NCBI RefSeq assembly: GCF_017094505.1
Contig: NZ_CP064787.1
Location: forward strand, 2,790,001-2,854,000
Reading direction: 5' to 3'
DNA length: 64,000 nucleotides
Origin: Halapricum desulfuricans
GTDB taxonomy: Archaea; Halobacteriota; Halobacteria; Halobacteriales; Haloarculaceae
In this document: one piece after another, positions 1 to 64,000 of the stretch
How positions within the stretch are numbered: position 1 is the first letter of the stretch
Layout of the letters: each line of letters starts with the position of its first letter
The notes under the pieces: model-generated
The model's input: the letters and a program-made list of their open reading frames with translations, nothing else
Database searches by the model: none
Told to the model about the DNA's origin: nothing
Position numbers and translations under genes: made by a program

Positions 1-808
1 CATCGCGGGACGTGATCGCTCGCGCCTTGACCTCGAGCACTTCGGCGTCGACTCCGGGATTGGCGACTCGATTGAGCAGTTCCTCGTCGGTGCCCCGATA
101 GAGGAACCCGGCAGCGTCGAACTCCGCCGGAGAACAGCCGTTCGTCAGGTACTTCGTATCGGACTGGATGCCATAGAGGAGGCCAGTGGCGAGCGTGTCC
201 GGGATCGTCGGCCCGCCCTCCGCATCGATCGGTACCCAGCCGAGTTCCTGCAGATACTCGGCGATGATCGTCGCACACGCTCCGTACTCGGGACGGACAT
301 CGGTGAACGTCTCCCCCGTCCCCTCGCCGGGATGGTGGTCGACGACGGCGACCGGGTCGACTCCCTCCGAACCCTGGAACCCCCGCGGTTCGTTGTGATC
401 GACCAGCACGACGGCCTCCGTCTCGAGGTCGCCGACCGTCCCGACGTGCTCGAAGTCCTGCTCGAGAACGTTCTCGAACGCGCGGTTCTCCGGCCGACGG
501 ATCTGTCCCGGATAGTGGATCGTCGCGTCAGTCTCGACCGCCTGCGCGAGCGACCGGACCCCCATCGCCGAGGCCATCGCGTCCGGGTCGGGGTCCGGAT
601 GGAGCAGGACCGCGACCTCGTCGTGGTCGTCCAGCACGCGCCGGAAGCGGGTCGCCGGCGACCGTCGCCGGCGAGAGAGCAGCACCCAGCCACCGGCGAG
701 TGCGACAATGAAACCAACAGCACCGACCACTACCGCCGGGCGTTCCCCGAGCAGCGACGTGACGGCGTCGATCTGCGGAACGATACCCCCGTCATCCCCG
801 GGTAACAT
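1..808 (-). CDS. DHH-family phosphoesterase, membrane-anchored (3' end outside window)
   Basis: The reading frame runs open to the left edge, so the C-terminus is missing. One hydrophobic segment (about residues 25-45) followed by an RRRR stretch suggests an N-terminal membrane anchor. Next comes the DHH-family motif HPDPDPDA (residues 70-77), then VLVDHN and VDHHP, the metal-binding motifs of the NrnA/RecJ-like phosphoesterases. Members cleave short oligonucleotides, pAp or cyclic dinucleotides; which one applies here cannot be read from sequence. The gene lies 102 bp downstream of lrp on the same strand. An in-frame ATG at 835 is an alternative start adding nine residues; 808 is preferred because the extra residues look uncharacteristic. 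The family is clear, the substrate is not. Confidence 0.85.
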   Translation of the reverse strand, partial: MLPGDDGGIVPQIDAVTSLLGERPAVVVGAVGFIVALAGGWVLLSRRRRSPATRFRRVLDDHDEVAVLLHPDPDPDAMASAMGVRSLAQAVETDATIHYPGQIRRPENRAFENVLEQDFEHVGTVGDLETEAVVLVDHNEPRGFQGSEGVDPVAVVDHHPGEGTGETFTDVRPEYGACATIIAEYLQELGWVPIDAEGGPTIPDTLATGLLYGIQSDTKYLTNGCSPAEFDAAGFLYRGTDEELLNRVANPGVDAEVLEVKARAITSRD

Positions 809-910
809 ACGACTGCATGGTTCGCCGACGACCATGAAGGTTCCCCCTTCTATCGACTGGGTCGAACCGCCAAGTGAGCAGTCACTGCGGGACGCAACCG
901 ACTTCCTCGG

Positions 911-1366
911 TCACTCGGTATCCAGGTCGAACTGTTCGTGTTCCTTCGCGGCGTTGAGCACGACGCTCGTGTTCGACTCGTTGATTTCGGGGTCGGTCAG
1001 CAGGCCCTTGATCTGGTCGTTCATGTCGTCGGTGTCGAGGAACTTCCCGACGGCGATGACGTCGTAATCGCCGGTGACCTCGTAGACGCTCATCATCTGA
1101 TCGTGCTGGCGGAGCGTCTCTGTCACTTCCGGGAGCGCACTCCCCTCGACCTTCAACTGGACGATCGCTGTCACGTCGTAGCCCAGTTTGTCGTAATCGA
1201 CTTTCGGCGTGTACCCCTGAATGATCCCCTCGTCTTCGAGCGTCGAGAGGTGGTTCGAGACGGTCGTCACCGAGACGTCCAGGTCGTCAGCGAGGCTCCG
1301 GAGACTCGCCCGCCCGTCACCCAGAAGCGCATTCACTAGTTTCCGATCCAGATTTTCGTACGTCAT
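911..1366 (-). CDS. lrp: Lrp/AsnC-family transcriptional regulator next to glnA
   Basis: A 151-residue protein with an N-terminal winged helix-turn-helix (about residues 5-55, containing [20 protein letters not shown]) and a C-terminal RAM/AsnC effector domain (about 65-145, with [15 protein letters not shown]). Lrp proteins form octamers that bind amino acids and repress or activate nitrogen and amino-acid genes. The gene is divergent from glutamine synthetase across a 128-bp spacer carrying promoters for both, the arrangement expected for a regulator of glnA. An adjacent lrp-glnA pair is known from other haloarchaea. A TATA-like stretch (GTAAAATTC on the minus strand, about 1396-1404) lies about 35 bp before the ATG. 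The effector is unknown. Confidence 0.92.
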
Positions 1367-1455
1367 ACTAGCGCTACTCGCAACCGACCCATTAGAATTT
1401 TACGAATATGGGTTTCTGGCTCGTGGTTCGACCAGAATTGCGCAAAGCAGCAGGG

Positions 1456-1463
1456 TTTTTATA
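1456..1463 (+). promoter_or_regulatory. TATA box of glnA
   Basis: The run TTTTTATA centred about 35 bp before the glnA ATG fits a haloarchaeal TATA box. It would place transcription initiation within about 10 bases of the start codon. The rest of the 1367-1494 spacer is AT-rich compared with its surroundings and must also hold the lrp promoter and any Lrp operator. Confidence 0.6.
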
Positions 1464-1494
1464 CCAGCCCCATATCTCACACCTGTAGATCACA

Positions 1495-2853
1495 ATGACA
1501 GGCGAACTCACGACGGAGGAACAGGCGGTCCTCGACGAGATCGAGGAGAAGAACGTAGATTTCCTGCGGTTGCAGTTCACGGACATTCTGGGGACGGTCA
1601 AGAACGTCTCGATCCCGGCCCATCAGGCCGAGAAGGCGTTTACCGAGGGGATCTACTTCGACGGCTCGTCGATCGAAGGCTACGTGCGGATCCAGGAATC
1701 GGACATGCGACTGGTTCCGGACCCGTCGACGTTCTCGATTCTCCCGTGGCGGAGCCGCGACGAGATCAACGGCGGCAACAGCGCGCGACTCATCTGTGAC
1801 GTCCACGACACCTCGACCGGCGAGCCGTTCGTCGGCGACCCGCGCGGCGTGTTGAAAGACGCGCTGGACCGTGCCGCGGAGATGGGTTACACGGTCAACG
1901 CCGCGCCCGAACCCGAGTTCTTCCTGTTCGAGGAAGACGAGAAGGGACGGGCGACGACGGAAACCAACGACGCCGGGGGATACTTCGACCTCGCGCCGAA
2001 AGACCTCGCCAGCGACGTCCGCCGGGACATCATCTACGGGCTGGAGGACATGGGCTTCGACATCGAGGCCAGTCACCACGAAGTCGCGGAGGGGCAACAC
2101 GAGATCAACTTCACCTACGACGACGCGCTCGCGACCGCCGACAACGTCGCGACCTTCCGGGCCGTCGTCCGAGCGATTGCCGCCGAGCACGACCTGCACG
2201 CGACGTTCATGCCGAAGCCGATCCCACGGATCAACGGCTCGGGCATGCACACCCACATCTCGCTGTTCGAGGACGGCGAAAACGCCTTCCACGACGAGGA
2301 CGACGAGTTCAACCTCAGCGAGACGGCCCACAGCTTCATCGCCGGCGTGCTGGAACACGCGCCCGCGCTCGCCGCGGTCACCAACCCGACGGTCAACAGC
2401 TACAAGCGCCTGGTGCCCGGTTACGAGGCCCCGGTGTACGTCGCCTGGAGCGACCGCAACCGCTCGGCGCTGATCCGCAAGCCCGCCGCTCGCGTCCCGG
2501 CTGCCAGCCGGATCGAGGCTCGCTTCCCCGACCCGTCGTGCAACCCCTATCTCGCCTTCGCAGCGCTCATCCACGCCGGGCTCGACGGGATCGAAAGCGA
2601 CCTCGAGTGTCCCGACCCGGTCCGGGAGAACATCTACGAGTTCGACGAGCAGAAACGCGAGGAGTACGGCATCGACACGCTGCCGACCAACCTCGGCGAG
2701 GCGATCGACGCGCTCGAAGACGACGACGTCGTGCTTGATGCGCTCGGACCGCACATCGGAGAGAAGTTCGTCGAGGCCAAGCGCTCGGAGTTTCAGGACT
2801 ACCTCGTGGACGTCTCCGAGTGGGAACTCGACCGCTACCTGGAGAAGTTCTAG
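1495..2853 (+). CDS. glnA: Glutamine synthetase, type I
   Basis: A 452-residue enzyme making glutamine from glutamate, ammonia and ATP, the entry point of ammonium assimilation. The N-terminal beta-grasp domain contains FDGSSIEGY. The catalytic domain shows [20 protein letters not shown] (metal-binding), [12 protein letters not shown] (ATP binding) and the [19 protein letters not shown] glutamate-site loop, followed by RNRSALIR. Length is normal for the shorter type I-alpha form; the C-terminal adenylylation tyrosine loop of enterobacterial GS is not evident, which fits control by transcription or small proteins. The stop codon overlaps that of the convergent PAP2 gene by 4 bp. The divergent lrp gene is the likely regulator. 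Confidence 0.97.
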
Positions 2854-3752
2854 TTCTGCGCAGCGACTGTTTTCGCGACGCGTTCGCCGACCAGCGGCAT
2901 CGCGACGATTCCCGCGCCGACCAGCAGCGCTCCGCTCCCGCTCAGAAGAAGGTCCGTCCGGATCAGGTGGGCAAGTCCCCCGCTCGTGGCACCGGCGACA
3001 GCGCCGACGCCGGCCGTCGCGATCGCGCCCGCTCTCGAGGGGGTCGCAAGGAGTTCGTCACCGAACCCGGTCCAGACGACCGTCGCGCCGACTGCCATGG
3101 CCGTGCTCGCGAGGAGATCCGGGGTCGGACCGACGGCGACCAGTCCGACGAGCCCGACGGCTGCCGCGAGCCCGAAGACTCGACGAGGCGTCGCGAGTCG
3201 AATCGCGACCGCAAGTCCGGTCAGCGCCAGCGCCGTCCCCGCGAGCACGTCGACGAGGTAGTGCACCCCCAGCGCGAGTCGCGACAGCGAGATGACGGTG
3301 ATCAGGACGGCCGCGATCACTGCCCGGCGGCGACGGGAACCGATCCGGACGGCCCAGGCGAGTCCGCCGTAGACCAGCGTCGATCCCGTGGCGTGTCCGC
3401 TCGGGAATCCGAAGCCGCTCGACGTCGAGAGCCACTCGTAGACGCCGGCCAGTGCGTCAGGAACGAGGTCGCCGCGAGGGGGAACCGCCGCACCGGGCGG
3501 GCGCGGCAAGCCGAACAGCGGCTTGGTCGTATAGACGACTACGAACGCCAGCAACAGCAACCCGACGACCATGGCGCCACGACGACGGTCGAGCCCGTCG
3601 CCTATCCGGGGCGTGTGCGGCCCGAACCAGTAGCTCGACACAACGAGCGCGGAGAGAAACCAGGTGTCACCGAGCTGGGTGAGCAATGCGAAAACGACGA
3701 CGAGAGGACCGAGCAGTTCCGCCAGTAGCGACGGGAGTCCGATCCCCCGCAT
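2850..3752 (-). CDS. PAP2-superfamily membrane phosphatase
   Basis: A 300-residue polytopic membrane protein with the three signature motifs of the type 2 phosphatidic acid phosphatase family: KPLFGLPRP (K-x6-RP), PSGHATG (PSGH) and [12 protein letters not shown] (SR-x5-H-x3-D). These form the catalytic His/Asp site facing outside the membrane. Substrates in the family are lipid phosphates, including polyprenyl or archaetidyl diphosphates; which one is unknown here. Strongly hydrophobic helices fill the rest, with a glycine/alanine-rich C-terminal half. The start lies 2 bp after the stop of the brkB-like gene, so the two are probably co-transcribed. Confidence 0.9.
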
Positions 3753-3754
3753 CG

Positions 3755-4993
3755 TCAGCGACGGAAGTCCCGCGCTTTATCGAGTAGGGTTCCGGGCAGT
3801 CCGACAGCACTGACGGTGACTCCGACAAGCAGCATCAGCGCGTACAGCCCAAGCGTCGACAGCCAGATCACGATCATCGAGAGGAACGCGACCCAGCCCG
3901 ACAGGAAGTAAAAGGCCCCGAGCGTCATCACCGTGCCGTACAGGAGTACGAGATACGGCCCCCAGCCGGTTGCGTGACCGCGGCGGACGCGCTTGCGGAC
4001 GTAGCGTTTGAGGTCGCGTTCGATCTCGTCGCGGTGGAGCGTCCGCTCGTCGATCCGGGTCTGCAACTCCTCGAGTTCGGCCCGCAGATCGCGGTCCTCG
4101 CGCTGTCTGGGCTCGCCGGTGCCACTGTCGGCGTCGTCGGCCCCCGAGTCGCTCATTCGTTGTTCGGTGTCTCGGTGCGCACCCTGTTGTAGTTGCCGGT
4201 CTCCGCCGCTCCCGACGTCACCGGTGAGGACGCCGTTGAGAACCGCTCCCACGAGGAGGAGAAGGCCGCCGACGTAGAACCACGTCACGAGCAGCAGGAC
4301 CGCCCCGAGGACCCCATACAGCGCGGATCCGCCCGCACTGGCGGCGTACACCTGAAACACGGCACTGAGGACGGTCCAGCCGACGGCCGCAAACACCGCG
4401 CCGGGCAGCGCATCGCGGACGCGCAGCTCGATGTCGGGGAAGATCACGTACAGCGGCAGGAACGCGGCAGTCAGGACGACCGGGAGCCCGATCACCGTCG
4501 GGATGCCGGCGGTCGAGACGCCGACCAGACCGGCGAGCGCGGCCGCGATCACGACCGCGCCGACGGCGACGCCGACTGCGAACAGCGCCGTGAGGGCGTT
4601 CCGGAACTGGCTGAACAGCGTCACTTTCCGATGGGTGTTATAGACCAGCGAGAAGGCGACATCCAGCCCCCGAAAGAGCTTGAGTCCGCCCCACACCAGG
4701 ACAGCGAGGCCGATCGCCGTCGCACCGCCGCGCCCTTGAGCAGTCGTCAGCGCTGACCGGACAAGCTCCTCGCCGCTCGGGGTGAGCGTGCCGCTCAGTT
4801 GCGCGACGACCGTCTCGGCCAGCGCGTCGCCGCCAAGTGCCGAAGCGACCGACAGCGCCAGCAACGACAGCGGAAGCAACGAGACAAACGCGTAATAGGC
4901 GATCGCCGCAGCCAGCAGTGTCAGCGGCGACCGACGCACGACTCTCAGCAGCGTCCGGCCGACCGACAGCGTCCGCGTGACCCGTTCGTTCAC
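3755..4993 (-). CDS. YihY/BrkB-family membrane protein
   Basis: A 412-residue integral membrane protein. The first roughly 260 residues match the YihY/BrkB fold of about six helices, with the characteristic AAAIAYYAFVSLLPL segment near residues 28-42 and the later VWGGLKLFRGLD and LVTWFYVGGLLLLVGA segments. The family was once called ribonuclease BN, but that activity belongs to another protein; its real role, probably in envelope transport, is unproven. After a hydrophilic acidic linker (about 262-320) come two more helices (about 345-405), a C-terminal extension not part of the core family. It is the first gene of a probable two-gene transcript with the PAP2 phosphatase. Confidence 0.85.
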   Translation of the reverse strand: MNERVTRTLSVGRTLLRVVRRSPLTLLAAAIAYYAFVSLLPLSLLALSVASALGGDALAETVVAQLSGTLTPSGEELVRSALTTAQGRGGATAIGLAVLVWGGLKLFRGLDVAFSLVYNTHRKVTLFSQFRNALTALFAVGVAVGAVVIAAALAGLVGVSTAGIPTVIGLPVVLTAAFLPLYVIFPDIELRVRDALPGAVFAAVGWTVLSAVFQVYAASAGGSALYGVLGAVLLLVTWFYVGGLLLLVGAVLNGVLTGDVGSGGDRQLQQGAHRDTEQRMSDSGADDADSGTGEPRQREDRDLRAELEELQTRIDERTLHRDEIERDLKRYVRKRVRRGHATGWGPYLVLLYGTVMTLGAFYFLSGWVAFLSMIVIWLSTLGLYALMLLVGVTVSAVGLPGTLLDKARDFRR

Positions 4994-5088
4994 GATTCAC
5001 TGTGTGCGTGTCAGGGACAAATAGGTGTGGTCGGTATCCGCTCCCGTAGGACGTGCGCACCGACCACTGTGACAGTGGAACAAATGAC

Positions 5089-5120
5089 AAAACCCCCACA
5101 CAGCTGCTGCTGTGTGAGGG
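5089..5120 (-). terminator. rRNA operon terminator hairpin
   Basis: Read on the minus strand, just after the 5S gene, a 12-bp stem (CCCTCACACAGC / GCTGTGTGGGGG, one G-U pair) closes a 4-base AGCA loop and is followed by TTTT. This is a clear hairpin plus T-run. Archaeal terminators usually need only the T-run, so the strong hairpin is notable. It lies directly downstream of 5S, so no further tRNA is transcribed from this operon. Confidence 0.75.
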
Positions 5121-5132
5121 TTAAAGATGAAT

Positions 5133-5255
5133 GGGAGGCGGCGAACCGGGTTTCCCAGAGGGTCGCCCACTCCAGTACTCGCCGGAACGCAGGCGGGCTT
5201 ATCTTCCGTGTTCGGGATGGGTACGGGAGTTGCCCCGCCGCTGTGGCCGCCTTAA
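5133..5255 (-). rRNA. rrf: 5S ribosomal RNA
   Basis: The minus strand begins TTAAGGCGGCC and ends near CGCCGCCTCCCAT, giving the closing helix I of haloarchaeal 5S rRNA. Internal conserved stretches include CCCGTACCCATCCCGAACAC and GGAAGATAAGCCCGCC. Length about 123 nt. Ends are estimated to within a few bases from the helix. Confidence 0.95.
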
Positions 5256-5302
5256 CGCCGACCGACGGAATCGAACCGTCGTCATGCCAATCGTCGGTGG
5301 TG

Positions 5303-5361
5303 GACACCGCATGTACGTGCGATCCAGATTGCGCCTGGACTCGTTGTATCGAGCCACAGTG
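5303..5361 (-). other. Pre-23S processing stem, 3' strand
   Basis: This stretch pairs with 8392-8450 on the other side of the 23S gene. The outer part gives 8 bp (5303-5310 with 8443-8450), one mismatch, then 16 bp ending at 5327 with 8426. After a small unpaired centre, 9 further bp follow (5335-5343 with 8410-8418), then shorter paired blocks. This is the layout of the bulge-helix-bulge stems that the tRNA-splicing endonuclease cuts in archaeal pre-rRNA; endA lies at 13633-14628. Confidence 0.8.
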
Positions 5362-5365
5362 CGTA

Positions 5366-8282
<2,917 letters not shown>

Positions 8283-8288
8283 GTGTGT

Positions 8289-8388
8289 GCAACTCGAATG
8301 AGTTGCGATGTGCGCAACTGCAAAGCAGTTGCGACGGTGTGTAGTCGTATAAACGACTACAACGTTTGCAACTGCTGAACAGTTGCAA
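8289..8388 (-). repeat. Array of four perfect hairpins in the 23S 5' leader
   Basis: Four back-to-back perfect inverted repeats lie between the processing stem and the mature 23S 5' end: 8289-8306 (7-bp stem, 4-base loop), 8313-8333 (9-bp stem, 3-base loop), 8341-8360 (8-bp stem, 4-base loop) and 8366-8388 (9-bp stem, 5-base loop). Numbers 1, 2 and 4 share the stem core GCAACT/AGTTGC, so they look like diverged copies. They would be excised with the leader during rRNA maturation. Confidence 0.85.
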
Positions 8389-8391
8389 CGT

Positions 8392-8450
8392 CACTGTAAC
8401 TCGATGAAACGAGTCCAGTGGACGCCTGGATCGCACGTACACGCGGTGTC
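8392..8450 (-). other. Pre-23S processing stem, 5' strand
   Basis: This is the partner of 5303-5361 (about 16 + 8 bp outer stem, 9 bp inner stem). Its inner part (8392-8420) can also fold on itself: CACTG/CAGTG outside and ACTCG/CGAGT inside, with a 6-base loop. Local and long-range pairing exclude each other. Confidence 0.75.
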
Positions 8451-8593
8451 ATCTACACGCCCGAGGTGGTAAGGCGGTGCGTGCATCAACCCTTCCCACC
8501 CGCGCTTGCCGCGGGGTGGTGCATCGGTCGTTCGTACCCAATTCGAGCGCCGTCACCCACTTAAGGGGAACGGTTCGGACCAGGTACGAGAGA

Positions 8594-8665
8594 TGGACCC
8601 ACTGGGATTTGAACCCAGGGCCTCCGCCTTGCAAAGGCGGCGCTCTGCCGCTGAGCTATGGGCCC
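8594..8665 (-). tRNA. tRNA-Ala (anticodon TGC) in the 16S-23S spacer
   Basis: A 72-nt cloverleaf read on the minus strand from GGGCCCATAGCTCAG to GTGGGTCCA. Acceptor stem GGGCCCA/TGGGTCC (one G-U), D arm GCTC/GAGC, anticodon loop TTTGCAA with TGC, and T loop TTCAAAT inside TGGG/CCCA. CCA is not encoded. tRNA-Ala in this spacer is the normal haloarchaeal arrangement. Confidence 0.97.
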
Positions 8666-8670
8666 GGCGA

Positions 8671-8722
8671 ATGTTAGCCCTGGTAGTTCGTAGGTGCCCG
8701 ATCGGGCTGTCGTGAACGGACT
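8671..8722 (-). other. Pre-16S processing stem, 3' strand
   Basis: The 20 bases 8671-8690 are a perfect inverted repeat of 10335-10354 beyond the other end of 16S. Pairing continues imperfectly inward to about 8722 with bulges around CCCGATCGGG, the layout of an archaeal bulge-helix-bulge processing stem. Confidence 0.8.
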
Positions 8723-8759
8723 CGAGGTGGGCTGGGACGTCGTCCCAGTCCCGATCGTT

Positions 8760-10231
<1,472 letters not shown>

Positions 10232-10233
10232 GT

Positions 10234-10288
10234 CCCTGGCCACAAGGACCAGGGGGTTAGGCGGGAAACACACCCAGATGGGTGTGTT
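10234..10288 (-). other. Two hairpins in the 16S leader
   Basis: Between the 16S 5' end and its processing stem are two inverted repeats: CCCTGG/CCAGGG (10234-10254, extendable by two pairs) and a perfect 9-bp stem AACACACCC/GGGTGTGTT with AGAT loop (10267-10288). They would sit in the trimmed leader. Confidence 0.65.
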
Positions 10289-10298
10289 GCTATCGCAT

Positions 10299-10354
10299 TG
10301 AGTCACGTTCGACGACACCCCGATCGGGTGTCACCGAACTACCAGGGCTAACAT
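10299..10354 (-). other. Pre-16S processing stem, 5' strand
   Basis: Partner of 8671-8722. The outermost 20 bases (10335-10354) pair perfectly; the inner portion pairs with bulges around a central GATCGG. This brings the 16S ends together for endonuclease cutting. Confidence 0.8.
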
Positions 10355-10430
10355 CAGATCCCATCTGTACGGCGGACCGCAGGGGTGGAATCCTCATTTC
10401 CTCCGGACCTGAACGTTACCCGGGAAGGGT

Positions 10431-10437
10431 CTTAAGC
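10431..10437 (-). promoter_or_regulatory. Third TTAAG box upstream of 16S (possible promoter P3)
   Basis: On the minus strand GGTTCGAAGGGCTTAAGACCC resembles the box of the two upstream rRNA promoters, with TTCGA before TTAAG. It lacks the downstream TGATGCGAA start-site motif, so it is weaker evidence for a promoter than the other two. Confidence 0.4.
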
Positions 10438-10496
10438 CCTTCGAACCGGGTGTGATCGAGGCCCGATGTGGCCAGGCGTTGACGATCCCGACCAGG

Positions 10497-10545
10497 CCAC
10501 GTTCGCATCACACCCGAGCACCCTGTTACACTTAAGGGCGTCGGA
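10497..10545 (-). promoter_or_regulatory. rRNA operon promoter P2
   Basis: Minus strand: TCCGACGCCCTTAAGTG (TATA element centred near 10533) followed about 22 bases later by TGTGATGCGAACGTGG. It aligns almost gap-free with P1 at 10651-10699, sharing CGACG, TTAAGTG, CTCGG and TGATGCGAA, so the two are duplicated promoters. Initiation is expected in or near the TGATGCGAA motif, about 10505. Confidence 0.75.
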
Positions 10546-10581
10546 TCGAGCCGATCCGGGGAACCCAGACCGGGAATGCTC

Positions 10582-10617
10582 CACCTGAGAACCCGGGACG
10601 TCCCGGGTTCTCAGGTG
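10582..10617. repeat. 36-bp perfect palindrome between rRNA promoters
   Basis: CACCTGAGAACCCGGGAC followed immediately by its exact reverse complement, with no loop; centre between 10599 and 10600. It lies between promoters P1 and P2, so P1 transcripts cross it and would fold an 18-bp arm. It could act as a transcription pause or terminator, a cruciform, or a binding site for a dimeric protein. Confidence 0.9.
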
Positions 10618-10650
10618 ATCGGTGACCAGGCGGGCGACCGTCCGCCCTGC

Positions 10651-10699
10651 GCCACTTCGCATCAGATCCGAGGAGGGGGATTCACTTAAACGCGTCGAA
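10651..10699 (-). promoter_or_regulatory. rRNA operon promoter P1
   Basis: Minus strand: TTCGACGCGTTTAAGTG (TATA element TTTAAG near 10685-10690) followed by CTCGGATCTGATGCGAAGTGG. It is nearly identical in layout to P2. The full stretch 10232-10970 holds leader hairpins, one strand of the processing stem, P1-P3 and the palindrome; in 10700-10970 I see no gene, only a possible further upstream element. Confidence 0.75.
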
Positions 10700-10970
10700 C
10701 CGGAGCCGCCTCGTCATGCGATTACACGGGCCAACTGTATGAAAGACCGTATTGTTATCGGGCCGCACGGAACCGACCGTCCGAAATTTGTTCCGGCCCG
10801 AATACACTGGCGATCGTATCGATAAACCGGCCCAGCGAGAGCTCGATGGGGCGTAGGGCTTCGCCAGCCGCGAGAACAACAGGTCGGGACAGACACACGT
10901 TCCGGTGTAGCGTCTCGCCGTTCCGTCGTCGCGCCCGCATGGGCGCACGAGCGAAGGGGAAAGAACCGAT

Positions 10971-11282
10971 TCAGATCTCGTCGAGGTGTTCGACGCCCTG
11001 CTTCGAGACGTTCCCCTTCGTGATTTCGTCGGGCATCCAGCCGGGCTTGTCATCGGGTGCGCCCTCTCGCCAGGCCCATCCGTCATAGATGTGGACTTTC
11101 TTCGTGCCTTTCTCACGGAGCCGCAGTTCCGTGGGCTGGGCGTCGTCTTCACTGGGAGCAGGATCGAGTCGCCGGGCGGCCTTCAGTGCGGCCTGGCGAG
11201 GGGTGCTCCCCGAAAAGACGCTGGATTCTGTCCCGTCCGATTCCCGGAGCGCGAAGTTTCGCTTGTCTTGGTCGGGTGCCAT
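10971..11282 (-). CDS. MC1-family non-histone chromosomal protein
   Basis: A 103-residue protein matching MC1, the small monomeric DNA-bending protein of methanogens and haloarchaea that helps shape the nucleoid. Recognisable parts are NFALRESDGTESSVFSG, TPRQAALKAARRL, TELRLREKGTKKVHIY and the tryptophan-containing WAWREGA segment that in MC1 lies near the DNA-binding arm. The ATG at 11282 begins the family-like MAPDQDKRNF; the frame stays open further upstream but that part is low-complexity and unlike the family. TATA-like runs on the minus strand lie at 11321-11330 and 11361-11370, both upstream of this ATG. Confidence 0.92.
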   Translation of the reverse strand: MAPDQDKRNFALRESDGTESSVFSGSTPRQAALKAARRLDPAPSEDDAQPTELRLREKGTKKVHIYDGWAWREGAPDDKPGWMPDEITKGNVSKQGVEHLDEI

Positions 11283-11320
11283 GGTTTGACCACTCCGTGT
11301 GGTATCTGCACATGATTCAT

Positions 11321-11330
11321 TATAAATATA
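11321..11330 (-). promoter_or_regulatory. TATA box of the MC1 gene
   Basis: The minus strand reads TATATTTATA, about 43 bp before the ATG; a second TTTATAAAT lies at 11361-11370. The very AT-rich patch in otherwise GC-rich DNA supports a strong promoter. Confidence 0.55.
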
Positions 11331-11537
11331 CCCCCCAAATCGCTTCCCGGCGGCCAGTTCATTTATAAAATAGGGCGGCACAGTGGCGAAAACTGCCGGG
11401 AAACCGGCTGAATGAGGGACGGAATACGTCTCGCGCGCGCTCGAGGTTCGCCGACGGAAGCGGATAACCAGTGGCGCGAAGCCGGGCACGGTAGACTTAA
11501 GTATGTCCTGTGGCGATGGAAGAGACAAGATAGCGCG

Positions 11538-11735
11538 ATGGTGCGAAAGAAGAAGCTCAGCCCGAGTGGTGCCAAAGACGCGGACGGGGAGTATCACAAC
11601 GTCCACATCAACCTCCACGAGGACGAGCTCGCCGTCGCAGGTATGGAGATCGGCGACGAGGTGTTCGTCCGCGTGCGAGACAACAAGATCATCATCCAGA
11701 AGGCCGATCAGGACGACGTCGAACACGAATTCTGA
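11538..11735 (+). CDS. AbrB/SpoVT-like small protein upstream of pyrD
   Basis: A 65-residue protein, MVRKKKLSP at the start, whose core NVHINLHEDELAVAGMEIGD plus VFVRVRDNKIIIQKA fits the swapped-hairpin AbrB fold, a dimeric DNA-binding domain. ATG at 11538 follows the TATA-like CTTAAGTA (11496-11503) at a distance of about 38 bp. The stop is 3 bp before the pyrD ATG, so the two genes are almost certainly one transcript. Role unknown; a local regulator is possible, but haloarchaeal proteins of this kind are uncharacterised as far as I know. Confidence 0.8.
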   Translation: MVRKKKLSPSGAKDADGEYHNVHINLHEDELAVAGMEIGDEVFVRVRDNKIIIQKADQDDVEHEF

Positions 11736-11738
11736 CGC

Positions 11739-12797
11739 ATGAGCCTCTACGAGCGCGTCCGACCGCTGTTATTCCGACTGCCACCCGAGACCGCCCACTC
11801 AGTCGCTCACACAGGGATGGCGATGGCCGAGCGAACGCCGCTTCCCGGGGTACTGCAGCGAGGGTTCGCGGTCGAGGACGATCGGTTGCAGGTCGACGCG
11901 TTCGGTCAGCGGTTCCCGAACCCGGTCGGCGTGGCGGCTGGCTTCGACAAAAACGGGCAGGTACCGAAGACGTTGTGCGGCCTCGGATTCGGCCACGTAG
12001 AGGTCGGCGGTGTGACCCCCGAGCCACAGTCGGGCAACCCCCGTCCCCGAGTGTTCCGGCTGGTCGAGGACGAGGGGTTGATCAACCGCATGGGGCTGAA
12101 CAACGAGGGGGCCGACGCCGTCGGGCGTCGACTTCGGTCGACGGAGGCGGGGTTTCCCGTCGGCGTGAACCTCGCAAAGAACGAAACGACACCTGCCGAG
12201 GACGCGCCATCCGACTACCGGGACGCCTACGAGCGGGTCGCCGAAGGCGGGGACTTCTTCGTCGTGAACGTCTCCTGTCCCAACTCGGAGGGGTTCCGCG
12301 ACCTCCAGAACCGCGAGACCCTGGAAGCGATTCTGGGCGAGCTCCGGGACGCGGGAGCGAGTCCGCTGCTGGTGAAGCTCTCGCCGGACTTGCCCGAACC
12401 GGCACTCGAGGAGACGATCGAGCTCGTCGAGGCGTACGATCTGGAGGGCGTGATCGCAACGAACACTTCCACGGAGCGACCGGAGACGCTCGAGAGCCCG
12501 AGTCGCGCCGAAGAGGGGGGGCTCTCGGGCAAGCCGATCGAGGAGACCGCGACGGAGACGGTCAGGTTCGTCGCCCGGCGGACGGACGTGCCGGTGATCG
12601 GGGTCGGGGGCGTGTTCACCGCCGCGGACGCCTACCGGAAGATCCGCGCAGGTGCGAGCATGGTCCAGCTATACACGGCCTTTGTTTTCCGCGGACCGAC
12701 CGTCGCCCGCGATATCAACCGTGGGCTGGCGACGCTGCTGGAGCGCGACGGCTTCGACAGCGTCGAGGACGCCGTCGGCGTCGACCTAGAAGAGTGA
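11739..12797 (+). CDS. pyrD: Dihydroorotate dehydrogenase (quinone), class 2
   Basis: A 352-residue FMN enzyme oxidising dihydroorotate to orotate in pyrimidine synthesis, passing electrons to quinone. The N-terminal helices (about residues 1-45) that form the quinone tunnel mark class 2. Then come NPVGVAAGFDKNG (FMN/phosphate site), GFGHVEVGGVTPEPQ, RVFRLVEDEGLINRMGLNN, NVSCPNSEG with the class 2 active-site serine region, LLVKLSPDL, and the C-terminal FMN phosphate loop VIGVGGVFTAADAY. Length is normal. Preceded by the small AbrB-like gene in the same transcript. Confidence 0.96.
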   Translation: MSLYERVRPLLFRLPPETAHSVAHTGMAMAERTPLPGVLQRGFAVEDDRLQVDAFGQRFPNPVGVAAGFDKNGQVPKTLCGLGFGHVEVGGVTPEPQSGNPRPRVFRLVEDEGLINRMGLNNEGADAVGRRLRSTEAGFPVGVNLAKNETTPAEDAPSDYRDAYERVAEGGDFFVVNVSCPNSEGFRDLQNRETLEAILGELRDAGASPLLVKLSPDLPEPALEETIELVEAYDLEGVIATNTSTERPETLESPSRAEEGGLSGKPIEETATETVRFVARRTDVPVIGVGGVFTAADAYRKIRAGASMVQLYTAFVFRGPTVARDINRGLATLLERDGFDSVEDAVGVDLEE

Positions 12798-12869
12798 CGG
12801 CGACGGGAAACACGCGGTGACACTCCGGAAGCGGTACTGTTAGGACGTTGTCGAACCCACACTCGAGTG

Positions 12870-13643
12870 ATGGGACGCGTTCGTACGTGGCTGGCCCGCA
12901 ATCGGGAGCGACTGGCCGTCTGGGTGCTCGTGATCGTCCTGCTGGTCGTCGCGGGGTTGCTGCTGTATTTCGGGACGCCGTTTCACGGCAGCGACGCGAG
13001 CGTGCAGTCCGTCCAGAGCGACGATCGGATCGAACTCCAGCGTGTCGGCGGCGACTACCTCCTGCAACCCGCGAGCGGTGGATCGACCACGGGGCTGGTG
13101 TTCTATCCAGGCGCGCGCGTCCACCCGGACGCGTATCTGGCCTCGCTGTCGCCGCTGGTCACGGACGCCAACGTCACGGTCGTCGTCACGGAGATGCCGC
13201 TGAATCTCGCGGTCTTCGGTCAGGGTACCGCCTCGGACGTGATCGGGTCGCACGGCGTCGAGCAGTGGTACGTCGGTGGCCATTCGCTGGGCGGGGCGAT
13301 GGCCTGCCGATACGCGAGCGAGAACCCCGGGCGCGTCTCGGGGGTCGTCCTGCTGGGGTCCTACTGTGACCGATCGATCGCCGGGACAGACCTACGAGTG
13401 CTGAGCGTTACGGGCGCTGACGATACGGTCCTCGACCGAAGCGCTTACGATAGAAACAGGGCGAACCTCCCGGCCGACGCCACCGTCGTCGAACTGCCGG
13501 GCGTGAACCACACGCAGTTCGGGAGCTACACCGGACAGCGTGGCGACCGGCCGTCGGGAACGTCCTACGAACTCGCCCACAGGCGGCTGGCGAACGTGAC
13601 GGTACCGTGGTTCGAAACGGGGCGCGCACCGGTCAGGGCGTGA
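12870..13643 (+). CDS. Membrane-anchored alpha/beta hydrolase
   Basis: A protein of about 257 residues with one N-terminal transmembrane helix (about residues 16-34), then a compact alpha/beta-hydrolase domain facing outside. Nucleophile elbow GGHSLGGAM (Ser), an acid in VTGADDTVLD and His in LPGVNHTQFG make a complete triad. The strand LVFYPGARVHPDAY carries the oxyanion region. The family hydrolyses esters or peptides; the substrate is not evident. I start at ATG 12870; GTG at 12867 immediately before is possible. The end overlaps the 3' end of the convergent endA gene by 11 bp. Confidence 0.85.
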   Translation: MGRVRTWLARNRERLAVWVLVIVLLVVAGLLLYFGTPFHGSDASVQSVQSDDRIELQRVGGDYLLQPASGGSTTGLVFYPGARVHPDAYLASLSPLVTDANVTVVVTEMPLNLAVFGQGTASDVIGSHGVEQWYVGGHSLGGAMACRYASENPGRVSGVVLLGSYCDRSIAGTDLRVLSVTGADDTVLDRSAYDRNRANLPADATVVELPGVNHTQFGSYTGQRGDRPSGTSYELAHRRLANVTVPWFETGRAPVRA

Positions 13644-14628
13644 GCCGAGAGACGGACAGCCACTCGATCGTCTCGCCGACGAGCGCGAACACCATCCGCT
13701 TGCGGACGCCGTGAGCCAGCCGGACGTCGAGCGCGAGGTCCCGCGGCGCGAAGGCGTGATCGGCCGGGAGGACGCGGACGAGCAGCTCGGAGTGGCCGAG
13801 TTCCTCGACGTGCTCGACGTCGGCGTAAGTCCGGAAGTCGGCACCGAACTTGTAGCCGGTCTTGGGCACGACGTTCCGGTCGCGAAGCGCGCGGTAGACC
13901 GCCAGCCGTCGATCGAAGCGCTCGCCCTCGACGGTCCGGCCGCGCTCGACGATCTCGTCTTCCGGAAGCGCCAGTACGCCACGGCGAGCGAGCGCGGCGG
14001 CCTCGAGCAGCGACAGTTGCAGCGGCCCGCCGTCGTCAAGCGGCTGTCCGTAGAAGCCGCGCTCGTACAGTACCGCCGGGGGCTCCCAGACGAACACGCG
14101 GTCGTCGAGCAGTTCGGCCGGGACCCCACGCGGGAGCTCAGCGTCAGTCGTTCCCCGGACGTCGGGACGGTCGGTTTCGAGGTACGTGATCGAGGACTCC
14201 TCGTCGACGACGGCGAGGACCGTCTCCCCGAGCGAACGGGCCGCCAGCGCAGTCCGCTCGCTAATCGCCCGAATACGGTGGGCAATCTCGTCGTCCCACG
14301 GGCCCTTGCCCCGGGGATAGACGAGGAAGTCGGCGTCGGCCTCGTCGGTCGGCGAGAGGTAGAAGCCGCGATCGCGCAGGTCCTTGTAGACGAGCACGTC
14401 GATCTCCGAGACGACGTCCGAGGACAGCAGGGCACGGAAGTCAAGCCGCTTGCCCGATCCGGCGTCCCGGACCGTCTCGACGTCGCCACGATAGAGAATG
14501 TGGGCGGCTTCGACGGGAGCCAGTTCCAGGTCGCCGTCGACGACGCGCCCGTACCCGCGAGCGTCGTGAAACCGCTCGCGTGCCTGGCGACCGCCGCGGA
14601 CGGTCGATCCCTCGAGCGTGAGTTCCAT
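13633..14628 (-). CDS. endA: tRNA-splicing endonuclease
   Basis: A 331-residue protein with two tandem endonuclease units, the arrangement that works as an alpha2 homodimer in haloarchaea. The C-terminal unit holds the catalytic triad: Tyr and context in YKFGADFRTY, His in ELGHSELLVRV and Lys in HGVRKRMVFA. The N-terminal unit has the same fold (GRVVDGDLELAPVEAAHIL; FYLSPTDEADADFLVY) but serves structure. The enzyme cuts bulge-helix-bulge motifs in pre-tRNA and in pre-rRNA, so the processing stems around 16S and 23S in this window are likely substrates. Gene ends overlap the convergent hydrolase. Confidence 0.96.
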   Translation of the reverse strand: MELTLEGSTVRGGRQARERFHDARGYGRVVDGDLELAPVEAAHILYRGDVETVRDAGSGKRLDFRALLSSDVVSEIDVLVYKDLRDRGFYLSPTDEADADFLVYPRGKGPWDDEIAHRIRAISERTALAARSLGETVLAVVDEESSITYLETDRPDVRGTTDAELPRGVPAELLDDRVFVWEPPAVLYERGFYGQPLDDGGPLQLSLLEAAALARRGVLALPEDEIVERGRTVEGERFDRRLAVYRALRDRNVVPKTGYKFGADFRTYADVEHVEELGHSELLVRVLPADHAFAPRDLALDVRLAHGVRKRMVFALVGETIEWLSVSRLTP

Positions 14629-14700
14629 ACGTACCCCTGCCCGCTCGCGCGCAAAGAGGCTACGGTCTATCGACCGATGACAGGTGTCGCTCGGCGCGAG

Positions 14701-15447
14701 CTACGGTCCGCTCGCCGGTTCGACCTCGGCGGCAGAACAGGTCGCGTCCAGACAGCGCCGGCCGCCGTCAGTCTCGAACAGCGGGAGCCCGCAGGCGCAC
14801 TCGCCGACGACCGTCCCCGAGGGGAGCGCGAAGCCGGTGTCGCAGTCGGGGTAGTTCTCACAGCCGGCGAGCAGCCCGCCCCGCCGGAGGATCCGGAGGT
14901 CGCCGCCGCAGTTCGGACAGGTCCACTCGCGGTCGAACGCGCGCTTGACTGTCGCGTCCAGCGACTCGCATTCCCGGTCGATACAGACTTCGAAGGCGTG
15001 GCCGCGCTCGACGCGCATCAGCGGGAGCCCGCACTCACAGCGTTCGTCGAGGACGGTCGCGTCCCCGGGCAGTCCGAACTGGACCGAGCAGCCGGTACAG
15101 GAGACGCCGTCGGACGTCCGCACGAGGGTTCCGGAACACTCGGGACAGTTCCCGACTGGCCGTCCGGCGGCGCTCGTGGGATGGCGACCGCGGGCGAACT
15201 CCTCGTGGACCTCGACCCGGAGGTGCTGGTCGCCGTCTCGAGCCTCGATTCGGTCGCCCTCGACGGTGACGGATTCCGCGCGAGTGAGCCACGCGACCGG
15301 CTGGTACCCGTCGGCGTCGTGGACCAGCACCGTGTTGTCGGGCTTGACCAGGACGATCATTCGGCCGCACTGTTCGTGAGCGCGAACCCGATTGCCGTCG
15401 AACGTGCTCGTACACTCCCCGGCTCTGACCGCGATCGAATCGTGCAT
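14701..15447 (-). CDS. NucS N-domain-like protein with four zinc-knuckle cassettes
   Basis: A 248-residue protein. Residues 1-85 (GRMIVLVKPDNTVLVHDADG, then YQPVAWLTRA) resemble the N-terminal DNA-binding/dimerisation domain of the archaeal endonuclease NucS. Instead of the NucS nuclease domain there are four successive cysteine cassettes: CPEC..CTGC, CEC..C..C, CPNCGG..C..C and CAC..C..C, of the topoisomerase I C4 zinc-finger type. That suggests a single-strand DNA-binding protein without its own nuclease. The frame is open further upstream, but ATG 15447 (MHDSIAVRAG) gives the family-like start. It is 72 bp upstream of endA on the same strand. Function unproven. Confidence 0.8.
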   Translation of the reverse strand: MHDSIAVRAGECTSTFDGNRVRAHEQCGRMIVLVKPDNTVLVHDADGYQPVAWLTRAESVTVEGDRIEARDGDQHLRVEVHEEFARGRHPTSAAGRPVGNCPECSGTLVRTSDGVSCTGCSVQFGLPGDATVLDERCECGLPLMRVERGHAFEVCIDRECESLDATVKRAFDREWTCPNCGGDLRILRRGGLLAGCENYPDCDTGFALPSGTVVGECACGLPLFETDGGRRCLDATCSAAEVEPASGP

Positions 15448-15527
15448 ACCGCCGAGTGGTGCCGACTTGTGATTTAAACGCTCGGGGAACCGCCACCGCT
15501 TTCCCCGGCTGTCTCCCACAGGGAGCT

Positions 15528-16172
15528 ATGCCCGCAGTCCTGTTCGACATGGACGGCGTCGTGATCGATTCCGAGCGGTACTGGCCCGACCTCGAGTCCG
15601 AGCGGCTCTTCCCCGAGGTCGTGCCGGACCAGGACGTCGATCCGGCGGAAGTCATGGGGATGAACTACAGGGAGATCTACGACTACCTCGCACAGCACTA
15701 CGAGGTCGCCGTCGACCGCGACCGGCACGTCGAGCTGTTCGACGAGCTCGCGAGAGAGATATACGGCGAGCGCGCGAGTCTCATGGACGGGTTCGACGAC
15801 CTGCTGGCTGACCTGCAGGCGCGCGGAATCGCCGTCGGACTCGTGACGTCCTCGCCGCCGGCGTGGATCGACGTCGTGCTCGAGCGGTTCGGCCTGACCG
15901 GGCGCTTCGACGCGGTCGTCAGCGCAGAAAACGTTCCGAACGGCAAGCCCGAGCCGGACGTCTACCGGCGAGCGCTGCGGGAACTCGACGCGAAACCCGG
16001 CGCGGCCGTCGCCGTCGAGGACTCGACGACGGGCGCGAGAGCGGCGACTGCCGCCGGGATCCGGTGTCTGGGATACACCGGCGTCCACGACGGCATCGAC
16101 CCGGAGGCGGTCGATGCCGTCGTGTCCGATCCCGAGCAGTTGCGTGCGGCGCTGTTCGAAGGGGTCGAGTAG
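15528..16172 (+). CDS. HAD-superfamily hydrolase, phosphoglucomutase-like
   Basis: A 214-residue phosphatase-like protein with all four HAD motifs: LFDMDGVVIDSE (nucleophile Asp), VTSSPP (motif II), NGKPEPDVY (motif III lysine) and VEDSTTGARAA (motif IV acid). A helical cap follows motif I, as in subfamily IA enzymes such as beta-phosphoglucomutase and phosphoglycolate phosphatase. The SE after motif I and the SAENVPNGKP stretch favour the sugar-phosphate mutase/phosphatase group. Substrate unknown. Divergent from the zinc-knuckle gene with an 80-bp spacer. Confidence 0.9.
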   Translation: MPAVLFDMDGVVIDSERYWPDLESERLFPEVVPDQDVDPAEVMGMNYREIYDYLAQHYEVAVDRDRHVELFDELAREIYGERASLMDGFDDLLADLQARGIAVGLVTSSPPAWIDVVLERFGLTGRFDAVVSAENVPNGKPEPDVYRRALRELDAKPGAAVAVEDSTTGARAATAAGIRCLGYTGVHDGIDPEAVDAVVSDPEQLRAALFEGVE

Positions 16173-16199
16173 CAGAGACCGGTCGCGGTGAAGGATCTG

Positions 16200-16439
16200 T
16201 CACCGGCCGTATTCGCGACCGAGAAGCAGCGAGAGGACGTGTACGACGAGCAGAGCGAGGAACGCGTCCGTCGTCGCGCCGCCGAGCCCGGTGAACAGGA
16301 GGGGCAGATACACGAACGGCAGGACGACGGCCGTCCAGAAGCCGACGAACCGAACCGTCGGAACGACCGTTGCTCGGACGACACCCAGCCCGAACCCGGG
16401 CGACTCGAGGCGACTTTCGGTAGTCGATGTGTTTGACAT
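16200..16439 (-). CDS. Small membrane protein, two helices
   Basis: A 79-residue protein: a polar N-terminus (about 20 residues), a hydrophobic stretch from about 28 to 52 and a second from about 58 to 74, then a basic end (GREYGR). This hairpin topology, with normal haloarchaeal codon use and an AT-rich patch just upstream (around 16470-16520), supports a real gene. I do not recognise the family. It is convergent with the HAD hydrolase, 27 bp apart. Confidence 0.65.
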   Translation of the reverse strand: MSNTSTTESRLESPGFGLGVVRATVVPTVRFVGFWTAVVLPFVYLPLLFTGLGGATTDAFLALLVVHVLSLLLGREYGR

Positions 16440-16640
16440 CGCGGGGACACCCGTCCGACCGTACGCAGTACCCCCACATATAGGGGAGAGATCGTTAGCG
16501 CCATTTTACGCGGGTAAAATCATCCTTCTCAGGGGTGCTGAGAGGTATGTCATGGATTGCCACTCTTCAAGAGTCGCTGAGACGTGTCAAGACGTTTTAT
16601 AGCGACATCTAAGAGAGTGTAGCGGGTGCTCGGTCAGAGA

Positions 16641-18302
16641 TCATTCAGGTTCGACGCCGGAAATCTCGAAGCGTGCGCCGCCCTCGGCGCTCTCGGTGAC
16701 TACGATCGACCAGCCGTGGGCAGCGACGATCTCCCCGGCGATCGCCAGCCCGAATCCCGTGCCGCTTGAGGCCGTCGAGTAGCCGCTCTCGAAGATCTCC
16801 CCGCGCTCGTCCTCGGGAACTCCCTGTCCGTCGTCCTCGACGTAGAATCCCTCGGCGTCCGACAGCGGGCCGACGCGGACAGTGAGTCGCGTCTCCGGGT
16901 CGGAGCGAGCGTGCTCGGCAGCGTTGCGGAAGAGGTTTTCCAGCAGTTGCTGGAGCCGGTCGGGGTCGGCCTCGAACCTGCAGTCTTCGATTTCGACATC
17001 GACGTCGGACGCGTCGACCATCGCCCGGGCGTCCCCGGCGAGTGCCGCGAGGCTGACGGTCGTTGGTTCGTCGATCGGTTGGCCCTGTCGTGCGAGCGCG
17101 AGCACGTCGTCGATCAGCGTCTCCATCCGCTCGAGCGCGTCGGCCGCGGTGTCGAGGTGGTCGCCGGAGTCGGGTTCGGTCCGGACCAGTTCGAGGCGGG
17201 CCATCGCAACGCTCAACGGGTTGCGCAGGTCGTGACTGACCATGCTGGCGAACGATTCGAGACGGTCGTTCTGGCGTTCGAGCTCCCGCCGGTAGCGTTC
17301 GCGTTCGGTGACGTCCTGTAAGGCGATCAAGCGGCCGAGCTGTGGACGGTCGGTCGCGAAGGGTCGCTCGGAGACGCGATAGTAGTGGCGGCCGTCCGCC
17401 AGCTTCAGTTCGGCGACGGGATCGTCAGCGTCGAGCGCATCGGCCACCTCGGGCAGGGTCGACCACAGGGGGTCGCCCAGCGCCGTCCCGCCCTGCAGAC
17501 ACGGGAACAGCGACTCAGCGCTGTCGTTGTACTCGCGGATTCGGTCGGTCTCGTCGAGCAGTATCGCCGGCTCGTCGCGGCCGCCGGTCGCCTGGACGGC
17601 CCGAAACCGGGCGAAGTAGACGAACAGCAGCCCGAGGGCGAACACGACCACGCCGATGGGTTCGTAGGTGATGTCGATGAGATACGGCGTCGCGAACCCG
17701 GCGACGTCGAACACGATCGGCAGCGCGGTCACGCCCATGAGCGCGAGCAGCGGTCGCGTGTCGTAGCTGACCTGCCGGAACCGCTCGAACAGCATGAAGT
17801 AGCCGACGATCGACAGCCCGTAGGCTAGTCCCATCGCCAGCCAGTGAGCGAGTTTGTGCTGGATCGCCACATGCGGAAAAGGATGAGTGACGAAAGCCGC
17901 CTCGTAGTAGAGGCGATGGTAGGGATTGGCCACTTTTATCGCAACGATCACCAGAAAGACCGCGAGGAGTGCGATCCGGAGCGTCCGATCGCGATGGAGC
18001 GTCCGGCCGGTGTACGCCGAAGTGAAGTACAGCCACGGCCCGACGGCCGCGAGCCCGACGATGAGACCGACGGTGTAAAACCCCAGCGCGAGGTCGGCCG
18101 TCGGTGCGAGCAGGAACCCCACGTGGGCGGTCGCCCAGCCGCCGGTCGCGAGCAACAGCGCGGCGAGTCCGCGGCGGGTATCGGGGTCCTCGACCCGCGG
18201 CGTCGCGGCGACGCTAGCGTAACTGGCGACTGCAGCCACCGCGAAGACGGAGACGTAGACGACGTACAGCGGATCGAGCGACGGACCGAGAGAGACTGCC
18301 AC
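16641..18302 (-). CDS. Sensor histidine kinase with seven-helix N-terminal domain
   Basis: About 553 residues. Seven transmembrane helices fill residues 1 to about 215, matching the histKA-7TM sensory module of haloarchaeal kinases. A PAS-like domain follows (about 225-330; ILLDETDRIREYNDSAESLF), then HisKA with the phospho-acceptor in SMVSHDLRNPLS (about residue 356), and the ATPase with N box LLENLFRNAAEHA, G1 VEDDGQGVPED and G2 GTGFGLAIAGEI. No ATG fits; GTG at 18302 (VAVSLGPS) gives a full first helix. The frame stays open far upstream only as a shadow of the opposite gene. No response regulator gene is adjacent. The ligand is unknown. Confidence 0.88.
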   Translation of the reverse strand: MAVSLGPSLDPLYVVYVSVFAVAAVASYASVAATPRVEDPDTRRGLAALLLATGGWATAHVGFLLAPTADLALGFYTVGLIVGLAAVGPWLYFTSAYTGRTLHRDRTLRIALLAVFLVIVAIKVANPYHRLYYEAAFVTHPFPHVAIQHKLAHWLAMGLAYGLSIVGYFMLFERFRQVSYDTRPLLALMGVTALPIVFDVAGFATPYLIDITYEPIGVVVFALGLLFVYFARFRAVQATGGRDEPAILLDETDRIREYNDSAESLFPCLQGGTALGDPLWSTLPEVADALDADDPVAELKLADGRHYYRVSERPFATDRPQLGRLIALQDVTERERYRRELERQNDRLESFASMVSHDLRNPLSVAMARLELVRTEPDSGDHLDTAADALERMETLIDDVLALARQGQPIDEPTTVSLAALAGDARAMVDASDVDVEIEDCRFEADPDRLQQLLENLFRNAAEHARSDPETRLTVRVGPLSDAEGFYVEDDGQGVPEDERGEIFESGYSTASSGTGFGLAIAGEIVAAHGWSIVVTESAEGGARFEISGVEPE

Positions 18303-18401
18303 AGCGATGGTACGTACCGGGCCTGTAGAAAAGTTTGCCCCTCGACCGGACCGGCGATCACCGCACAACGCCTTTGACGGTCCCGGCCCTCGGTCGAGTG
18401 A

Positions 18402-20234
18402 ATGAGTCCGCAGTTCGACCTCGAACGGTATCTCAACGTCCGCAGCGCCTACGGGGCCTCGCTCGCCGTCGACGGAACGCTGGCATTCTTGATGGACACG
18501 ACCGGGACGGCACAGGTCTGGACGCTCGAGGAGTCGGGCGGATGGCCCCGCCAGCGCACGTTCGGCGAGGAATCGGTCGGGTTCGTCTCGTGGTCGCCGG
18601 AGCGACACGAACTGGCCTTCAGCAGGGACGAGGGCGGCAACGAGCGCGCGCAACTCTTCCGACTCGCGCCCGACAGCGGCGAGGTCCACGCGCTGACGGA
18701 CGTCCCCGAAGCCAAGCATCGCTGGGGCGGCTGGAGCCACGACGGCGATCGGGTCGCCTTCACCTCGAACCGCCGCGACGAGCGCGTGTTCGACGTCTAC
18801 GTGCAGGGCCGCACGGAATCCGGCGGCGACGCCGACCTCGTCTACGAGGGCGATGGGTGGCTCTCGCTCGGGGGCTGGGACCCGGACGACGAGCGCCTGC
18901 TCGTGGTCGAATCCCACTCCAGTTTCGATCAGGACCTCTACGCGCTGGACGTCGACACCGGCAAGTTGACACATCTCAGCCCACACGAGGGTGCGGTCAG
19001 ACACCAGAGCGCGGGCTGGGGGCCAGACGGCGAGTCGATATACCTGGTGACCGACCGCGACAGCGACACGCTGTATCTGGCGCGCCTCGACGTCGAGACG
19101 GGCGCGGTCGAGACTGTCGTCGGTGGCGGCGAGTGGAACGTCGACGGCGTCGCGCTCGACCAGGAGTCGGGGCGGCTGGCCTACTCCCGGAACGTCGAGG
19201 GATACACGGAGCTGACGGTCGGCGAACTCGACGGCCCGACCGACGTGCGGACGTACCCGGAACTGGACCTGCCGGGCGGGCTCGCCGGCGGCGTCGCCTG
19301 GAGCGACGACGCCGATCGGTTCGCCCTGACGGCCACCGGACGGACCGAGAACGCGAACGTCCACGTCGTCGACCTCGAGACGCGACGCGAACCGGGCGGG
19401 GCAACCGGTACCGCGAGCGAGCGCTGGACGCGGGCCTCGACCGCGGGAATCCCGCGCGAGTCGTTCCGCAAGCCGGAGCTGATCCACTACGAGACCTTCG
19501 ACGGCAGGGAGATCCCCGCGCTGTTCTCGTTACCGGAGCAGCCGGTGGCGGGCGAGACGCCCGTGATCGTCGACGTCCACGGCGGTCCGGAGAGCCAGCG
19601 CAGACCCTCCTTTTCGGGGCTGACCCAGTACTTCCTCTCGCGGGGCTACGCCGTCCTCGAACCGAACGTCCGCGGCTCGACCGGCTACGGGAAGGCCTAC
19701 ACCCATCTCGACGACGTCGAAAAGCGCATGGATTCGGTGCGAGACCTCCGGGCCGGGGCGGACTGGCTGGCCGACCACGGGCTGATCGATCCCGACCGGA
19801 TCGCGGTCAAGGGCGGCTCCTACGGCGGGTTCATGGTGCTGGCGGCGATGACGGAGTACCCCGAGCTGTGGGCGGCGGGCGTCGACGTCGTCGGGATCGC
19901 GAACTTCGTGACGTTCCTGAAAAACACCGGCTCCTGGCGGCGCGAGCTCCGCGAGGCCGAGTACGGCTCGCTGGCGGACGACCGGGAGTTCCTCGAGTCG
20001 ATCAGCCCGGTCAATCGCGTCGATCGGATCGAGGCTCCGCTGTTCGTCGTCCACGGCGAGAACGACCCGCGCGTGCCGGTCGGCGAAGCCGAGCAGATCG
20101 TCGCGGCGCTGCGCGACCGGGACGTACCGGTCGAGTTGCGGATCTACGACGACGAGGGCCACGGACTGAGCAAGCGAACGAACCAGATCGACGCCTACAC
20201 CGACGTCGTCGCGTTCCTCGACGAGCACGTGTGA
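18402..20234 (+). CDS. S9-family serine peptidase (acylaminoacyl-peptidase type)
   Basis: A 610-residue prolyl-oligopeptidase-like enzyme. Residues 1 to about 335 form a beta-propeller with TolB-like repeats such as GFVSWSPERHELAF, WSHDGDRVAF and WGPDGESIYLV, which gates access. The C-terminal alpha/beta-hydrolase holds HGGPESQ, the nucleophile elbow KGGSYGGFM, the acid in VHGENDPRVPV and His in DDEGHGLSK. No signal peptide, so cytoplasmic turnover of short or N-acylated peptides is likely. Divergent from the histidine kinase with a 99-bp spacer. Confidence 0.94.
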   Translation: MSPQFDLERYLNVRSAYGASLAVDGTLAFLMDTTGTAQVWTLEESGGWPRQRTFGEESVGFVSWSPERHELAFSRDEGGNERAQLFRLAPDSGEVHALTDVPEAKHRWGGWSHDGDRVAFTSNRRDERVFDVYVQGRTESGGDADLVYEGDGWLSLGGWDPDDERLLVVESHSSFDQDLYALDVDTGKLTHLSPHEGAVRHQSAGWGPDGESIYLVTDRDSDTLYLARLDVETGAVETVVGGGEWNVDGVALDQESGRLAYSRNVEGYTELTVGELDGPTDVRTYPELDLPGGLAGGVAWSDDADRFALTATGRTENANVHVVDLETRREPGGATGTASERWTRASTAGIPRESFRKPELIHYETFDGREIPALFSLPEQPVAGETPVIVDVHGGPESQRRPSFSGLTQYFLSRGYAVLEPNVRGSTGYGKAYTHLDDVEKRMDSVRDLRAGADWLADHGLIDPDRIAVKGGSYGGFMVLAAMTEYPELWAAGVDVVGIANFVTFLKNTGSWRRELREAEYGSLADDREFLESISPVNRVDRIEAPLFVVHGENDPRVPVGEAEQIVAALRDRDVPVELRIYDDEGHGLSKRTNQIDAYTDVVAFLDEHV

Positions 20235-20338
20235 TACCGGTCATTGTGACGATGTGCCGGGACGACCGCACAGCCTTGCGGCCGATACGGAATAGCGGTA
20301 CAGATCCCGACGCACACGGTCAGGAACGGGCGACAGGA

Positions 20339-20346
20339 TTTATATA
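20339..20346 (+). promoter_or_regulatory. TATA box of the FKBP gene
   Basis: TTTATATA centred 26 bp before the ATG. This spacing places transcription start at or next to the start codon, so the mRNA is probably leaderless. Confidence 0.75.
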
Positions 20347-20368
20347 CGGGACTCTCCCACCCATAGGC

Positions 20369-20845
20369 ATGCCAATCGAACCCGGCGACGGGGTGACCAT
20401 CGATTACGTCGGTCGCCTCGATGACGGTACGGTCTTTGACACCTCCCGGCGCGAGGTCGCTATCGAGGTCGGCCTGGCCCAGCCCGGCGATATCGAACCC
20501 GAAGAGTACGCCTCGCTGGCGTTTACCGTCGGCGAGAGCGAGATCATCGAGGGGCTGGACGAGGCGCTGGTCGGCATGACAGAAGGGGAGACCGCGACGG
20601 TAACCGTACCGCCCGAGAAAGCCTACGGCGAGCACGAGCCCGACCGCGTCAGGGAGTACGACCCGGAGACCTTCGAGGGGATGGTCGGCCAGCAGCCGGC
20701 AGTCGGCTTGCACGTCCACGCCCAGAACGGGCTGCACGGCGACGTCACCGCCGTCACCGAGGACAGCGTCGAGATCGACTTCAATCACCAGCTCGCTGGC
20801 GAGACGCTCACCTTCGAGATCGAAGTCGTCGAGGTTCGCGACTAG
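20369..20845 (+). CDS. FKBP-type peptidyl-prolyl isomerase, SlyD-like
   Basis: A 158-residue folding catalyst. The split FKBP domain shows GVTIDYVGRLDDGTVFDTS at the start and FTVGESEIIEGLDEALVGM, with PPEKAYGEHEPD; an inserted-in-flap chaperone domain (about 75-130; HVHAQNGLHGDVTAV, NHQLAGETLTFEI) is typical of SlyD. It helps proline isomerisation in newly made proteins in the cytoplasm. The histidine-rich metal tail of bacterial SlyD is missing. The TATA box 26 bp upstream fixes ATG 20369 as the start. Confidence 0.95.
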   Translation: MPIEPGDGVTIDYVGRLDDGTVFDTSRREVAIEVGLAQPGDIEPEEYASLAFTVGESEIIEGLDEALVGMTEGETATVTVPPEKAYGEHEPDRVREYDPETFEGMVGQQPAVGLHVHAQNGLHGDVTAVTEDSVEIDFNHQLAGETLTFEIEVVEVRD

Positions 20846-20931
20846 CTCGATCCCACAGAGCGCTTCCAGACCTGTTGATCGAGTGGCGACATCTGTATTC
20901 TTCCCCAATAATATTAAAACCAATATATTTT

Positions 20932-20940
20932 TTCGGGGAT
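20932..20940 (+). promoter_or_regulatory. Probable TATA box of the GAF kinase gene
   Basis: ATATATTTT in an AT-rich patch (20905-20955) about 38 bp before the ATG at 20975. A second A/T run GGGTTTTTTG at 20943-20952 lies closer. Either may serve. Confidence 0.45.
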
Positions 20941-20974
20941 CAGGGTTTTTTGTACGCTCACGTTATCGCGTGAT

Positions 20975-22168
20975 ATGGGAACAGGCGAGACGAAGCTGGA
21001 AGACGCCCTCGTCGGCGTCGCGGACATACTGGACTCGCAGGCGGACTTCCAGGCCAAAACCGAGGAGGCACTCGAACTCGGAGCCGACGGGCTCGGCGTC
21101 GAACACGCGCATCTCACCCGGATCGTCCCCGAACTCGGACACTGGGAGGTCATCGCCAGCACCGACCCGTCCGACGGCGCGTTCCCGGTCGGAGCGACGG
21201 CGGACTTGCGGACGACGTTCTGCCGTCGGACGATCGATCGCGACGCCACTGTCGCTCTCTACGACGCCCCGAACCAGGGCTGGGCGGACGATATCGCGTA
21301 CGAAACACACGGGATGAAGAGCTACGTCGGGACCCCGCTGCGACTCGGCGACCGGCCGGTCGGGACGCTCTGTTTTGTCGACGAGAGCGCTCGTGACGAC
21401 CCGTTCGACGAGGCCGCCGTGGCGTTCGCCGACTGGCTCGCCTCGACGCTGGCGTCGGAACTCCAGTTGCAGGAGCGAGAACTCGCGCTCGAGAGCTACG
21501 ATCGTCTCGTCTCGATTTTCGGCCGCATCCTGCGACACAACCTCCGGAACGATCTAACGGTCGTTCGCGGCCACATTGAGCGTCTCATCGAGGAACTGGA
21601 CCGGCCGCACGATCCGCTACAGCTCGAGTCGACTCTCGAACGGCTCATCGCGCTGACCGAGAAGTCAAAGGAGTTGCGCCGGATCGCGGAAGAGGACTCC
21701 ACGCTCGTCGAACAGTCCGTGCGAGCCGTCGTCGAGGAGAGCCGCGCGGCCGTCGAATCGGAGTACCCCGAGGCGACGATCTCGACGCGGATCCGCGAAG
21801 AGTGTCAGCTGCTCGCGTTTCCGACGCTGAAGACCGCGATACAGGAGTTGCTCGAGAACGCGGCGAAACACGGAGGATCGACCCCGACGTGCACAGTCAC
21901 GGTCGAGACCACGGCCGAAGCCGTGACGATCGAGGTCGCCGACGACGGGCCGGGGCTTCCGGAACACGAGCGACTGGCCCTGCAGGGCGAACCGGGCACC
22001 CGGCTCGCCCACAGCACCGGCGTCGGGCTGTGGATCGTCTGGTGGATCGTCGACTCACACGACGGAACGGTACAGACGTCGGTCACGGAGTCGGGGACGC
22101 GTATCGCGCTGACGATCCCTCGCCCACCGATGAACCGACAGCTCGTCGGGACGGGGCAGTCGCAGTAG
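20975..22168 (+). CDS. GAF-domain histidine kinase
   Basis: A 397-residue soluble kinase. Residues about 15-165 form a GAF domain (LGADGLGVEHAHLTRIV; MKSYVGTPLRLGDRPVGTLCFV), a small-molecule or light sensor. The histidine region FGRILRHNLRNDLTVVRGHI (His near residue 187) is the haloarchaeal variant of HisKA. The ATPase has N box AIQELLENAAKHGG, G1 VADDGPGLP and a degenerate G2 (STGVGLWIVWWIV). No receiver domain or response regulator is encoded nearby. No transmembrane helix is seen. Signal unknown. Confidence 0.9.
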   Translation: MGTGETKLEDALVGVADILDSQADFQAKTEEALELGADGLGVEHAHLTRIVPELGHWEVIASTDPSDGAFPVGATADLRTTFCRRTIDRDATVALYDAPNQGWADDIAYETHGMKSYVGTPLRLGDRPVGTLCFVDESARDDPFDEAAVAFADWLASTLASELQLQERELALESYDRLVSIFGRILRHNLRNDLTVVRGHIERLIEELDRPHDPLQLESTLERLIALTEKSKELRRIAEEDSTLVEQSVRAVVEESRAAVESEYPEATISTRIREECQLLAFPTLKTAIQELLENAAKHGGSTPTCTVTVETTAEAVTIEVADDGPGLPEHERLALQGEPGTRLAHSTGVGLWIVWWIVDSHDGTVQTSVTESGTRIALTIPRPPMNRQLVGTGQSQ

Positions 22169-22245
22169 CGCCGGGATCGACGCCGACCGGTCGGCTAGTG
22201 ACGGTGGGCCGACCGTTCTCGATCGCCGGCCACGCCGGCGCGTGC

Positions 22246-23304
22246 CTAGATCACGCCGGTCACGCGCGCGGCCTCCCGTGCGGCCTCCTCGTTCATGCCG
22301 TTGCCTAGGATCGTGTAGCGGTCGCGGATCTCGTGGGCGCTGGTCAGCGCCTCGATCACGGTCGATTCGTCAATGCCCAGCCCCTCGGCCGTGGTCGGCG
22401 CACCGATGCGTTCGAGCGCGTCGCGGATCTCGCGCCACATGCCCTGTTCGCCGTCCTGGAGATAGGCGGTGACGATCGATCCGACGCCGACCTGATGGCC
22501 GTGCAGCGCCGCGTTCGGGACGAGCCGATCGAGTCGATGCGAAAAGAGGTGTTCGGCCCCCGAGGCGGGCCGCGAGGAGCCGGCGATCGACATGGCGACC
22601 CCAGAGGAGACGAGCGCCTTGACCACGATCCAGGCCGACTCCTCCAGCCCGGGCTTAATCGAGTCGGCGTTCTCGACGAGCATCTCGGCGGTCATCTGTG
22701 AGAGCGCGCCGGCGTACTCGGAGTACTCGACGTTCTGCAGGCGATGCGCGAGATTCCAGTCCCGGACGGCCGTGTAATTCGAGATGATGTCGGCACAGCC
22801 GGCGGTCGTGAGTCGCCAGGGGGCGTCGGCGATGATCTCGGTGTCGGCCACGACCGCAAGCGGCGGCTCGGCGGCGACGCTGTGGCGAGTGTCTTTTTCG
22901 GGGACCGAGCCCCGGCCCGAGACGATGCCGTCGTGGCTCGCGGCGGTCGGGACCGAGACGAACCCCTGTCCGCGGTGATCGGCGGCCATCTTCGCGATGT
23001 CGATCGGCTTGCCGCCGCCGACGCCGACCAGAAACCCCGCGTCGGCGTCGGCAGCGGCGTCGATGACGCGCTCGACCGCGTCGAAACTCGCCGTCTCGAC
23101 AACGATCGTCTCGGGGTCGCGTCCGGCCGCCGCGAACAGTTCGGCGACGCGCTCGCCGGCGACCTCTCTGGGCGTCGGGCTGGTGACGATCAGCGGCCGC
23201 CCGGCGAGGTGGAGTTCCTCGACCGCCGTGACGGTGTCCTCGAGGACGCCGTGGCCGACGAGGACGTTTCGGGGCAGTCGGATCCAGATCGACTTCTGGA
23301 ACAT
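22246..23304 (-). CDS. egsA: sn-Glycerol-1-phosphate dehydrogenase
   Basis: A 352-residue NAD(P)-dependent enzyme reducing dihydroxyacetone phosphate to sn-glycerol-1-phosphate, the backbone of archaeal membrane lipids. It shows the nucleotide loop LVGVGGGKPIDIAK, the SVPTAASHDGIVSGRGSV substrate region and zinc ligands expected in CADIISNYTAVRDW, GAEHLFSHRLD and LHGHQVGVG. I start at ATG 23304 (MFQKSIWIRLPRNV), which is the usual N-terminus; an upstream in-frame ATG adds about 21 unlike residues. Lies convergent to the GAF kinase (77-bp gap). Confidence 0.95.
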   Translation of the reverse strand: MFQKSIWIRLPRNVLVGHGVLEDTVTAVEELHLAGRPLIVTSPTPREVAGERVAELFAAAGRDPETIVVETASFDAVERVIDAAADADAGFLVGVGGGKPIDIAKMAADHRGQGFVSVPTAASHDGIVSGRGSVPEKDTRHSVAAEPPLAVVADTEIIADAPWRLTTAGCADIISNYTAVRDWNLAHRLQNVEYSEYAGALSQMTAEMLVENADSIKPGLEESAWIVVKALVSSGVAMSIAGSSRPASGAEHLFSHRLDRLVPNAALHGHQVGVGSIVTAYLQDGEQGMWREIRDALERIGAPTTAEGLGIDESTVIEALTSAHEIRDRYTILGNGMNEEAAREAARVTGVI

Positions 23305-23397
23305 ATCGAACAATGCACGGCGACGCGTGAAAACGATGCCGGCGTGGATCGCCCGTCCGCGGAACAAAAAATAGCGCGACGGACTGGCGGACGGGCG

Positions 23398-25953
23398 TCA
23401 GCGTCGGTGCTGTGTGTAGTGATAGATGTCCATCACGTCGAAGACGTCGACCTGGCCGTCGCCGTTGACGTCGAACCGGCCGGGGACGTGGCCGGCGCGC
23501 CGGACGCTCCCCTTGCCCTGGACTGTCAGGGTCGTCGTCATGTCGCCGTCGGGATCGACGGCCAGCTCGTAGTCGGTCGCCTCGACGACCTTCGATCCGA
23601 GACCGGGGACGTCACCGGGAACGACCTCCAGTGCAGCGAGGTCCACCCGGACCGCGACGGTCTCGGTCTGTCCGGGATCGAGCCGGACTCGCTCGTAGCC
23701 GACGACCCGCCTGTCCGGATGCATAACCGTGCCGTACGACTGGGTGTTGTACACCTCGACAACGTGTTCGCCCGGCAGGTCGCCGGTATTGGTGACGTCG
23801 ACGGTGACCCGGACGTTCTGACCGGCCGATGGCGACCCGATCTTCGGGGGCGTCACCGAGAGGTTCTCGTACTCGAAAGTCGTATACGAGAGGCCGTGTC
23901 CGTACGGGTAGAGCGGGTCGTCGAGGTTCCCGGACCAGGCGTTGTGTGTGACCGGGACGTCGCCCACCTCTCGGGGCCAGGAGAAGCCGAGCCTGCCCGA
24001 GGGGTTGTTCTCGCCCAGCAGCGTCTCGACGACAGCGGTGCCGCCGCCGGTGGCCGGCTGCCCGGCGAACAGTACCGCGTCCATGTGCTGGAAAGTCTGC
24101 TGGCCGCCGCGGGGGCTGCCCGCGTACTCGACGCCGATGATAGGGGTATCGTCGCTCGTGTTCTCGACGACCGTCCGAACGACCTCGCGCTGGGCTTCCG
24201 GGAGGCGGAGGTAATCGCGGTCGCCGAAGCCCTCGTTGTGCGGGGCCTCGCCGACGACGACGACGACGACAGCGTCCGCGTCCGGGGCCGCGCTCTCGAG
24301 GTCGCTGCGCTGGTGATCGGTGAACCGGTAGGTCGACTCGGCCTGCTCGTGGTCGGTGAGCGTCGGCTGTGCCCACCAGTTCGAACGATCGAGCGTCGTC
24401 GGGACGTGGGTGATCTGCTCAGCGGAGAGGCGCTCTTCCAGGACGTCCATCATCGTTTTCCCGGCCGGTCGGGGTCCGCCCTCGGAGAGGCCGCCGCCTT
24501 CGATCCCCTGCCAGCCCAGCGTCCAGCCGCCGTGTTGCATCAGGATCCGGTTGTCGAGGCCGTCGGGATTGACGCCGGGACCGGTGACCAGCAGGCTCTC
24601 GTCGCCCGAGAGCGGCAACGCCGGCTCGCCGTCCTCGGTCGCGGGGTCGTTTTTCAGCAGCACCATCGACTCGCGAGCGAGCTGCGTGGAGGTCCGGACC
24701 GACTCGTCGTTGCCGACCAGGTCGGAGACCTTGGACTCGTCGGCGTACGGCTCCTCGAACAGACCCAGGTCCTGTTTGAGCTCGAGGATCCGACGGACGG
24801 ACTCGTCGATGCGGTCTTCCGAGAGGTCACCGTCCTCGACCAGTTCCTCGACGAACGTGACGAACTGGGCCGGCGAGACGCCGCCGCCCCCGAGCATCAC
24901 CATGTCGATGCCGGCCTCGATGGCCGTCTCGACCGCCATCCGCTTGCCGTCCTCGGTGTCGGGGAACAGGTCGTGGATGCTGATCATCCGGTAGAGGTCG
25001 TTCCAGTCGGTGAGCGTCACGCCCTCGAAGCCGTACTCCTCCCGGAGGAGATCGGTCAACAGCCAGTGCGACGCGTGGGCCGGGACGCCGTTGACGGAGC
25101 CGCTGTTGACCATGACCATACCGCCACCCTCCTCGAGGGCGACCTCGAACGGCGGAAGCAGCGTCTCCCGGAGGTCGCGCATCGACGTGTTGACGGCCGC
25201 CCGGTCGTTGCCGTTCGCGGGGACCTCGTAGCCTGCGAAGTGCTTCGGCGTGGCGGTCACGCGGTCGTTGGTTTCCAGGGCCCGGTTTCGCGCACGCGAG
25301 ACGTCGGCGAGGACTTTCGTCGACTCGCTGATGCCCTCGAAGAACCGCCCCCACCGCGGGTCGCGCTGGAGTTCGATCGTCGGGGCGAACGTCTCGTGAC
25401 AGCCGGTCGCCGCGATCACGTCGGAGGTGTGCTCCTCGGCGTCCTCGATCAGGTCGGGATCGCGCGTCGCGCCCATGTTGAGCCGCTGGGGGAGCGCCGT
25501 CGCACCGTCGACGTACGCGGCACCGTGAACGCCGTCGATTCCGAAGAAAAACGGAATCCCGTGCGGCGAGTGCTCGATGTTGTACTCCTGGAGGTCGTTG
25601 ATCGACGCGACGAGTTCTTCCGGGTCGAGTGTCGGCGGACTCGATCCCCCGGCGAGTACCGATCCCGTCCCGAGTTCCGAGAAGAGGTCACCGATCGTAT
25701 CGACCTGCGCGAACGGCTCCTCCGTGGCCGTGTCGAACGATCCGATCGCGGGCTGCATCATCTGGCCGGCCTTTTCGGCGACGGACATGTCCGCGATCAA
25801 CTCGTTGATCGTCTGCCCCTGCGCGACAACGCTGTCCGCACCAACGCCGATCGCCCCCGCGACGGTCGCCGCACCCGTCGCCTTCATGAACGTCCGTCTC
25901 GACTGTCCACCCTCGTTCGCTGACGCGTCGTCAGTGTCGTGCTGATCTGACAT
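23398..25953 (-). CDS. Tat-exported glycoside hydrolase family 3 with dockerin-like C-terminus
   Basis: An 851-residue secreted enzyme of the beta-glucosidase type. The N-terminus has a Tat signal (QSRRTFMKATG then a hydrophobic stretch ending near VVAQGQ). The GH3 barrel follows with TPKHFAGYE and the nucleophile region GFEGVTLTDWND (Asp near residue 315). The second GH3 domain begins near residue 430 (ESMVLLKND), then a fibronectin III-like domain near 690-800 (VTVDVTNTGDLPGEHVVEVY). The last 25 residues (FDVNGDGQVDVFDVMDIYHY) are a calcium-binding dockerin-like repeat, only one copy. Alternative start upstream lacks the signal layout. Divergent from a TrmB-type regulator, which is the likely controller. 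Substrate within beta-glycosides is unproven. Confidence 0.92.
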   Translation of the reverse strand: MSDQHDTDDASANEGGQSRRTFMKATGAATVAGAIGVGADSVVAQGQTINELIADMSVAEKAGQMMQPAIGSFDTATEEPFAQVDTIGDLFSELGTGSVLAGGSSPPTLDPEELVASINDLQEYNIEHSPHGIPFFFGIDGVHGAAYVDGATALPQRLNMGATRDPDLIEDAEEHTSDVIAATGCHETFAPTIELQRDPRWGRFFEGISESTKVLADVSRARNRALETNDRVTATPKHFAGYEVPANGNDRAAVNTSMRDLRETLLPPFEVALEEGGGMVMVNSGSVNGVPAHASHWLLTDLLREEYGFEGVTLTDWNDLYRMISIHDLFPDTEDGKRMAVETAIEAGIDMVMLGGGGVSPAQFVTFVEELVEDGDLSEDRIDESVRRILELKQDLGLFEEPYADESKVSDLVGNDESVRTSTQLARESMVLLKNDPATEDGEPALPLSGDESLLVTGPGVNPDGLDNRILMQHGGWTLGWQGIEGGGLSEGGPRPAGKTMMDVLEERLSAEQITHVPTTLDRSNWWAQPTLTDHEQAESTYRFTDHQRSDLESAAPDADAVVVVVVGEAPHNEGFGDRDYLRLPEAQREVVRTVVENTSDDTPIIGVEYAGSPRGGQQTFQHMDAVLFAGQPATGGGTAVVETLLGENNPSGRLGFSWPREVGDVPVTHNAWSGNLDDPLYPYGHGLSYTTFEYENLSVTPPKIGSPSAGQNVRVTVDVTNTGDLPGEHVVEVYNTQSYGTVMHPDRRVVGYERVRLDPGQTETVAVRVDLAALEVVPGDVPGLGSKVVEATDYELAVDPDGDMTTTLTVQGKGSVRRAGHVPGRFDVNGDGQVDVFDVMDIYHYTQHRR

Positions 25954-26254
25954 CGCGGGAATAGACAGGGGAAGATATAACATAAATCTTTGGTTGATAA
26001 AAAGATTTGAAACTGAGATATTTTCTTCCAAGACTCGCGGAAGCATTTGTTTCGTCTCGAAACTGTCCGGAATAGACGCGGGTGTGAGGCCGGCCGGATC
26101 GAAAACCGGCACGGGCGCGGACGAGACGCGGCCATAGAGTTTTTACTGCTTCCTGAACATCATTTTTTACCATGTTGTTAGGGCGGTCGCCATCTGAAGG
26201 CCCCCGTTGTCGGATCGTGACAGAAGCGACAATCGGCCTCCGCTCGATCGACCG

Positions 26255-27334
26255 ATGAGTCGAGACGACGGGATATCGGACGGGGAGATACGGGCCCGAC
26301 TCGAGCAGTTCGGGTTCTCGGAGAAGGCGGTCGACGCCTACCTGAGCATCGTCGACCACGGGCGAGTGAAGCTGAGTGTCGTCGCGGAGGAGGCAGACGT
26401 CGCGACGAGTTACGTGTACGAACTCTGCTCACAGCTGGAAGCGGACGGGCTGGTCACCGTCGAGGACCACCAGACGCCGGCCGTCGTCACGGCAAAGCCC
26501 CCTTCGGAGGCGTTCGAACGGCTGATCGGCGACCTCGAGGCGGTACGCGAGGCCGTCGCCGCCCGCTACGAACAACCGGAGGAAAGACACGGCGAGTTTA
26601 CCGTCGTGAAGTCCCGGCAGACGTTTCTGTCCCGCCTGGAAGAGATGATCGACGACGCCGAAGAGGAGATAGCGATCCAGACGAGTCCCGACTCGCTTCA
26701 GGACCTCGGGCCCGCCCTCCAGCGAGCGGTCGACCGGGGCGTGCTCGTGTTGCTCTCGCTCGAAACCGAGCGGGAGACGGTCAGCGACCTCGCGCTCGAC
26801 GAGGTGGCCGACGTCGTCCGCGTCGGCGTCGCCGGAATGCCGACGTTCATCAGCGTCGATCAGCGGGAGGGCGCCGTGGCACCGCCGTCGATTCTCGAGT
26901 GGGATCACACCGACGACGCGGGCATCGCGTTCGTCCAGGGGAAGGTCGCACCGGTTCTCGTCGGCTCGTTCCTCGGCAACTACTGGCCGATGTCCGAGGA
27001 GGCGCTGGTGCGTCACGGCCGGTCGCTGCCGCGAACTTACACGCACTTCCGGCCGGCGGTCTTCGACGCGACCACGCACCTCAGGGCGGGTCACGACGTG
27101 GCGGCCCGGATGCGGATCCGTCCCGTCAGAACCGCCGAACAGTTCCGGGAGCGCAGCGGCACAGTAATCGACGTTCGACAGAGCCTGATCGAGCCGCGGG
27201 ACAGTTCCTTCGGCCTCGAGAACACGCTGTTCGTCGAGTTCGAGGACGGTATCCGGAGTGTGGGCGGCGAGAATGGGTTTCTGGAAGACTACGAAACGAC
27301 CCGGGTGACCCTCATGCGCGACGATAGTAGGTGA
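26255..27334 (+). CDS. TrmB-family transcriptional regulator
   Basis: A 359-residue protein with an N-terminal winged helix (about 5-75; EQFGFSEKAVDAYLSIVDHG, then VAEEADVATSYVYELCSQLE) and a coiled stretch to about 110. Next comes a phospholipase-D-like sensor region (about 115-235; AEEEIAIQTSPDSLQDLGPAL) and a TrmB sugar-binding-type C-terminus. TrmB proteins sense sugars and control uptake and glycolytic genes. The position divergent from the secreted GH3 enzyme, with a 300-bp shared spacer, suggests it regulates that gene. ATG 26255 is chosen because the winged helix starts directly after; the frame is open 48 bp further. Confidence 0.88.
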   Translation: MSRDDGISDGEIRARLEQFGFSEKAVDAYLSIVDHGRVKLSVVAEEADVATSYVYELCSQLEADGLVTVEDHQTPAVVTAKPPSEAFERLIGDLEAVREAVAARYEQPEERHGEFTVVKSRQTFLSRLEEMIDDAEEEIAIQTSPDSLQDLGPALQRAVDRGVLVLLSLETERETVSDLALDEVADVVRVGVAGMPTFISVDQREGAVAPPSILEWDHTDDAGIAFVQGKVAPVLVGSFLGNYWPMSEEALVRHGRSLPRTYTHFRPAVFDATTHLRAGHDVAARMRIRPVRTAEQFRERSGTVIDVRQSLIEPRDSSFGLENTLFVEFEDGIRSVGGENGFLEDYETTRVTLMRDDSR

Positions 27335-27870
27335 CCTCCTCCTCACCGTAAACGGCGAGGCTTCCCGAATCGCACCGCAAGCGTTGGGAGATTTACTGGT
27401 TTGCAGACCGGTCGGTATGACCAGTCTCCTGGCGGGGCCAGACCGCCGTTACTCCTCTCCCCGGCATAGGGATTCAGAGTTGCCGTACTGGGAATCCAGC
27501 GACCCGAAGGGGATTCCTTCGAATGTAGAGTCCCGTGAATCCGACATTGTCCGTTTAATTGGGTGGGCAGGCCGCCTCGGTGTATGTCATACTATGTGTT
27601 CAAGAAATTAAATCTCAGGGTGGAGACAGAGTGGTGAATGGGTCCTGAGGGGGACGCGATTCACGCCCGCCGTGAACAGAGCGGAATCGAAGATTCCTCA
27701 GGCAGTCGGCTGCAGGCCGACGACAGCGTAGCGTCGAAGACGCCACGAGCAGACGGCGCGAAGCGCCGTCGACGGCGGGATTCTCTCGCTGTATCAAGAT
27801 AGTGGTTGCTTGACGGGGCCGGCCCGGATGGAGCGCGGACAGTCGCTGCGATGTCGGTCGGACAGTACGG
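27335..27870. other. 536-bp non-coding stretch
   Basis: No convincing gene in either strand. The left half (27335-27600) is less GC-rich, with AATTAAATC-like runs near 27606-27614 and an inverted repeat GGAATCC..GGATTCC type pattern around 27500-27520. The right half holds the hairpin cluster described separately. The stretch could be a decayed mobile element; I found no readable transposase remnant. Confidence 0.5.
27644..27770. ncRNA. Cluster of short perfect hairpins, candidate structured RNA
   Basis: Successive perfect inverted repeats: GGAATC/GATTCC with GAA loop (27683-27697) enclosed by CCTGAGG (27644-27650) and CCTCAGG (27696-27702); GTCGGC/GCCGAC with TGCAG loop (27705-27721); GCGTC/GACGC with GAA loop (27731-27743); GACGGCGC/GCGCCGTC with GAA loop (27752-27770). 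Three share the same GAA triloop. From memory similar strings occur near the ends of haloarchaeal tnpB-type elements, which would make this an omega-RNA relic; that recall is unverified. Confidence 0.4.
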
Positions 27871-28848
27871 CTAGAGGCGGTCCAGAACGTCGCGTTCGAC
27901 GTCCCGGCGCGGCCCCCGGTCGCTGCCGTCCCGGTCGCTCCGGCGGTGTTCTTCGACGGTCGTCCCCAGCGCCGCCGCGTGCGGCGTCGACTGCCAGCCC
28001 AGCGACGCGAGTTTCTCGGTCGCCAGCAGATGCGGGCGAGACCGATAGAGCGGGAACGCGTCGGGCTCGAGGTCGGGCGCGAGTTCGCGCGCGCTGGCGT
28101 AGGTCGGCGTGACGTCGGCCGCGAGCGCCTCGGCGGCCAGTTCAATCAGTTCGCCAAGCGGCGGGGCGTGCCGGCCGGCGACGTTGTAGGCCTCGCCCGC
28201 GGTCCCGTTCTCGGCGACGACCCGCAGGGCGCTGGCGACGTCCTCGACGAAGACGAGGTGGTGCAGCGAGCCGCCGTCGCCGGGGACGACGATCCGGTCG
28301 TAGGCGTCGATCCGGGCGAGCCAGTAGTCCAGTCGCTCGGTGTAGTCGTGCGGCCCGTAGACGATCGTCGGCCGGACGCTCATCGCTCGCACGCCGTCGG
28401 CGGCCGCCTCGAAGACCGCGCGATCGCCCTCGGCCTTGCGCTTGCCGTAGGTGGCGGCCGTGTCGTCGACCGCCTCCGCGTCGGTACACGGCTCCAGTTC
28501 GGTCTTGCCCTCCCGCTTGGGGACGTCCTCGGCCGCGTAGGCGGCCCCGCTGGAGACGAAGACGTAGGCATCGACGTCCGCGAAAACGTCCGTCGCGACC
28601 CGGACGTCGCGGGGGTGGTAGGCGACCAGATCGACGACGACGTCGGGATCGACCTGTTCGGCGACCGCCTGCAGTTGGTCGTCCTCGCGGCGGTCACAGG
28701 TGACGTGCTCGACGCGGGGATCGTCGGCGAACGGGTTCGAGTGGCGGCCGCGATTGCAAAGCGTCACGTCGTAACCGTGCTCGCGAAACTCCGCGACCGT
28801 CGCCCGGCCGATGAAACGCGTCCCGCCGATACACAGCACTGTCGACAT
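27871..28848 (-). CDS. NAD-dependent epimerase/dehydratase-like protein
   Basis: A 325-residue extended-type short-chain dehydrogenase. It starts with the Rossmann loop LCIGGTRFIGRATV and contains VVVDLVAYHPRDV, the SSGAAYA strand with active-site-type Ser, and an ATYGKRKAEGDR segment with the YxxxK pair. RPTIVYGPHDYTERL and HLVFVEDVASAL are typical of NAD-dependent sugar-nucleotide epimerases and atypical relatives. ATG 28848 gives the nucleotide-binding start; the frame is open further upstream with unlike sequence. The next upstream gene is a related protein, so they may act together. The substrate is unknown. Confidence 0.88.
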   Translation of the reverse strand: MSTVLCIGGTRFIGRATVAEFREHGYDVTLCNRGRHSNPFADDPRVEHVTCDRREDDQLQAVAEQVDPDVVVDLVAYHPRDVRVATDVFADVDAYVFVSSGAAYAAEDVPKREGKTELEPCTDAEAVDDTAATYGKRKAEGDRAVFEAAADGVRAMSVRPTIVYGPHDYTERLDYWLARIDAYDRIVVPGDGGSLHHLVFVEDVASALRVVAENGTAGEAYNVAGRHAPPLGELIELAAEALAADVTPTYASARELAPDLEPDAFPLYRSRPHLLATEKLASLGWQSTPHAAALGTTVEEHRRSDRDGSDRGPRRDVERDVLDRL

Positions 28849-28912
28849 GGCTCTACGTGCGGGCGACGGGATGAAAACTGTTGGGCGCGACAGGGGCCGG
28901 AGCCGGCAGGGG

Positions 28913-29797
28913 CTACTCGCGATAGGCCTCGATCGCCGCCCGGTACCCCTCGCGGTAGGTCGGATAGGCGAACTCGTAGCCGAGGCCTCGAAGTTTCTCG
29001 TTGCTGACGCGCTTGTCGGCCCCGATCCAGTTTCGGGCCGCGTCCGACAGCTCGGGATCGTCGAGTCGGTCGCTGACAGTCTGTTTGGCCGGTTCGGGTT
29101 CGCCACACTGCGCCGCTAGCCAGTCGGCGAAGGCCCACTTCTCGACCGGTTCGTCGTCGACGACGTTGACGACCTCGCGACGGGCGTGGTCGCCCGCAAG
29201 CAGGAACCGGACCGCACCGGCGGCGTCGTCCCGGTGGACCATGTTCAGGTGGCCCTCGGTGACCGGCCCCTCGAGATACCGATCGAGACGGTAGCGATCG
29301 GGCCCGTACAGCCCGGCGAAGCGGGCGACCGTGCCGTCCGTGTCGTCGATCGGGCGCTGGCGGGCGATCGCCTCGGCCTCGGCCAGAACCTGTCCGCGCT
29401 CGGTCTCGGGGTCGATCGGCGTGTCCTCGTCGACCCAGTCGCCACCGTGGTCGCCGTAGACGCCCGTGCTCGAGGTGTAGACGATCCGGTCGGGGACGGT
29501 TTCCCGGCCACAGAAGTGGTCGATCGTCGTCCGGAGCCCCTCGACGTAGGTCTCGCGGGCGGCCTCGGCGTCGCGACCGCCGCTTGAGGCCGCAAAGACC
29601 ACCCAGTCGGCGTCCGGCACGGCCGCAAGCGTCTCGGCTTCGGTGACGTCGGCCTTGACGGCCGTCGCACCCGTCTCCTCGACGGTTCGAAGCCCCGCTT
29701 CCGAGCGACGGACGCCGACGACCTCGTGGGCGGGCCGGAGCTGTCGGGCCAGCTCGCAACCGACGTAACCACACCCGAGGACAGCGACGCGAGTCAC
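28913..29797 (-). CDS. SDR-family NAD(P)-binding epimerase-like protein
   Basis: A 294-residue protein with nucleotide motif VAVLGCGYVGCELARQL, a VVFAASSGG strand and YTSSTGVYGDHGGDW. The classical active-site YxxxK does not appear at its usual place, where AEAEAIARQ is found, so catalysis may differ from true epimerases. Similar atypical SDRs (YeeZ-like) are uncharacterised. It overlaps the upstream DUF5791-like gene by 4 bp (ATGA-type) and lies 64 bp before the second epimerase-like gene, so one transcript is likely. Confidence 0.85.
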   Translation of the reverse strand: MTRVAVLGCGYVGCELARQLRPAHEVVGVRRSEAGLRTVEETGATAVKADVTEAETLAAVPDADWVVFAASSGGRDAEAARETYVEGLRTTIDHFCGRETVPDRIVYTSSTGVYGDHGGDWVDEDTPIDPETERGQVLAEAEAIARQRPIDDTDGTVARFAGLYGPDRYRLDRYLEGPVTEGHLNMVHRDDAAGAVRFLLAGDHARREVVNVVDDEPVEKWAFADWLAAQCGEPEPAKQTVSDRLDDPELSDAARNWIGADKRVSNEKLRGLGYEFAYPTYREGYRAAIEAYRE

Positions 29798-30291
29798 GAC
29801 GCCCCCTCCAGCAGGGAATGGATGCGGGCGTACTCCTCGAGCGTGATCGGGTGACGGCCCTCGACCTGTTGCTGGACCGTCTTCGGGTCGGTGTCGTCGA
29901 GCCGGGACGCGACGGCGTCGACGTCCATCACGGCCGTCGTCATCCCCATCAGCAGGACGTCACGGGCCTCGGCGGCGACCGTCTCGGCGTCGGGAAACGC
30001 CTCGGAGCGCGCGAGGACCGCGGCGGCCTCATCGAGCGTGATATCGCCGGCGCGCTCGACCGAGCCCGGAGCGTCCGGCGACGCTGTCTCGCCGTCGGCG
30101 AGTGCCTCTGCGGTCGCCGTCGAGAGGTCGGTCTCGGCGACGACGGTCTCGACCCCCTGTTCGTCGATCACGTCGCCCAGCACGTCCAGATACGCGACGA
30201 GCAGCGCCTCGGGGTCGCGCTCGCCGGCGTCGGGAAAGTGTCCCGTCAGCATGGACTGTGCTACGGGGCGAAGACACAAGTCGGTGGCCAT
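29794..30291 (-). CDS. DUF5791-like conserved haloarchaeal protein
   Basis: A 165-residue acidic, mostly helical protein. The C-terminal half (LLMGMTTAVMDVDAVASRL, then PKTVQQQVEGRHPITLEEYA) fits what I recall of the haloarchaeal DUF5791 family. The central part ITLDEAAAVLARSEAFPD resembles a helix-turn-helix-like fold. No function is known. ATG 30291 starts MATDLCLRP; the frame stays open upstream but crosses the divergent promoter of the next gene. It is translationally coupled to the SDR gene. Confidence 0.75.
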   Translation of the reverse strand: MATDLCLRPVAQSMLTGHFPDAGERDPEALLVAYLDVLGDVIDEQGVETVVAETDLSTATAEALADGETASPDAPGSVERAGDITLDEAAAVLARSEAFPDAETVAAEARDVLLMGMTTAVMDVDAVASRLDDTDPKTVQQQVEGRHPITLEEYARIHSLLEGAS

Positions 30292-30327
30292 ACGCGAGTA
30301 GCTCCCTCGTCGATGTACCCCCGTGGA

Positions 30328-30334
30328 TTTATAC
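30328..30334 (+). promoter_or_regulatory. TATA box of the ribbon-helix-helix gene
   Basis: TTTATAC centred 27 bp before ATG 30358, implying a leaderless mRNA. Confidence 0.65.
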
Positions 30335-30357
30335 ACGTCCGACCTAGAGCGACACAC

Positions 30358-30609
30358 ATGCCGAAAATCGAAGTTTCGTTGCCGGATCGAATCGAGAACG
30401 AGATCCGGCGGCTGGTCGAGCAGGACGAGTTCGTCAATCGAGACCAGGCCGTCGAGGAGTTGCTGACGATGGGCGTCTCCGCCTACGACGTCGAGGAAGA
30501 CGAGCCGACGACGGGGGCCGCCGAAGAAGACATGTTCTCCCAGACCGTCGAGGACCAGCAGGACCCGGCGATGCAGGACGAACCGCGCGACGACGGCTAC
30601 ACGTTCTAA
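30358..30609 (+). CDS. Ribbon-helix-helix-like small protein
   Basis: An 83-residue protein. The first 45 residues (PKIEVSLPDRIENEIRRLVE, then FVNRDQAVEELLTMGVSAY) fit a CopG/Arc-type ribbon-helix-helix DNA-binding domain, followed by an acidic, probably disordered tail. It may be a regulator of its own transcript. A 3-bp gap precedes the following GTG-start gene, so both are co-transcribed. Divergent from the DUF5791-like gene. Confidence 0.8.
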   Translation: MPKIEVSLPDRIENEIRRLVEQDEFVNRDQAVEELLTMGVSAYDVEEDEPTTGAAEEDMFSQTVEDQQDPAMQDEPRDDGYTF

Positions 30610-30612
30610 GCT

Positions 30613-30888
30613 GTGGATCCGACGACGCTCGAATCGACGCTCCGGACGGAGTTCGAGGCCGGCGAGCGGGCGGCACACGTCGTCGCCAGACAGGCGCGTG
30701 ATCTGGCCGATTCCGGACGGTTCGAGGCCGACCTCAATCACGAACTGACCGCGGCGGTCGTCGTCTCGAACCTCCGCGACGCGCCGAGCGAGTACCCCCT
30801 GATCGAACGCTGGAACTGGTGGCTCGGGGCGCTAGAGCTGTCCCACGGCGAGTACGAGCAGTTTCGGATCCGTCCGGGAGCGGTGTGA
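30613..30888 (+). CDS. Conserved small protein, unknown function
   Basis: A 91-residue protein beginning with GTG directly after the ribbon-helix-helix gene. It is predicted helical with AGERAAHVVARQARDLADSG and the aromatic stretch IERWNWWLGALELSHGEYEQF. Codon use is typical of the region. Family not recognised. The tight spacing suggests that it works with the upstream gene. Confidence 0.75.
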   Translation: MDPTTLESTLRTEFEAGERAAHVVARQARDLADSGRFEADLNHELTAAVVVSNLRDAPSEYPLIERWNWWLGALELSHGEYEQFRIRPGAV

Positions 30889-31189
30889 CGGCTGTCTCAG
30901 AACGATGTCACCTCCGTGTCCGAGTCCTGCGGACCTCGTCTATAGCGCTCACGGACGGTTCGCAACGGAAAGCGCCGTCCCGAGAACTGCGAGCAGTTCT
31001 CGTGGGCCGAAAAATCGCGCCGCGATTTTACGCCGCCGCCAGGACTCGAACTCGCCGAGACGGTCCGGGCGTGCGGCTTCTCCGTTCGCCGTTCCGGGGC
31101 TGGGACTCGTCTGCTCGAGTCCTGGCGGGAGTTGCTTTCGCTGCTCGCAAACGACTCGCTACGCTCGTCGTCTTGCTCGCAGCAGAAAG
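30889..31189. other. 301-bp spacer with hairpins and a partial tRNA copy
   Basis: No gene seen. It holds perfect inverted repeats CGAGAACTGC/GCAGTTCTCG with a GA loop (30981-31002), AAAATCGCG/CGCGATTTT (31011-31029) and GGACTCG/CGAGTCC (31103-31122), plus a 21-bp copy of the tRNA-Asn 3' end and a 13-bp inverted copy of part of it (31116-31128). Confidence 0.7.
31031..31051 (-). repeat. Duplicated 3' end of tRNA-Asn, possible attachment-site relic
   Basis: These 21 bases are identical to 31190-31210, the last 21 bases of tRNA-Asn including half of the T arm and the acceptor strand. The copies are direct repeats 159 bp apart. Such tRNA 3'-end duplications are what an integrating element leaves at attL/attR. 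Only 138 bp lie between, so any element is gone. Confidence 0.6.
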
Positions 31190-31262
31190 CGCCGCCGCCA
31201 GGACTCGAACCTGGGACAACCACGTTAACAGCGTGGTGCTCTACCAGCTGAGCTACGGCGGC
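31190..31262 (-). tRNA. tRNA-Asn (anticodon GTT)
   Basis: A 73-nt cloverleaf on the minus strand starting GCCGCCGTAGCTCAGC. Acceptor GCCGCCG/CGGCGGC, discriminator G, D arm with AGCTGGTAGAGC, anticodon loop TGTTAAC with GTT, T arm CCAGG/CCTGG with loop TTCGAGT. CCA is not encoded; no intron. Confidence 0.97.
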
Positions 31263-31360
31263 CCGTCGTCGCACCCTCAGGTAATCGGAGTCATTTGATA
31301 GGGCTTTCGCTTCGCTCGCGCATCGACACGCTTTCACGTACTTGTCGGCATCGTGCTGGT

Positions 31361-32761
31361 ATGAGCGACGAGTTCGACGCCGTCGTTACGACGGTCCGCG
31401 ATCGGGTCGAACCCGACCGCGAAGAGCGAGCACGACTGCGAGAGGCCGTCGACACGCTGACCGAGCGCATCGAAGCCGCCATCGACGAGCTCCCCGTCGA
31501 GGCCGACGTCGTGCAGGTCGGCTCGACCGCTCGCGGGACCTGGATCGCCGGGGACCGCGACGTCGACCTCTTCGTGCGCTTTCCGTCGGAGCTGCCCCGC
31601 GAGCGACTCGAGGCCTACGGGCTCCGGATCGGCCACGAGGTCCTCCCGGACGGCCGCGAGGAGTACGCCGAACATCCCTACGTCGTCGGCGAGTTCGACG
31701 GCTTCGACGTCGATCTGGTCCCCTGTTACGACGTGCAAGCGGCGACGGCCATCCAGTCGGCCGTCGACCGGACGCCGTTTCACACCGAATATCTGAACGG
31801 ACGCCTCGACGACGAGCTCGCGGCCGACGTTCGGGTCTGCAAGCAGTTTCTCACGGCGATCGGCGTCTACGGCAGCGACCTCCGGACGCGAGGGTTTTCG
31901 GGCTATCTGACCGAACTGCTCGTGCTCGAGTACGGCGGCTTCCGACCGTTCGTCGAGGCCGCGGCGGACTGGCACCCACCCGTGGCGTTCGATCCGGAAG
32001 CGCACGGTCGACGCGAGGGGGAACTGTCCCGAGACGGCGACGTCGCCGCGTCCGACCTCCCGTTCGACGATCCGCTGATCGTGATCGACCCGACCGATCC
32101 CGATCGCAACGTGGCCGCGGTCTGTAGCGAGGAGAGCGTCGCCCGACTCCAGCATTACGCCCGGGAGCTGGTCGCCGGCCCCCGGGTCGAACTGTTCGAG
32201 CCCCCGGAGCCGACGCCGCTCGACGCCGACGAGGTCCGGGACGCGTTCGACCGCCGCGGGACCACGCCGGTCGCGATCGGCTTCGAGACGCCCGAACTCG
32301 TCGAGGACGATCTGTACCCCCAACTGGAGAAATCCAGAGCCGGCGTCGTCGGACTGCTCGACCGTCACGGGTTCGACGTCCTCCGGTCGAGGGTCTTTGC
32401 CGACGACGAGCGAGCCGTCGTCCTCGCGGAACTGGAAGTGTCCGAACGGCCGGCCGTCAAGCGCCACGAGGGGCCGCCGGTCCACGTCCGCGAGCACGCC
32501 GAGAACTTCTTCGAACGGTACGACGGTGCGGCCGCCGCCGGGCCGTTCGTCGAAGACGACCGGTACGTCGTCGAGCGCGAACGGGAGTTCCGGACCGCCG
32601 CGGCGCTGCTGGACGCGGACGCGATCTTCGAGGTCGGCCACGGCGCGGCCGTCGAGCGACAGCTCGAGGAGTCCTATCGAGTCTACCAGGGCCGGGACAT
32701 CGGGACGCTGGCGGAACGGTTCGGCGTCGAGCTGGCGGCGTATCTCGAACCGACACCCTGA
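31361..32761 (+). CDS. cca: CCA-adding tRNA nucleotidyltransferase, archaeal class I
   Basis: A 466-residue enzyme adding and repairing the 3' CCA of tRNAs, needed here because the tRNA genes do not encode it. The N-terminal catalytic core shows VGSTARGTWIAGDRDVDLFV (helix and the two metal Asp residues) and the third acid in FDVDLVPCY. KQFLTAIGVYGSDL and RTRGFSGYLTELLVLEYG belong to the nucleotide-selecting region, followed by IDPTDPDRNVAA and a tRNA-binding C-terminal half. ATG 31361 starts MSDEFDAVVTTV, the expected length. Divergent from tRNA-Asn. Confidence 0.96.
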   Translation: MSDEFDAVVTTVRDRVEPDREERARLREAVDTLTERIEAAIDELPVEADVVQVGSTARGTWIAGDRDVDLFVRFPSELPRERLEAYGLRIGHEVLPDGREEYAEHPYVVGEFDGFDVDLVPCYDVQAATAIQSAVDRTPFHTEYLNGRLDDELAADVRVCKQFLTAIGVYGSDLRTRGFSGYLTELLVLEYGGFRPFVEAAADWHPPVAFDPEAHGRREGELSRDGDVAASDLPFDDPLIVIDPTDPDRNVAAVCSEESVARLQHYARELVAGPRVELFEPPEPTPLDADEVRDAFDRRGTTPVAIGFETPELVEDDLYPQLEKSRAGVVGLLDRHGFDVLRSRVFADDERAVVLAELEVSERPAVKRHEGPPVHVREHAENFFERYDGAAAAGPFVEDDRYVVEREREFRTAAALLDADAIFEVGHGAAVERQLEESYRVYQGRDIGTLAERFGVELAAYLEPTP

Positions 32762-32785
32762 CGCGGTCCGCAGCGCGACGCGACG

Positions 32786-33811
32786 CTAGCTCTCGTCGGG
32801 CGCAACCGAGGGAAAGCCCTGCTCTTTGAGGCCGTCGATCACGGAGCGACCGTTGTCGTTGACCGACCGCTCGCGGGTCGGCGGCTCGTGACCGTCGAGC
32901 ACCTCGTGAACCATCTTGACACCGTCCGAAAGCGTCTCGAGCCCGTAGCCGCCCTCGAGGACGAATCCGAGGCCGGCGTCGACCTCGTCTGTCAGCGTCC
33001 ACAGGAAGTCAGTCATCAGTCCGTAGCCGTCGGTCGTGACGACCATTCGCGAGATCGGGTCGTGTTCGTGGGCGTCGAAGCCGGCACTGACCAACAGCAG
33101 GTCGGGATCGAACGCCTCAAGCGACGGGCCGACCACCTCCCGGAGCGCGGCCATGTACTCGGCGTCACCACAGCCCGCGGGGAACGGGGCGTTCAGCGTC
33201 GTCAGCTCGGCGTCGCCCTCGCCGGTCTCGCCGATAGCGCCCGTGCCCGGGTACAGCCCCTCCTCGTGGAAGGAGACGTAGAACACGTCTTCGCGGTCGT
33301 AGAACATGTCCTGGGTCCCGTTTCCGTGGTGGACGTCCCAGTCGAGAATCGCGACGCGATCAGCCAGCTCGCGCTCGATGACGTGCTGGGCCGCGACCGC
33401 GACGTTGTTGACGAAACAGAAGCCCATCGCGTCGTCCTCGACGGCGTGATGACCGGGGGGCCGCCCGAGCGCGAACGGGGTCTCGTGGCTCGCCGGGTCG
33501 TCGAGCGCCGCTGTCGCGGCCCACTGGGCGAGACCGGCGCTCGCGAGCACGGCGTCCCAGGTCTCCTCGACGGCGACGGTGTCGGCGTCCCAGTTGCCGC
33601 CGCCGTCCTCGCAGAACTCCCGGACCTCGGCGACGTAGTCGGCGTCGTGAACGTTCGTCACTTCGGCCTCGGTCGCCGAGTCGGCCGCGACGTATTCGGC
33701 GCTATCACACTCCGAGAGGCTCTGTCGGATCGCCCGAAGGCGGTCGGGGCTCTCCGGGTGGCGCGCACCGGTGTCGTGTTCGAGGCAGATCTCGCGGTAG
33801 CCAAACCTCAT
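32786..33811 (-). CDS. Histone deacetylase-family protein
   Basis: A 341-residue zinc-dependent amidohydrolase of the HDAC/AcuC fold. All active-site elements are present: RPPGHHAVED (double His), DWDVHHGNGTQ (zinc Asp and His), SAGFDAHEHDP (zinc Asp) and LEGGYGLE (catalytic Tyr). The substrate may be acetylated proteins or acetylated small molecules. The start overlaps the stop of the upstream histone gene by 4 bp, so the two are translated together, which invites the idea that the histone or other nucleoid proteins are substrates. That is inference. Confidence 0.94.
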   Translation of the reverse strand: MRFGYREICLEHDTGARHPESPDRLRAIRQSLSECDSAEYVAADSATEAEVTNVHDADYVAEVREFCEDGGGNWDADTVAVEETWDAVLASAGLAQWAATAALDDPASHETPFALGRPPGHHAVEDDAMGFCFVNNVAVAAQHVIERELADRVAILDWDVHHGNGTQDMFYDREDVFYVSFHEEGLYPGTGAIGETGEGDAELTTLNAPFPAGCGDAEYMAALREVVGPSLEAFDPDLLLVSAGFDAHEHDPISRMVVTTDGYGLMTDFLWTLTDEVDAGLGFVLEGGYGLETLSDGVKMVHEVLDGHEPPTRERSVNDNGRSVIDGLKEQGFPSVAPDES

Positions 33812-34245
33812 TCAAAGTAGGGCCCGAGTTCGTCGTGTAGTTCGATGTCTTCCCCCTTAACGGTACGGCGTCCGGCATGGCGTGCCAGAATCGCCGCGGC
33901 GGCCGCGACAGTATCGGCCTCGTCTTCCAGCAACGACGCGAGCGCGATCCGGGCGTCCATCGCCACGCGGTAGTCCTGGATGTCGAGCCGCGCGATCCGG
34001 TCGACGGGCGCGATGGGCAACTCGAGAGTATTCGGGTCGGGGACGGTTTCGACGCCGAAGTCCTCGGGCATCAGGGTCTTTCGGCCGTCCGCAGTCGCGC
34101 GCTCGGCCGCCTCGACCGCGCGCTCGGCACCCCGATCCTGAATTCGGCGCGTCAGCGCCTCAGTCGCCTCGGAACTCACGCGCAGGTCCCCGGCGTTTCG
34201 ACGAATGATCGAATCGACCGGAGCGAACGGTAGCTCGACGCTCAT
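33808..34245 (-). CDS. Archaeal histone with two fused histone folds
   Basis: A 145-residue protein made of two histone folds in tandem, the haloarchaeal form. Fold one: LPFAPVDSIIRRNAGDLRVS to TLMPEDFG; fold two: LPIAPVDRIARLDIQDYRV to TVKGEDIE. Each shows the buried Arg/Asp pattern and the loop RKT/RRT that contacts DNA. It is strongly acidic, unlike methanogen histones. It may wrap DNA or act as a transcription regulator. Operon with the HDAC-family gene downstream. Confidence 0.94.
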   Translation of the reverse strand: MSVELPFAPVDSIIRRNAGDLRVSSEATEALTRRIQDRGAERAVEAAERATADGRKTLMPEDFGVETVPDPNTLELPIAPVDRIARLDIQDYRVAMDARIALASLLEDEADTVAAAAAILARHAGRRTVKGEDIELHDELGPYFE

Positions 34246-34381
34246 ACGCCATGTCGGGGCCGATGCGGGCTTAAGAGTTTCCCGTCCGCGCTCCTCGCGG
34301 CTCGTCGGATCATCGCGGCTGTCGTGCGTCTATCGCGCACCGACCGCATCAGTCGGACGGCGGACCGAGAAACCGTGACAA

Positions 34382-34594
34382 TCAGACTGTCAGCACGCTC
34401 TTCTCTCGAGCCAGCTTGAAACCGGCGTACAGTGCCACGATCCCGATGGCGGCCATCCACAGCCCGACCGTCGTCTCGCCGCCGGATATCGTCTCCAGCC
34501 CCGTCGTCTCGGCGAGGACGCCCACGACCGTCAGCCCGCCGGCGAGAACCGTATACAACAGCTCCGGGAGCGTCTCGGTGATGCTTTCAATCAT
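34382..34594 (-). CDS. Small membrane protein, two helices
   Basis: A 70-residue protein, MIESITETLPELLYTVLAG at the start, with helices at about 12-30 and 44-62 and a basic end (KLAREKSVLTV). Upstream ATG codons in frame would add polar, unlike sequence. A plausible haloarchaeal small membrane protein of unknown function. Divergent from the next gene, with 93 bp between. Confidence 0.7.
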   Translation of the reverse strand: MIESITETLPELLYTVLAGGLTVVGVLAETTGLETISGGETTVGLWMAAIGIVALYAGFKLAREKSVLTV

Positions 34595-34687
34595 ATTCAG
34601 TCCTCGCCCAGTGGTCGTTATCACTCTTTCCATCTCGTCGCCGGCGAAGTAGAAACGCTTTTGAGCGTTTCTGGTCGCCCAACGAGT

Positions 34688-34915
34688 ATGGGACGATACG
34701 GAGACCTCGACTACTCGAAACTGACCCGGCGTGGGTTCGCCCTCGGCGTCGGACTGCTCGTCGTCGGCCTGCTCGGGGAAGCCCTCGGGCCCGCCGTCGT
34801 CGGATCGATGCCCGCGTGGGGACACACGCTGTTTCTCGACCTCGAAATCCTCGGCATCGTCGTCGGACTGTTCGCGCCGCTGACGTTCGGTATCGCGCTG
34901 CCGCTGACCGAGTGA
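34688..34915 (+). CDS. Small conserved membrane protein
   Basis: A 75-residue protein starting MGRYGDLDYSKLTRRGFALG with two helices (about 18-40 and 52-72) and ending IALPLTE. Similar short proteins are frequent in haloarchaea; function unknown. The GTTTCTGG/AACG upstream patch at 34660-34680 may hold the promoter. It lies 77 bp before the HIT gene in the same direction. Confidence 0.75.
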   Translation: MGRYGDLDYSKLTRRGFALGVGLLVVGLLGEALGPAVVGSMPAWGHTLFLDLEILGIVVGLFAPLTFGIALPLTE

Positions 34916-34992
34916 CTGACGCTCGGCCGTTCGCTCGCGGCCGCAGTCTCCCACGCCGAACCATTATCTTGCTCGCCCTCACAGACATGACC

Positions 34993-35418
34993 ATGAGCGA
35001 GGACTGTATCTTCTGTGGTATCGTCGACGGCGAGATTCCGAGCCGAACCGTCTACGAGGACGACGCGGCGCTGGCGTTTCTCGACGCCAACCCCCTGACG
35101 ATGGGACACACGCTGGTCGTCCCGAAGACTCACTACGAACGCCTCGAGGACATCCCCACCGGGGAGGCGACTGACTTCTACGCGGCGTTGCACGAGGTCG
35201 TCCCCGCGGTCGAAGAGGCCGTGGACGCGCCCGCCGCCACCGTCGCGTTCAACAACGGCGAGGCCGCCGGTCAGGAGGTCCCCCACGTCCACGCCCACGT
35301 GATTCCACGCTCGGAGGGCGACGGGGCCGGCCCGATCCACGCGCTCTTTGGCTCCCGACCGGATCCCACGGACGCGAAACTCGACGACGTCGCCGACGCG
35401 ATCGCCGCCCGCCTCTGA
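34993..35418 (+). CDS. HIT-family nucleotide hydrolase
   Basis: A 141-residue protein starting MSEDCIFCGIVDGEIPSR with zinc-type CIFC, GHTLVVPKTHYERLEDI, and the catalytic triad HVHAHVIPR. HIT proteins hydrolyse AMP-lysine, ADP or dinucleoside substrates. Length fits the Hint group. An upstream ATG at 34987 (MTMSED) is also possible. Reaction on a specific substrate is not predictable. Confidence 0.93.
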   Translation: MSEDCIFCGIVDGEIPSRTVYEDDAALAFLDANPLTMGHTLVVPKTHYERLEDIPTGEATDFYAALHEVVPAVEEAVDAPAATVAFNNGEAAGQEVPHVHAHVIPRSEGDGAGPIHALFGSRPDPTDAKLDDVADAIAARL

Positions 35419-35487
35419 TTGAGAGCGTGTTCCTTGTCGGCACACCGCTGCCGAGAGTTAAGTAGACCCTTCGATCGAATCGTACTG

Positions 35488-36342
35488 ATGCACGCAAGCG
35501 GTGAGCAGTTGTGCCCGGAGTGTCGGGGGACGCTCCGGACGGGGGAACAGGAGACGGTCTGTACCGACTGCGGTCTCGTCGTCGAGACCGACCGGATCGA
35601 CCGCGGACCGGAGTGGCGCTCGTTCGACGAGGACGAGCGCGAGCGCACGGGCGCGCCGCTGACGCCCGCCCGTCACGACATGGGCCTCTCGACCGAGATC
35701 GGCCGCGACCGCAACGCGCCGGCGAAAAAACGACGCCGATTTGCGCGGCTTCGGACCCAGCACCACCGGGCGAACGCGCCCTCGAAAGTCGCGCGAAACC
35801 GACGGGAGGCGTTCATCGAGATCCGGCGGATGGTCGGCCGGCTGTCGCTGCCCGACCCGATCCGCGACCGGGCGTGCGTTCTCTTCGCCAGCGCTCAGGA
35901 CGACGATCTCCTCCGCGGGCGCTCGATCGAGGGGATCGCCACGGCGGCGCTGTACGCGATCTGTCGGATCGCGGGCGTTTCACGCACGCTCGCGGAGGTC
36001 GCGGCAGTCTCGCGGGTCGATCGCGGCCGGCTCAAGAACTGCTATGGCGTGCTCAACCGCGCGTTCGACCTCGAGACCGGGCCGATCGATCCCGCGGAGT
36101 ACCTGCCGCGGTTCGCGACCGAACTCGGTATCGAGACCGATGTCGAACGGCGGGCACGCGAACTGGCCGTCCGGGCCACCGAGGAGGGAATCGCGAGCGG
36201 ACGCAACCCGGCCGGAGTGGCCGCGGCCTGTCTGTACACGGCCGCCCGCGAGTCGGACGTCTCGCTCACCCAGCGCGAGGCCGCCGACGTGGCTGACGTC
36301 GCGGCGGCGACGCTCAGAGAGACCTACCACCAGTTGCGGTGA
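35488..36342 (+). CDS. Transcription initiation factor B (TFB)
   Basis: A 284-residue TFIIB homologue. It has a zinc ribbon (CPECRGTL, CTDCGLVVE), the B-finger/linker (RGPEWRSFDEDER; PLTPARHDMGLSTEIG), and two cyclin folds (about 95-180 and 190-284; RSIEGIATAALYAICRIAG, GRNPAGVAAACLYTAARES). It bridges TBP and RNA polymerase at promoters. Haloarchaea carry several TFBs with partly separate regulons; the number here cannot be assigned. ATG 35488 begins right before the zinc ribbon. Confidence 0.95.
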   Translation: MHASGEQLCPECRGTLRTGEQETVCTDCGLVVETDRIDRGPEWRSFDEDERERTGAPLTPARHDMGLSTEIGRDRNAPAKKRRRFARLRTQHHRANAPSKVARNRREAFIEIRRMVGRLSLPDPIRDRACVLFASAQDDDLLRGRSIEGIATAALYAICRIAGVSRTLAEVAAVSRVDRGRLKNCYGVLNRAFDLETGPIDPAEYLPRFATELGIETDVERRARELAVRATEEGIASGRNPAGVAAACLYTAARESDVSLTQREAADVADVAAATLRETYHQLR

Positions 36343-36405
36343 CGCGACCCAGAGGGCGGTTGCAACGACAGTGACGTGGGCCACGGGAGACCCGTTGTGC
36401 GGTGC

Positions 36406-36413
36406 GTTTAACT
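36406..36413 (+). promoter_or_regulatory. TATA box of the 30-residue gene
   Basis: GTTTAACT centred about 28 bp before ATG 36437, the leaderless spacing seen at other genes in this window. Confidence 0.55.
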
Positions 36414-36436
36414 CGCCTGCCCTGGAACAACGGGCC

Positions 36437-36529
36437 ATGAGTACAGCAACGAAAATCGTTCTGGGGACGATCGGGGTCTCGGCGCTGCTGGCCGTCGCCC
36501 TGATCGTCAACACCGCCCTGGCAGCCTGA
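36437..36529 (+). CDS. 30-residue membrane microprotein
   Basis: A tiny open frame: a polar head MSTATK, then a single hydrophobic helix (about residues 7-28, IVLGTIGVSALLAVALIV) and NTALAA. The TATA box 28 bp upstream and the stop overlapping the next ATG (TGATG) support a real, coupled gene. Function unknown; single-helix microproteins often modify membrane enzymes. Confidence 0.65.
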   Translation: MSTATKIVLGTIGVSALLAVALIVNTALAA

Positions 36530-37305
36530 TGTTCGCCGAACGATCGCTTCCCGACGCCGTCGATCGTATCCGCGCCGCTCACGCGCCCGACGCGCTCGTG
36601 CTGGACGTCGAGCGGGACTTCGAGACGCTCCCGCCGGCGAGCGCCGAACAGCTCGGGCTGTTCGTCGATTCGCTGGATCCGGTGAGCTATCCCCGCTCGT
36701 GGCTGCCGGCCGACGCCCCGGAACTGCTCGTCGAATACGCGGGCGAGCGGTTCACCGTCGGCGCACCGGGCGACGGCGGCGTCGCCTGGACGCGCCAGAC
36801 CGACCCGCCCGTGGTGCTGGTCAAGCCGCGGCTGTCGGGCTCGCCGGAGCCGTTCGTTCAGTTCCTGCTCGCCGAAGCGCTGGTGCAGGTCGGGCTCGAG
36901 GTCCCCGAGCAGTTCCTCGGCTTCTTCGAGGACCGCTACCGGGAGTTCGCGTCGGCCGTCGCCGGACGGCTCGGTCCCGCCGACACCTACCAGCTCGCGG
37001 CCGCGCTCTACGAGGGGTATCTCGGCTTGCACACCCGACCCGTCTTCGCCGAGTGGGGCGACGAGCACCCACAGCTCTATGACGCCTGGGTCGACGCCGG
37101 AGAGCGCCTCCAGCCGCGGCTGTCCTCGCTTGCATCGGACGTCGCAAGCGGCCGGACGGAGTTCGGGGACGCCGCCGAACTGGCCTGCAGCGCGATCAAA
37201 CACGACCTCGAGCTGCCGACGCCGTTCGGGGCGTTGAACACCGACGCCTACCGCGAGCACGGGGCCGACTACGCGCTGAAGTGGGCGGAAAAGACGCTCG
37301 ATTGA
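36529..37305 (+). CDS. Conserved haloarchaeal protein, unknown function
   Basis: A 258-residue soluble acidic protein starting MFAERSLPDAVDRIRAAHA. Noted stretches: YPRSWLPADAPELLVEYAGE, PPVVLVKPRLSGSPEPF, LEVPEQFLGFFEDRYREF and GYLGLHTRPVFAEWGDEHPQ. No catalytic motif recognised. Its ATG overlaps the stop of the 30-residue gene, so translation is coupled. Convergent with a Usp gene 12 bp away. Confidence 0.8.
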   Translation: MFAERSLPDAVDRIRAAHAPDALVLDVERDFETLPPASAEQLGLFVDSLDPVSYPRSWLPADAPELLVEYAGERFTVGAPGDGGVAWTRQTDPPVVLVKPRLSGSPEPFVQFLLAEALVQVGLEVPEQFLGFFEDRYREFASAVAGRLGPADTYQLAAALYEGYLGLHTRPVFAEWGDEHPQLYDAWVDAGERLQPRLSSLASDVASGRTEFGDAAELACSAIKHDLELPTPFGALNTDAYREHGADYALKWAEKTLD

Positions 37306-37317
37306 CGGGCGACCAGA

Positions 37318-37851
37318 TCACACGACAACGACGCGGTCGTCTTCGCGTAGCAGTTCTCGGGTGACTGTCCCCTCACAGTACTCGTGTGTCTCGCCCCGCT
37401 TGCCGACAATGATGAGATCCGAATCGATCTCGTCGGCGATAGCCCGGATCTCTTCGGCTGGATCGCCGTGGCAGCAGATCGTTTCGACCGGAACGCCGTG
37501 CTTCTCGGCCGTCTCGGCGACCGCCGCGAGGACTTTCCGACCCCGATCTTTGCGCTCCTCGATGACGATCTCCATGCTGCTCAGCGCCGGCTCCCCCATC
37601 TCTCGCGTGTCCACGACGTACAGCGCGTGTAGCGTCGCGCCCTCGCGCTGAGCGAGCGCGATCGCGTGTGCCGCGGCACGCTGGGCGTGCTCGCTGACAT
37701 CCACCGGGACCAAGACCGTGTCGATCGTCCCGCTCGGATTCGAAGACGGACGGCTGTGCCGGGAGTCCCTGCCGCGCACGCCGCGTGACTGCCGGTCAGT
37801 GTGGCCCCCTCGCGTGGATTCCTCCTCCGAAGCGTCTGGACGCTGTTCCAT
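37318..37851 (-). CDS. Universal stress protein, UspA type
   Basis: A 177-residue protein with a polar N-terminal extension of about 42 residues, then the UspA fold starting TIDTVLVPVDVSEHAQRA. The nucleotide loop is GKRGETHEYCEGTVTREL, a variant of the G-x2-G-x9-G-(S/T) ATP motif: GKRG is followed nine residues on by GT. AMP/ATP sensing under stress is the usual role. Divergent from a second Usp gene; the shared spacer (37852-38022) holds TATA-like GTTTATAC (37911-37918). Confidence 0.88.
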   Translation of the reverse strand: MEQRPDASEEESTRGGHTDRQSRGVRGRDSRHSRPSSNPSGTIDTVLVPVDVSEHAQRAAAHAIALAQREGATLHALYVVDTREMGEPALSSMEIVIEERKDRGRKVLAAVAETAEKHGVPVETICCHGDPAEEIRAIADEIDSDLIIVGKRGETHEYCEGTVTRELLREDDRVVVV

Positions 37852-37993
37852 TCTTCTCTCCGATTATAGACCGGTACTGGCCAGATAACCGTTCGCCGTC
37901 GTATCCCAATCAGTTTATACGGCCCTGAAAAAAGCCGGGACGTCGCCTGTACCCGTCGAATAGAAGCCGCGAGCGCGGCTCTCCTGACTGGGG

Positions 37994-37999
37994 TTTATG
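37994..37999 (+). promoter_or_regulatory. TATA box of Usp/ATPase operon
   Basis: TTTATG centred about 26 bp before ATG 38023 in GGGTTTATGTC; spacing fits a leaderless transcript of the Usp and P-type ATPase genes. Confidence 0.5.
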
Positions 38000-38022
38000 T
38001 CTTCTCCGCTCGACAAGAGAGT

Positions 38023-38439
38023 ATGTACAGCGATGTGCTGATGCCGACAGACGGGAGCCGGAGCGCGAACGGTGCGCTCAGGCACGTCATCGAGATCGCA
38101 TCGCAGTGGGACGCGACGTTGCATGTCCTGTACGTCGTCGACACGCGGCTGGCACGTTCCGGACCGCTCCTCGAAACGCTCCGGGACGAGGGTCGCAGGG
38201 CAGTGCGAGACGTCGAAGTGGCCGGAACGCAAGCCGGGCTGACTGTCGTGACCGAGGTCACAGAGGGGACTCCACACGAAGTGATCCTGGATTACGCTTC
38301 CGGACACGGCGTCGATATGATCGTCATGGGGACTCACGGACGGACGGGTCTCGACCGCGTCGTGATCGGAAGCGTCGCCGAACGGGTCGTTCGACAATCG
38401 CCGGTCCCTGTACTGACAGTTCGTTTTCGGGAGCCATAA
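38023..38439 (+). CDS. Universal stress protein, ATP-binding UspA type
   Basis: A 138-residue single-domain Usp. It begins YSDVLMPTDGSRSANGALRH and has the full ATP loop MGTHGRTGLDRVVIGSVAERV followed by SPVPVLTVR. It ends 6 bp before the P-type ATPase, in the same transcript, so it may sense energy state for that pump. Confidence 0.93.
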   Translation: MYSDVLMPTDGSRSANGALRHVIEIASQWDATLHVLYVVDTRLARSGPLLETLRDEGRRAVRDVEVAGTQAGLTVVTEVTEGTPHEVILDYASGHGVDMIVMGTHGRTGLDRVVIGSVAERVVRQSPVPVLTVRFREP

Positions 38440-38445
38440 CGTCGC

Positions 38446-41139
38446 ATGGCTGGGACGGACTGGCACGCAGCGACCGCAGACGAGACACTTGAAGCAGTGG
38501 CGTCGAGCGAAGACGGCCTGTCCACCGACCGGGCGGCGCGTCGTCTCGCCCGGCACGGCCCGAACACGATCGGGGAGGGAGAGGCCATCAGCCCGGCACG
38601 GATCTTTCTCCATCAGTTCACGAGCCCGCTCATCTACGTCCTGCTCGTCGCCTTCGTCGTCACGGTCGCCATCGACCACTACGCCGACGCGATCGTCATC
38701 GCGCTCGTGCTCGTCGTCAACGCGGCCATCGGGTTCGTACAGGAATACCGGGCCGAAAACGCGATGGCGGCGCTGGCGTCGCTCGTCGCGCCGAAGGCAC
38801 GCGTCCGCAGGGACGGTAACGTCTCCAGAATCGACAGCTCGGAGCTGGTTCCCGGTGACATCGTGCTCCTGGAGTCCGGCGACATCGTCCCTGCGGACGT
38901 CCGGCTGGTCCGGACGACCGAGTTACGACTCGACACGTCGATCTTGACCGGCGAGTCGGAACCCGTCCCCCGAACGGCAGAACCCGTCGAAGCGGCACGC
39001 ACGGTCGTCGATCGGCGGAACATGGCCTACATGGGAACGTCGGTCTCGTCGGGGCGGGGCGTCGGTGTCGTGGTCGCGACCGGCGGGGAGAGCCAGATCG
39101 GGACCATCGCGGGGCAGGTTCGAGAGACAGCGCGTGCGACGACGCCGCTCCAGACCCGAATGCGCCGGTTTGGCAACCTGATCAGCGTCGCCGTCCTCGC
39201 AGTCGCGCTCGTCCTGCTCGCCGTCGGGCTCTGGCAAGCGATCCCGCTCGCGGACGTCTTCCTGCTCGCGGTCGCGACGGCGGTCTCGGCCATCCCGGAG
39301 GGATTGCCGGTGGTCATGACGGTCGCGCTCGCCGTCAGCGTCCGCCGGATGGCCGGGCGCAACGCCATCGTCCGGCGGCTTCCCGCCGTCGAAACGCTCG
39401 GCTCCTGTAGCGTCATCGTCTCGGACAAGACGGGGACTATCACCGAGAACCGGATGACAGTCCAGCGGATGTGGACCTCCGACGGGTTCGTCGACGTGAC
39501 CGACGATGGGAGCCCGGGCGAGGGCACGTTCGGCCGGATCCGCGGGGACATCTCGGTCGAGGCGGGGACGACGCTGTACGAGACGTTGCTCGCCGGAGTG
39601 TTGGCGAACGAAGCGTCGCTCGTCGAAACGGACGACGGCGAGCTCGAACCGGTGGGCGATCCCACGGAAGCGGCCCTACTCGTGGCCGGTCGCAAGGCAG
39701 GGCTCGACCAGCGTTCGCTGACTCGCGCCCGTCCACAGATCGGTCACCGCCCGTTCGAGTCGGACCGTCGCTACACCGCGTCCGCGCGGACGATCGGCGA
39801 CCGATCCGTGACCTACGTCAAGGGCGCGCCCGAGCGCGTCGTCGACATGTGCGAGACGATGTCGACGTCGGCCGGGGGAGCCCCGATCGACACCGAGACA
39901 GTGCTCGCGCGCGCCGAGGAACTCGCCGACGACGGGCTCCGTGTCATCGCGATGGCCCGCGGCGACGGGGACCTGACGGATACCGAGGAGCCGGACGGAC
40001 TGACGTTCCTGGGGTTCGCGGGCCTGATCGATCCGCCGCGAGCGGGCGTCTCGGAGGCGATCGAGGCGTGCTCTCGTGCCGGCATCGACGTCAAGATGGT
40101 CACCGGGGATCACGCGGCGACTGCGAGAGCCATCTCCGAACAGGTCGGGATCGACTCCGACCGGGTACTCACGGGCGCGGAGGTGGCTTCGCTCTCCGAC
40201 GACGAACTGACTGCACGCCTCCGGGAGACTGCCGTCTTCGCTCGCATCAGTCCGGTTCAGAAACTTCGGATCGTCACGTTACTCCAGGCCGACGGCGAGA
40301 TCGTGGCCGTCACCGGAGACGGGGTCAACGACGCACCGGCGCTGAAGGCGGCTCACATCGGTGCTGCGATGGGGATCTCCGGCACTGACGTCGCGAAGGA
40401 AGCCAGCGAGATGGTCCTCACGGACGATAATTTCGCCACGGTGTACGCCGCCGTCGAAGAGGGACGGACCGTCTTCTCGAACATCCGCAAGGCGACGATG
40501 TTCCTCCTCGCGACCGGCGTCGCGCTCGTGCTGGCGATTCTCGCTGCATTCTCCCTCGCCGTCGCGGGCGTGCTTCCGCGCGGCGAGACCGGGCTCTTCC
40601 CGCTGCTGCTCTTGCCTGCACAGGCGCTGTGGCTGAACGTCGTCAACAACGGCATTCAGGACGTCGCGCTCGCGTTCGAGCCGGGCGAGCGCGAACAGTT
40701 CGAACGGCCACCCCATCGGCCCGACGAGGGGTTGCTCTCGCGGCAGCTCCTCGAGCGAACTGTCATCGTCGGGGTCTGGCTCGCGGCCCTCGCGCTCGCC
40801 GTCTTCTGGTACGAGTTCACGAACGGGGCGGCGCTCGGATACGCCCAGACGGCCGCCCTGTCGACGATGGTCGTGTCGATGGCGCTGTTTCTCGGGACGT
40901 GTCGCTCCGAGTCGCGCTCCGTGCTCGAGAAGAGCCCGGTCTCGAATCCGCTCCTCTTCGCCGGGACGCTCACGGCACTGGCCGTGCATCTGCTCGCGAT
41001 CCACGCCGCCCCGACGCAACTACTGCTCGGTGTCGAGCCGATCGCGGTCGACACGTGGATCCGTATCCTCGTTCTGTCACCGACAGTGGTGCTCGTCGCC
41101 GAAACGCACAAGCGCTGGCGCACGGCCTCCCGGCCGTGA
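38446..41139 (+). CDS. P-type cation-transporting ATPase (P2-like)
   Basis: An 897-residue ion pump. N-terminal cation-ATPase domain (TADETLEAVASSEDGLSTDRA), actuator loop ILTGESEPV, phosphorylation site SDKTGTITENR, nucleotide domain with KGAPERVVDM, hinge TGDGVNDAPALK, and ten expected helices. M4 has PEGLPVVMT as in calcium pumps. M6 reads LNVVNNGIQDVALAFEPGE, lacking the N-x2-T-D pattern of calcium pumps, so the transported ion (Ca, Na, K or Mn) is uncertain. Coupled to the upstream Usp gene. Confidence 0.92.
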   Translation: MAGTDWHAATADETLEAVASSEDGLSTDRAARRLARHGPNTIGEGEAISPARIFLHQFTSPLIYVLLVAFVVTVAIDHYADAIVIALVLVVNAAIGFVQEYRAENAMAALASLVAPKARVRRDGNVSRIDSSELVPGDIVLLESGDIVPADVRLVRTTELRLDTSILTGESEPVPRTAEPVEAARTVVDRRNMAYMGTSVSSGRGVGVVVATGGESQIGTIAGQVRETARATTPLQTRMRRFGNLISVAVLAVALVLLAVGLWQAIPLADVFLLAVATAVSAIPEGLPVVMTVALAVSVRRMAGRNAIVRRLPAVETLGSCSVIVSDKTGTITENRMTVQRMWTSDGFVDVTDDGSPGEGTFGRIRGDISVEAGTTLYETLLAGVLANEASLVETDDGELEPVGDPTEAALLVAGRKAGLDQRSLTRARPQIGHRPFESDRRYTASARTIGDRSVTYVKGAPERVVDMCETMSTSAGGAPIDTETVLARAEELADDGLRVIAMARGDGDLTDTEEPDGLTFLGFAGLIDPPRAGVSEAIEACSRAGIDVKMVTGDHAATARAISEQVGIDSDRVLTGAEVASLSDDELTARLRETAVFARISPVQKLRIVTLLQADGEIVAVTGDGVNDAPALKAAHIGAAMGISGTDVAKEASEMVLTDDNFATVYAAVEEGRTVFSNIRKATMFLLATGVALVLAILAAFSLAVAGVLPRGETGLFPLLLLPAQALWLNVVNNGIQDVALAFEPGEREQFERPPHRPDEGLLSRQLLERTVIVGVWLAALALAVFWYEFTNGAALGYAQTAALSTMVVSMALFLGTCRSESRSVLEKSPVSNPLLFAGTLTALAVHLLAIHAAPTQLLLGVEPIAVDTWIRILVLSPTVVLVAETHKRWRTASRP

Positions 41140-41208
41140 CAGCGACGGGTCACGTCCGGACCCGGAGTTCTCCGTAAGCACTATGCCCGCAGCCACCTCG
41201 GTTCCGGT

Positions 41209-43581
41209 GTGGCCTCTCACGCAGACAGCGAGACCGAACTCCCCGTCTCCGAGGTGCTCCCGGAGTTCGCCGACGCCTTTCCCTTCGAGCGGTTCAACCG
41301 GATGCAGACCGAGACGCTGCCGGCGCTGCTCGATCGGTCGGACAACGTCGTCGTGAGCGCGCCGACCGCCAGCGGCAAGACCGCAATCGCCGAGGTCGCG
41401 ATCAGCGAGACGATCCGGGCCGGCGGGACCGCGCTCTTTATCGCTCCGCTTCGCGCGCTCACCAACGAGAAAGAGCGCGAGTGGGAGCGCTTCGAGGAAC
41501 TGGGCTATTCGGTGTACGTCGTCACCGGCGAGCGCGACCTCAACCCGCGCCGGGCCGAGCGCGCGGACGTGCTCGTGATGACCCCCGAGAAGGCCGATTC
41601 CGCCACGCGCAAGCACGACACGCCGCGGTACTCCTTCATTACCGACGTGGACACTTGCGTCATCGACGAGGTGCACCTGCTCGACTCCGAGCGCCGTGGG
41701 TCGGTGCTGGAGGTAACGATCTCGCGGTTCCGGCGGCTCTGTGACCCCCGGATCGTCGCGCTGTCGGCGACGATGCCCAACGTCGAGGACGTGGCCGACT
41801 GGCTCGACGCCCCGCCGGAGACGACCTTCGAGTTCGGCGAGTCCTACCGGCCGGTCCCGCTCAACGCCGACGTCAAGACCTACACGCACGGCGACAACGC
41901 CTTCGCCGACAAGTACCGCCGGCTCTATCGCGCGATGGACCTCGTCGAACCCCACCTCGAAGACGACGGGCAGGCGCTGGTCTTCGTCTCCTCGCGACAA
42001 GACACCGTCCAGGCCGCCAAGAAGGCCCGCGACGAACTGGTCGAACGCGATATCCCGATGGGCGCGCGCGGCGACTACGACTTCCACAACGACGCCGCCG
42101 AGCTGAGCAACGACACGCTCCGCCAGTCGGTGCTCGACGGCGTCGCCTTCCATCACGCCGGCCTCTCGCGGGACGACAAGAACCGCGTCGAGCAGTGGTT
42201 TCGCGAGGGGAAGATCCAGTTGCTGTTCTCGACGTCGACGCTCGCCTGGGGCGTGAACCTGCCCGCCCGCTGTGTCGTGATCCGGGACACGAAGTACCAC
42301 GATCCGCTCGAAGGTGAGGTCGACATGAGCCCGCTGGACGTCCTCCAGATGCTCGGGCGAGCGGGCCGGCCCGGTTACGACGACACCGGCTACGCCTGGG
42401 TGATCGCCGACCGGGGCGAGGCCGACAAGTACCGGCGGCTGCTTCGGGACGGCAAGGACATCGAGTCGCGGCTGGCCGAGGACCTCGAGTCCCACCTCAA
42501 CGCCGAGATCGCGATGGGGACGATCGACGACCTGGAGGACGTGCTCTCGTGGCTGGAGACGACCTTCTATCACGTCCGGGCCGAGAGCGCCCCCGAGCAG
42601 TACGCCAGCGCCGGGGACTTCCGCGAGCACGCCTCGCGGACGCTGCGCGGGCTGGTCGATCGCGGCTTCATCGAGATGGACGAGGACCTCTCGGTCGACG
42701 CGACGGCGCTGGGCCGACTCGCCTCGAAGTTCTACCTGCGTCTCGACACCGCCCGGTCGTTCGCGGACCTGGCCGAAGCGGCCGACGGACTGACCGACGA
42801 CGCCGTCCTCAGATCCGTCGCGCAGGCCGGCGCCTTCGACAGCGTCTCGGCCCGACAGGACGAATCGGACGCCGTCGATGCAGTGCTTGGCAGTCGCGGC
42901 GAGTCGCTCGATCCCGGCCCGCGAAAGGTGTACGCGATCCTCCGGTCGGGGATGAACGACACCGTCCCCTCGGAGCTGAAAAGCGACGCCTGGGTGATCC
43001 GCCAGAACGCGCTCCGTCTGCTGGCCGCGCTGCAGGCGTTTCTCGATCGGTTCGCAGGTGCCCGTGCCGCCAATCTGGCCCGCCGGGTCGAGGCCCGCGT
43101 CGAGCACGGCCTCAGCGAAGGCGCAGTCGGGCTGACGGCGATCGACGGCGTCGGCTCCGGTCGGGCGAAAACGCTCGCGGCCGCCGGCTTCGCGACGCCG
43201 ACCGACGTGGTCGACGCCGACCGGGACGAACTGGTCGCCGCCGGCCTGAGCGACGGCGTCGCCGAACGGATTCAGGGACACGCCGGGGACCTCCCCAGAG
43301 TCGTCGTCGAGTGGGGATCGTTCCCCGAGACGATCGCCCGCGGCGACAACAGCATGCAGGAAGTTACCGTCCGCAACGTCGCCGGCGGTGCCCGCGCCGG
43401 CGTCCGGGTCACGGTCAACGGCGTCGAGATGACCGCAACCGACTGCTATCTCGGCGAGACGACGCTCCCGGTCGGCGTCTTCGGTGGCGACGCCGACGAA
43501 CTCACCTTCCGGGTCGAGATCGCCTATCCCGAACTCCCGATCCAGCCGGTCGTCGAAACGCGGTCCGTTGACGTTTCGTAG
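41209..43581 (+). CDS. Ski2-like superfamily 2 helicase (Brr2/ASCC3-like)
   Basis: A 790-residue helicase. Q-type region FNRMQTETLPALL, Walker A APTASGKTAI, Ib APLRALTNEKE, DEVH box IDEVHLLDSE, motif III LSATMPN, IV LVFVSSRQ, V STSTLAWGVNLPA and VI QMLGRAGRPGYDD. Then a winged helix, a Sec63-type helical region (about 520-640), helix-hairpin-helix DGVGSGRAKTLAAAGF and a C-terminal beta-sandwich (about 710-790). It resembles Brr2/ASCC3/MER3 helicases more than Hel308; role likely in DNA or RNA remodelling. GTG start at 41209; the nearby ATG 41183 is out of frame. Confidence 0.9.
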   Translation: MASHADSETELPVSEVLPEFADAFPFERFNRMQTETLPALLDRSDNVVVSAPTASGKTAIAEVAISETIRAGGTALFIAPLRALTNEKEREWERFEELGYSVYVVTGERDLNPRRAERADVLVMTPEKADSATRKHDTPRYSFITDVDTCVIDEVHLLDSERRGSVLEVTISRFRRLCDPRIVALSATMPNVEDVADWLDAPPETTFEFGESYRPVPLNADVKTYTHGDNAFADKYRRLYRAMDLVEPHLEDDGQALVFVSSRQDTVQAAKKARDELVERDIPMGARGDYDFHNDAAELSNDTLRQSVLDGVAFHHAGLSRDDKNRVEQWFREGKIQLLFSTSTLAWGVNLPARCVVIRDTKYHDPLEGEVDMSPLDVLQMLGRAGRPGYDDTGYAWVIADRGEADKYRRLLRDGKDIESRLAEDLESHLNAEIAMGTIDDLEDVLSWLETTFYHVRAESAPEQYASAGDFREHASRTLRGLVDRGFIEMDEDLSVDATALGRLASKFYLRLDTARSFADLAEAADGLTDDAVLRSVAQAGAFDSVSARQDESDAVDAVLGSRGESLDPGPRKVYAILRSGMNDTVPSELKSDAWVIRQNALRLLAALQAFLDRFAGARAANLARRVEARVEHGLSEGAVGLTAIDGVGSGRAKTLAAAGFATPTDVVDADRDELVAAGLSDGVAERIQGHAGDLPRVVVEWGSFPETIARGDNSMQEVTVRNVAGGARAGVRVTVNGVEMTATDCYLGETTLPVGVFGGDADELTFRVEIAYPELPIQPVVETRSVDVS

Positions 43582-43719
43582 GCTCTTGTTCGCTGATCGC
43601 TCTCTTCGAGACCGTTCGGCGCGGCGCCATGCGGTGCGAACAGACCGGCGTAACGGGCACAGCCTCTCCTGCGCGGGAAACCGCCCGCCTTTTTGACGGT
43701 GCTGCCCCACCAGTGGCAT

Positions 43720-44778
43720 ATGCGGGTCGCGTTCGTCTCGATGGAGACAACTCGTCACGACGACAGCGGGGGCACGCGCCGACTCGAGCGACTCGCCCGT
43801 CTGCTCGCCGAACGCGGCCACGACGTGACCGTCTTCTGCGCACGGTCCTGGGACGGCGAACGCGAGACGGCGACCGACGCCGGCGTCGTCTATCACGGCG
43901 TGACCGACGGGCCCGCACAGACGTCGTTCGCGCTTCGGCTCCCGTGGGCGCTGAGCCGGTTCGATCCCGACGTGATCCACGCGCTCTCGACGCCCGCCTC
44001 ACAGGTCGTCGCCGCGAATTTCGGCGGGACGCTCGCGCGTGCGCCGCTGCTCGTCGAGTGGTTCGGCGACAGCGACCCCTCCGGGTCGCGGTGGGCAGGA
44101 CGTGCCCGCTCTGTCCCCGACCGGATCGTCACGCCCTCCGAACTGGTCCGGACCGGACTCCGCGAGCGCGGCGTCGCAGACGAGCGCCTGCGGACGCTCC
44201 CCGAGAGCATCGACATGGACCTCGTCCGCTCGGTCGACCCGGCCGAGGACGTCGACGTCGCGTTCGCGCACCCGCTCGACGAAACGGCCAACGTCAAGAG
44301 CCTCCTGCTGGGGCTGGCCGAACTCCGCGACCGCGAGTGGTCCGCGACAATCATCGGCGACGGGCCCGCCCGCGAGGAGTACGAACGGGAGGTCGAGGAC
44401 CTGCGGATCGGCGACCGCGTCGAGTTCGTCGGCGAGTGTTCGCGCGAACGACGACTGTCGATCTACAGGGGGGCTCACGCGTTCGTCCAGACGGCCTACC
44501 GCGAACAGTTCGCCACCGAGTTGCTGTGGGCGCTCGCTGCCGGCTGTGTCGGGATCGTCGAGTATCAGGCCGAATCTAGCGCCCACGAACTGATCGAGAA
44601 CTACGACCGCGGCTTCCGGGTGACGACGCCGCAGCAACTCGCCGACGCGATCGTCGGCGCCGGCGAGTTCGAGCACCTGACGGTCGAGGACTCGTGGGCC
44701 GACTACGACCACGAGGCCGTCCTCGAATCGTACCTCGAGCTGTACCGGGACCTGCAGGACGAATACGGCCTGCTTTGA
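43720..44778 (+). CDS. Family 4-type glycosyltransferase
   Basis: A 352-residue GT-B enzyme. N-terminal domain RVAFVSMETTRHDDSGGTRR and AERGHDVTVFCAR, middle RIVTPSELVRTGL, and C-terminal ATIIGDGPAREEYEREV and a donor-site region where the usual GLPxxE is replaced by AAGCVGIVEYQAESSAHELI. It likely transfers sugar to lipid or glycoprotein intermediates. No other glycosylation genes are adjacent. ATG 43720 matches the family N-terminus. Confidence 0.88.
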   Translation: MRVAFVSMETTRHDDSGGTRRLERLARLLAERGHDVTVFCARSWDGERETATDAGVVYHGVTDGPAQTSFALRLPWALSRFDPDVIHALSTPASQVVAANFGGTLARAPLLVEWFGDSDPSGSRWAGRARSVPDRIVTPSELVRTGLRERGVADERLRTLPESIDMDLVRSVDPAEDVDVAFAHPLDETANVKSLLLGLAELRDREWSATIIGDGPAREEYEREVEDLRIGDRVEFVGECSRERRLSIYRGAHAFVQTAYREQFATELLWALAAGCVGIVEYQAESSAHELIENYDRGFRVTTPQQLADAIVGAGEFEHLTVEDSWADYDHEAVLESYLELYRDLQDEYGLL

Positions 44779-44797
44779 CGCCGAGTGAAGCCGGTCG

Positions 44798-45850
44798 TCA
44801 CCTGTCGGCGGCCACGTCGATCTCGCCTGCGTCCAGTTCGGCTTCGATCTCGCGGGCCGCCTCGACCATGTTGGCCATCTTCTGGTAGGCGACCTCGCGG
44901 GGCAGCAGCTTCAGGCCACAGTCCGGCGAGACGGTCAACTGTTCGGGCGGAACGACCTCCAGTCCGCGCTTGATGTTGTCCTTGATCTGGTCGACGGACT
45001 CGACCTCGGCGTCGTGGACGTCGACGACGCCCATCGCGAAGTCCTTGGTGAACTCGTGTTCCTTGAAGACCTCGACCTGCTCGAAGTCGCCGTTGGCCAG
45101 TTCGAGGTCGAGTTCCTCGACCGGGAACTCGAGGATCTCGGGGTAGATCCGCGAGTAGTCGCCGTAACAGACGTGCAGTCCCAGACGGACATCCGCAGGC
45201 ACGTCTTCGACGATCCGTTCGAGGGCCTCGCCGACGATGGCGTGGTCGTCGGGCGTCGTCGCCAGCGCGGGCTCGTCGATCTGGATGTACCGCGCCCCGG
45301 CCTCGACCAGCGCCTCGATCTCCTGGTTGACCAGGTCCGCAAGCGCGTAGGTCAACTGCTCCTCGTCGTCGTAGACCTCGTTGAAACTCCAGGACGCAAG
45401 CGTGTAGGGACCGGTGATCGGGACCTTCACGGGTGCGTCGGCGACCTCGTCGGTGAACTCGAACTCCTCGACCAGCCACTGCTCGTCGTACTCGACCTGA
45501 TCGACCACGGAGGGCTTGTCGAAGTAGTTGTGTCCCCAGACCTTCACCCGACCGTTGAACTCGTAGCCGTCGATCCGGTGGGCGAAGTACTCGACCATCT
45601 CGTTGCGCCGCATCTCGCCGTCCGTGACGGCGTCGATTCCCGCTCGCTCGTGCTCGTCGGTGATCAGCCGGGCGGCGTCGTCCTTGGACTCTTCCCAGTC
45701 CTCGACGTCGAACTCCGAGTCGGGATCCTCGAAGAGTTCCCGGGCCGTGTCGTGCCACTCGGGCTTTGGGTAGGAGCCGACGACGGTCGTCAGCAGGAAG
45801 TGGTCGTTGGGGTGATCATCGGGTCGGAACTGCTCGCGCGTGTCCGTCAT
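44798..45850 (-). CDS. Methionine synthase, catalytic (C-terminal MetE-like) protein
   Basis: A 350-residue cobalamin-independent methionine synthase catalytic domain. TTVVGSYPKP start, DGEMRRNEMVEYF, YIQIDEPALATTP, and the zinc ligands HVCYGDYSRI and SPDCGLKLLPRE. Bacterial MetE has an extra N-terminal barrel; in archaea the domains are separate. The upstream gene encodes a related protein without zinc ligands. Methyl donor in haloarchaea is unclear (folate or other). The ATG overlaps the stop of the upstream gene by 4 bp. Confidence 0.93.
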   Translation of the reverse strand: MTDTREQFRPDDHPNDHFLLTTVVGSYPKPEWHDTARELFEDPDSEFDVEDWEESKDDAARLITDEHERAGIDAVTDGEMRRNEMVEYFAHRIDGYEFNGRVKVWGHNYFDKPSVVDQVEYDEQWLVEEFEFTDEVADAPVKVPITGPYTLASWSFNEVYDDEEQLTYALADLVNQEIEALVEAGARYIQIDEPALATTPDDHAIVGEALERIVEDVPADVRLGLHVCYGDYSRIYPEILEFPVEELDLELANGDFEQVEVFKEHEFTKDFAMGVVDVHDAEVESVDQIKDNIKRGLEVVPPEQLTVSPDCGLKLLPREVAYQKMANMVEAAREIEAELDAGEIDVAADR

Positions 45851-46842
45851 GCTGTCACCTCCTCGGCGTCGGCCGCGCCGGCGAGCGCCCGGAGTTTCTC
45901 CTCGAACTTGTTGACCGGCAGGTAGAACAGTTCGGTGTTGGCGGTCGCGTAGATCGTCTCGAAGTCGGTGGTCGTCCGGTCGTCGACCCACTCGATGCGC
46001 TCGCGGATCTCGCCGGGCGTCTCGACCAGCGTGTTCTGGCCGTCGACGACGCCCAGCGCGATCGAGTCCTTCGTACCGTACTCGTTGATGTTGTAGAGGT
46101 TCTGTTCGTGGTCGGTCACGAAGTCGTAGCCGACGGCATCGATATCGGCATCGAGCAGGTGGGCGTGGACCTTCTCTTCGAGCGCGCCCCAGTAGGTCTG
46201 GACGACCACGTCGGTATCGAGCGCCGACGCGACGGTGTCGATCGCGTCGCTGGCGCGTTCGTCCTCGCCGTCGTCGGGTGTGTCGGTGACGAGCGAGGGT
46301 TCGAGCAACAGAAGCGTCTCCACGTCGGGGAACTGCTCGGCCTCGCCGGCCAGGAAGTCCGCGACGGCGTCCAGAAACGCGGCGTCGTCGCCGTAGTGCT
46401 CGTCGGTCGCAAGTTCGGCCAGCGAATACGGGCCCGGAAGCACGGCCTGCAGACCGGCCCCGACCTGTTCGTCCGCTGCCGTCAACTCCGCCGCGACGTC
46501 GCCGTCGGCCGTCAGCTCGCCGGTGACGACGGGCTCTCGATAGAAGTTGTTGTTGTCGTAATATCGAACGATGCCGCGGGTTTCGACGCTGTCGTGGACC
46601 GCCAGCGGGTGTGCGAGCATGTCGTCCCAGCGCAGCTGTCCCTCGACGATCCGGTCGAGCCCGGCCGACTGCTGGCTCTCGATGACCTCGGATCGCGCCT
46701 CCTCGTAGACGGCGACGACCGCATCGCTCTCGTCACCGCCGATCAGATCGCTTCGCTGGTGGCCTTTCAACTTCGACAGTTCGTCTTTCGCCCAGTCCGG
46801 TAACGGATACAGTCCCGGCGTCGTCGATACGATCTCTGCCAT
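45847..46842 (-). CDS. MetE-like partner protein of methionine synthase
   Basis: A 331-residue barrel protein related to MetE: TTPGLYPLPDWAKDEL, EGQLRWDDMLAHPLAVHD, AVLPGPYSLAEL, GYDFVTDHEQNL, LGVVDGQNTLVETP. Zinc-binding His/Cys of the catalytic half are missing, so it probably binds the methyl donor or supports the partner. Co-transcribed with the catalytic gene by a 4-bp overlap. TATA-like TTTAATATTTAC lies about 30 bp upstream (46868-46880), implying a leaderless start at 46842. Confidence 0.88.
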   Translation of the reverse strand: MAEIVSTTPGLYPLPDWAKDELSKLKGHQRSDLIGGDESDAVVAVYEEARSEVIESQQSAGLDRIVEGQLRWDDMLAHPLAVHDSVETRGIVRYYDNNNFYREPVVTGELTADGDVAAELTAADEQVGAGLQAVLPGPYSLAELATDEHYGDDAAFLDAVADFLAGEAEQFPDVETLLLLEPSLVTDTPDDGEDERASDAIDTVASALDTDVVVQTYWGALEEKVHAHLLDADIDAVGYDFVTDHEQNLYNINEYGTKDSIALGVVDGQNTLVETPGEIRERIEWVDDRTTTDFETIYATANTELFYLPVNKFEEKLRALAGAADAEEVTA

Positions 46843-46897
46843 TGTCCCTGCCTATGGAATGACGGTCTTTAATATTTACTACTTCGAGGAATGCTCG

Positions 46898-48817
46898 TCA
46901 GTTATTTTCTTCGAGCGCGAGATCGGCCAGTCCGTCCGTATCGACGAGATCGAGCAGGTCCGCGAAATCGAGGAGTTTGACGCCGTGTCTGTCCGCGCGC
47001 TCTCGCACCGGGTCGGGGACGGTCGCCGTCGTGACGATCGCGGCGGCGTCGGCCCGCCGGACGTTGTCGCGGTCAGTCACGCACCGATCGACGACCGACG
47101 GATCGAGGTCGCCGCCGGGGTCGTGGATCGTCCAGATCACCACCCGGAGATCGACCAGTCGCCTGCGGATCGCCATCACGTCGTACTGCCCCCGCGATTG
47201 TGCGAAGATCGTCGTCTCCCAGCCGAGTTCGTTCCAGCACGCCGCGACGAACCGCCTGAAGGCCGCCTCGTCCATCGCCCGGATCTCCGCCTCGATCGCG
47301 ACGCGATCGCGCTCGGCGTCGGGGAACCCGGACTCGTCGGACGACTGTTCGCGGACGGCGTCGCCGTCGTGGCCGTGGTCTCGCTCTGACCGCGCCGGGT
47401 CGGCCGCCTTCGTCGTCACGCCCGCGACGGTCTTCGTCGAGACACCGGAGTCGGGACCCGCGGACGGCGGTTCACCCGACTCGGCCCGATCGTCCGACAC
47501 GGAGCCGTCCTCGGCCCGGCCGGCCTCGCGTTCGATCAGGGCGCGCTCGTGGTCGATCTCGACGCGCGTCGCCCGGAGCGCGTCGTCGCGATCGGGGGCC
47601 AGTTCGGAGACGAGGTCACTGGCCGCGTCAAGTTGCTCGTCGGCCCGGTCACACGCCGACAGCGCCTGTCCGGTTCGGCCGCCCGCCCGGAGTCGTTCGG
47701 CGGCCGCGAGCAGTCGGTCGATAACGGCCGTCCGCGCGTCGACGGTCTCGTCGACGATCTCCAGAATCGCCGCCCGGACCTCGTCGGGATCGCCGGCGAA
47801 CGGCGAACTCGGCCCCCAGCAGTGGCCGAGCCAGTCCCGATGCGCCGCGAGCGCGTCGGCCAGCCGCCGGGCGCGCCGTTCGGGGTCGTCGACCGACCGG
47901 GCGTCCTCGAGCGCTGTCTTCGCACGCTCGCGGGGCCGGGTTTCGAGTCGGTCGCGGTCGCGCTCGACGGTCTCGATTCGCTCTCGAAGTCGCTCGTCAG
48001 GAGGCTCGTCGGCGTCGATCGAGAGGGCCCGTTCGGCGGCGTCCCGTGCGGCTTCGAGCGCGTCGTGAGCCGCCCGGAGCCGCCCGTCTCTCTCGGCGCG
48101 CTCGCCGCGTTCGACGTGTTCGTCGGCTGTGTCGGCGAGCGCGCGTCGCTGGATCGCCCTGACGTCCGCGCGGTACGCGTCGAACTCGGCGTGATCGAGC
48201 ACGCGATCGCCGAGATCGAGCGCACGTATCTCCTCGCGTCCGCTGGCGATCGCCGAGACTGCCGCGTCGGCCGCGTCGCGCGCACCGGCCGGATCGCCGG
48301 CGTCGAGACGGTCCCGGGCGGTCGCGAGGTGGTCTTCGACGCGGACCGCGAACCGGTTCGCCCGCGACCACGTCTCCCGTGCCGTCTCCAGGTACACCAC
48401 GACCGGATCGAGGTCGCTCCCGGCCGGCATCGACCACCGCTCGCCGGCCTCGGTCCGGACGACCAGCCGCTCGCGCAACAGTCCGCTGTCGGTCTCGACC
48501 CGCGTGACGGTCGAGAGCGGAATCGGAACCACCCGATCGCCGTCCTCGTCCGCGCCCCCGAGCGCGATCACGACGCGCAGATCGGTGACCGCGACGACGG
48601 TCCTGTACCCTCGACCCGGCTTGTAGGTCTCCGCTCCTCCGTCGCGTTCGACGGTCACACCCCCACGTTTCGCGTGCAGGACGAACGCAACTGTTTCCGC
48701 GTTTCCCAGATACGACGACAGCGGCCCCTCCGCGAGATACCCCCCGCCGAGGCGCTCGTCGACCCGCTCGTTCGAGCGCGAGCGCTCCTCTCGCGGCAAC
48801 TCGATGATCTCGGCCAT
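46898..48817 (-). CDS. PH-like/coiled-coil/degenerate Mrr-type nuclease fusion
   Basis: A 639-residue protein of unusual build. Residues about 25-125 look like a PH or GRAM-type beta domain (YLGNAETVAFVLHAKRGGVT; VVAVTDLRVVIAL). About 140-420 is charged and helical with repeated EARDAAERALS-like segments, probably coiled coil. A low-complexity acidic linker (about 430-510) follows. The C-terminus (about 525-635; AFRRFVAACWNELGWETTIF, GQYDVMAIRRR) matches the Mrr-type restriction endonuclease fold. The acid of GxxD is kept, but the usual Q-x-K is replaced by WTIH, so cleavage activity is doubtful. Function unknown. Confidence 0.82.
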   Translation of the reverse strand: MAEIIELPREERSRSNERVDERLGGGYLAEGPLSSYLGNAETVAFVLHAKRGGVTVERDGGAETYKPGRGYRTVVAVTDLRVVIALGGADEDGDRVVPIPLSTVTRVETDSGLLRERLVVRTEAGERWSMPAGSDLDPVVVYLETARETWSRANRFAVRVEDHLATARDRLDAGDPAGARDAADAAVSAIASGREEIRALDLGDRVLDHAEFDAYRADVRAIQRRALADTADEHVERGERAERDGRLRAAHDALEAARDAAERALSIDADEPPDERLRERIETVERDRDRLETRPRERAKTALEDARSVDDPERRARRLADALAAHRDWLGHCWGPSSPFAGDPDEVRAAILEIVDETVDARTAVIDRLLAAAERLRAGGRTGQALSACDRADEQLDAASDLVSELAPDRDDALRATRVEIDHERALIEREAGRAEDGSVSDDRAESGEPPSAGPDSGVSTKTVAGVTTKAADPARSERDHGHDGDAVREQSSDESGFPDAERDRVAIEAEIRAMDEAAFRRFVAACWNELGWETTIFAQSRGQYDVMAIRRRLVDLRVVIWTIHDPGGDLDPSVVDRCVTDRDNVRRADAAAIVTTATVPDPVRERADRHGVKLLDFADLLDLVDTDGLADLALEENN

Positions 48818-48871
48818 CGTCGATTCTGTCTGTAGTATCTGCGCGATGAGTCATATAGATGTCCCCGACGT

Positions 48872-49462
48872 TCACTGACTGTCCGGCCGGAGTTCGAGCA
48901 CGACGAGTCGCTCGAAGGGATGGGATTCGTCGGCGACCTCCCGGGCTGACAGGCCACCGGCTGCCGCGCGCTCGCGCACGGCCTCGACGTCCGTGAGCGA
49001 ACTCACGAGCAGGAGGACGACGCCGTCCTCGGCGAGGACGCGACGGACGGAATCGAGGAACGGATCGATCACCGCACGACCGTCCTCGCCGCCGGAGAGC
49101 GCGCGTTCCATCCAGTCGTCGAACTCCTGTTCGGGCGGGGTCGGCAGGTACGGCGGGTTGAACGCCACGATGTCGAAGACGCCGTCCCGGAACGGCTCGA
49201 CGAGGTTCGCCCGGACGACCGCGAGGCCGGCGTCGCGGGCCTCGCGGCAGGCCATCGGGTTGATGTCCGTCGCGACGACAGCGGCCCCCGTGTCCGCCAG
49301 CGCGGTCGCGACGTACCCCGAGCCGGTTCCCACTTCGAGGACGCGGTCGTCGGCGGTGACGTACTCGCGCGCCGTCTCGGCCAGTAGATGCGAGTCCTCG
49401 GCCGGTTCGTACACCTGATCGAGATCGCGCTGTCTGGCGAGTTCGGGCCGGTCGTCGTTCAT
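48872..49462 (-). CDS. HemK2-type protein glutamine methyltransferase
   Basis: A 196-residue class I methyltransferase. It has YEPAEDSHLLAETA, the SAM loop VLEVGTGSGYVATAL, DINPMACREA and the NPPY motif (AFNPPYLPTPP) that methylates glutamine in release factors. Archaeal members pair with Trm112-like proteins to modify aRF1. It overlaps the mscS-like gene by 4 bp and is the last gene of the rsmA cluster. Confidence 0.92.
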   Translation of the reverse strand: MNDDRPELARQRDLDQVYEPAEDSHLLAETAREYVTADDRVLEVGTGSGYVATALADTGAAVVATDINPMACREARDAGLAVVRANLVEPFRDGVFDIVAFNPPYLPTPPEQEFDDWMERALSGGEDGRAVIDPFLDSVRRVLAEDGVVLLLVSSLTDVEAVRERAAAGGLSAREVADESHPFERLVVLELRPDSQ

Positions 49463-50640
49463 CGGTCCGGATTTTCGTCGGGGGTCGGCCTCCGCGTTTC
49501 GCTTTGGATCTGCAATCCGTCGGGCGGCCGACCGCCGAGCGTCCGCTGTGGGAGGGGGATAGTAATCCCCTCGCGCTCGAAGGCCTCCTTGACCGCGGCG
49601 ACGACGGCCGTCTGGGCCGCCCAGCGCCGCCGGGCCGTCGGGTCGTCGATCCAGAACCGCACCTCTAGCACGACCGCCGAGTCGCCGAACCCGGTCAGGA
49701 CCGTCCGGGGCTGTGGGCGGGTGCGGATCTCCTCCCGATCGAGATCGCGGACCGTCTCGGTCGCCAGTTCGCGGGCGCGTTCGACGTCGTCGTCGTAGTC
49801 GACGCCGATCTCGACGTCGACGCGCAGTCGGCCGCGCCGCGAGCGATTGACCAGCCCCGTCGCGGTCACCACGTCGTTGGGGATCGTGACGTACTCGTCG
49901 CTGAACGTGCGTATCTCCGTGTTGAACACCGACACGTCGGTCACGACGCCCTCACGGTCGTCGATCGACACCCAGTCGCCGATGTCGAACGGCCGGCCGA
50001 AAAGCAGGACGAACCCCGCCAGGACCGACGAGAGGGTCTGACGGGCGGCCAGTCCGAGCACGACACTCAGAAAGCCCGCCCCGAGCAGGATGTCCGAGGC
50101 GTCGATCCCCCAGACGGCAAGCCCGACGAGGATCGCCAGCGTGTACAGGACCAGCTGGAGGACGTGGTAGGTCACCTCCTGCTGGTGGCGCGAGAAGGCG
50201 TCGTGTTCCTCGAAGACCAGGCCGGTCACGCGCTTGACGAACACCGTCGCGCCCCAGGCCCCCACGAACAGGAACAGCGACACCAGCCCCCGGACGACCG
50301 TCGTCGAGTCCGGGTCGAGCACCTCAGTGATGGCCGTCGCCTCCGCGCTTGCCTCCCAGATCACGAGCACGGCGACGACCGCCCCGGCCGAGAGCGCGAC
50401 GATAAGCGCCGCCTGGACGGCTTCGAGCAGGCTCCCGCGGGGGTCGTACCGGGACCGGAGCCAGCGACCGACCTGTCGGATCGCCCAGCTCCCCGCCAGC
50501 ACGCCCACGAGCAGGGCCAGCGTCCCCAGCCACCGCTCGAACGGCGTCGCGAACAGCTGGCCGACGACGGGGAGGTCGAGCCCCGGTACAGACAGGCTCG
50601 CGAAAGTCGCGGCCGGGGCCGCCGCGCTCGCGCCGATCAC
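49459..50640 (-). CDS. MscS-family mechanosensitive channel
   Basis: A 393-residue protein. About four to five helices precede the pore helix (LGAGFLSVVLGLAARQTLSSVLAGF), then the beta domain GRPFDIGDWVSIDDREGVV, FNTEIRTFSDEYVTIPNDVV and the cytoplasmic region LRVDVEIGVDYDDDVERA. Such channels release solutes on hypo-osmotic shock, relevant to a halophile. It overlaps rsmA (4 bp) and hemK2 (4 bp), so all three are one unit. Confidence 0.92.
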   Translation of the reverse strand: MIGASAAAPAATFASLSVPGLDLPVVGQLFATPFERWLGTLALLVGVLAGSWAIRQVGRWLRSRYDPRGSLLEAVQAALIVALSAGAVVAVLVIWEASAEATAITEVLDPDSTTVVRGLVSLFLFVGAWGATVFVKRVTGLVFEEHDAFSRHQQEVTYHVLQLVLYTLAILVGLAVWGIDASDILLGAGFLSVVLGLAARQTLSSVLAGFVLLFGRPFDIGDWVSIDDREGVVTDVSVFNTEIRTFSDEYVTIPNDVVTATGLVNRSRRGRLRVDVEIGVDYDDDVERARELATETVRDLDREEIRTRPQPRTVLTGFGDSAVVLEVRFWIDDPTARRRWAAQTAVVAAVKEAFEREGITIPLPQRTLGGRPPDGLQIQSETRRPTPDENPDR

Positions 50641-51482
50641 GGATCGTCCACCTCGGCCGCGAGCCGCGCCAGCTTCGCGAATTCCGCTGGAGTCACGTCC
50701 CCGGCTCGCTTGCGCATGAGACCCTCGTCGGCGGCGTCGACGACCGCCTCCGGATCGCTCAGCCCGGAGATGTGGGCCGTGTTCCGAATCGCGTTGCGAA
50801 TCGTCTTGCGGCGCTGGGTGAAGACCGCCCGCACGAGGTCCATGAACGCCTCGTCGTCCGGCACCGCGTAGTCCGGCTCGTGCGGCGTCGTCCGGACGAT
50901 CGCGCTCTCGACGGCCGGCGGCGGCCTGAACGCCTCCTTAGGGACGGGCTCGACCACCTCGACGTCGGCGTAGTGGCCCGCCGTCACCGACAGCCGCCCG
51001 TAGTCGTCTGACCCGGGTTCGGCGGCCATCCGGTCGGCGAACTCCCGCTGGAACATCAACACGAGGGGGACGCCGCGGGGGAGGAGCCGGAAGACGATCT
51101 CGCTGGAGATCCCGTAGGGGAGATTCGAGATCGACGCGGTGAACTCGGGCAACTCGACCTCAAGGGCGTCGCCTTCCAGCACGGTTAGCCGCCCGGCGTC
51201 GATCTCGGCGGCGAACTCCTCGCGGAGGAAGGCCGCCAGTTCGGGATCGCGCTCGACTGCCGTGACGCGATCGGCGACCGCGAGCAGCCGATCGGTGAGC
51301 GCGCCGGTCCCGGCACCGACCTCGAGGACGTGGCTCAGGTCGGCGTCGATCTCGGTCGCGTAGGTCGACACGCGATCGAGCACGCGGTCGTCGATCAGGA
51401 AGTGCTGGTCGCGGTCGGGGTTTCCCCCGACGCCGGCACGAGCTAACAATGCGTCTGGGTCGCGGTAGTCCGTGTCAGTCAT
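50637..51482 (-). CDS. rsmA: 16S rRNA dimethyladenosine transferase
   Basis: A 281-residue SAM enzyme making the two dimethyladenosines near the 16S 3' end. QHFLIDDRVLDRV, LEVGAGTGALTDRL, the acid in AVERDPELA, VLEGDALEVELPE, ISNLPYGIS active site, and the C-terminal domain VRAVFTQRRKTIRNAI. The substrate 16S gene is in this window. Stop at 50637 overlaps the mscS-like start. Confidence 0.96.
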   Translation of the reverse strand: MTDTDYRDPDALLARAGVGGNPDRDQHFLIDDRVLDRVSTYATEIDADLSHVLEVGAGTGALTDRLLAVADRVTAVERDPELAAFLREEFAAEIDAGRLTVLEGDALEVELPEFTASISNLPYGISSEIVFRLLPRGVPLVLMFQREFADRMAAEPGSDDYGRLSVTAGHYADVEVVEPVPKEAFRPPPAVESAIVRTTPHEPDYAVPDDEAFMDLVRAVFTQRRKTIRNAIRNTAHISGLSDPEAVVDAADEGLMRKRAGDVTPAEFAKLARLAAEVDDP

Positions 51483-51483
51483 C

Positions 51484-52053
51484 TTACTCGCGTCGGGCGA
51501 AGATTCGGTATTTGAGGTCGGTCTCTTCGATCTCTTCGATGATGCGCTCGACGAGCACGTCTTTCGGGTCGTGGAGGCCGTTGACTCGCGCCTCGATGTC
51601 CTCGAAGTTCTCGAACGGGCGGCGTTTGCGCGCCTCGAGAACGTTGTTGCGCAGCTTCTTGCCGATCCCCGGCAGGAGGTTCAGCGCGTGCAGCCGCGTC
51701 GTGATCGGCTGGGCGTCGTTGTAGAACTCGACGAACCTGTCCTCGTCCGCGTCGACGACGTCCTCGATCGCGTACGCCAGTTCGGACCGCGCGCCGCCCG
51801 GGAGGTCCTCGTACTCGATCTCGCGGGCGCGCTCGACGCCGTCGCCGCGCTCGACGGGCAGGCGATCGCCGATCGAGATGTCGGCGTCCTCGGAGAGCGC
51901 GAGTTCGAACAGCCGGAACTCCCCGACCGAGACGGCGTACGCCAGCGGCTCTTTCTCGTACTGAGGCCGCTCGTCGTCCGAGCGCCCGTGCGGCAGGAAA
52001 TCGAGGACGACTGCGATGGGGGCGCTCGACTCGTCGCGGTTACCGGTGGTCAT
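51484..52053 (-). CDS. DUF655 family protein
   Basis: A 189-residue protein. An OB-like beta part (APIAVVLDFLPHGRS; SVGEFRLFELAL; GDRLPV) and a helix-hairpin-helix region ALNLLPGIGKKLRNNVLEAR fit DUF655, a nucleic-acid-binding family conserved in archaea. It usually stands between rpoF and rsmA; here it still precedes rsmA (1-bp gap) but rpoF is about 2.6 kb away. ATG 52053 is chosen, as upstream residues are unlike the family. Confidence 0.9.
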   Translation of the reverse strand: MTTGNRDESSAPIAVVLDFLPHGRSDDERPQYEKEPLAYAVSVGEFRLFELALSEDADISIGDRLPVERGDGVERAREIEYEDLPGGARSELAYAIEDVVDADEDRFVEFYNDAQPITTRLHALNLLPGIGKKLRNNVLEARKRRPFENFEDIEARVNGLHDPKDVLVERIIEEIEETDLKYRIFARRE

Positions 52054-52094
52054 GTCCGGTCTGTACGACGACAGTGTACTTAAAATCCAGCAGG

Positions 52095-53099
52095 TCACCG
52101 CTCGTGGGACTCGATCGCCGTCCTGGTTCGCTCGTCGACTCGTACGATGTGACACAGCGGGTTGCCGGGATAGACGACGGGGTTCTCCAGCACGCCGACC
52201 AGCACCCCGTCGAACGGTGCCTCGACAGCGGTAGTGGACGTCTTGAAGGGGTTTGCGATCGTCGCGATCCGCTCGCCCGCCTCGACGAACGCCCCTCGCT
52301 CGACGCGGACGTCCACCAGCCCGCCCGCGTCGGCCCGCAACCAGGTCTTCTCGCCGGCGTCTTCGACCACTGTCCGCCAGCCCGGCCAGTGGACGTGGGC
52401 GCTCTCAAGGAGTCCGAACTCCGCGAAGACCGACCGGACGCCGTCGAGCGCCCGGTCGATGAGCGATCGCTGGAAGCGGTGAGCCTCGCCCATCTCGACG
52501 GTGATCGTCGACGTTCCGGCGGCCGTCGCCTCGCGCCGGAGCGTCCCCTCGGCCCCCTCGCTGTCGATGATAACGTTCGAGGCGAAGGCCCTGGCGACCC
52601 GCTCGACGGTCTCATCGCCCATGTCCGCCCGGACGTGCAGCATGTTCGACCGCCCGCGAGTCGAGGTGTGCAGGTCGATCCCCAGGTCGGCGGGCGCGAC
52701 GAAGTTCTCGAAGATCCGGGCGGCCATCCGCTGTGCGCCGGTCCCGGTTCTGTCGCCGGGAAACGCCCGGTTGAGGTCGCGGTCGTATATCGGCAGGTAT
52801 CGCTGCTGGGCGATGAACCCCGGGACGTTGAGGATCGGCAGGCAAACGAGCCGGCCGCGAAGCCCCGAGAGGTCCCACTCGTGGGCGACCTCCCGGACGA
52901 CCTCGATACCGTTGAGTTCGTCGCCGTGCGTCGCCGCCGTGACGACGACTGTCGGCCCGGGCCGCTCGCCGACCACGATCGTCACGGGCATTTTGACTCG
53001 ATCGCCCAGATACGTCTCGCTGACGGTGTACCGGACGTTCTGGGTCTCCCCTGGATCGACCCGCCCACCGTCGTAGGTGAACGGCTCCGGTTGTGCCAT
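52095..53099 (-). CDS. Succinylglutamate desuccinylase/aspartoacylase-like protein
   Basis: A 334-residue zinc carboxypeptidase-fold (M14-like) enzyme: TAATHGDELNGIE with zinc His and Glu, DRDLNRAFPG and the second zinc His in LGIDLHTSTRGR, followed by GEAHRFQRSLID, and a barrel C-terminus. Members cleave N-acyl amino acids or, in RimK-linked cases, trim amino acids added by RimK. It is divergent from a RimK fusion gene with 127 bp between. Precise substrate unknown. Confidence 0.9.
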   Translation of the reverse strand: MAQPEPFTYDGGRVDPGETQNVRYTVSETYLGDRVKMPVTIVVGERPGPTVVVTAATHGDELNGIEVVREVAHEWDLSGLRGRLVCLPILNVPGFIAQQRYLPIYDRDLNRAFPGDRTGTGAQRMAARIFENFVAPADLGIDLHTSTRGRSNMLHVRADMGDETVERVARAFASNVIIDSEGAEGTLRREATAAGTSTITVEMGEAHRFQRSLIDRALDGVRSVFAEFGLLESAHVHWPGWRTVVEDAGEKTWLRADAGGLVDVRVERGAFVEAGERIATIANPFKTSTTAVEAPFDGVLVGVLENPVVYPGNPLCHIVRVDERTRTAIESHER

Positions 53100-53226
53100 A
53101 CCTACGAGACGCGGGGAACGGTGAAACGTGTGCCGGCCGGGAGCGTCCGATCGGGCCGTCCCTCCGGCCGCGCGTCCGGACCGCCGTCGCCAGAGCGTTC
53201 TTTACCGGGGATCACGCATATAGGCT

Positions 53227-54591
53227 ATGACCGCGTCGACTCCCGTCACCGTCGGAGTGCTCAGTCTCCACAACAGCAAGGAGACCAAGGCGATCTGCAA
53301 CGCCGTCGAGGCGCTGGGTCACGAGCCCGCGTGGCTCCGCCGAGAGAACACGGAAGTAGAGGTCTCCGACGGTGAGGTGACGCTCCGACCGGACGTCGAC
53401 GTCGTCGTCAACCGGCTGTTGCTCTCGAAGTCGACCGAGCCCTGCGAGGAACTCGGCCTGGCCCGGACGGTCGCGCAGTTGCGCCCGACGCTGAACGACC
53501 CCGCCGCGACGCTGACGGCGATGCACAAGGTCGCGACGGCCGCTGCGCTGGCACGGTCGGACATCCCCGTTCCGGACGCGCTACTGGCCTTGGAGTCCGA
53601 GCGGCTCAACGCCCGGCTGGCGGCCACCGGGTCCGAAGCCGTCTACAAGACCGCTATCGGGACCAACGGCGGCGGGACCTGGAAGGTCGGCCCCGGCGAG
53701 CGCGTCAACGCCCGCGTCGGCAACCGCTACGCGTTCCTCCAGTCGCTGATCGAACGCGACCCCGGCGAGCGGGCCCGCGACCTCCGAGTGTACGTCGTCG
53801 GCGACCGGGTCGTCGGCTCGATGTTCCGCTACGCGCCGGAAAACGACTGGCGGACCAACGTCGCGCTCGGTGGCGAAGTCGAGAACGCAGGGGAGGAGAT
53901 TCCCGAATCAGTTCGGGACATCGCTCTCCGGGCCACTGACGCCGTCGGGCTGGACTACGCCGGCGTCGACCTCGTCGAGGGCGAGGACGGCTGGCTCGTC
54001 CTCGAGGTCAACCCCACGGCGGGGTTCAAGGGCCTCTACGAAGCGACCGGGATCAGCCCCGCGCCGTACATCGCCGCCCACGCCGTCGAGGCGGCCGGCG
54101 GCGCCGTCGCGGACGACCGCGTCGCTGAACTGGCGACCGTCCTCGACGACTCGGTGCCGGACTGTCGGCCCAGCGCCGCGCCGACCAGCGCCCGCGAGCC
54201 ACAGTCGATCGGCTACATCGAGGACGTCATCGTCAGCGGGACCGGCGGGTCGGAGACCGTCCTCGCGAAATCTGACACGGGAGCGACCCGGACCAGCATC
54301 GACACCGGTCTCGCCGCCGAGATCGGGGCCGGCCCGATCAAGTCGATCACGCGGGTCAAGTCCGGCAGCCGGAAAGTCTCGAAGAGCCGTCCGGTCGTCG
54401 ACCTCGTCGTCGCCGTCGGCGGGAGTCGCCACACCGTCACCGCCAGCGTCGAAGACCGCAGCCACATGCAGTACCCCGTGTTACTCGGCCGCGACATCCT
54501 CCAGCACTACCGCGTCGACGTCTCTCGACGAGCCGACACGGACGGCGAAGACGAGGACAACGAAGAAGAAGAGGCAAGCGTCGAGGAGTGA
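53227..54591 (+). CDS. RimK-type ATP-grasp ligase fused to a retropepsin-like (RimB) domain
   Basis: A 454-residue fusion. Residues 1 to about 290 form an ATP-grasp amino-acid ligase (VLSLHNSKETKAI, KTAIGTNGGGTWKV, GDRVVGSMFRYAPENDWRTN, LVLEVNPTAGFKGLYEATG). About 325-435 is the ATP-dependent zinc-protease/RimB domain with aspartic-protease-like KSDTGATRTSIDT and LLGRDILQHYRVDV. An acidic tail ends it. RimK adds glutamates to proteins such as ribosomal S6; RimB domains trim them. The neighbouring aspartoacylase is often linked to this system in bacteria. Target unknown. Confidence 0.88.
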   Translation: MTASTPVTVGVLSLHNSKETKAICNAVEALGHEPAWLRRENTEVEVSDGEVTLRPDVDVVVNRLLLSKSTEPCEELGLARTVAQLRPTLNDPAATLTAMHKVATAAALARSDIPVPDALLALESERLNARLAATGSEAVYKTAIGTNGGGTWKVGPGERVNARVGNRYAFLQSLIERDPGERARDLRVYVVGDRVVGSMFRYAPENDWRTNVALGGEVENAGEEIPESVRDIALRATDAVGLDYAGVDLVEGEDGWLVLEVNPTAGFKGLYEATGISPAPYIAAHAVEAAGGAVADDRVAELATVLDDSVPDCRPSAAPTSAREPQSIGYIEDVIVSGTGGSETVLAKSDTGATRTSIDTGLAAEIGAGPIKSITRVKSGSRKVSKSRPVVDLVVAVGGSRHTVTASVEDRSHMQYPVLLGRDILQHYRVDVSRRADTDGEDEDNEEEEASVEE

Positions 54592-54648
54592 TGACACGGA
54601 GTATTGTACGTCTGCTCCGTATCGATTGCCAGAGGCTGACGAGCCCGT

Positions 54649-55005
54649 TCAGGCGTATTTCGCGACGACGTTGAGGATGTCGTCGAGTTCGTCGCCCGAC
54701 AGCGAATAGCGTTCCTGAGCGAACACGGCCCGCAGTTCGTCCCGGTCCTGCGGCAGGAGGTTGGCGATCTTGTACGCGGTGGCCTCGTCGACTTTCTCCA
54801 GGTCCTGCAGTTCGGCGACGAACTCCTGAGACTCTTCGATGTCGAGTGTCGCGAAGCGATTGACGTGTTCGATGGCCCGCGTGAGTTCGTAGCGCATCTC
54901 ACGGTCCTCGTCGAGCGCGCGCTCGCGTTCGATGTCCTCGAGGACGTCCTTGGCCTCGGCGAGCGTCAGGTACTCCTCCTCGAGTTTCTCCTTGAATATG
55001 GTCAT
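54649..55005 (-). CDS. rpo4: RNA polymerase subunit Rpo4 (Rpb4/RpoF)
   Basis: A 118-residue protein with TIFKEKLEEEYLTLAEAKDVL, ALDEDREMRYELTRAIEHV, FVAELQDLEKVDEATAYKIA and ALRAVFAQERYSL-like end segments (DELRAVFAQERYSLSGDEL). It forms the polymerase stalk with Rpo7. It lies 3 bp after rpl21e in the same direction. Confidence 0.95.
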   Translation of the reverse strand: MTIFKEKLEEEYLTLAEAKDVLEDIERERALDEDREMRYELTRAIEHVNRFATLDIEESQEFVAELQDLEKVDEATAYKIANLLPQDRDELRAVFAQERYSLSGDELDDILNVVAKYA

Positions 55006-55008
55006 CGC

Positions 55009-55299
55009 TTACTCCTGGCGGCGGAGGTGCGCGGCCTTGACGATCAGCGTCTTCTCGACGCCGTCGTCTTTGATCTGGACCTTGTAGGCTTTCCCCTGCG
55101 TGCCGACGACGGTGCCAGTGTGACCGTTGAACCGCGGGTGAAACCGGCCCTCGTTGACACTGGGGTCGATCGCCAGATGGACAGCGTCGCCTTCCTCGAA
55201 CTGCTGGACGGCGCGCTGTGGCGGCGACGTTCCCCGATCGCGGGGGTCGTTTTTGAGCTTGTTCCGCGTTCCCTCGAGCGGACCGTTCGAACTGGGCAT
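55009..55299 (-). CDS. rpl21e: 50S ribosomal protein L21e
   Basis: A 96-residue ribosomal protein: [24 protein letters not shown]-like [32 protein letters not shown] and [16 protein letters not shown] are family-typical. First gene of the L21e-Rpo4 pair. The upstream gap to EF-1beta is 81 bp and may hold a promoter with ATATAAAA near 55325-55333 (minus-strand TTTTATAT). Confidence 0.96.
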
Positions 55300-55380
55300 T
55301 CTTGCCGTCCGGTAGTCCGGTCGGGCATATAAAACGTGCGTTCCGCTACCGTCGTGACCCGGCGTGACACGCGGGCCGCG

Positions 55381-55647
55381 CTAGACGCGGCCGACGTTCT
55401 CGACGGAAACGCTCTCGACGCCCTCGACCTCGCTGAAGGACTCCTCGACAGCTTCAGTGCCGCCGGATTCGTCGGGAACGATGACTGTCGGCAGCAGCGC
55501 GACCAGCCCGAACGCGACCTCGTCGCGCTCGAAGCCGTTGATCTTCGCGCTTTCCGGCAGGGACTGTTCGAGACGCTCCTGGAGCGCGTCCAGGTCGACG
55601 TCCGGACTCTGCGGCATGACCTTGAGTTTGGCAGCGACTTTTCCCAT
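55381..55647 (-). CDS. Translation elongation factor 1-beta
   Basis: An 88-residue nucleotide exchange factor for EF-1alpha: [60 protein letters not shown]. Length and the pattern [12 protein letters not shown] at the end are typical of archaea. ATG 55647 follows the zinc-finger stop by 2 bp, so they form one transcript. Confidence 0.96.
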
Positions 55648-55649
55648 GG

Positions 55650-55829
55650 TTATGGACCCGTGAACCCGCATTCGGGGCACTCATAGAGGTTGCTCTGCTT
55701 GCGGCACTTCGCACAGCGGTAGATCTGGTGTCCGCACTCGGGACACTTGAACGCGGCGGCGTTCGTGCCGGAGACGTTGATCCCACACGAGATGCACTTT
55801 TGCCGGCGCTTTTGCTGGCTCTCGCTCAT
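55650..55829 (-). CDS. 59-residue zinc finger microprotein (HVO_2753-like)
   Basis: A 59-residue protein: [19 protein letters not shown] followed by [20 protein letters not shown] and CPECGFTGP. Four CxxC knuckles can bind two zinc ions, as in the Haloferax microprotein HVO_2753. It lies directly before EF-1beta with a 2-bp gap and is almost certainly co-transcribed. The family has an HTH-free double zinc ribbon and an unclear role, possibly RNA- or ribosome-linked. Confidence 0.9.
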
Positions 55830-55951
55830 CCGTACACGTTCTTTCGCATCGCGGCTTTTAAGCTAAGCGATACTCTCTGCGGCCCGAGGGACGCGCAGCT
55901 ACCGGGGGCATCGGCGCTAGGCTTTTGCTTGCCGGGCGGCGAGAGTCGACA

Positions 55952-56392
55952 ATGAGCCACAGTCGAAACGAATCGGTCAGCGAGAGCGTCCAGATGTACC
56001 TCAAGGAGATCTATCTGCTCTCCCGTGACGGCGAGCACGCAAAGACCGGCGAGCTGGCCGAGCGGCTGGACGTCTCACCGCCGAGCGTCACCGAGATGTT
56101 CGGTCGCCTGGAGGAGAACGGACTCCTGGAGTACGAGAAACGGCGCGGTGCGGTCCTGACCGACGAGGGCGAGTCGCGTGCGCGACGACTCCTGCGCAAG
56201 CACTGCCGGATCGAGCGGTTTCTCGTCGAGCACCTCGGAGTGCGAGAGGGGTTTCACGAGGAGGCGTGCCGGCTCGAGCACGTCATGAGCGACGACGTGG
56301 CCGAGCGGCTCGACCGCTACGTCGAACTCGAAGACGACTGCCCGGACTGCTACGATCCCGACCGACAGCACTGCTCGAAACTGGACGTCTGA
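55952..56392 (+). CDS. DtxR/MntR-family metal-dependent regulator
   Basis: A 146-residue regulator with winged helix AKTGELAERLDVSPPSVTEM, FGRLEENGLLEYEKRRGAVL, then the dimerisation domain HCRIERFLVEHLGVREGFHE, ACRLEHVMSDDVAERLDRYV and a Cys-rich end CPDCYDPDRQHC. Metal ligands (His, Glu, Asp, Cys) are present in the expected helices. It likely represses iron or manganese uptake genes, none of which are adjacent. No SH3-like third domain. Starts at ATG 55952. Confidence 0.93.
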   Translation: MSHSRNESVSESVQMYLKEIYLLSRDGEHAKTGELAERLDVSPPSVTEMFGRLEENGLLEYEKRRGAVLTDEGESRARRLLRKHCRIERFLVEHLGVREGFHEEACRLEHVMSDDVAERLDRYVELEDDCPDCYDPDRQHCSKLDV

Positions 56393-56397
56393 TCGGT

Positions 56398-56717
56398 GAT
56401 TCTCGCTCCCTGCGGTCGCTCCGAATTTCCCTGCCGCGGGTCACGCTGTTCCCCGCTCTCTTCTCGGAGATTCTCGCTCCCTGCGGTCGCTCCGAATTTC
56501 CCTGCCGCGGGTCACGCTGTTCCCCGCTCTCTTCTCGGAGATTCTCGCTCCCTGCGGTCGCTCCGAATCTCCCTGCCGCGGGTCACTCTGTTCCCCGCTC
56601 TCTTCTCGGAGATTCTCGCTCCCTGCGGTCGCTCCGAATCTCCCTGCCGCGGGTCACTCTGTTCCCCGCTCTCTTCTCGGAGATTCTCGCTCCCTGCGGT
56701 CGCTCCGAATCTCCCTA
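56398..56717. repeat. 71-bp tandem repeat, four full copies and a partial fifth
   Basis: Unit begins GATTCTCGCTCCCTGCGGTC; copies start at 56398, 56469, 56540, 56611 and 56682, exactly 71 bp apart. Copies 1-2 carry AATTTCC and TCACGCTG; copies 3-4 carry AATCTCC and TCACTCTG, so the array has two blocks. Each unit junction gives an inverted repeat GGAGATTC/GAATCTCC enclosing GCTCCCTGCGGTCGC. The last partial copy ends at the carA stop codon. A period of 71 is not a multiple of three and no frame looks real. It fills the 322-bp gap between dtxR and carA. Confidence 0.95.
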
Positions 56718-57761
56718 CTCCCCCGCGAGTTCGAGCACGTCGTCGAAAAAGCCGAGCGAATCGTGCGGTCCGGGATTCGCCTCGGGGTGATACTGCCGGG
56801 TGATGATTCCCAGTTCCTCGTTCTCTAGACCCTCGGGCGTGTCGTCGTTGACGTTGATCTGGGTCACGTCGAGGTTGTCGCCGGGCTCGGCGACCGTGTA
56901 ACCGTGGTTCTGGGTCGTCATGACGACCTGGTCCGTGCGGAGATCACGCACGGGCTGGTTGACGCCGCGGTGGCCGAACTCCATCTTCTCGGTCTCGCCG
57001 CCCAGCGCGTTGGCGACGACCTGCTGTCCGAGACAGATCCCCGCGATCGGTACCTCGCCGACGTAGGTGTCGACAACCTCGCCGGCCCGCTCGAAGTTCT
57101 CCGGATCGCCCGGGCCGTTCGAGATGAAAAGCAGGTCGGGATCGACCGCCTCGATGTCGTCCTCAGTCGCGTCGTAGGGCAGGACGTGCACCTCGGCGTC
57201 GCGCTCGACCAGCGAGTCGATGATCGAACCCTTCGCGCCGCAGTCGACCAGCGCGACCCGCGCGCCGTCGCCGCCCTCGTTGTGGACGACCGGCTCGGGG
57301 ACGCTGACCTGCGCGCCGATGTCGCGGTGCTCGGACATGTGCTTGCACTGGTGAAGCTGTTCGATCGCGTCCGCCTCAGTTGCGTCCGGGCCTGCGGCGA
57401 TCCCGCACTTCATCGCCCCCTCGTCGCGGATCTCGGTCACGATGTCCCGCGTGTCGAGGTGATCGACCGCCGGCACGCCCTCGCCCTCGAGCCATTCGGC
57501 GACGTCGTCGGTTAACTCGCGAGCGACGACGGCGTTGGGCTGGACACGGTCGGACTCGAACCGTTCCTCGCGGACTCCGTAGTTACCGATCAACGGGTAC
57601 GAGAACGTCAGAATCTGCTCCTCGTAGGAGGGATCTGTCAGACTCTCCTCGTATCCGGTGTAAGCGGTCGTGAACACCAGCTCTCCGTTGGCTGTCCCGG
57701 GGGCGCGTGCGCGGGCCTCGACGATGCGTTCGCCTTCGAGCGCCACGTAGGCGTCAGTCAT
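56715..57761 (-). CDS. carA: Carbamoyl-phosphate synthase small subunit
   Basis: A 348-residue glutamine amidotransferase subunit supplying ammonia for carbamoyl phosphate (arginine and pyrimidines). N-terminal domain: TAYTGYEESLTDPSYEEQI and VVARELTDDV; C-terminal triad glutaminase with ISNGPGDPENFE, nucleophile loop GICLGQQVVANALGG, and His in RQYHPEANPGPHDS. carB is not in the window. Divergent from an Lrp regulator. Its stop codon coincides with the end of the tandem repeats. Confidence 0.97.
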   Translation of the reverse strand: MTDAYVALEGERIVEARARAPGTANGELVFTTAYTGYEESLTDPSYEEQILTFSYPLIGNYGVREERFESDRVQPNAVVARELTDDVAEWLEGEGVPAVDHLDTRDIVTEIRDEGAMKCGIAAGPDATEADAIEQLHQCKHMSEHRDIGAQVSVPEPVVHNEGGDGARVALVDCGAKGSIIDSLVERDAEVHVLPYDATEDDIEAVDPDLLFISNGPGDPENFERAGEVVDTYVGEVPIAGICLGQQVVANALGGETEKMEFGHRGVNQPVRDLRTDQVVMTTQNHGYTVAEPGDNLDVTQINVNDDTPEGLENEELGIITRQYHPEANPGPHDSLGFFDDVLELAGE

Positions 57762-57863
57762 TACGAGATGCGTACGAAATACCCGCAGATAAGCGTTGCT
57801 TTCGAAGCACGGTTACGAAATTCGTAATCCTCAAGTGATGACCCCGGGAAGATACACACCTCG

Positions 57864-58277
57864 ATGGACGAACTGGACCGGGAGATCCTCGGGATACTCC
57901 GCGAGGACGCCCGGACACCCTACACGGAGATCGCGGACGACGTGGGAACCTCGGAGGGGACCGTCCGCAACCGGGTCGAACAGCTGGTCGAGGACGGCGT
58001 GATCGAGCGCTTTACTGTCGCGACCCGGACGGGCAACATCAAGGCGATGATCGAGTTGCGCGTGGACGTCAACGTCGACACCACGGGGGTCAGCGAGCGC
58101 CTCGCGGAGTGGCACGAGGTCGACTTCGTCTGGCAGGTCGGCGGCGAGGAGGACATCGTGCTCGTCGTCGACTGCGCCGACACCGCCGGCGTGAACGAAC
58201 TCATCACGCGGGCCCGGGAACTGGAGGAAGTCGTGAATACGAAGACGAGACTGATTTTGGACGAGAGAGTCGGGTGA
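57864..58277 (+). CDS. Lrp/AsnC-family regulator divergent from carA
   Basis: A 137-residue regulator: winged helix DELDREILGILREDARTPYT, EIADDVGTSEGTVRNRVEQL and RAM domain NIKAMIELRVDVNVDTTGVS, FVWQVGGEEDIVLVVDCADT. It is divergent from carA across 102 bp with AT-rich patches, so carA is a likely target. Different from the Lrp at 911-1366 (short RAM variation). Effector unknown. Confidence 0.92.
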   Translation: MDELDREILGILREDARTPYTEIADDVGTSEGTVRNRVEQLVEDGVIERFTVATRTGNIKAMIELRVDVNVDTTGVSERLAEWHEVDFVWQVGGEEDIVLVVDCADTAGVNELITRARELEEVVNTKTRLILDERVG

Positions 58278-58426
58278 GCAGCGAGGCGCCGAGCGAAGCG
58301 AGGGGCCTCAAAATAGCGAGCGGTGACGTCAGGAGCCGCGAGCAGGCAGCGAGAATCTCCGAGACCGACTCGAAAACCGAAATTCGCCGAGTGAGACTGC
58401 TCCTCGGCGAGCGCGCGGGCGGACTA

Positions 58427-59773
58427 TCAGTAGTCAGCGCGTCGCCAGCGCCAGACCGCCAGTCCGAGTTCGTACAGTCCGATCACCGAGACGACGACCG
58501 CTGCGACCTCGACCGTGGGAAGCGCGACAGATTCGGCCTCGCTGACCAGCGGCGGGTCGGGATTGGCGAAGTAACCGATCACGATCGCGCCGAGCAACAC
58601 GGGGATCCGAACCCGACGGAGTCGCAGGTACCCGCGGAAGCTCCGTCTGGTCGCCCGTCGCTTGAGCGCGAACAGCGTCGCCTCGAAGAGGCCGACGATC
58701 GCGAGCGCGACGAGCACCGGGAGGTAGCCGAGTACCCCGACGCTGTCGAGCGCATCGAGAACGGAAGCCGGGATCGCGCCGAAGTAGCTGCCAGGCATCG
58801 GGAACGAACTGAGCAGGTAGCCGACGAGCGCGGTCGTCCCCCAGACGTACGGCCGGGCTGCCGTGGCATTCTCGAGCGTCGGCGCGAGCGAGCCGTCGCC
58901 GGTCCAGTACAGCAGGGCGAGCGTGCCCTCGAACAGCGCGATCATCGTCGCCGTGACGATGAACGGTGCCATCCCGGTCGGGTCGGGGTTGAAGATGAAC
59001 GCCACCGTCGCGAAGCCGGCCCAGAAGTACAGCCGCTTGTCGGCCAGCCAGCGCCGGGAGGTGACGCCCATCATGATCGCGAGCATGATGAAAAGCGGGA
59101 TCTGGAAAACGAATGCGAAGAAGCCGAGCATCAACACCATCAGTTCGAAGGTCTGACCGAGGCTGAACGCGATCTCGGCGGCCCCCTCCGAGTAGAACAG
59201 GAAGTACGTGAAGATCGCCGGGAGGACGATGAGATGGGCGAACAGGAGCCCGACGAACGCCAGAATCAGGCTCGTCGGCACCGAAGCCAGGTAGTACCGG
59301 CGCTCGTGGGGGTACAGACCCGGGCGCATGAACAGGTAGCTCTCGTAGACGAGCACCGGCAGTGCAGCGACAAAGCCCGCGAGCGTCGCGACCTTCAGCC
59401 GCGCAAGAATGAGCCCGAGCGGGTGGTACACCCGGGGACAGGCACTGCTCTGGGCCACGTCGGCGGCCTGCGTACACACGTCGGCCGACGCCGGACCGAT
59501 ATACGAGTACCACAGGAAGTTGATGAGCCACTCCGAGAACGGAAAGACGATGCCGCTGACGACGGCCATCACGACGAGCACGCGAAGCAACCGGCTGAAC
59601 ATCTCCTCGATGTGCTCGGTCAGCGGGAGCTCCTCGTCGTCGGGTGCTCCCTCGAGACCGCCCGGCTGGTCGGGTTCGGGCTCGTACGCTCGCGGGTCGG
59701 AGTCGTAGGGCTCGGACGGCGGCGTCGGCTCCTCGCCGGGGACGTCCGCACCGCTCGTTTCGCCCTCGCCCAT
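58427..59773 (-). CDS. tatC1: Twin-arginine translocase TatC, first paralogue
   Basis: A 448-residue protein. A long acidic N-terminus (about 65 residues) precedes the TatC core: PLTEHIEEMFSRLLRVLVVM, LARLKVATLAGFVAALPVLV, ESYLFMRPGLYPHERRY and AFVFQIPLFIMLAIMMGVTS. More than six helices are present; extra helices near the C-terminus (about 300-440) exceed the usual TatC. It forms the signal-peptide receptor of the Tat pore. Divergent from tatC2 with 130 bp between. Confidence 0.93.
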   Translation of the reverse strand: MGEGETSGADVPGEEPTPPSEPYDSDPRAYEPEPDQPGGLEGAPDDEELPLTEHIEEMFSRLLRVLVVMAVVSGIVFPFSEWLINFLWYSYIGPASADVCTQAADVAQSSACPRVYHPLGLILARLKVATLAGFVAALPVLVYESYLFMRPGLYPHERRYYLASVPTSLILAFVGLLFAHLIVLPAIFTYFLFYSEGAAEIAFSLGQTFELMVLMLGFFAFVFQIPLFIMLAIMMGVTSRRWLADKRLYFWAGFATVAFIFNPDPTGMAPFIVTATMIALFEGTLALLYWTGDGSLAPTLENATAARPYVWGTTALVGYLLSSFPMPGSYFGAIPASVLDALDSVGVLGYLPVLVALAIVGLFEATLFALKRRATRRSFRGYLRLRRVRIPVLLGAIVIGYFANPDPPLVSEAESVALPTVEVAAVVVSVIGLYELGLAVWRWRRADY

Positions 59774-59903
59774 AGTGGGCGGCGATTTGTCCCCGGCTAT
59801 TGTAAGCCTTCTTTTCTGCACAGCGAGTCGGAGACGTGTCGGGGGCGCTCGTCGTCGATGAATAAATTGATAACAGCGAGTCGGCAAACGTCTCCGAAGA
59901 GCT

Positions 59904-62102
59904 ATGGCCGGCGCAATCGACGAGGACACCCGTCGGACGATCGCTGGCGGTCGGGAGGCGCTCGGAGCGGCGCTCAAGACAGTGCAGCGACATCTTCAGG
60001 TCGTCTTCGTCGTCTTCGTCGTCACGCTCGTCGGGACGATTCTCGCACTGCAGAACTACATCTGGGACGCGCTCAAACGCGATCTGATCACCGAACAGGC
60101 CGAGGTCGTCACGATCACGCCGTTCGAAGTCATTCTCCTGCAGTTCAAGATCGGACTGATCGTCGGTGCGATCGTCTCTGTGCCCGTACTGCTGTACCTC
60201 TCGCGGGACGAACTCCGGCGGCGCGGCTGGCTCCCGAAAGTACCGCTGGCCAGATGGAAGTTCGCGCTACTGGTCGGGGGCGTCCTGACGCTGTTCGCGC
60301 TCGGCATCGCGTACGCCTACCTGTTTTTCTTCCCGCTGATGTTCGACTTCCTCATCAGCACGGCGACCAACTCCGGGTTCGAGCCGACCTACTCGATCAC
60401 CAAGTGGATGGAGTTCATCGTGCTGTTGTCGCTGTCGTTCGGGATCGCCGCCCAGTTGCCACTGGTGATGAGCACGCTGGCGTACGCCGAGATCGTCCCT
60501 TACGAGACGTTCCGTGATTACTGGAAGCACGCGATCGTCGGGCTGTACGCCGGCGGGGCGCTGTTCACCCCGCCGGACCCGTTGACCCAGTTGATGTGGG
60601 CGACGCCGCTGGTGGCGCTGTATGCGGGCAGTCTGAAGTTCACCCGGATCATCGTGACGGTCAAGCGCAGCAGCGAGCAGTTCGAGTTCACGGCGGTCGC
60701 CAGACGGAACTGGAACCGGATCGCCGGGGCGGCGCTGCTGGCGTTTCTGCTGGTGTACGTCTTCTTCTCGACCGGCGGACTGTCGACGCTGAACGACGTG
60801 TTCGGAGCGTCGTCGCTGTGGCCGACGCTGACGCCGCTGCCGGAATCGACCGGCCTCTCCCGGCAGGCGCTCGGGGTTCTCTCGGGGACGGCGATCGGGA
60901 TCGTGGTCGCACTAGTCGCCTTCTATCGGACGATTGCCCGCGAGTTGACGGCGCTCGACCCGACAGCGGCCGCGAGCGTCGGCGATCCCGCCGAGCTGGA
61001 CGTCAGCGAACTCGACGCCGCGGGCGTCCGGGCGGCCCCCCTCGAGCCGTTCGAAGAGATGAGCGAGGACGAACTGATGGGCATCGCCTCCGAGGCGCTG
61101 GAAAACGACGAGCCCGAACGCGCGGAGGCGCTGCTTGAGAAATTCGACGAGGCTCAGGAGCGATCGGGCCAGTCGGAGACCGAATCGACCGGCGAAGGCA
61201 CGCCGGCCGACGTCGGCGAAAGCGGGACGCCCGACGAGCAAGCGGACTCGGACGTCGTCACCGAGACGACGGCGGGCATGGTCGACGCGTTCACCGAGGA
61301 GGAGACGACCGAAGACGACATCGGCGGGTACTACTACGACATCGCGTTCATTCTGGATTCGCTGACCTCGAAGGCGTTCCGGATCGTCGGGCTGTTCATG
61401 GCCGTGCTCGGGGGGCTGTTCTTCTACCTCTATCAACGCGGGATCAGGGATATCAACGCCGACTTCCTCGCGCGGCTGCCGGCCGGGATGAGCGCCGAAC
61501 AGGTCCAGCCGGTCGCGTTACATCCCGTCGAACACCTGATCTTCGAGATCAAGTTCAGCGCGCTGGTCGCCGCGCTCGTGACGCTCCCGCTACTGCTGTA
61601 TTACGCCTGGCCGGCGCTCCGCGAGCGAGGGCTCGTCACGGGTGACAAACGCGTGTTGCTCGTCTGGGGCGGGTCGCTGTTCGTCGGCATCGGGGTCGGC
61701 AGCGCGATCGGGTACACGCTGGTCGCGCCGGCGATCATCTCCTGGCTGGCTCAGGACGCGCTGGGGGCGAACATGATCATCGCCTACCGGATCAAGTACT
61801 ACGCCTGGATGATCGTCTACACGACGATCGGGATCGGCCTGCTGGCGGAGGTCCCGGTGTCGATGTTCCTGTTTCACTTCGGCGGGCTGGTCTCCTTCGA
61901 GTCGATGCGGAACCGCTGGCGGGAAGTGACGATCGGGATCTTCACCTTCGCCATGCTCGTCACCCCCAGCGGTATGTTCACGATGTTGCTCGTGGCGATT
62001 CCGATCGCGCTGGCGTTTTACTTCGGGCTGGCCGTGCTGTGGCTCACCACACTGGGCGGCCGTCGCGGCGGTGGCGGCACCAGCGTCGAGGAACCCGCGT
62101 GA
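59904..62102 (+). CDS. tatC2: Double-length TatC, two fused TatC domains
   Basis: A 732-residue protein with two TatC units. First unit about residues 20-345 (LQFKIGLIVGAIVSVPVLLY; LPLVMSTLAYAEIVPYETF). A charged linker (about 350-470) is acidic, then a second unit (about 480-725; HPVEHLIFEIKFSALVAALV, VPVSMFLFHFGGLVSFESMR). Such a fusion is the haloarchaeal TatCt. With tatC1 it exports folded proteins; halophiles use Tat for most of their secretome, including the GH3 enzyme here. Confidence 0.95.
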   Translation: MAGAIDEDTRRTIAGGREALGAALKTVQRHLQVVFVVFVVTLVGTILALQNYIWDALKRDLITEQAEVVTITPFEVILLQFKIGLIVGAIVSVPVLLYLSRDELRRRGWLPKVPLARWKFALLVGGVLTLFALGIAYAYLFFFPLMFDFLISTATNSGFEPTYSITKWMEFIVLLSLSFGIAAQLPLVMSTLAYAEIVPYETFRDYWKHAIVGLYAGGALFTPPDPLTQLMWATPLVALYAGSLKFTRIIVTVKRSSEQFEFTAVARRNWNRIAGAALLAFLLVYVFFSTGGLSTLNDVFGASSLWPTLTPLPESTGLSRQALGVLSGTAIGIVVALVAFYRTIARELTALDPTAAASVGDPAELDVSELDAAGVRAAPLEPFEEMSEDELMGIASEALENDEPERAEALLEKFDEAQERSGQSETESTGEGTPADVGESGTPDEQADSDVVTETTAGMVDAFTEEETTEDDIGGYYYDIAFILDSLTSKAFRIVGLFMAVLGGLFFYLYQRGIRDINADFLARLPAGMSAEQVQPVALHPVEHLIFEIKFSALVAALVTLPLLLYYAWPALRERGLVTGDKRVLLVWGGSLFVGIGVGSAIGYTLVAPAIISWLAQDALGANMIIAYRIKYYAWMIVYTTIGIGLLAEVPVSMFLFHFGGLVSFESMRNRWREVTIGIFTFAMLVTPSGMFTMLLVAIPIALAFYFGLAVLWLTTLGGRRGGGGTSVEEPA

Positions 62103-62178
62103 CACCGGTGGCCATTATGCGCTTCGTCGGGATGCGAGCGACCGCCTCACTTTTTCCGGTTCGTTCCCTCTGGCCGGT

Positions 62179-62790
62179 ATGGACGAGCCCTCGAGCCCCT
62201 CCTTGTCGCTGGCTGCTCTCGCCGTCGTCGTCGGCGTCGCACAGATACTGCTGGCGATCGTCGGCGTCGACCCCTACGCTCTCGCGCTCGCCTGGCCGCT
62301 CGGCGAGGACCCCTGGACGCTGTTGACCAGCGTCTTCGCCCACAGCGGGCCCGGGCACCTCCTGTCGAACCTGATCGGGCTGGTGGTCGTCGGCCTGTTT
62401 CTCGAGCGCAGAACCTCTCCAGCCCGGTTTTACGCGTTCTTCCTCGCGACCGGGATCGTCGCCGGAGTGATGGAGGTGACCGTCTCGACGCTCGTGTTCG
62501 ACCACCGGGCAGCGGTACTCGGTGCCAGCGGCGCGGTCTTCGCGCTGTTCGGCTACGTCCTGGGCGGAAACCGCCTGACCGAGTTCGTCGCGGGCGGCAT
62601 CACGGTCAGTCCGGTCGTGCAACTGGGCGTCCTACTCGTGGTGGCGGCCGGCCTGACGCTCGCGACCGCCGGGCCACAGACCGCTCTGATCGCACACTTC
62701 ACCGGTCTCGCGGTCGGCGTCCTCGCCGGTCGCCGACACCTGCTTCGGTCGTCTACCAGTCCGTCCTCGGCACATTACAGCCGGCGATAA
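62179..62790 (+). CDS. Rhomboid-family intramembrane serine protease
   Basis: A 203-residue six-helix protein with TSVFAHSGPGHLLSNLIGLV (H-x-x-x-N loop), catalytic Ser in VLGASGAVFALFGY and His in LIAHFTGLAVGVLAG. It cuts membrane proteins within the bilayer. ATG 62179 gives the short polar N-terminus; the frame is open further upstream but overlaps tatC2. Confidence 0.92.
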   Translation: MDEPSSPSLSLAALAVVVGVAQILLAIVGVDPYALALAWPLGEDPWTLLTSVFAHSGPGHLLSNLIGLVVVGLFLERRTSPARFYAFFLATGIVAGVMEVTVSTLVFDHRAAVLGASGAVFALFGYVLGGNRLTEFVAGGITVSPVVQLGVLLVVAAGLTLATAGPQTALIAHFTGLAVGVLAGRRHLLRSSTSPSSAHYSRR

Positions 62791-62825
62791 AGCCGATCTC
62801 CACTGGAAACAGAAGGGTCGTCTCG

Positions 62826-63581
62826 CTACCGCAGCGTCGCCGTCTCCGGCAGGACGGAGCGCTCGAGGCGCTCGTTGACTCGTTCCGTGAGCGGTTCGAG
62901 GTTCTCGACGTCCTCGCGGTTGTACGAGATGAGCGTTTCCAGTGCAGATTCGTCGCCGCGCTCGTACTGGTGCCACAGCTGGACCGCTTCCCGGCCGCTG
63001 ATGTCCGGTCGGTCGCGGTCGATGCCGATCTCCCCCTCGATGGTCTTCAGACCGCCCGTGAGATCCAGGCGACGGCAGGGATACATGAGATCGAGGTGAG
63101 GCGTGTCCGACAGCGAGACGTCGAAGTTCGCCTCGAGGAAGGGGACGTCGAAGCGCTTGCCGTTGAAGGTCACGAGCAGGTCGGCGTCGGCAAACAGGTC
63201 CCGCAGGGCGTCGTCGTGGAGATCGCGGCCCTGCACGAGCGTCGTCGTCTCGCCGCCGAGTCGGGCGCTGACGGTCGTCACCTCGTTGCGACGTTCGTCC
63301 AGTCCCGTCGTCTCGATGTCGAAGAAACACGCGTTCTCGCGGAAGGTCTCGAACAGCCGCCACTGCTCGGCGCTGGGGAACTCCCGGGCGAAGAAGTCTG
63401 CGTCGCCCGCCCGGAGACGGTCGCTCGCCCGGTCGATGAACGACTCGATGCGTCGGCCGGTCGTCTCGCCGACCGCGTCCGGGTAGAACTCCTCCCAGTG
63501 GGTGATCCCCTGCTCCCAGAGGCGTCGCTCGGTCGTCTCGCCGACGCCCTCGACCGGAATGAAGCTGTTCTCGACGCGCAC
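62826..63581 (-). CDS. DnaQ-like (YprB-type) exonuclease domain protein
   Basis: A 251-residue protein. The N-terminal helix-hairpin-helix part (IPVEGVGETTERRLWEQGI) precedes an RNase H-like exonuclease with FFDIETTGLD (first acids), LVTFNGKRFDVPF and the last acid in ISYNREDVENLEPL. DEDD residues are complete. Similar haloarchaeal proteins are uncharacterised; DNA or RNA could be the target. ATG 63581 begins MRVENSFIPVEGVG. Confidence 0.9.
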   Translation of the reverse strand: MRVENSFIPVEGVGETTERRLWEQGITHWEEFYPDAVGETTGRRIESFIDRASDRLRAGDADFFAREFPSAEQWRLFETFRENACFFDIETTGLDERRNEVTTVSARLGGETTTLVQGRDLHDDALRDLFADADLLVTFNGKRFDVPFLEANFDVSLSDTPHLDLMYPCRRLDLTGGLKTIEGEIGIDRDRPDISGREAVQLWHQYERGDESALETLISYNREDVENLEPLTERVNERLERSVLPETATLR

Positions 63582-63655
63582 ACTCTCCGTGAGATTTCGA
63601 GCACTGTAAATCTCGCGTTTGCCGCGTTCGACAGTCCGTTACTGATAGTGACCGA

Positions 63656-64000
63656 TCACCGTTGCGGATCGCTACGAGGGGACCCGGCTGAGCGATCGGT
63701 CGTAGGAAGGAACGCACTTGCTGGATACGAAGCGGTTCCGAGTCGTCTGCGTCCCCGTCACAGACGCAGACGACTACCATCCGTGCATCACGAACTTGCC
63801 GCGAGACGAGTTCTTCCCGGCAGATCTAGCAACGCTGTATCGGTGTCGCTGGGAGGTAAAGACGCTGTTCCGTGAGCTGAAGACGCAGTACGAGTTGGAT
63901 GAGTTTGACACAAGCGACCCGGACGTCGTGAAAATTCTGCTGTACGCGGCGTTGCTGTCACTGCTGGTGAGTCGTGGGCTGTTGGACCTGGTCACCGAGC
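63656..64000 (+). pseudogene. IS4-family (ISH8-like) transposase fragment, interrupted
   Basis: The frame encodes VADRYEGTRLSDRS, then an in-frame TAG (63703-63705), then EGTHLLDTKRFRVVCVPV, ITNLPRDEFFPADLATLYRC, RWEVKTLFRELKTQYELDEF and LLYAALLSLLVSRGLLDLV, running off the window. This is the C-terminal catalytic part of IS4-type haloarchaeal transposases (Y-(2)-R-(3)-E-(6)-K region: YRCRWEVKTLFRELK). An in-frame TGA stands just before the segment, so the N-terminal half is absent or out of frame. The insertion end on the left is not evident. Confidence 0.75.

Follow-up and report, generated by a model that had tools for sequence, protein, structure and literature searches.

Salactin is an actin that shows dynamic instability and has been implicated in the partitioning of chromosomes; in Halobacterium salinarum its filaments lengthen and shorten from the cell poles (PMC10746226). 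Cells that lack it distribute their DNA incorrectly when ploidy is low, and the authors of that study propose pulling on a 'kinetochore-like' region of the chromosome (PMC10746226). The synteny of salactin was reported to be poor, and unusable for finding partners (PMC10746226). Degenerate nuclease domains have been described in a different setting: the BREX helicase iREase contains an REase domain with a degenerate motif, which is inactive and has been proposed to serve as a sensor or decoy (PMC12839542).

The window analysed here is a stretch of 64,000 nucleotides from the Halapricum desulfuricans genome, which is assembled as a single contig of 2.94 Mb. The gene of interest lies on the minus strand as a 639-codon open frame from an ATG start at 48817 down to 46898, and is the only copy of its family in this genome. 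The principal features are:

46898..48817, minus strand: whole gene, encoding a PH-like / helical / inactive Mrr-like protein of 639 amino acids, with genus orthologues in 6/6 genomes
48353..48736, minus strand: N-terminal PH-like domain (divergent bPH_3), residues about 28–155, from the full-length AlphaFold2 model and Foldseek, with bPH_3 in profile relatives
47507..48352, minus strand: helical middle region, residues about 156–437, of MIT/TPR-like antiparallel helices, specific to the Haloarculaceae
47303..47506, minus strand: variable, probably disordered linker, residues about 438–505 (pLDDT <50 over 438–505)
46919..47302, minus strand: Mrr-like PD-(D/E)xK fold without the catalytic set, residues about 506–633, from Mrr_cat, AlphaFold2 and Foldseek
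48872..49462, minus strand: upstream neighbour, a HemK/PrmA-like methyltransferase, after a gap of 54 bp; kept in the genus and in G003
45847..46842, minus strand: downstream neighbour, a methionine-synthase-like protein, after a gap of 55 bp; kept in the genus

All six genomes of the genus Halapricum have a match to the family, one of them split by assembly or a frameshift, and the orthologue in Halapricum hydrolyticum is 68% identical. The Mrr-like domain is 94, 73, 66 and 56% identical to those of four orthologues, while the linker is 85, 34, 36 and 25% identical to the same four; against H. hydrolyticum the linker is 34% identical and the domains 68–84%. Ratios of dN/dS are below 1 throughout; dS shows partial saturation for distant pairs and is low for the nearest one. 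The gene is therefore real: every genome of the genus matches, and conservation is much stronger in the domains than in the linker. The original prediction of a 639-residue protein at this position thus stands, to which the strand, absent from it, can be added. Elsewhere in the window, a 967-codon open frame (41077–43980, minus strand) lies antisense to a Hel308-like helicase gene at 41209–43581; it is most likely an artefact of GC-rich sequence.

The C-terminus of the protein folds as a nuclease domain of the Mrr/PD-(D/E)xK type. Pfam Mrr_cat (PF04471) matches residues 512–624 with E=3.8e-8 and 33.9 bits, against a cut-off of 21. The domain was poor in the full-length model and was for that reason modelled separately; residues 505–633 gave a mean pLDDT of 88.6 and a pTM of 0.84 from three aligned sequences only. 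In this model a helix and three strands are followed by a helix, a strand, a second such helix and a last strand. Searching with this model, Foldseek found MspJI (E 1.1e-5), AF1548 (5e-5), HindIII and AspBHI and, weakly, NucS/EndoMS. A sequence search of the PDB with the single protein gave no match, while a profile search recovered AF1548 for this domain at only E=0.056 and generic helical matches for the middle region. No winged-helix Mrr N-domain was found in the protein. The charge of the C-terminal domain is ordinary for a haloarchaeon and provides no signal of DNA binding.

In the predicted structure the N-terminus is confirmed as a PH fold related to bPH_3. Its Foldseek matches are the PH domains of Vps36, GRK2 and USP37 and the bacterial PH structure 3b77. 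The window protein itself has no match to Pfam bPH_3 (PF14470); homology was traced by iterated profile, the relatives L058, L060, L064 and L065 exceeding the Pfam cut-off, and the fold by the model. Two of these bPH_3-matching relatives carry a C-terminal SHOCT. L064, from another haloarchaeon, combines bPH_3 with HNH_repeat, PadR-like and HHH_5, and is another build of PH with nucleic-acid domains. The middle region is modelled as a series of antiparallel helices, for which matches to MIT and TPR in relatives are sub-threshold only. There is no membrane span in the protein (best 19-residue hydropathy 1.18). The fold assignments of the original prediction are thereby upheld at both ends, PH-like and Mrr-type, the models that it called for having recovered both. 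Its 'long coiled stretch' is borne out only in part: the region is helical in the model, but coiled coil is not established and the helices appear instead to be antiparallel and MIT/TPR-like.

The catalytic set of the nuclease has been lost at three positions. The residues concerned, together with the one acid that is kept, are:

47255..47257, minus strand: Arg521, at the position of the catalytic Glu of helix 1 (Glu in 8/8 active-type, 1/51 fused rows)
47180..47182, minus strand: Asp546, the retained acid of GxxD (27/27 in the window gene's subfamily)
47123..47134, minus strand: Trp562-Thr-Ile-His565 (WTIH), replacing Q-x-K-R

Eight standalone relatives, haloarchaeal and from viral contigs, have the Glu of helix 1, the Asp of strand 2 and QAKR. 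In the window protein the acid is present in G543-Q-Y-D546 and the strand-3 motif reads W562-T-I-H565, just as the original prediction had it; the replacement of the helix-1 Glu by Arg521 is a third loss that it missed. Fifty relatives with the PH-helical-Mrr build were aligned (one more, L076, is split). None of these fused proteins, all from the Haloarculaceae, has the catalytic Lys in register (0/50), and none has Gln or Glu in register at the first position of strand 3 (0/50); Asp (or Glu) is retained on strand 2 in 44/50. D/E/N/Q-x-K is wholly absent from strand 3 in 49/51 fused rows, and an out-of-register E-H-K (WTEHKPG) occurs in two near-identical relatives only. The most divergent rows may be misaligned by 1–2 residues near strand 3, and the conclusion is independent of that.

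The replacement motif is itself conserved. All Halapricum-group orthologues have WTIH, WTVH, WAVH or WVVH, members of the window gene's subfamily in other genera have W-T-x-H, and within the W-x-x-H set His565 and Trp562 are each present in 13/13. A local mutation or sequencing error is ruled out by the presence of WTIH-like motifs in the orthologues. This conservation, which the original prediction had named as the check on its proposal of a non-cutting protein derived from a nuclease, supports that proposal, and the window protein is almost certainly non-cutting. The fused domains form one clade against all standalone domains (support 99/98, in a tree from which the motif columns were omitted). 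Since the fused domains, all of them dead, lie in a single clade, one inactivation at or before the fusion would be the simplest account of the sequences. A second class of dead Mrr domain, standalone and of separate origin in the tree, is found in L020, L028 and L029; here Q-x-K has become W-A-I (or W-A-T) and strand 2 has no acid, and L020 additionally carries DUF4352.

Of 146 Haloarculaceae genomes, 96 have a member of the PH-helical family, counting in a few weak matches to the PH part alone. In a set of 292 genomes from across the class, the family is confined to the Haloarculaceae. A tree of the PH-helical part, from a quick search with SH-aLRT support only, separates a salactin-adjacent set (SAL-type) from a 35-row set (96) that holds the window gene (W-type). 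The dead nuclease domain is present in both types and was later lost in several lineages. We propose that the two subfamilies arose by an early duplication. G196 and G197 carry both types, and their SAL-type copies (L077, L079) lie directly after salactin. One member of the family (L052, in G125) has an in-frame stop, and L076/L078 (G197) contain a frame break that may be an assembly fault.

The link to salactin was found by clustering of gene neighbours. Many of the fused genes follow a gene of ~370 aa that PF25229 identifies as salactin (E about 1e-183 to 1e-190, in one case 4.3e-190). Salactin and the family occur together in 70 genomes; in 46 of these, across 7 genera, the SAL-type gene is found 134–630 bp downstream of salactin in the same orientation; these distances run between matched segments, and the true gaps are somewhat shorter. 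When the two match lists are compared, all genomes of at least 90% completeness with a strong family match have salactin. The family is not a universal partner of salactin, since salactin is found in many haloarchaea that lack the family (g4, g67, g68 and other families). In g3 (L110, L112) salactin and the SAL-type gene are separated by an apparently conserved opposite-strand ORF of about 65–70 codons; because of this small ORF only adjacency, and not an operon, is claimed. On the other side of salactin, the gene directly before it, in the same orientation, is a small Arch_fla_DE gene (ArlD/E-like, PF04659) in 29 of 39 salactin loci, which come from several haloarchaeal families (loci L231–L269; for example L122:3242-3742). 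An archaellum-motor-type domain, polar in nature, beside a pole-grown actin is worth a study of its own.

The W-type gene is never an immediate neighbour of salactin. Salactin and the window gene are 1.2 Mb apart in the genome analysed here; in four g8 genomes the W-type gene is 3–5 kb from salactin, g8 being without adjacent SAL-type genes. The single-gene context without a partner described by the original prediction therefore applies to this locus only. Across the family salactin recurs as a neighbour, and within the window gene's own subfamily NucS, MutS and DUF7090 adjoin it in other genera.

Our preferred reading, to which we assign a probability of roughly 0.4, is that the protein is a soluble, non-enzymatic tether or adaptor, coupling DNA or a DNA-bound partner to salactin and the chromosome-partitioning machinery, or to the envelope, without cutting. 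On this view, a single inactivation in the ancestor of this family of Haloarculaceae proteins would have removed the catalytic Glu, Gln/Glu and Lys from the Mrr-type nuclease domain, which would have persisted as a module for binding, most probably of DNA and otherwise of protein, as its fold suggests. A flexible linker would join it to a helical rod with the PH-like domain at the far end; from its fold, that domain may dock on a membrane or protein site. The predicted parts, a domain for docking, a rod, a linker able to flex and a nuclease fold that no longer cuts, fit a tether. Counting against it, the dead nuclease domain appears to be dispensable in several SAL-type lineages, which have lost it. 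The SAL-type protein, encoded directly downstream of salactin, probably works with salactin, and a salactin-related role for this subfamily is somewhat better than an even prospect. The W-type protein, including that of the window, retains an Asp-Trp-His pocket and is encoded beside core DNA-maintenance or housekeeping genes; it may do the same kind of job as the SAL-type, and a salactin-related role for it is put forward only tentatively. A bolder version is unlikely: that the Haloarculaceae family is the missing link from salactin filaments to the chromosome or cell pole, a ParR- or kinetochore-like adaptor made from an inactivated restriction-type nuclease and a PH-like anchor, with the W-type a second version unlinked to salactin and having a remodelled Asp-Trp-His pocket.

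The W-type site has not simply decayed, as its residues are conserved within the subfamily. Asp is present in 27/27 W-type sequences, Trp in 20/27, His in 19/27 and Arg558 in 22/27; in the SAL-type (n=24) Asp is present in 16/24 and Trp in 0/24. In the model, the Asp opens strand 2 and the Trp is on strand 3, both where the nuclease site was. Asp546, Trp562 and His565, with Arg558, might on this basis form a new site for ligand or metal binding or for catalysis, peculiar to the W-type. Such a repurposed pocket is improbable; the conservation may be structural, and Trp is absent in 7/27 and His in 8/27 of the W-type sequences.

The genes beside the W-type copies in other genera would be compatible with a role in DNA repair. 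W-type genes adjoin NucS and MutS in 6/6 loci of g3, 2/2 loci of g77 and several of g8 (W-type loci between NucS/MutS and their neighbours are L137, L138, L141–L143, L130, L043–L044, L066–L067 and L070–L071). The order in g8 and g77 is MutS, NucS, W-type, DUF7090, GlmM, and in four genomes of g8 salactin follows; DUF7090 starts just past the W-type gene on the same strand. A non-cutting DNA binder might thus aid mismatch processing of the NucS/MutS type or recognise odd DNA structures with no connection to the cytoskeleton, and the weak Foldseek match to NucS/EndoMS is consistent with this. However, NucS is transcribed divergently from the W-type gene, in g3 the copies next to NucS no longer have any Mrr-like domain, and Halapricum and G003 have HemK/KsgA in place of NucS. 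The window protein matches neither NucS_N nor NucS_C in Pfam, the genuine NucS having been identified separately. A repair accessory of this kind is unlikely.

At the window locus itself the neighbours are housekeeping genes. Beyond the HemK/PrmA-like gene lie MscS, KsgA and DUF655, upstream on the strand of the window gene, and methionine-synthase-like genes lie downstream. This order is conserved in 4/4 other Halapricum-group loci examined, and KsgA-HemK is also found beside a relative in G003, which is another genus; the window gene's subfamily is inherited vertically, beside HemK/KsgA/MetE here and beside NucS/MutS in other genera. The same-strand string, with its gaps of 54–55 bp on both sides and its conservation in the genus, would suit a scaffold working with the co-directional KsgA, HemK-like, MscS and methionine synthase proteins, for instance in the upkeep of ribosomes or the envelope, and without a role on DNA. 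Yet in other genera the gene is elsewhere (with NucS/MutS or DUF7090/GlmM) and the sister subfamily follows salactin, and we consider such a scaffold slightly less likely than the repair accessory.

The same surroundings bear on host defence, which the original prediction had offered as a possibility and which the data do not favour. An inactive REase domain could sense nucleotides or nucleic acids or divert phage inhibitors, in the manner proposed for the inactive domains of BREX-type systems (PMC12839542), and Pfam NA-iREase1 (PF22722) is matched weakly by two relatives, L008 (E=0.009) and L020 (E=0.0019). Against this, the window protein has no match to PF22722, PADLOC or NCBIfam, and no NACHT-type or other NTPase and no effector is adjacent. 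Its neighbours are core genes held in strict vertical synteny. Those tried as defence genes, KsgA, HemK and the helicase, were rejected, giving only generic helicase and methyltransferase domain matches in PADLOC. A phage or mobile origin was rejected in turn, a search of viral contigs having found no relative of the window protein; a scan of viral contigs with L144 also gave no match. An Mrr of the active type is all that was found on one viral contig (L072). A defence sensor or decoy is as improbable as the repurposed pocket.

Salactin is one of few archaeal actins with known dynamics, and a recurrent neighbour is a concrete candidate for its anchor or cargo, here combining a predicted anchor (PH) with a predicted nucleic-acid module (dead Mrr). 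The family is also a clear case of a restriction-nuclease domain inactivated once, spread by descent and kept in a setting of housekeeping and not of defence.

The window protein resembles five known systems in part. With the Mrr-type REase catalytic domain (PF04471) it shares the fold, a match above cut-off, the Asp of strand 2 and the GW and VTT core motifs, but its catalytic Glu, Gln/Glu and Lys are replaced and it is fused to PH-like and helical regions. Like bPH_3 (PF14470) it has a PH fold in the model, and profile relatives match above cut-off, two with SHOCT; unlike bPH_3 it falls below detection itself, and a helical rod and dead nuclease follow in place of SHOCT. NucS/EndoMS has the same order of a PH-like and then a nuclease-like fold and adjoins W-type genes in some genera, whereas the window protein has a helical insert of 280 residues, no catalytic set and no NucS match in Pfam. 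NA-iREase1 and the BREX iREase (PMC12839542) likewise keep as a module an REase fold with a degenerate catalytic motif; the window protein differs in lacking a NACHT or helicase partner and in being inherited vertically beside core genes. As for the salactin system (PF25229; PMC10746226), the window gene is not adjacent to salactin and no such partner was found in the salactin paper, but its sister subfamily lies downstream of salactin in 7 genera.

What the first reader, a model, noticed from the sequence alone, without database searches (positions are those of the whole stretch)
52095..54591. RimK-RimB fusion and aspartoacylase-like gene inserted in the Rpo4-DUF655-RsmA cluster
In many haloarchaea rpl21e, rpo4, DUF655 and rsmA run without a gap. 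Here a divergent pair, an aspartoacylase-like enzyme and a RimK ATP-grasp ligase fused to a retropepsin-like domain, separates rpo4 from DUF655. In bacteria these three protein kinds form a known modification cassette. The fusion plus neighbour suggests that an amino-acid tag is added and removed by one system, perhaps on ribosomal or polymerase proteins made next door.
Basis: partly seen in the sequence, partly recalled or inferred. Interest (0 to 1): 0.6.

Follow-up and report, generated by a model that had tools for sequence, protein, structure and literature searches.

The report
Haloarchaeal glutamate ligase-protease fusion with partner
A salt-loving archaeon carries one protein that looks able both to add and to cut glutamate chains, and whose own tail ends in the very residue such enzymes extend; it travels with a partner hydrolase, and its place beside ribosome genes here is a recent accident.

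Summary
A RimK-type ATP-grasp ligase fused to a C-terminal retropepsin domain (FUS, 53227-54591 +) and a divergent AstE/AspA-type hydrolase (ASPA, 52095-53099 -) separate rpo4 from DUF655. Both are intact. The insertion is real but genus-specific: 5 of 5 genomes of the window's genus have it, while rpo4 and DUF655 touch in 19 of 20 other genomes fetched. In other haloarchaea the pair usually sits beside sdhCDBA, so the ribosomal/polymerase neighbourhood says nothing about substrates. The classical RimK substrate, bS6, is absent from this genome. FUS occurs in 268 of 292 Halobacteria; all 24 genomes without it were checked, and 21 also lack ASPA (56 of 56 FUS-positive genomes tested have it). 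Methanogens and bacteria carry the same three parts as separate adjacent genes. New here: the FUS C-terminus, after a disordered linker of variable length, ends in Glu-Glu in 83% of unique orthologue tails (background 1.9%), never Asp. RimK and ArgX both ligate glutamate onto a protein's C-terminal Glu, and retropepsin relatives cleave poly-Glu. Best reading: a ligase-protease unit that extends and trims Glu tails, its own tail being the likely acceptor, with ASPA finishing the removal. Activity is untested.

The parts
53227..54591 (+). FUS: RimK-type ATP-grasp ligase domain (about residues 7-292) fused to a C-terminal retropepsin-like domain (about 326-432) and a disordered acidic tail
53245..54102 (+). 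ligase domain, residues 7-292; R63, R187, R201, R209, E260, N262 invariant in alignment A3
54202..54522 (+). retropepsin-like domain, residues about 326-432; D350-T-G-A invariant in A3; K348, R388, R411 match RloA poly-Glu contacts K46, R114, R137
54535..54588 (+). C-terminal tail (residues 437-454, pLDDT under 50) ending in Glu-Glu; the terminal Glu-Glu is conserved across the family
52095..53099 (-). ASPA: succinylglutamate desuccinylase/aspartoacylase-family hydrolase; candidate zinc ligands H58, E61, H144 and catalytic E202 invariant (roles assigned from recalled family motif)
53100..53226 (.). 127-bp divergent intergenic region shared by ASPA and FUS
51484..52053 (-). DUF655 (PF04919), flank of the insertion
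54649..55005 (-). rpo4 (Rpb4 family), other flank of the insertion

Best explanation
FUS and ASPA are one two-gene unit that builds and removes glutamate tails. The RimK-type domain uses ATP to ligate glutamate onto a protein C-terminal glutamate; the fused retropepsin domain cuts or trims the resulting poly-Glu; ASPA, a zinc hydrolase of the AstE/AspA family, clears the last residues or a related acyl-amino bond. The enzyme's own conserved Glu-Glu tail is its most likely first acceptor, so the protein would be self-glutamylating. Shown: architecture, conserved catalytic and poly-Glu-contact positions, co-inheritance with ASPA, the Glu-Glu terminus. Inferred: every catalytic step, the linkage (alpha or gamma), the identity of substrates and the order of action. 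The rpo4-DUF655 location is a lineage-specific move with no bearing on function.
For: Ligase: TIGR00768 RimK family alpha-L-glutamate ligase above cut-off (151 vs 143.4 bits); the model matches LysX/ArgX-LysW and RimK structures at Z 27.1-29.0, enzymes that act on a C-terminal Glu of a protein. Five of seven RimK poly-Glu contacts kept (against residues named). G269 with L/F at 270 lines up with the Gly-Phe of glutamate-specific ArgX. Protease: DTGA invariant in 35 of 35; K348, R388, R411 align with RloA poly-Glu contacts. Tail: 113 of 135 full FUS end EE and 125 of 135 end E; 83% of 89 unique orthologue tails end EE against 1.9% of 1167 background tails and 1.8% of 111 ASPA tails, with Asp at 0% in the last two places; 37 of 38 genera all end in E, 30 of 38 all in EE. 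The 5 of 98 unique tails without a terminal Glu all have a run of 5 or more Glu, against 11 of 93 others. Unit: 21 of 24 FUS-less genomes lack ASPA, 0 of 56 FUS-positive ones do (Fisher 2e-16, not corrected for descent). Separate-gene cassettes.
Against: No activity was measured. Two RimK poly-Glu contacts are replaced (R8 to L14, S14 to E19) and the E. coli H215/R216 pair is lost; by HMM score the domain is nearer LysX/MptN than E. coli RimK (125.5 and 123.9 vs 67.4 bits), so the amino acid and linkage may differ. The bacterial RimB-RimK hybrid, of opposite order, cut poly-Glu but did not glutamylate RpsF (PMC11957791). Three genomes keep ASPA without a full FUS (G110, G168, G184). The Glu-Glu tail could instead be an inhibitory pseudo-substrate. 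The ASPA model is weak (pLDDT 66) and its substrate is open.
Confidence: 0.5

Rival explanations
1. The Glu-Glu tail is not an acceptor but a built-in pseudo-substrate: it sits in the positively charged retropepsin channel or in the ligase site and keeps the enzyme off until a real poly-Glu substrate displaces it.
For: The tail is disordered and follows the retropepsin domain directly; basic poly-Glu contacts are conserved; a retropepsin relative recognises Glu and not Asp (PMC11957791 Table 1), matching the Glu-only terminus.
Against: Inhibition would not obviously need the very last two residues to be Glu while the tail varies in length from 15 to 36 residues; RimB needs about 5-6 contiguous Glu, and 32 of 93 E-ending unique tails have a longest run of only 2.
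Confidence: 0.2
2. The pair makes and breaks a small N-acyl peptide, such as an N-acyl-Asp/Glu dipeptide osmolyte: the ligase joins Glu to an N-acyl amino acid and ASPA deacylates it, as mammalian RIMKLA and ASPA do with N-acetylaspartate (recalled).
For: ASPA is nearest DoeB, an N-acetyl-diaminobutanoate deacetylase of ectoine breakdown (94.6 bits, below cut-off 402.7); the family acts on N-acyl amino acids (recalled); the pair usually lies beside succinate dehydrogenase genes.
Against: Does not need a retropepsin domain with intact DTGA and poly-Glu contacts or a Glu-Glu tail.
Confidence: 0.2
3. One reading: the system tags ribosomal or RNA polymerase proteins encoded next door.
For: Physical adjacency in five genomes of one genus; bacterial RimK modifies a ribosomal protein (PMC7343187 and PMC11957791, passages).
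Against: The pair is elsewhere in the other 51 genomes tested that have both genes; no bS6 in the genome.
Confidence: 0.07

Closest known systems
RimB/RimK (RimABK) of Pseudomonas
   Same: Poly-Glu ligase paired with a retropepsin-like poly-Glu protease; DTG motif and basic contacts kept
   Different: Separate proteins; substrate RpsF, which this genome lacks; no aspartoacylase partner described in the passages read; the bacterial RimK proteins read here end TRGKG or similar, not EE
Bacterial RimBK hybrid (Desulfotalea DP2392; here Aureibacter and Thioclava)
   Same: Same two domain types in one chain; protease activity on poly-Glu shown for DP2392 (PMC11957791)
   Different: Opposite order (RimB first; Aureibacter), no ASPA within the 3-4 kb flanks shown, and the one C-terminus read does not end in Glu (Aureibacter)
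RloA/RloC of Pseudomonas aeruginosa
   Same: RloA retropepsin cleaves poly-Glu and is genetically tied to an ATP-grasp protein (PMC12239564)
   Different: RloA is secreted and separate; the operon has the membrane protein RloB and no aspartoacylase in the passages read
ArgX/LysX with LysW/ArgW
   Same: Best structural match of the ligase domain; acceptor is a protein C-terminal Glu (PMC10433800)
   Different: Acceptor is a separate zinc carrier ending EDWGE; no fused protease; serves Arg/Lys biosynthesis
RimB-RimK-ASPA gene cassette of methanogens and bacteria
   Same: Same three parts side by side
   Different: Unfused genes on one strand; methanogen ASPA 32-36% identical to the window's

Membership tests
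RimK family alpha-L-glutamate ligase (TIGR00768) | Score above the curated cut-off | tested here: met
   151 vs 143.4 bits
RimK proper (ribosomal S6 ligase, PRK10446) | Score above the curated cut-off | tested here: not met
   67.4 vs 331 bits
RimK proper (ribosomal S6 ligase, PRK10446) | bS6 substrate present in the genome | tested here: not met
   PF01250: 0 hits in own genome, found in 10 of 14 control genomes
RimK proper (ribosomal S6 ligase, PRK10446) | Seven poly-Glu contact residues | tested here: inconclusive
   5 of 7 kept in the window protein; R8 and S14 replaced
RimB/RloA retropepsin (PF05618) | Score above the curated cut-off and intact DTG | tested here: met
   42.1 vs 27 bits; DTGA in 35 of 35
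RimB/RloA retropepsin (PF05618) | Conserved basic poly-Glu contacts | tested here: met
   K348, R388, R411 align with RloA K46, R114, R137
RimB/RloA retropepsin (PF05618) | Cleaves poly-Glu | not testable with these tools
   needs enzyme assay
RimB/RloA retropepsin (PF05618) | Fold match to a solved retropepsin-like structure | tested here: inconclusive
   no such row among those listed; the ligase domain fills the list
Bacterial RimBK hybrid | Retropepsin domain N-terminal to RimK | tested here: not met
   order is reversed (bacterial order)
ArgX/LysX equivalog (TIGR02144) | Score above the curated cut-off | tested here: not met
   125.5 vs 275.6 bits
AstE/AspA family (PF24827) | Score above the curated cut-off | tested here: met
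   155.6 vs 25 bits
DoeB deacetylase (TIGR02994) | Score above the curated cut-off | tested here: not met
   94.6 vs 402.7 bits

The most novel reading that the evidence does not exclude
FUS is a self-priming poly-glutamate synthase: its own encoded Glu-Glu C-terminus is the acceptor that its ligase domain extends, and the retropepsin domain just before the tail cuts the chain loose or resets it. A single polypeptide would then hold writer, eraser and substrate of a protein modification, used across haloarchaea in the absence of bS6, with ASPA recycling the product.
Probability: 0.33. Interest if true: 0.78.

Novelty: new variant of a known kind. Interest (0 to 1): 0.55.

Why it matters
RimK-type ligases occur in organisms that lack the only well-studied RimK protein substrate, and what they do there is open. 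A ligase-protease hybrid in most haloarchaea, co-lost with a hydrolase and carrying a Glu-Glu terminus of its own, turns this into a direct test: measure the mass of one protein's C-terminus in wild type and mutants. If the tail is extended, it would be a self-acting poly-glutamylation switch in archaea and a compact relative of the writer/eraser pairs known from tubulin and RpsF.

Tried and rejected
Neighbourhood as a clue to substrate: rejected, since the rpo4-DUF655 site is confined to one genus. Link to succinate dehydrogenase: 34 of 45 non-genus loci fetched have sdhC next to ASPA, but in all 5 genomes of the window's genus the pair moved together without sdh and part of the named loci (Halorubrum) show other neighbours, so I treat sdh as ancestral position, not function. 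Shine-Dalgarno explanation of the terminal GAG-GAG codons: rejected, because EE is kept where the downstream gene is convergent (17 of 19 loci with AlkA convergent within 700 bp; 5 of 7 co-directional) and in the five genus genomes with convergent rpo4. General acidity of haloarchaeal tails: rejected by the background control and by the absence of Asp. First ORF calling was poor for this G+C content and was replaced by a codon-position score. One search read only 37 of 76 loci by a file-naming mistake and was repeated. Weak PF05618 hits in methanogens (14 loci, L148-L161) showed no RimB-like DTGA protein and were set aside. VIA-align rows cover only the ligase domain; no retropepsin structure was listed, which excludes nothing. 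ASPA was not fold-searched, its model being weak. Of 135 full-length frames I later dropped L133 (a frame running out of a FUS remnant); still include it. L039 and L083/G258 are the same genome, so a few sequences are counted twice in the raw totals; unique-tail and per-genus counts avoid most of this. Papers: PMC11957791 read as abstract, outline, section 7 and passages; PMC12239564, PMC10092738, PMC7343187, PMC8305020, PMC10433800, PMC11237513 as passages; the rest as listings. I recall a 2009 survey by Iyer and colleagues of ATP-grasp amidoligases that may already describe RimK-retropepsin-aspartoacylase neighbourhoods; it was not held and not seen.

Full report
What is there. The frame at 53227-54591 (+) encodes 454 residues with a RimK ATP-grasp domain and a C-terminal retropepsin-like domain. 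The frame at 52095-53099 (-) is an AstE/AspA-family hydrolase of 334 residues. They diverge from a 127-bp spacer and separate rpo4 from DUF655. The AlphaFold model of the fusion is good (mean pLDDT 84.4, pTM 0.72) except for residues 321-324 and the tail 437-454. Its ligase part matches LysX, ArgX and RimK structures about equally, Z 27.1-29.0 at 2.1-2.6 A for the nine best rows.

Is the insertion real, and how old. DUF655 and rpo4 are neighbours, 42-228 bp apart, in 19 of 20 genomes fetched from outside the genus. The pair stands next to DUF655 in all 5 genomes of the window's genus (nearest named relative Halapricum hydrolyticum, 86% identity) and in none of 51 others that carry both genes among the 80 searched. 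In 34 of 45 other loci fetched ASPA lies next to sdhC, and in the window's genus sdhC is far from the pair in 5 of 5. The simplest history is that the divergent pair moved as a block from the sdh region into the rpo4-DUF655 gap in an ancestor of this genus. Adjacency to ribosomal genes is therefore no guide to substrates.

Is it one unit. FUS is found at E <= 1e-100 in 268 of 292 Halobacteria genomes (count). I took all 24 without it and 56 with it. ASPA orthologues (E < 1e-90) are present in 56 of 56 FUS-positive genomes and absent from 21 of 24 FUS-negative ones. In seven genera (g5, g8, g15, g19, g32, g34, g37) some members keep both and others have lost both, so co-loss happened repeatedly. 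The three exceptions keep ASPA; in two (G110, G184) a FUS remnant sits beside it. Fisher's test gives 2e-16 but ignores descent, and the sample was chosen to hold every FUS-negative genome. FUS and ASPA are divergent neighbours within 4 kb in 46 of 49 loci. Some assemblies are incomplete, so single absences may be false.

Relatives beyond haloarchaea. In a sample of 294 genomes of the phylum, 89 have a PF05618 match; the 47 halobacterial ones lie in frames of 445 codons or more, the 42 others in frames of 305 or less. So the fusion is haloarchaeal in this sample. Of 16 strong methanogen places I fetched six; all six read RimB, RimK, ASPA in a row on one strand, ASPA being 32-36% identical to the window's. 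Annotated bacterial plasmids show the same three genes together in Salinivibrio proteolyticus and Acaryochloris, and as RimK-ASPA-RimB in Vibrio nigripulchritudo. Known bacterial hybrids have the protease first: Desulfotalea DP2392 in print (PMC11957791), Aureibacter here. The haloarchaeal order is the reverse, so the fusion probably arose separately.

Catalytic equipment. DTGA is invariant in 35 of 35 homologues. Three basic residues reported to contact poly-Glu in RloA and conserved in RimB, K46, R114 and R137 (PMC12239564), align with K348, R388 and R411 (PDB chain 9g58_A numbering is the paper's minus 20, which I infer because all three fit), and all three are invariant in alignment A3. 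In the ligase, five of seven RimK poly-Glu contacts are kept, two are not (residues). G269 with L or F after it aligns with the Gly-Phe pair that gives ArgX its taste for glutamate. Candidate zinc ligands of ASPA (H58, E61, H144) and a Glu at 202 are invariant in 47 of 47; their roles are recalled, not tested.

The tail. After the last domain motif GRDIL the proteins run on for 15-36 residues of variable sequence, disordered in the model, yet stop on Glu-Glu. Of 135 full frames 125 end in E and 113 in EE. For 89 unique orthologue tails the figures are 93% and 83%; for 1167 other proteins of the same loci 16% and 1.9%; for 111 ASPA tails 17% and 1.8%. Asp, not much rarer than Glu at background termini, is never found in the last two places of the orthologues. 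Over 50 genomes of 38 genera, all members end in E in 37 genera and in EE in 30; three stop codons and both Glu codons are used. Even paralogues below 60% identity end in EE in 57% of 14. The five unique tails without a final Glu all hold a run of five or more Glu, against 11 of 93 others; three of the five are Haladaptatus, so this is weak. Methanogen and bacterial RimK and a bacterial hybrid do not end in EE.

What it means. The known members of this ligase group act on a C-terminal Glu: RimK on RpsF, whose last five residues are GDSEE in E. coli and DNADE in P. fluorescens, and ArgX on ArgW ending EDWGE. RimB cuts runs of Glu and not of Asp. A protein that holds both domain types and keeps a Glu-Glu terminus by selection is most simply read as acting on itself, at least as a first acceptor. 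That is inference. The tail might instead inhibit the enzyme, and the chemistry might be that of a small N-acyl peptide. The classical substrate bS6 has no match in this genome, while the same search finds it in 10 of 14 controls.

Novelty. Searches of the open library for RimK with retropepsin, RimB, haloarchaea, archaeal glutamylation, Haloferax with these enzymes, and self-glutamylation showed no description of the haloarchaeal fusion, its partner or its tail; an archaeal fusion survey does not mention RimK in its main text, nor does a Haloferax annotation review. Subscription papers are not covered. I rate it a new variant of a known kind.

Noticed in passing
window 56393-56716: Tandem array of a 71-bp unit, 4.6 copies, 98% matches, just downstream of the DtxR-like repressor gene; function unknown.
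   Followed up: no
L139, L065, L066, L074, L137, L138, L141, L193, L194: A second FUS-like clade about 48-59% identical, often on plasmids; in L193 and L194 universal stress protein genes lie nearby, and in L139 its own ASPA paralogue. Eight of 14 such sequences end in EE.
   Followed up: partly
L188 (Vibrio nigripulchritudo plasmid): RimK, aspartoacylase-like, RimB-like and a mechanosensitive channel gene run together on a conjugative plasmid; L187 also has a mechanosensitive channel gene nearby.
   Followed up: no
L132 (genome G110): FUS remnant in which roughly the first 65-85 residues run in frame into the C-terminal tail, still ending EE, beside an intact ASPA.
   Followed up: partly
L167 (genome G117): The only one of 20 control genomes without rpo4 found next to DUF655 within the 7 kb fetched.
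   Followed up: no
L006, L007, L009, L012, L057: In several genera extra genes lie between ASPA and FUS, a GNAT-like and a membrane-protein-like one among them (named by eye, not by a family search).
   Followed up: no
L148-L161: Weak PF05618 matches in methanogens and other archaea fall on short proteins (mostly 170-220 codons) with no DTGA; probably another family caught by the profile.
   Followed up: partly
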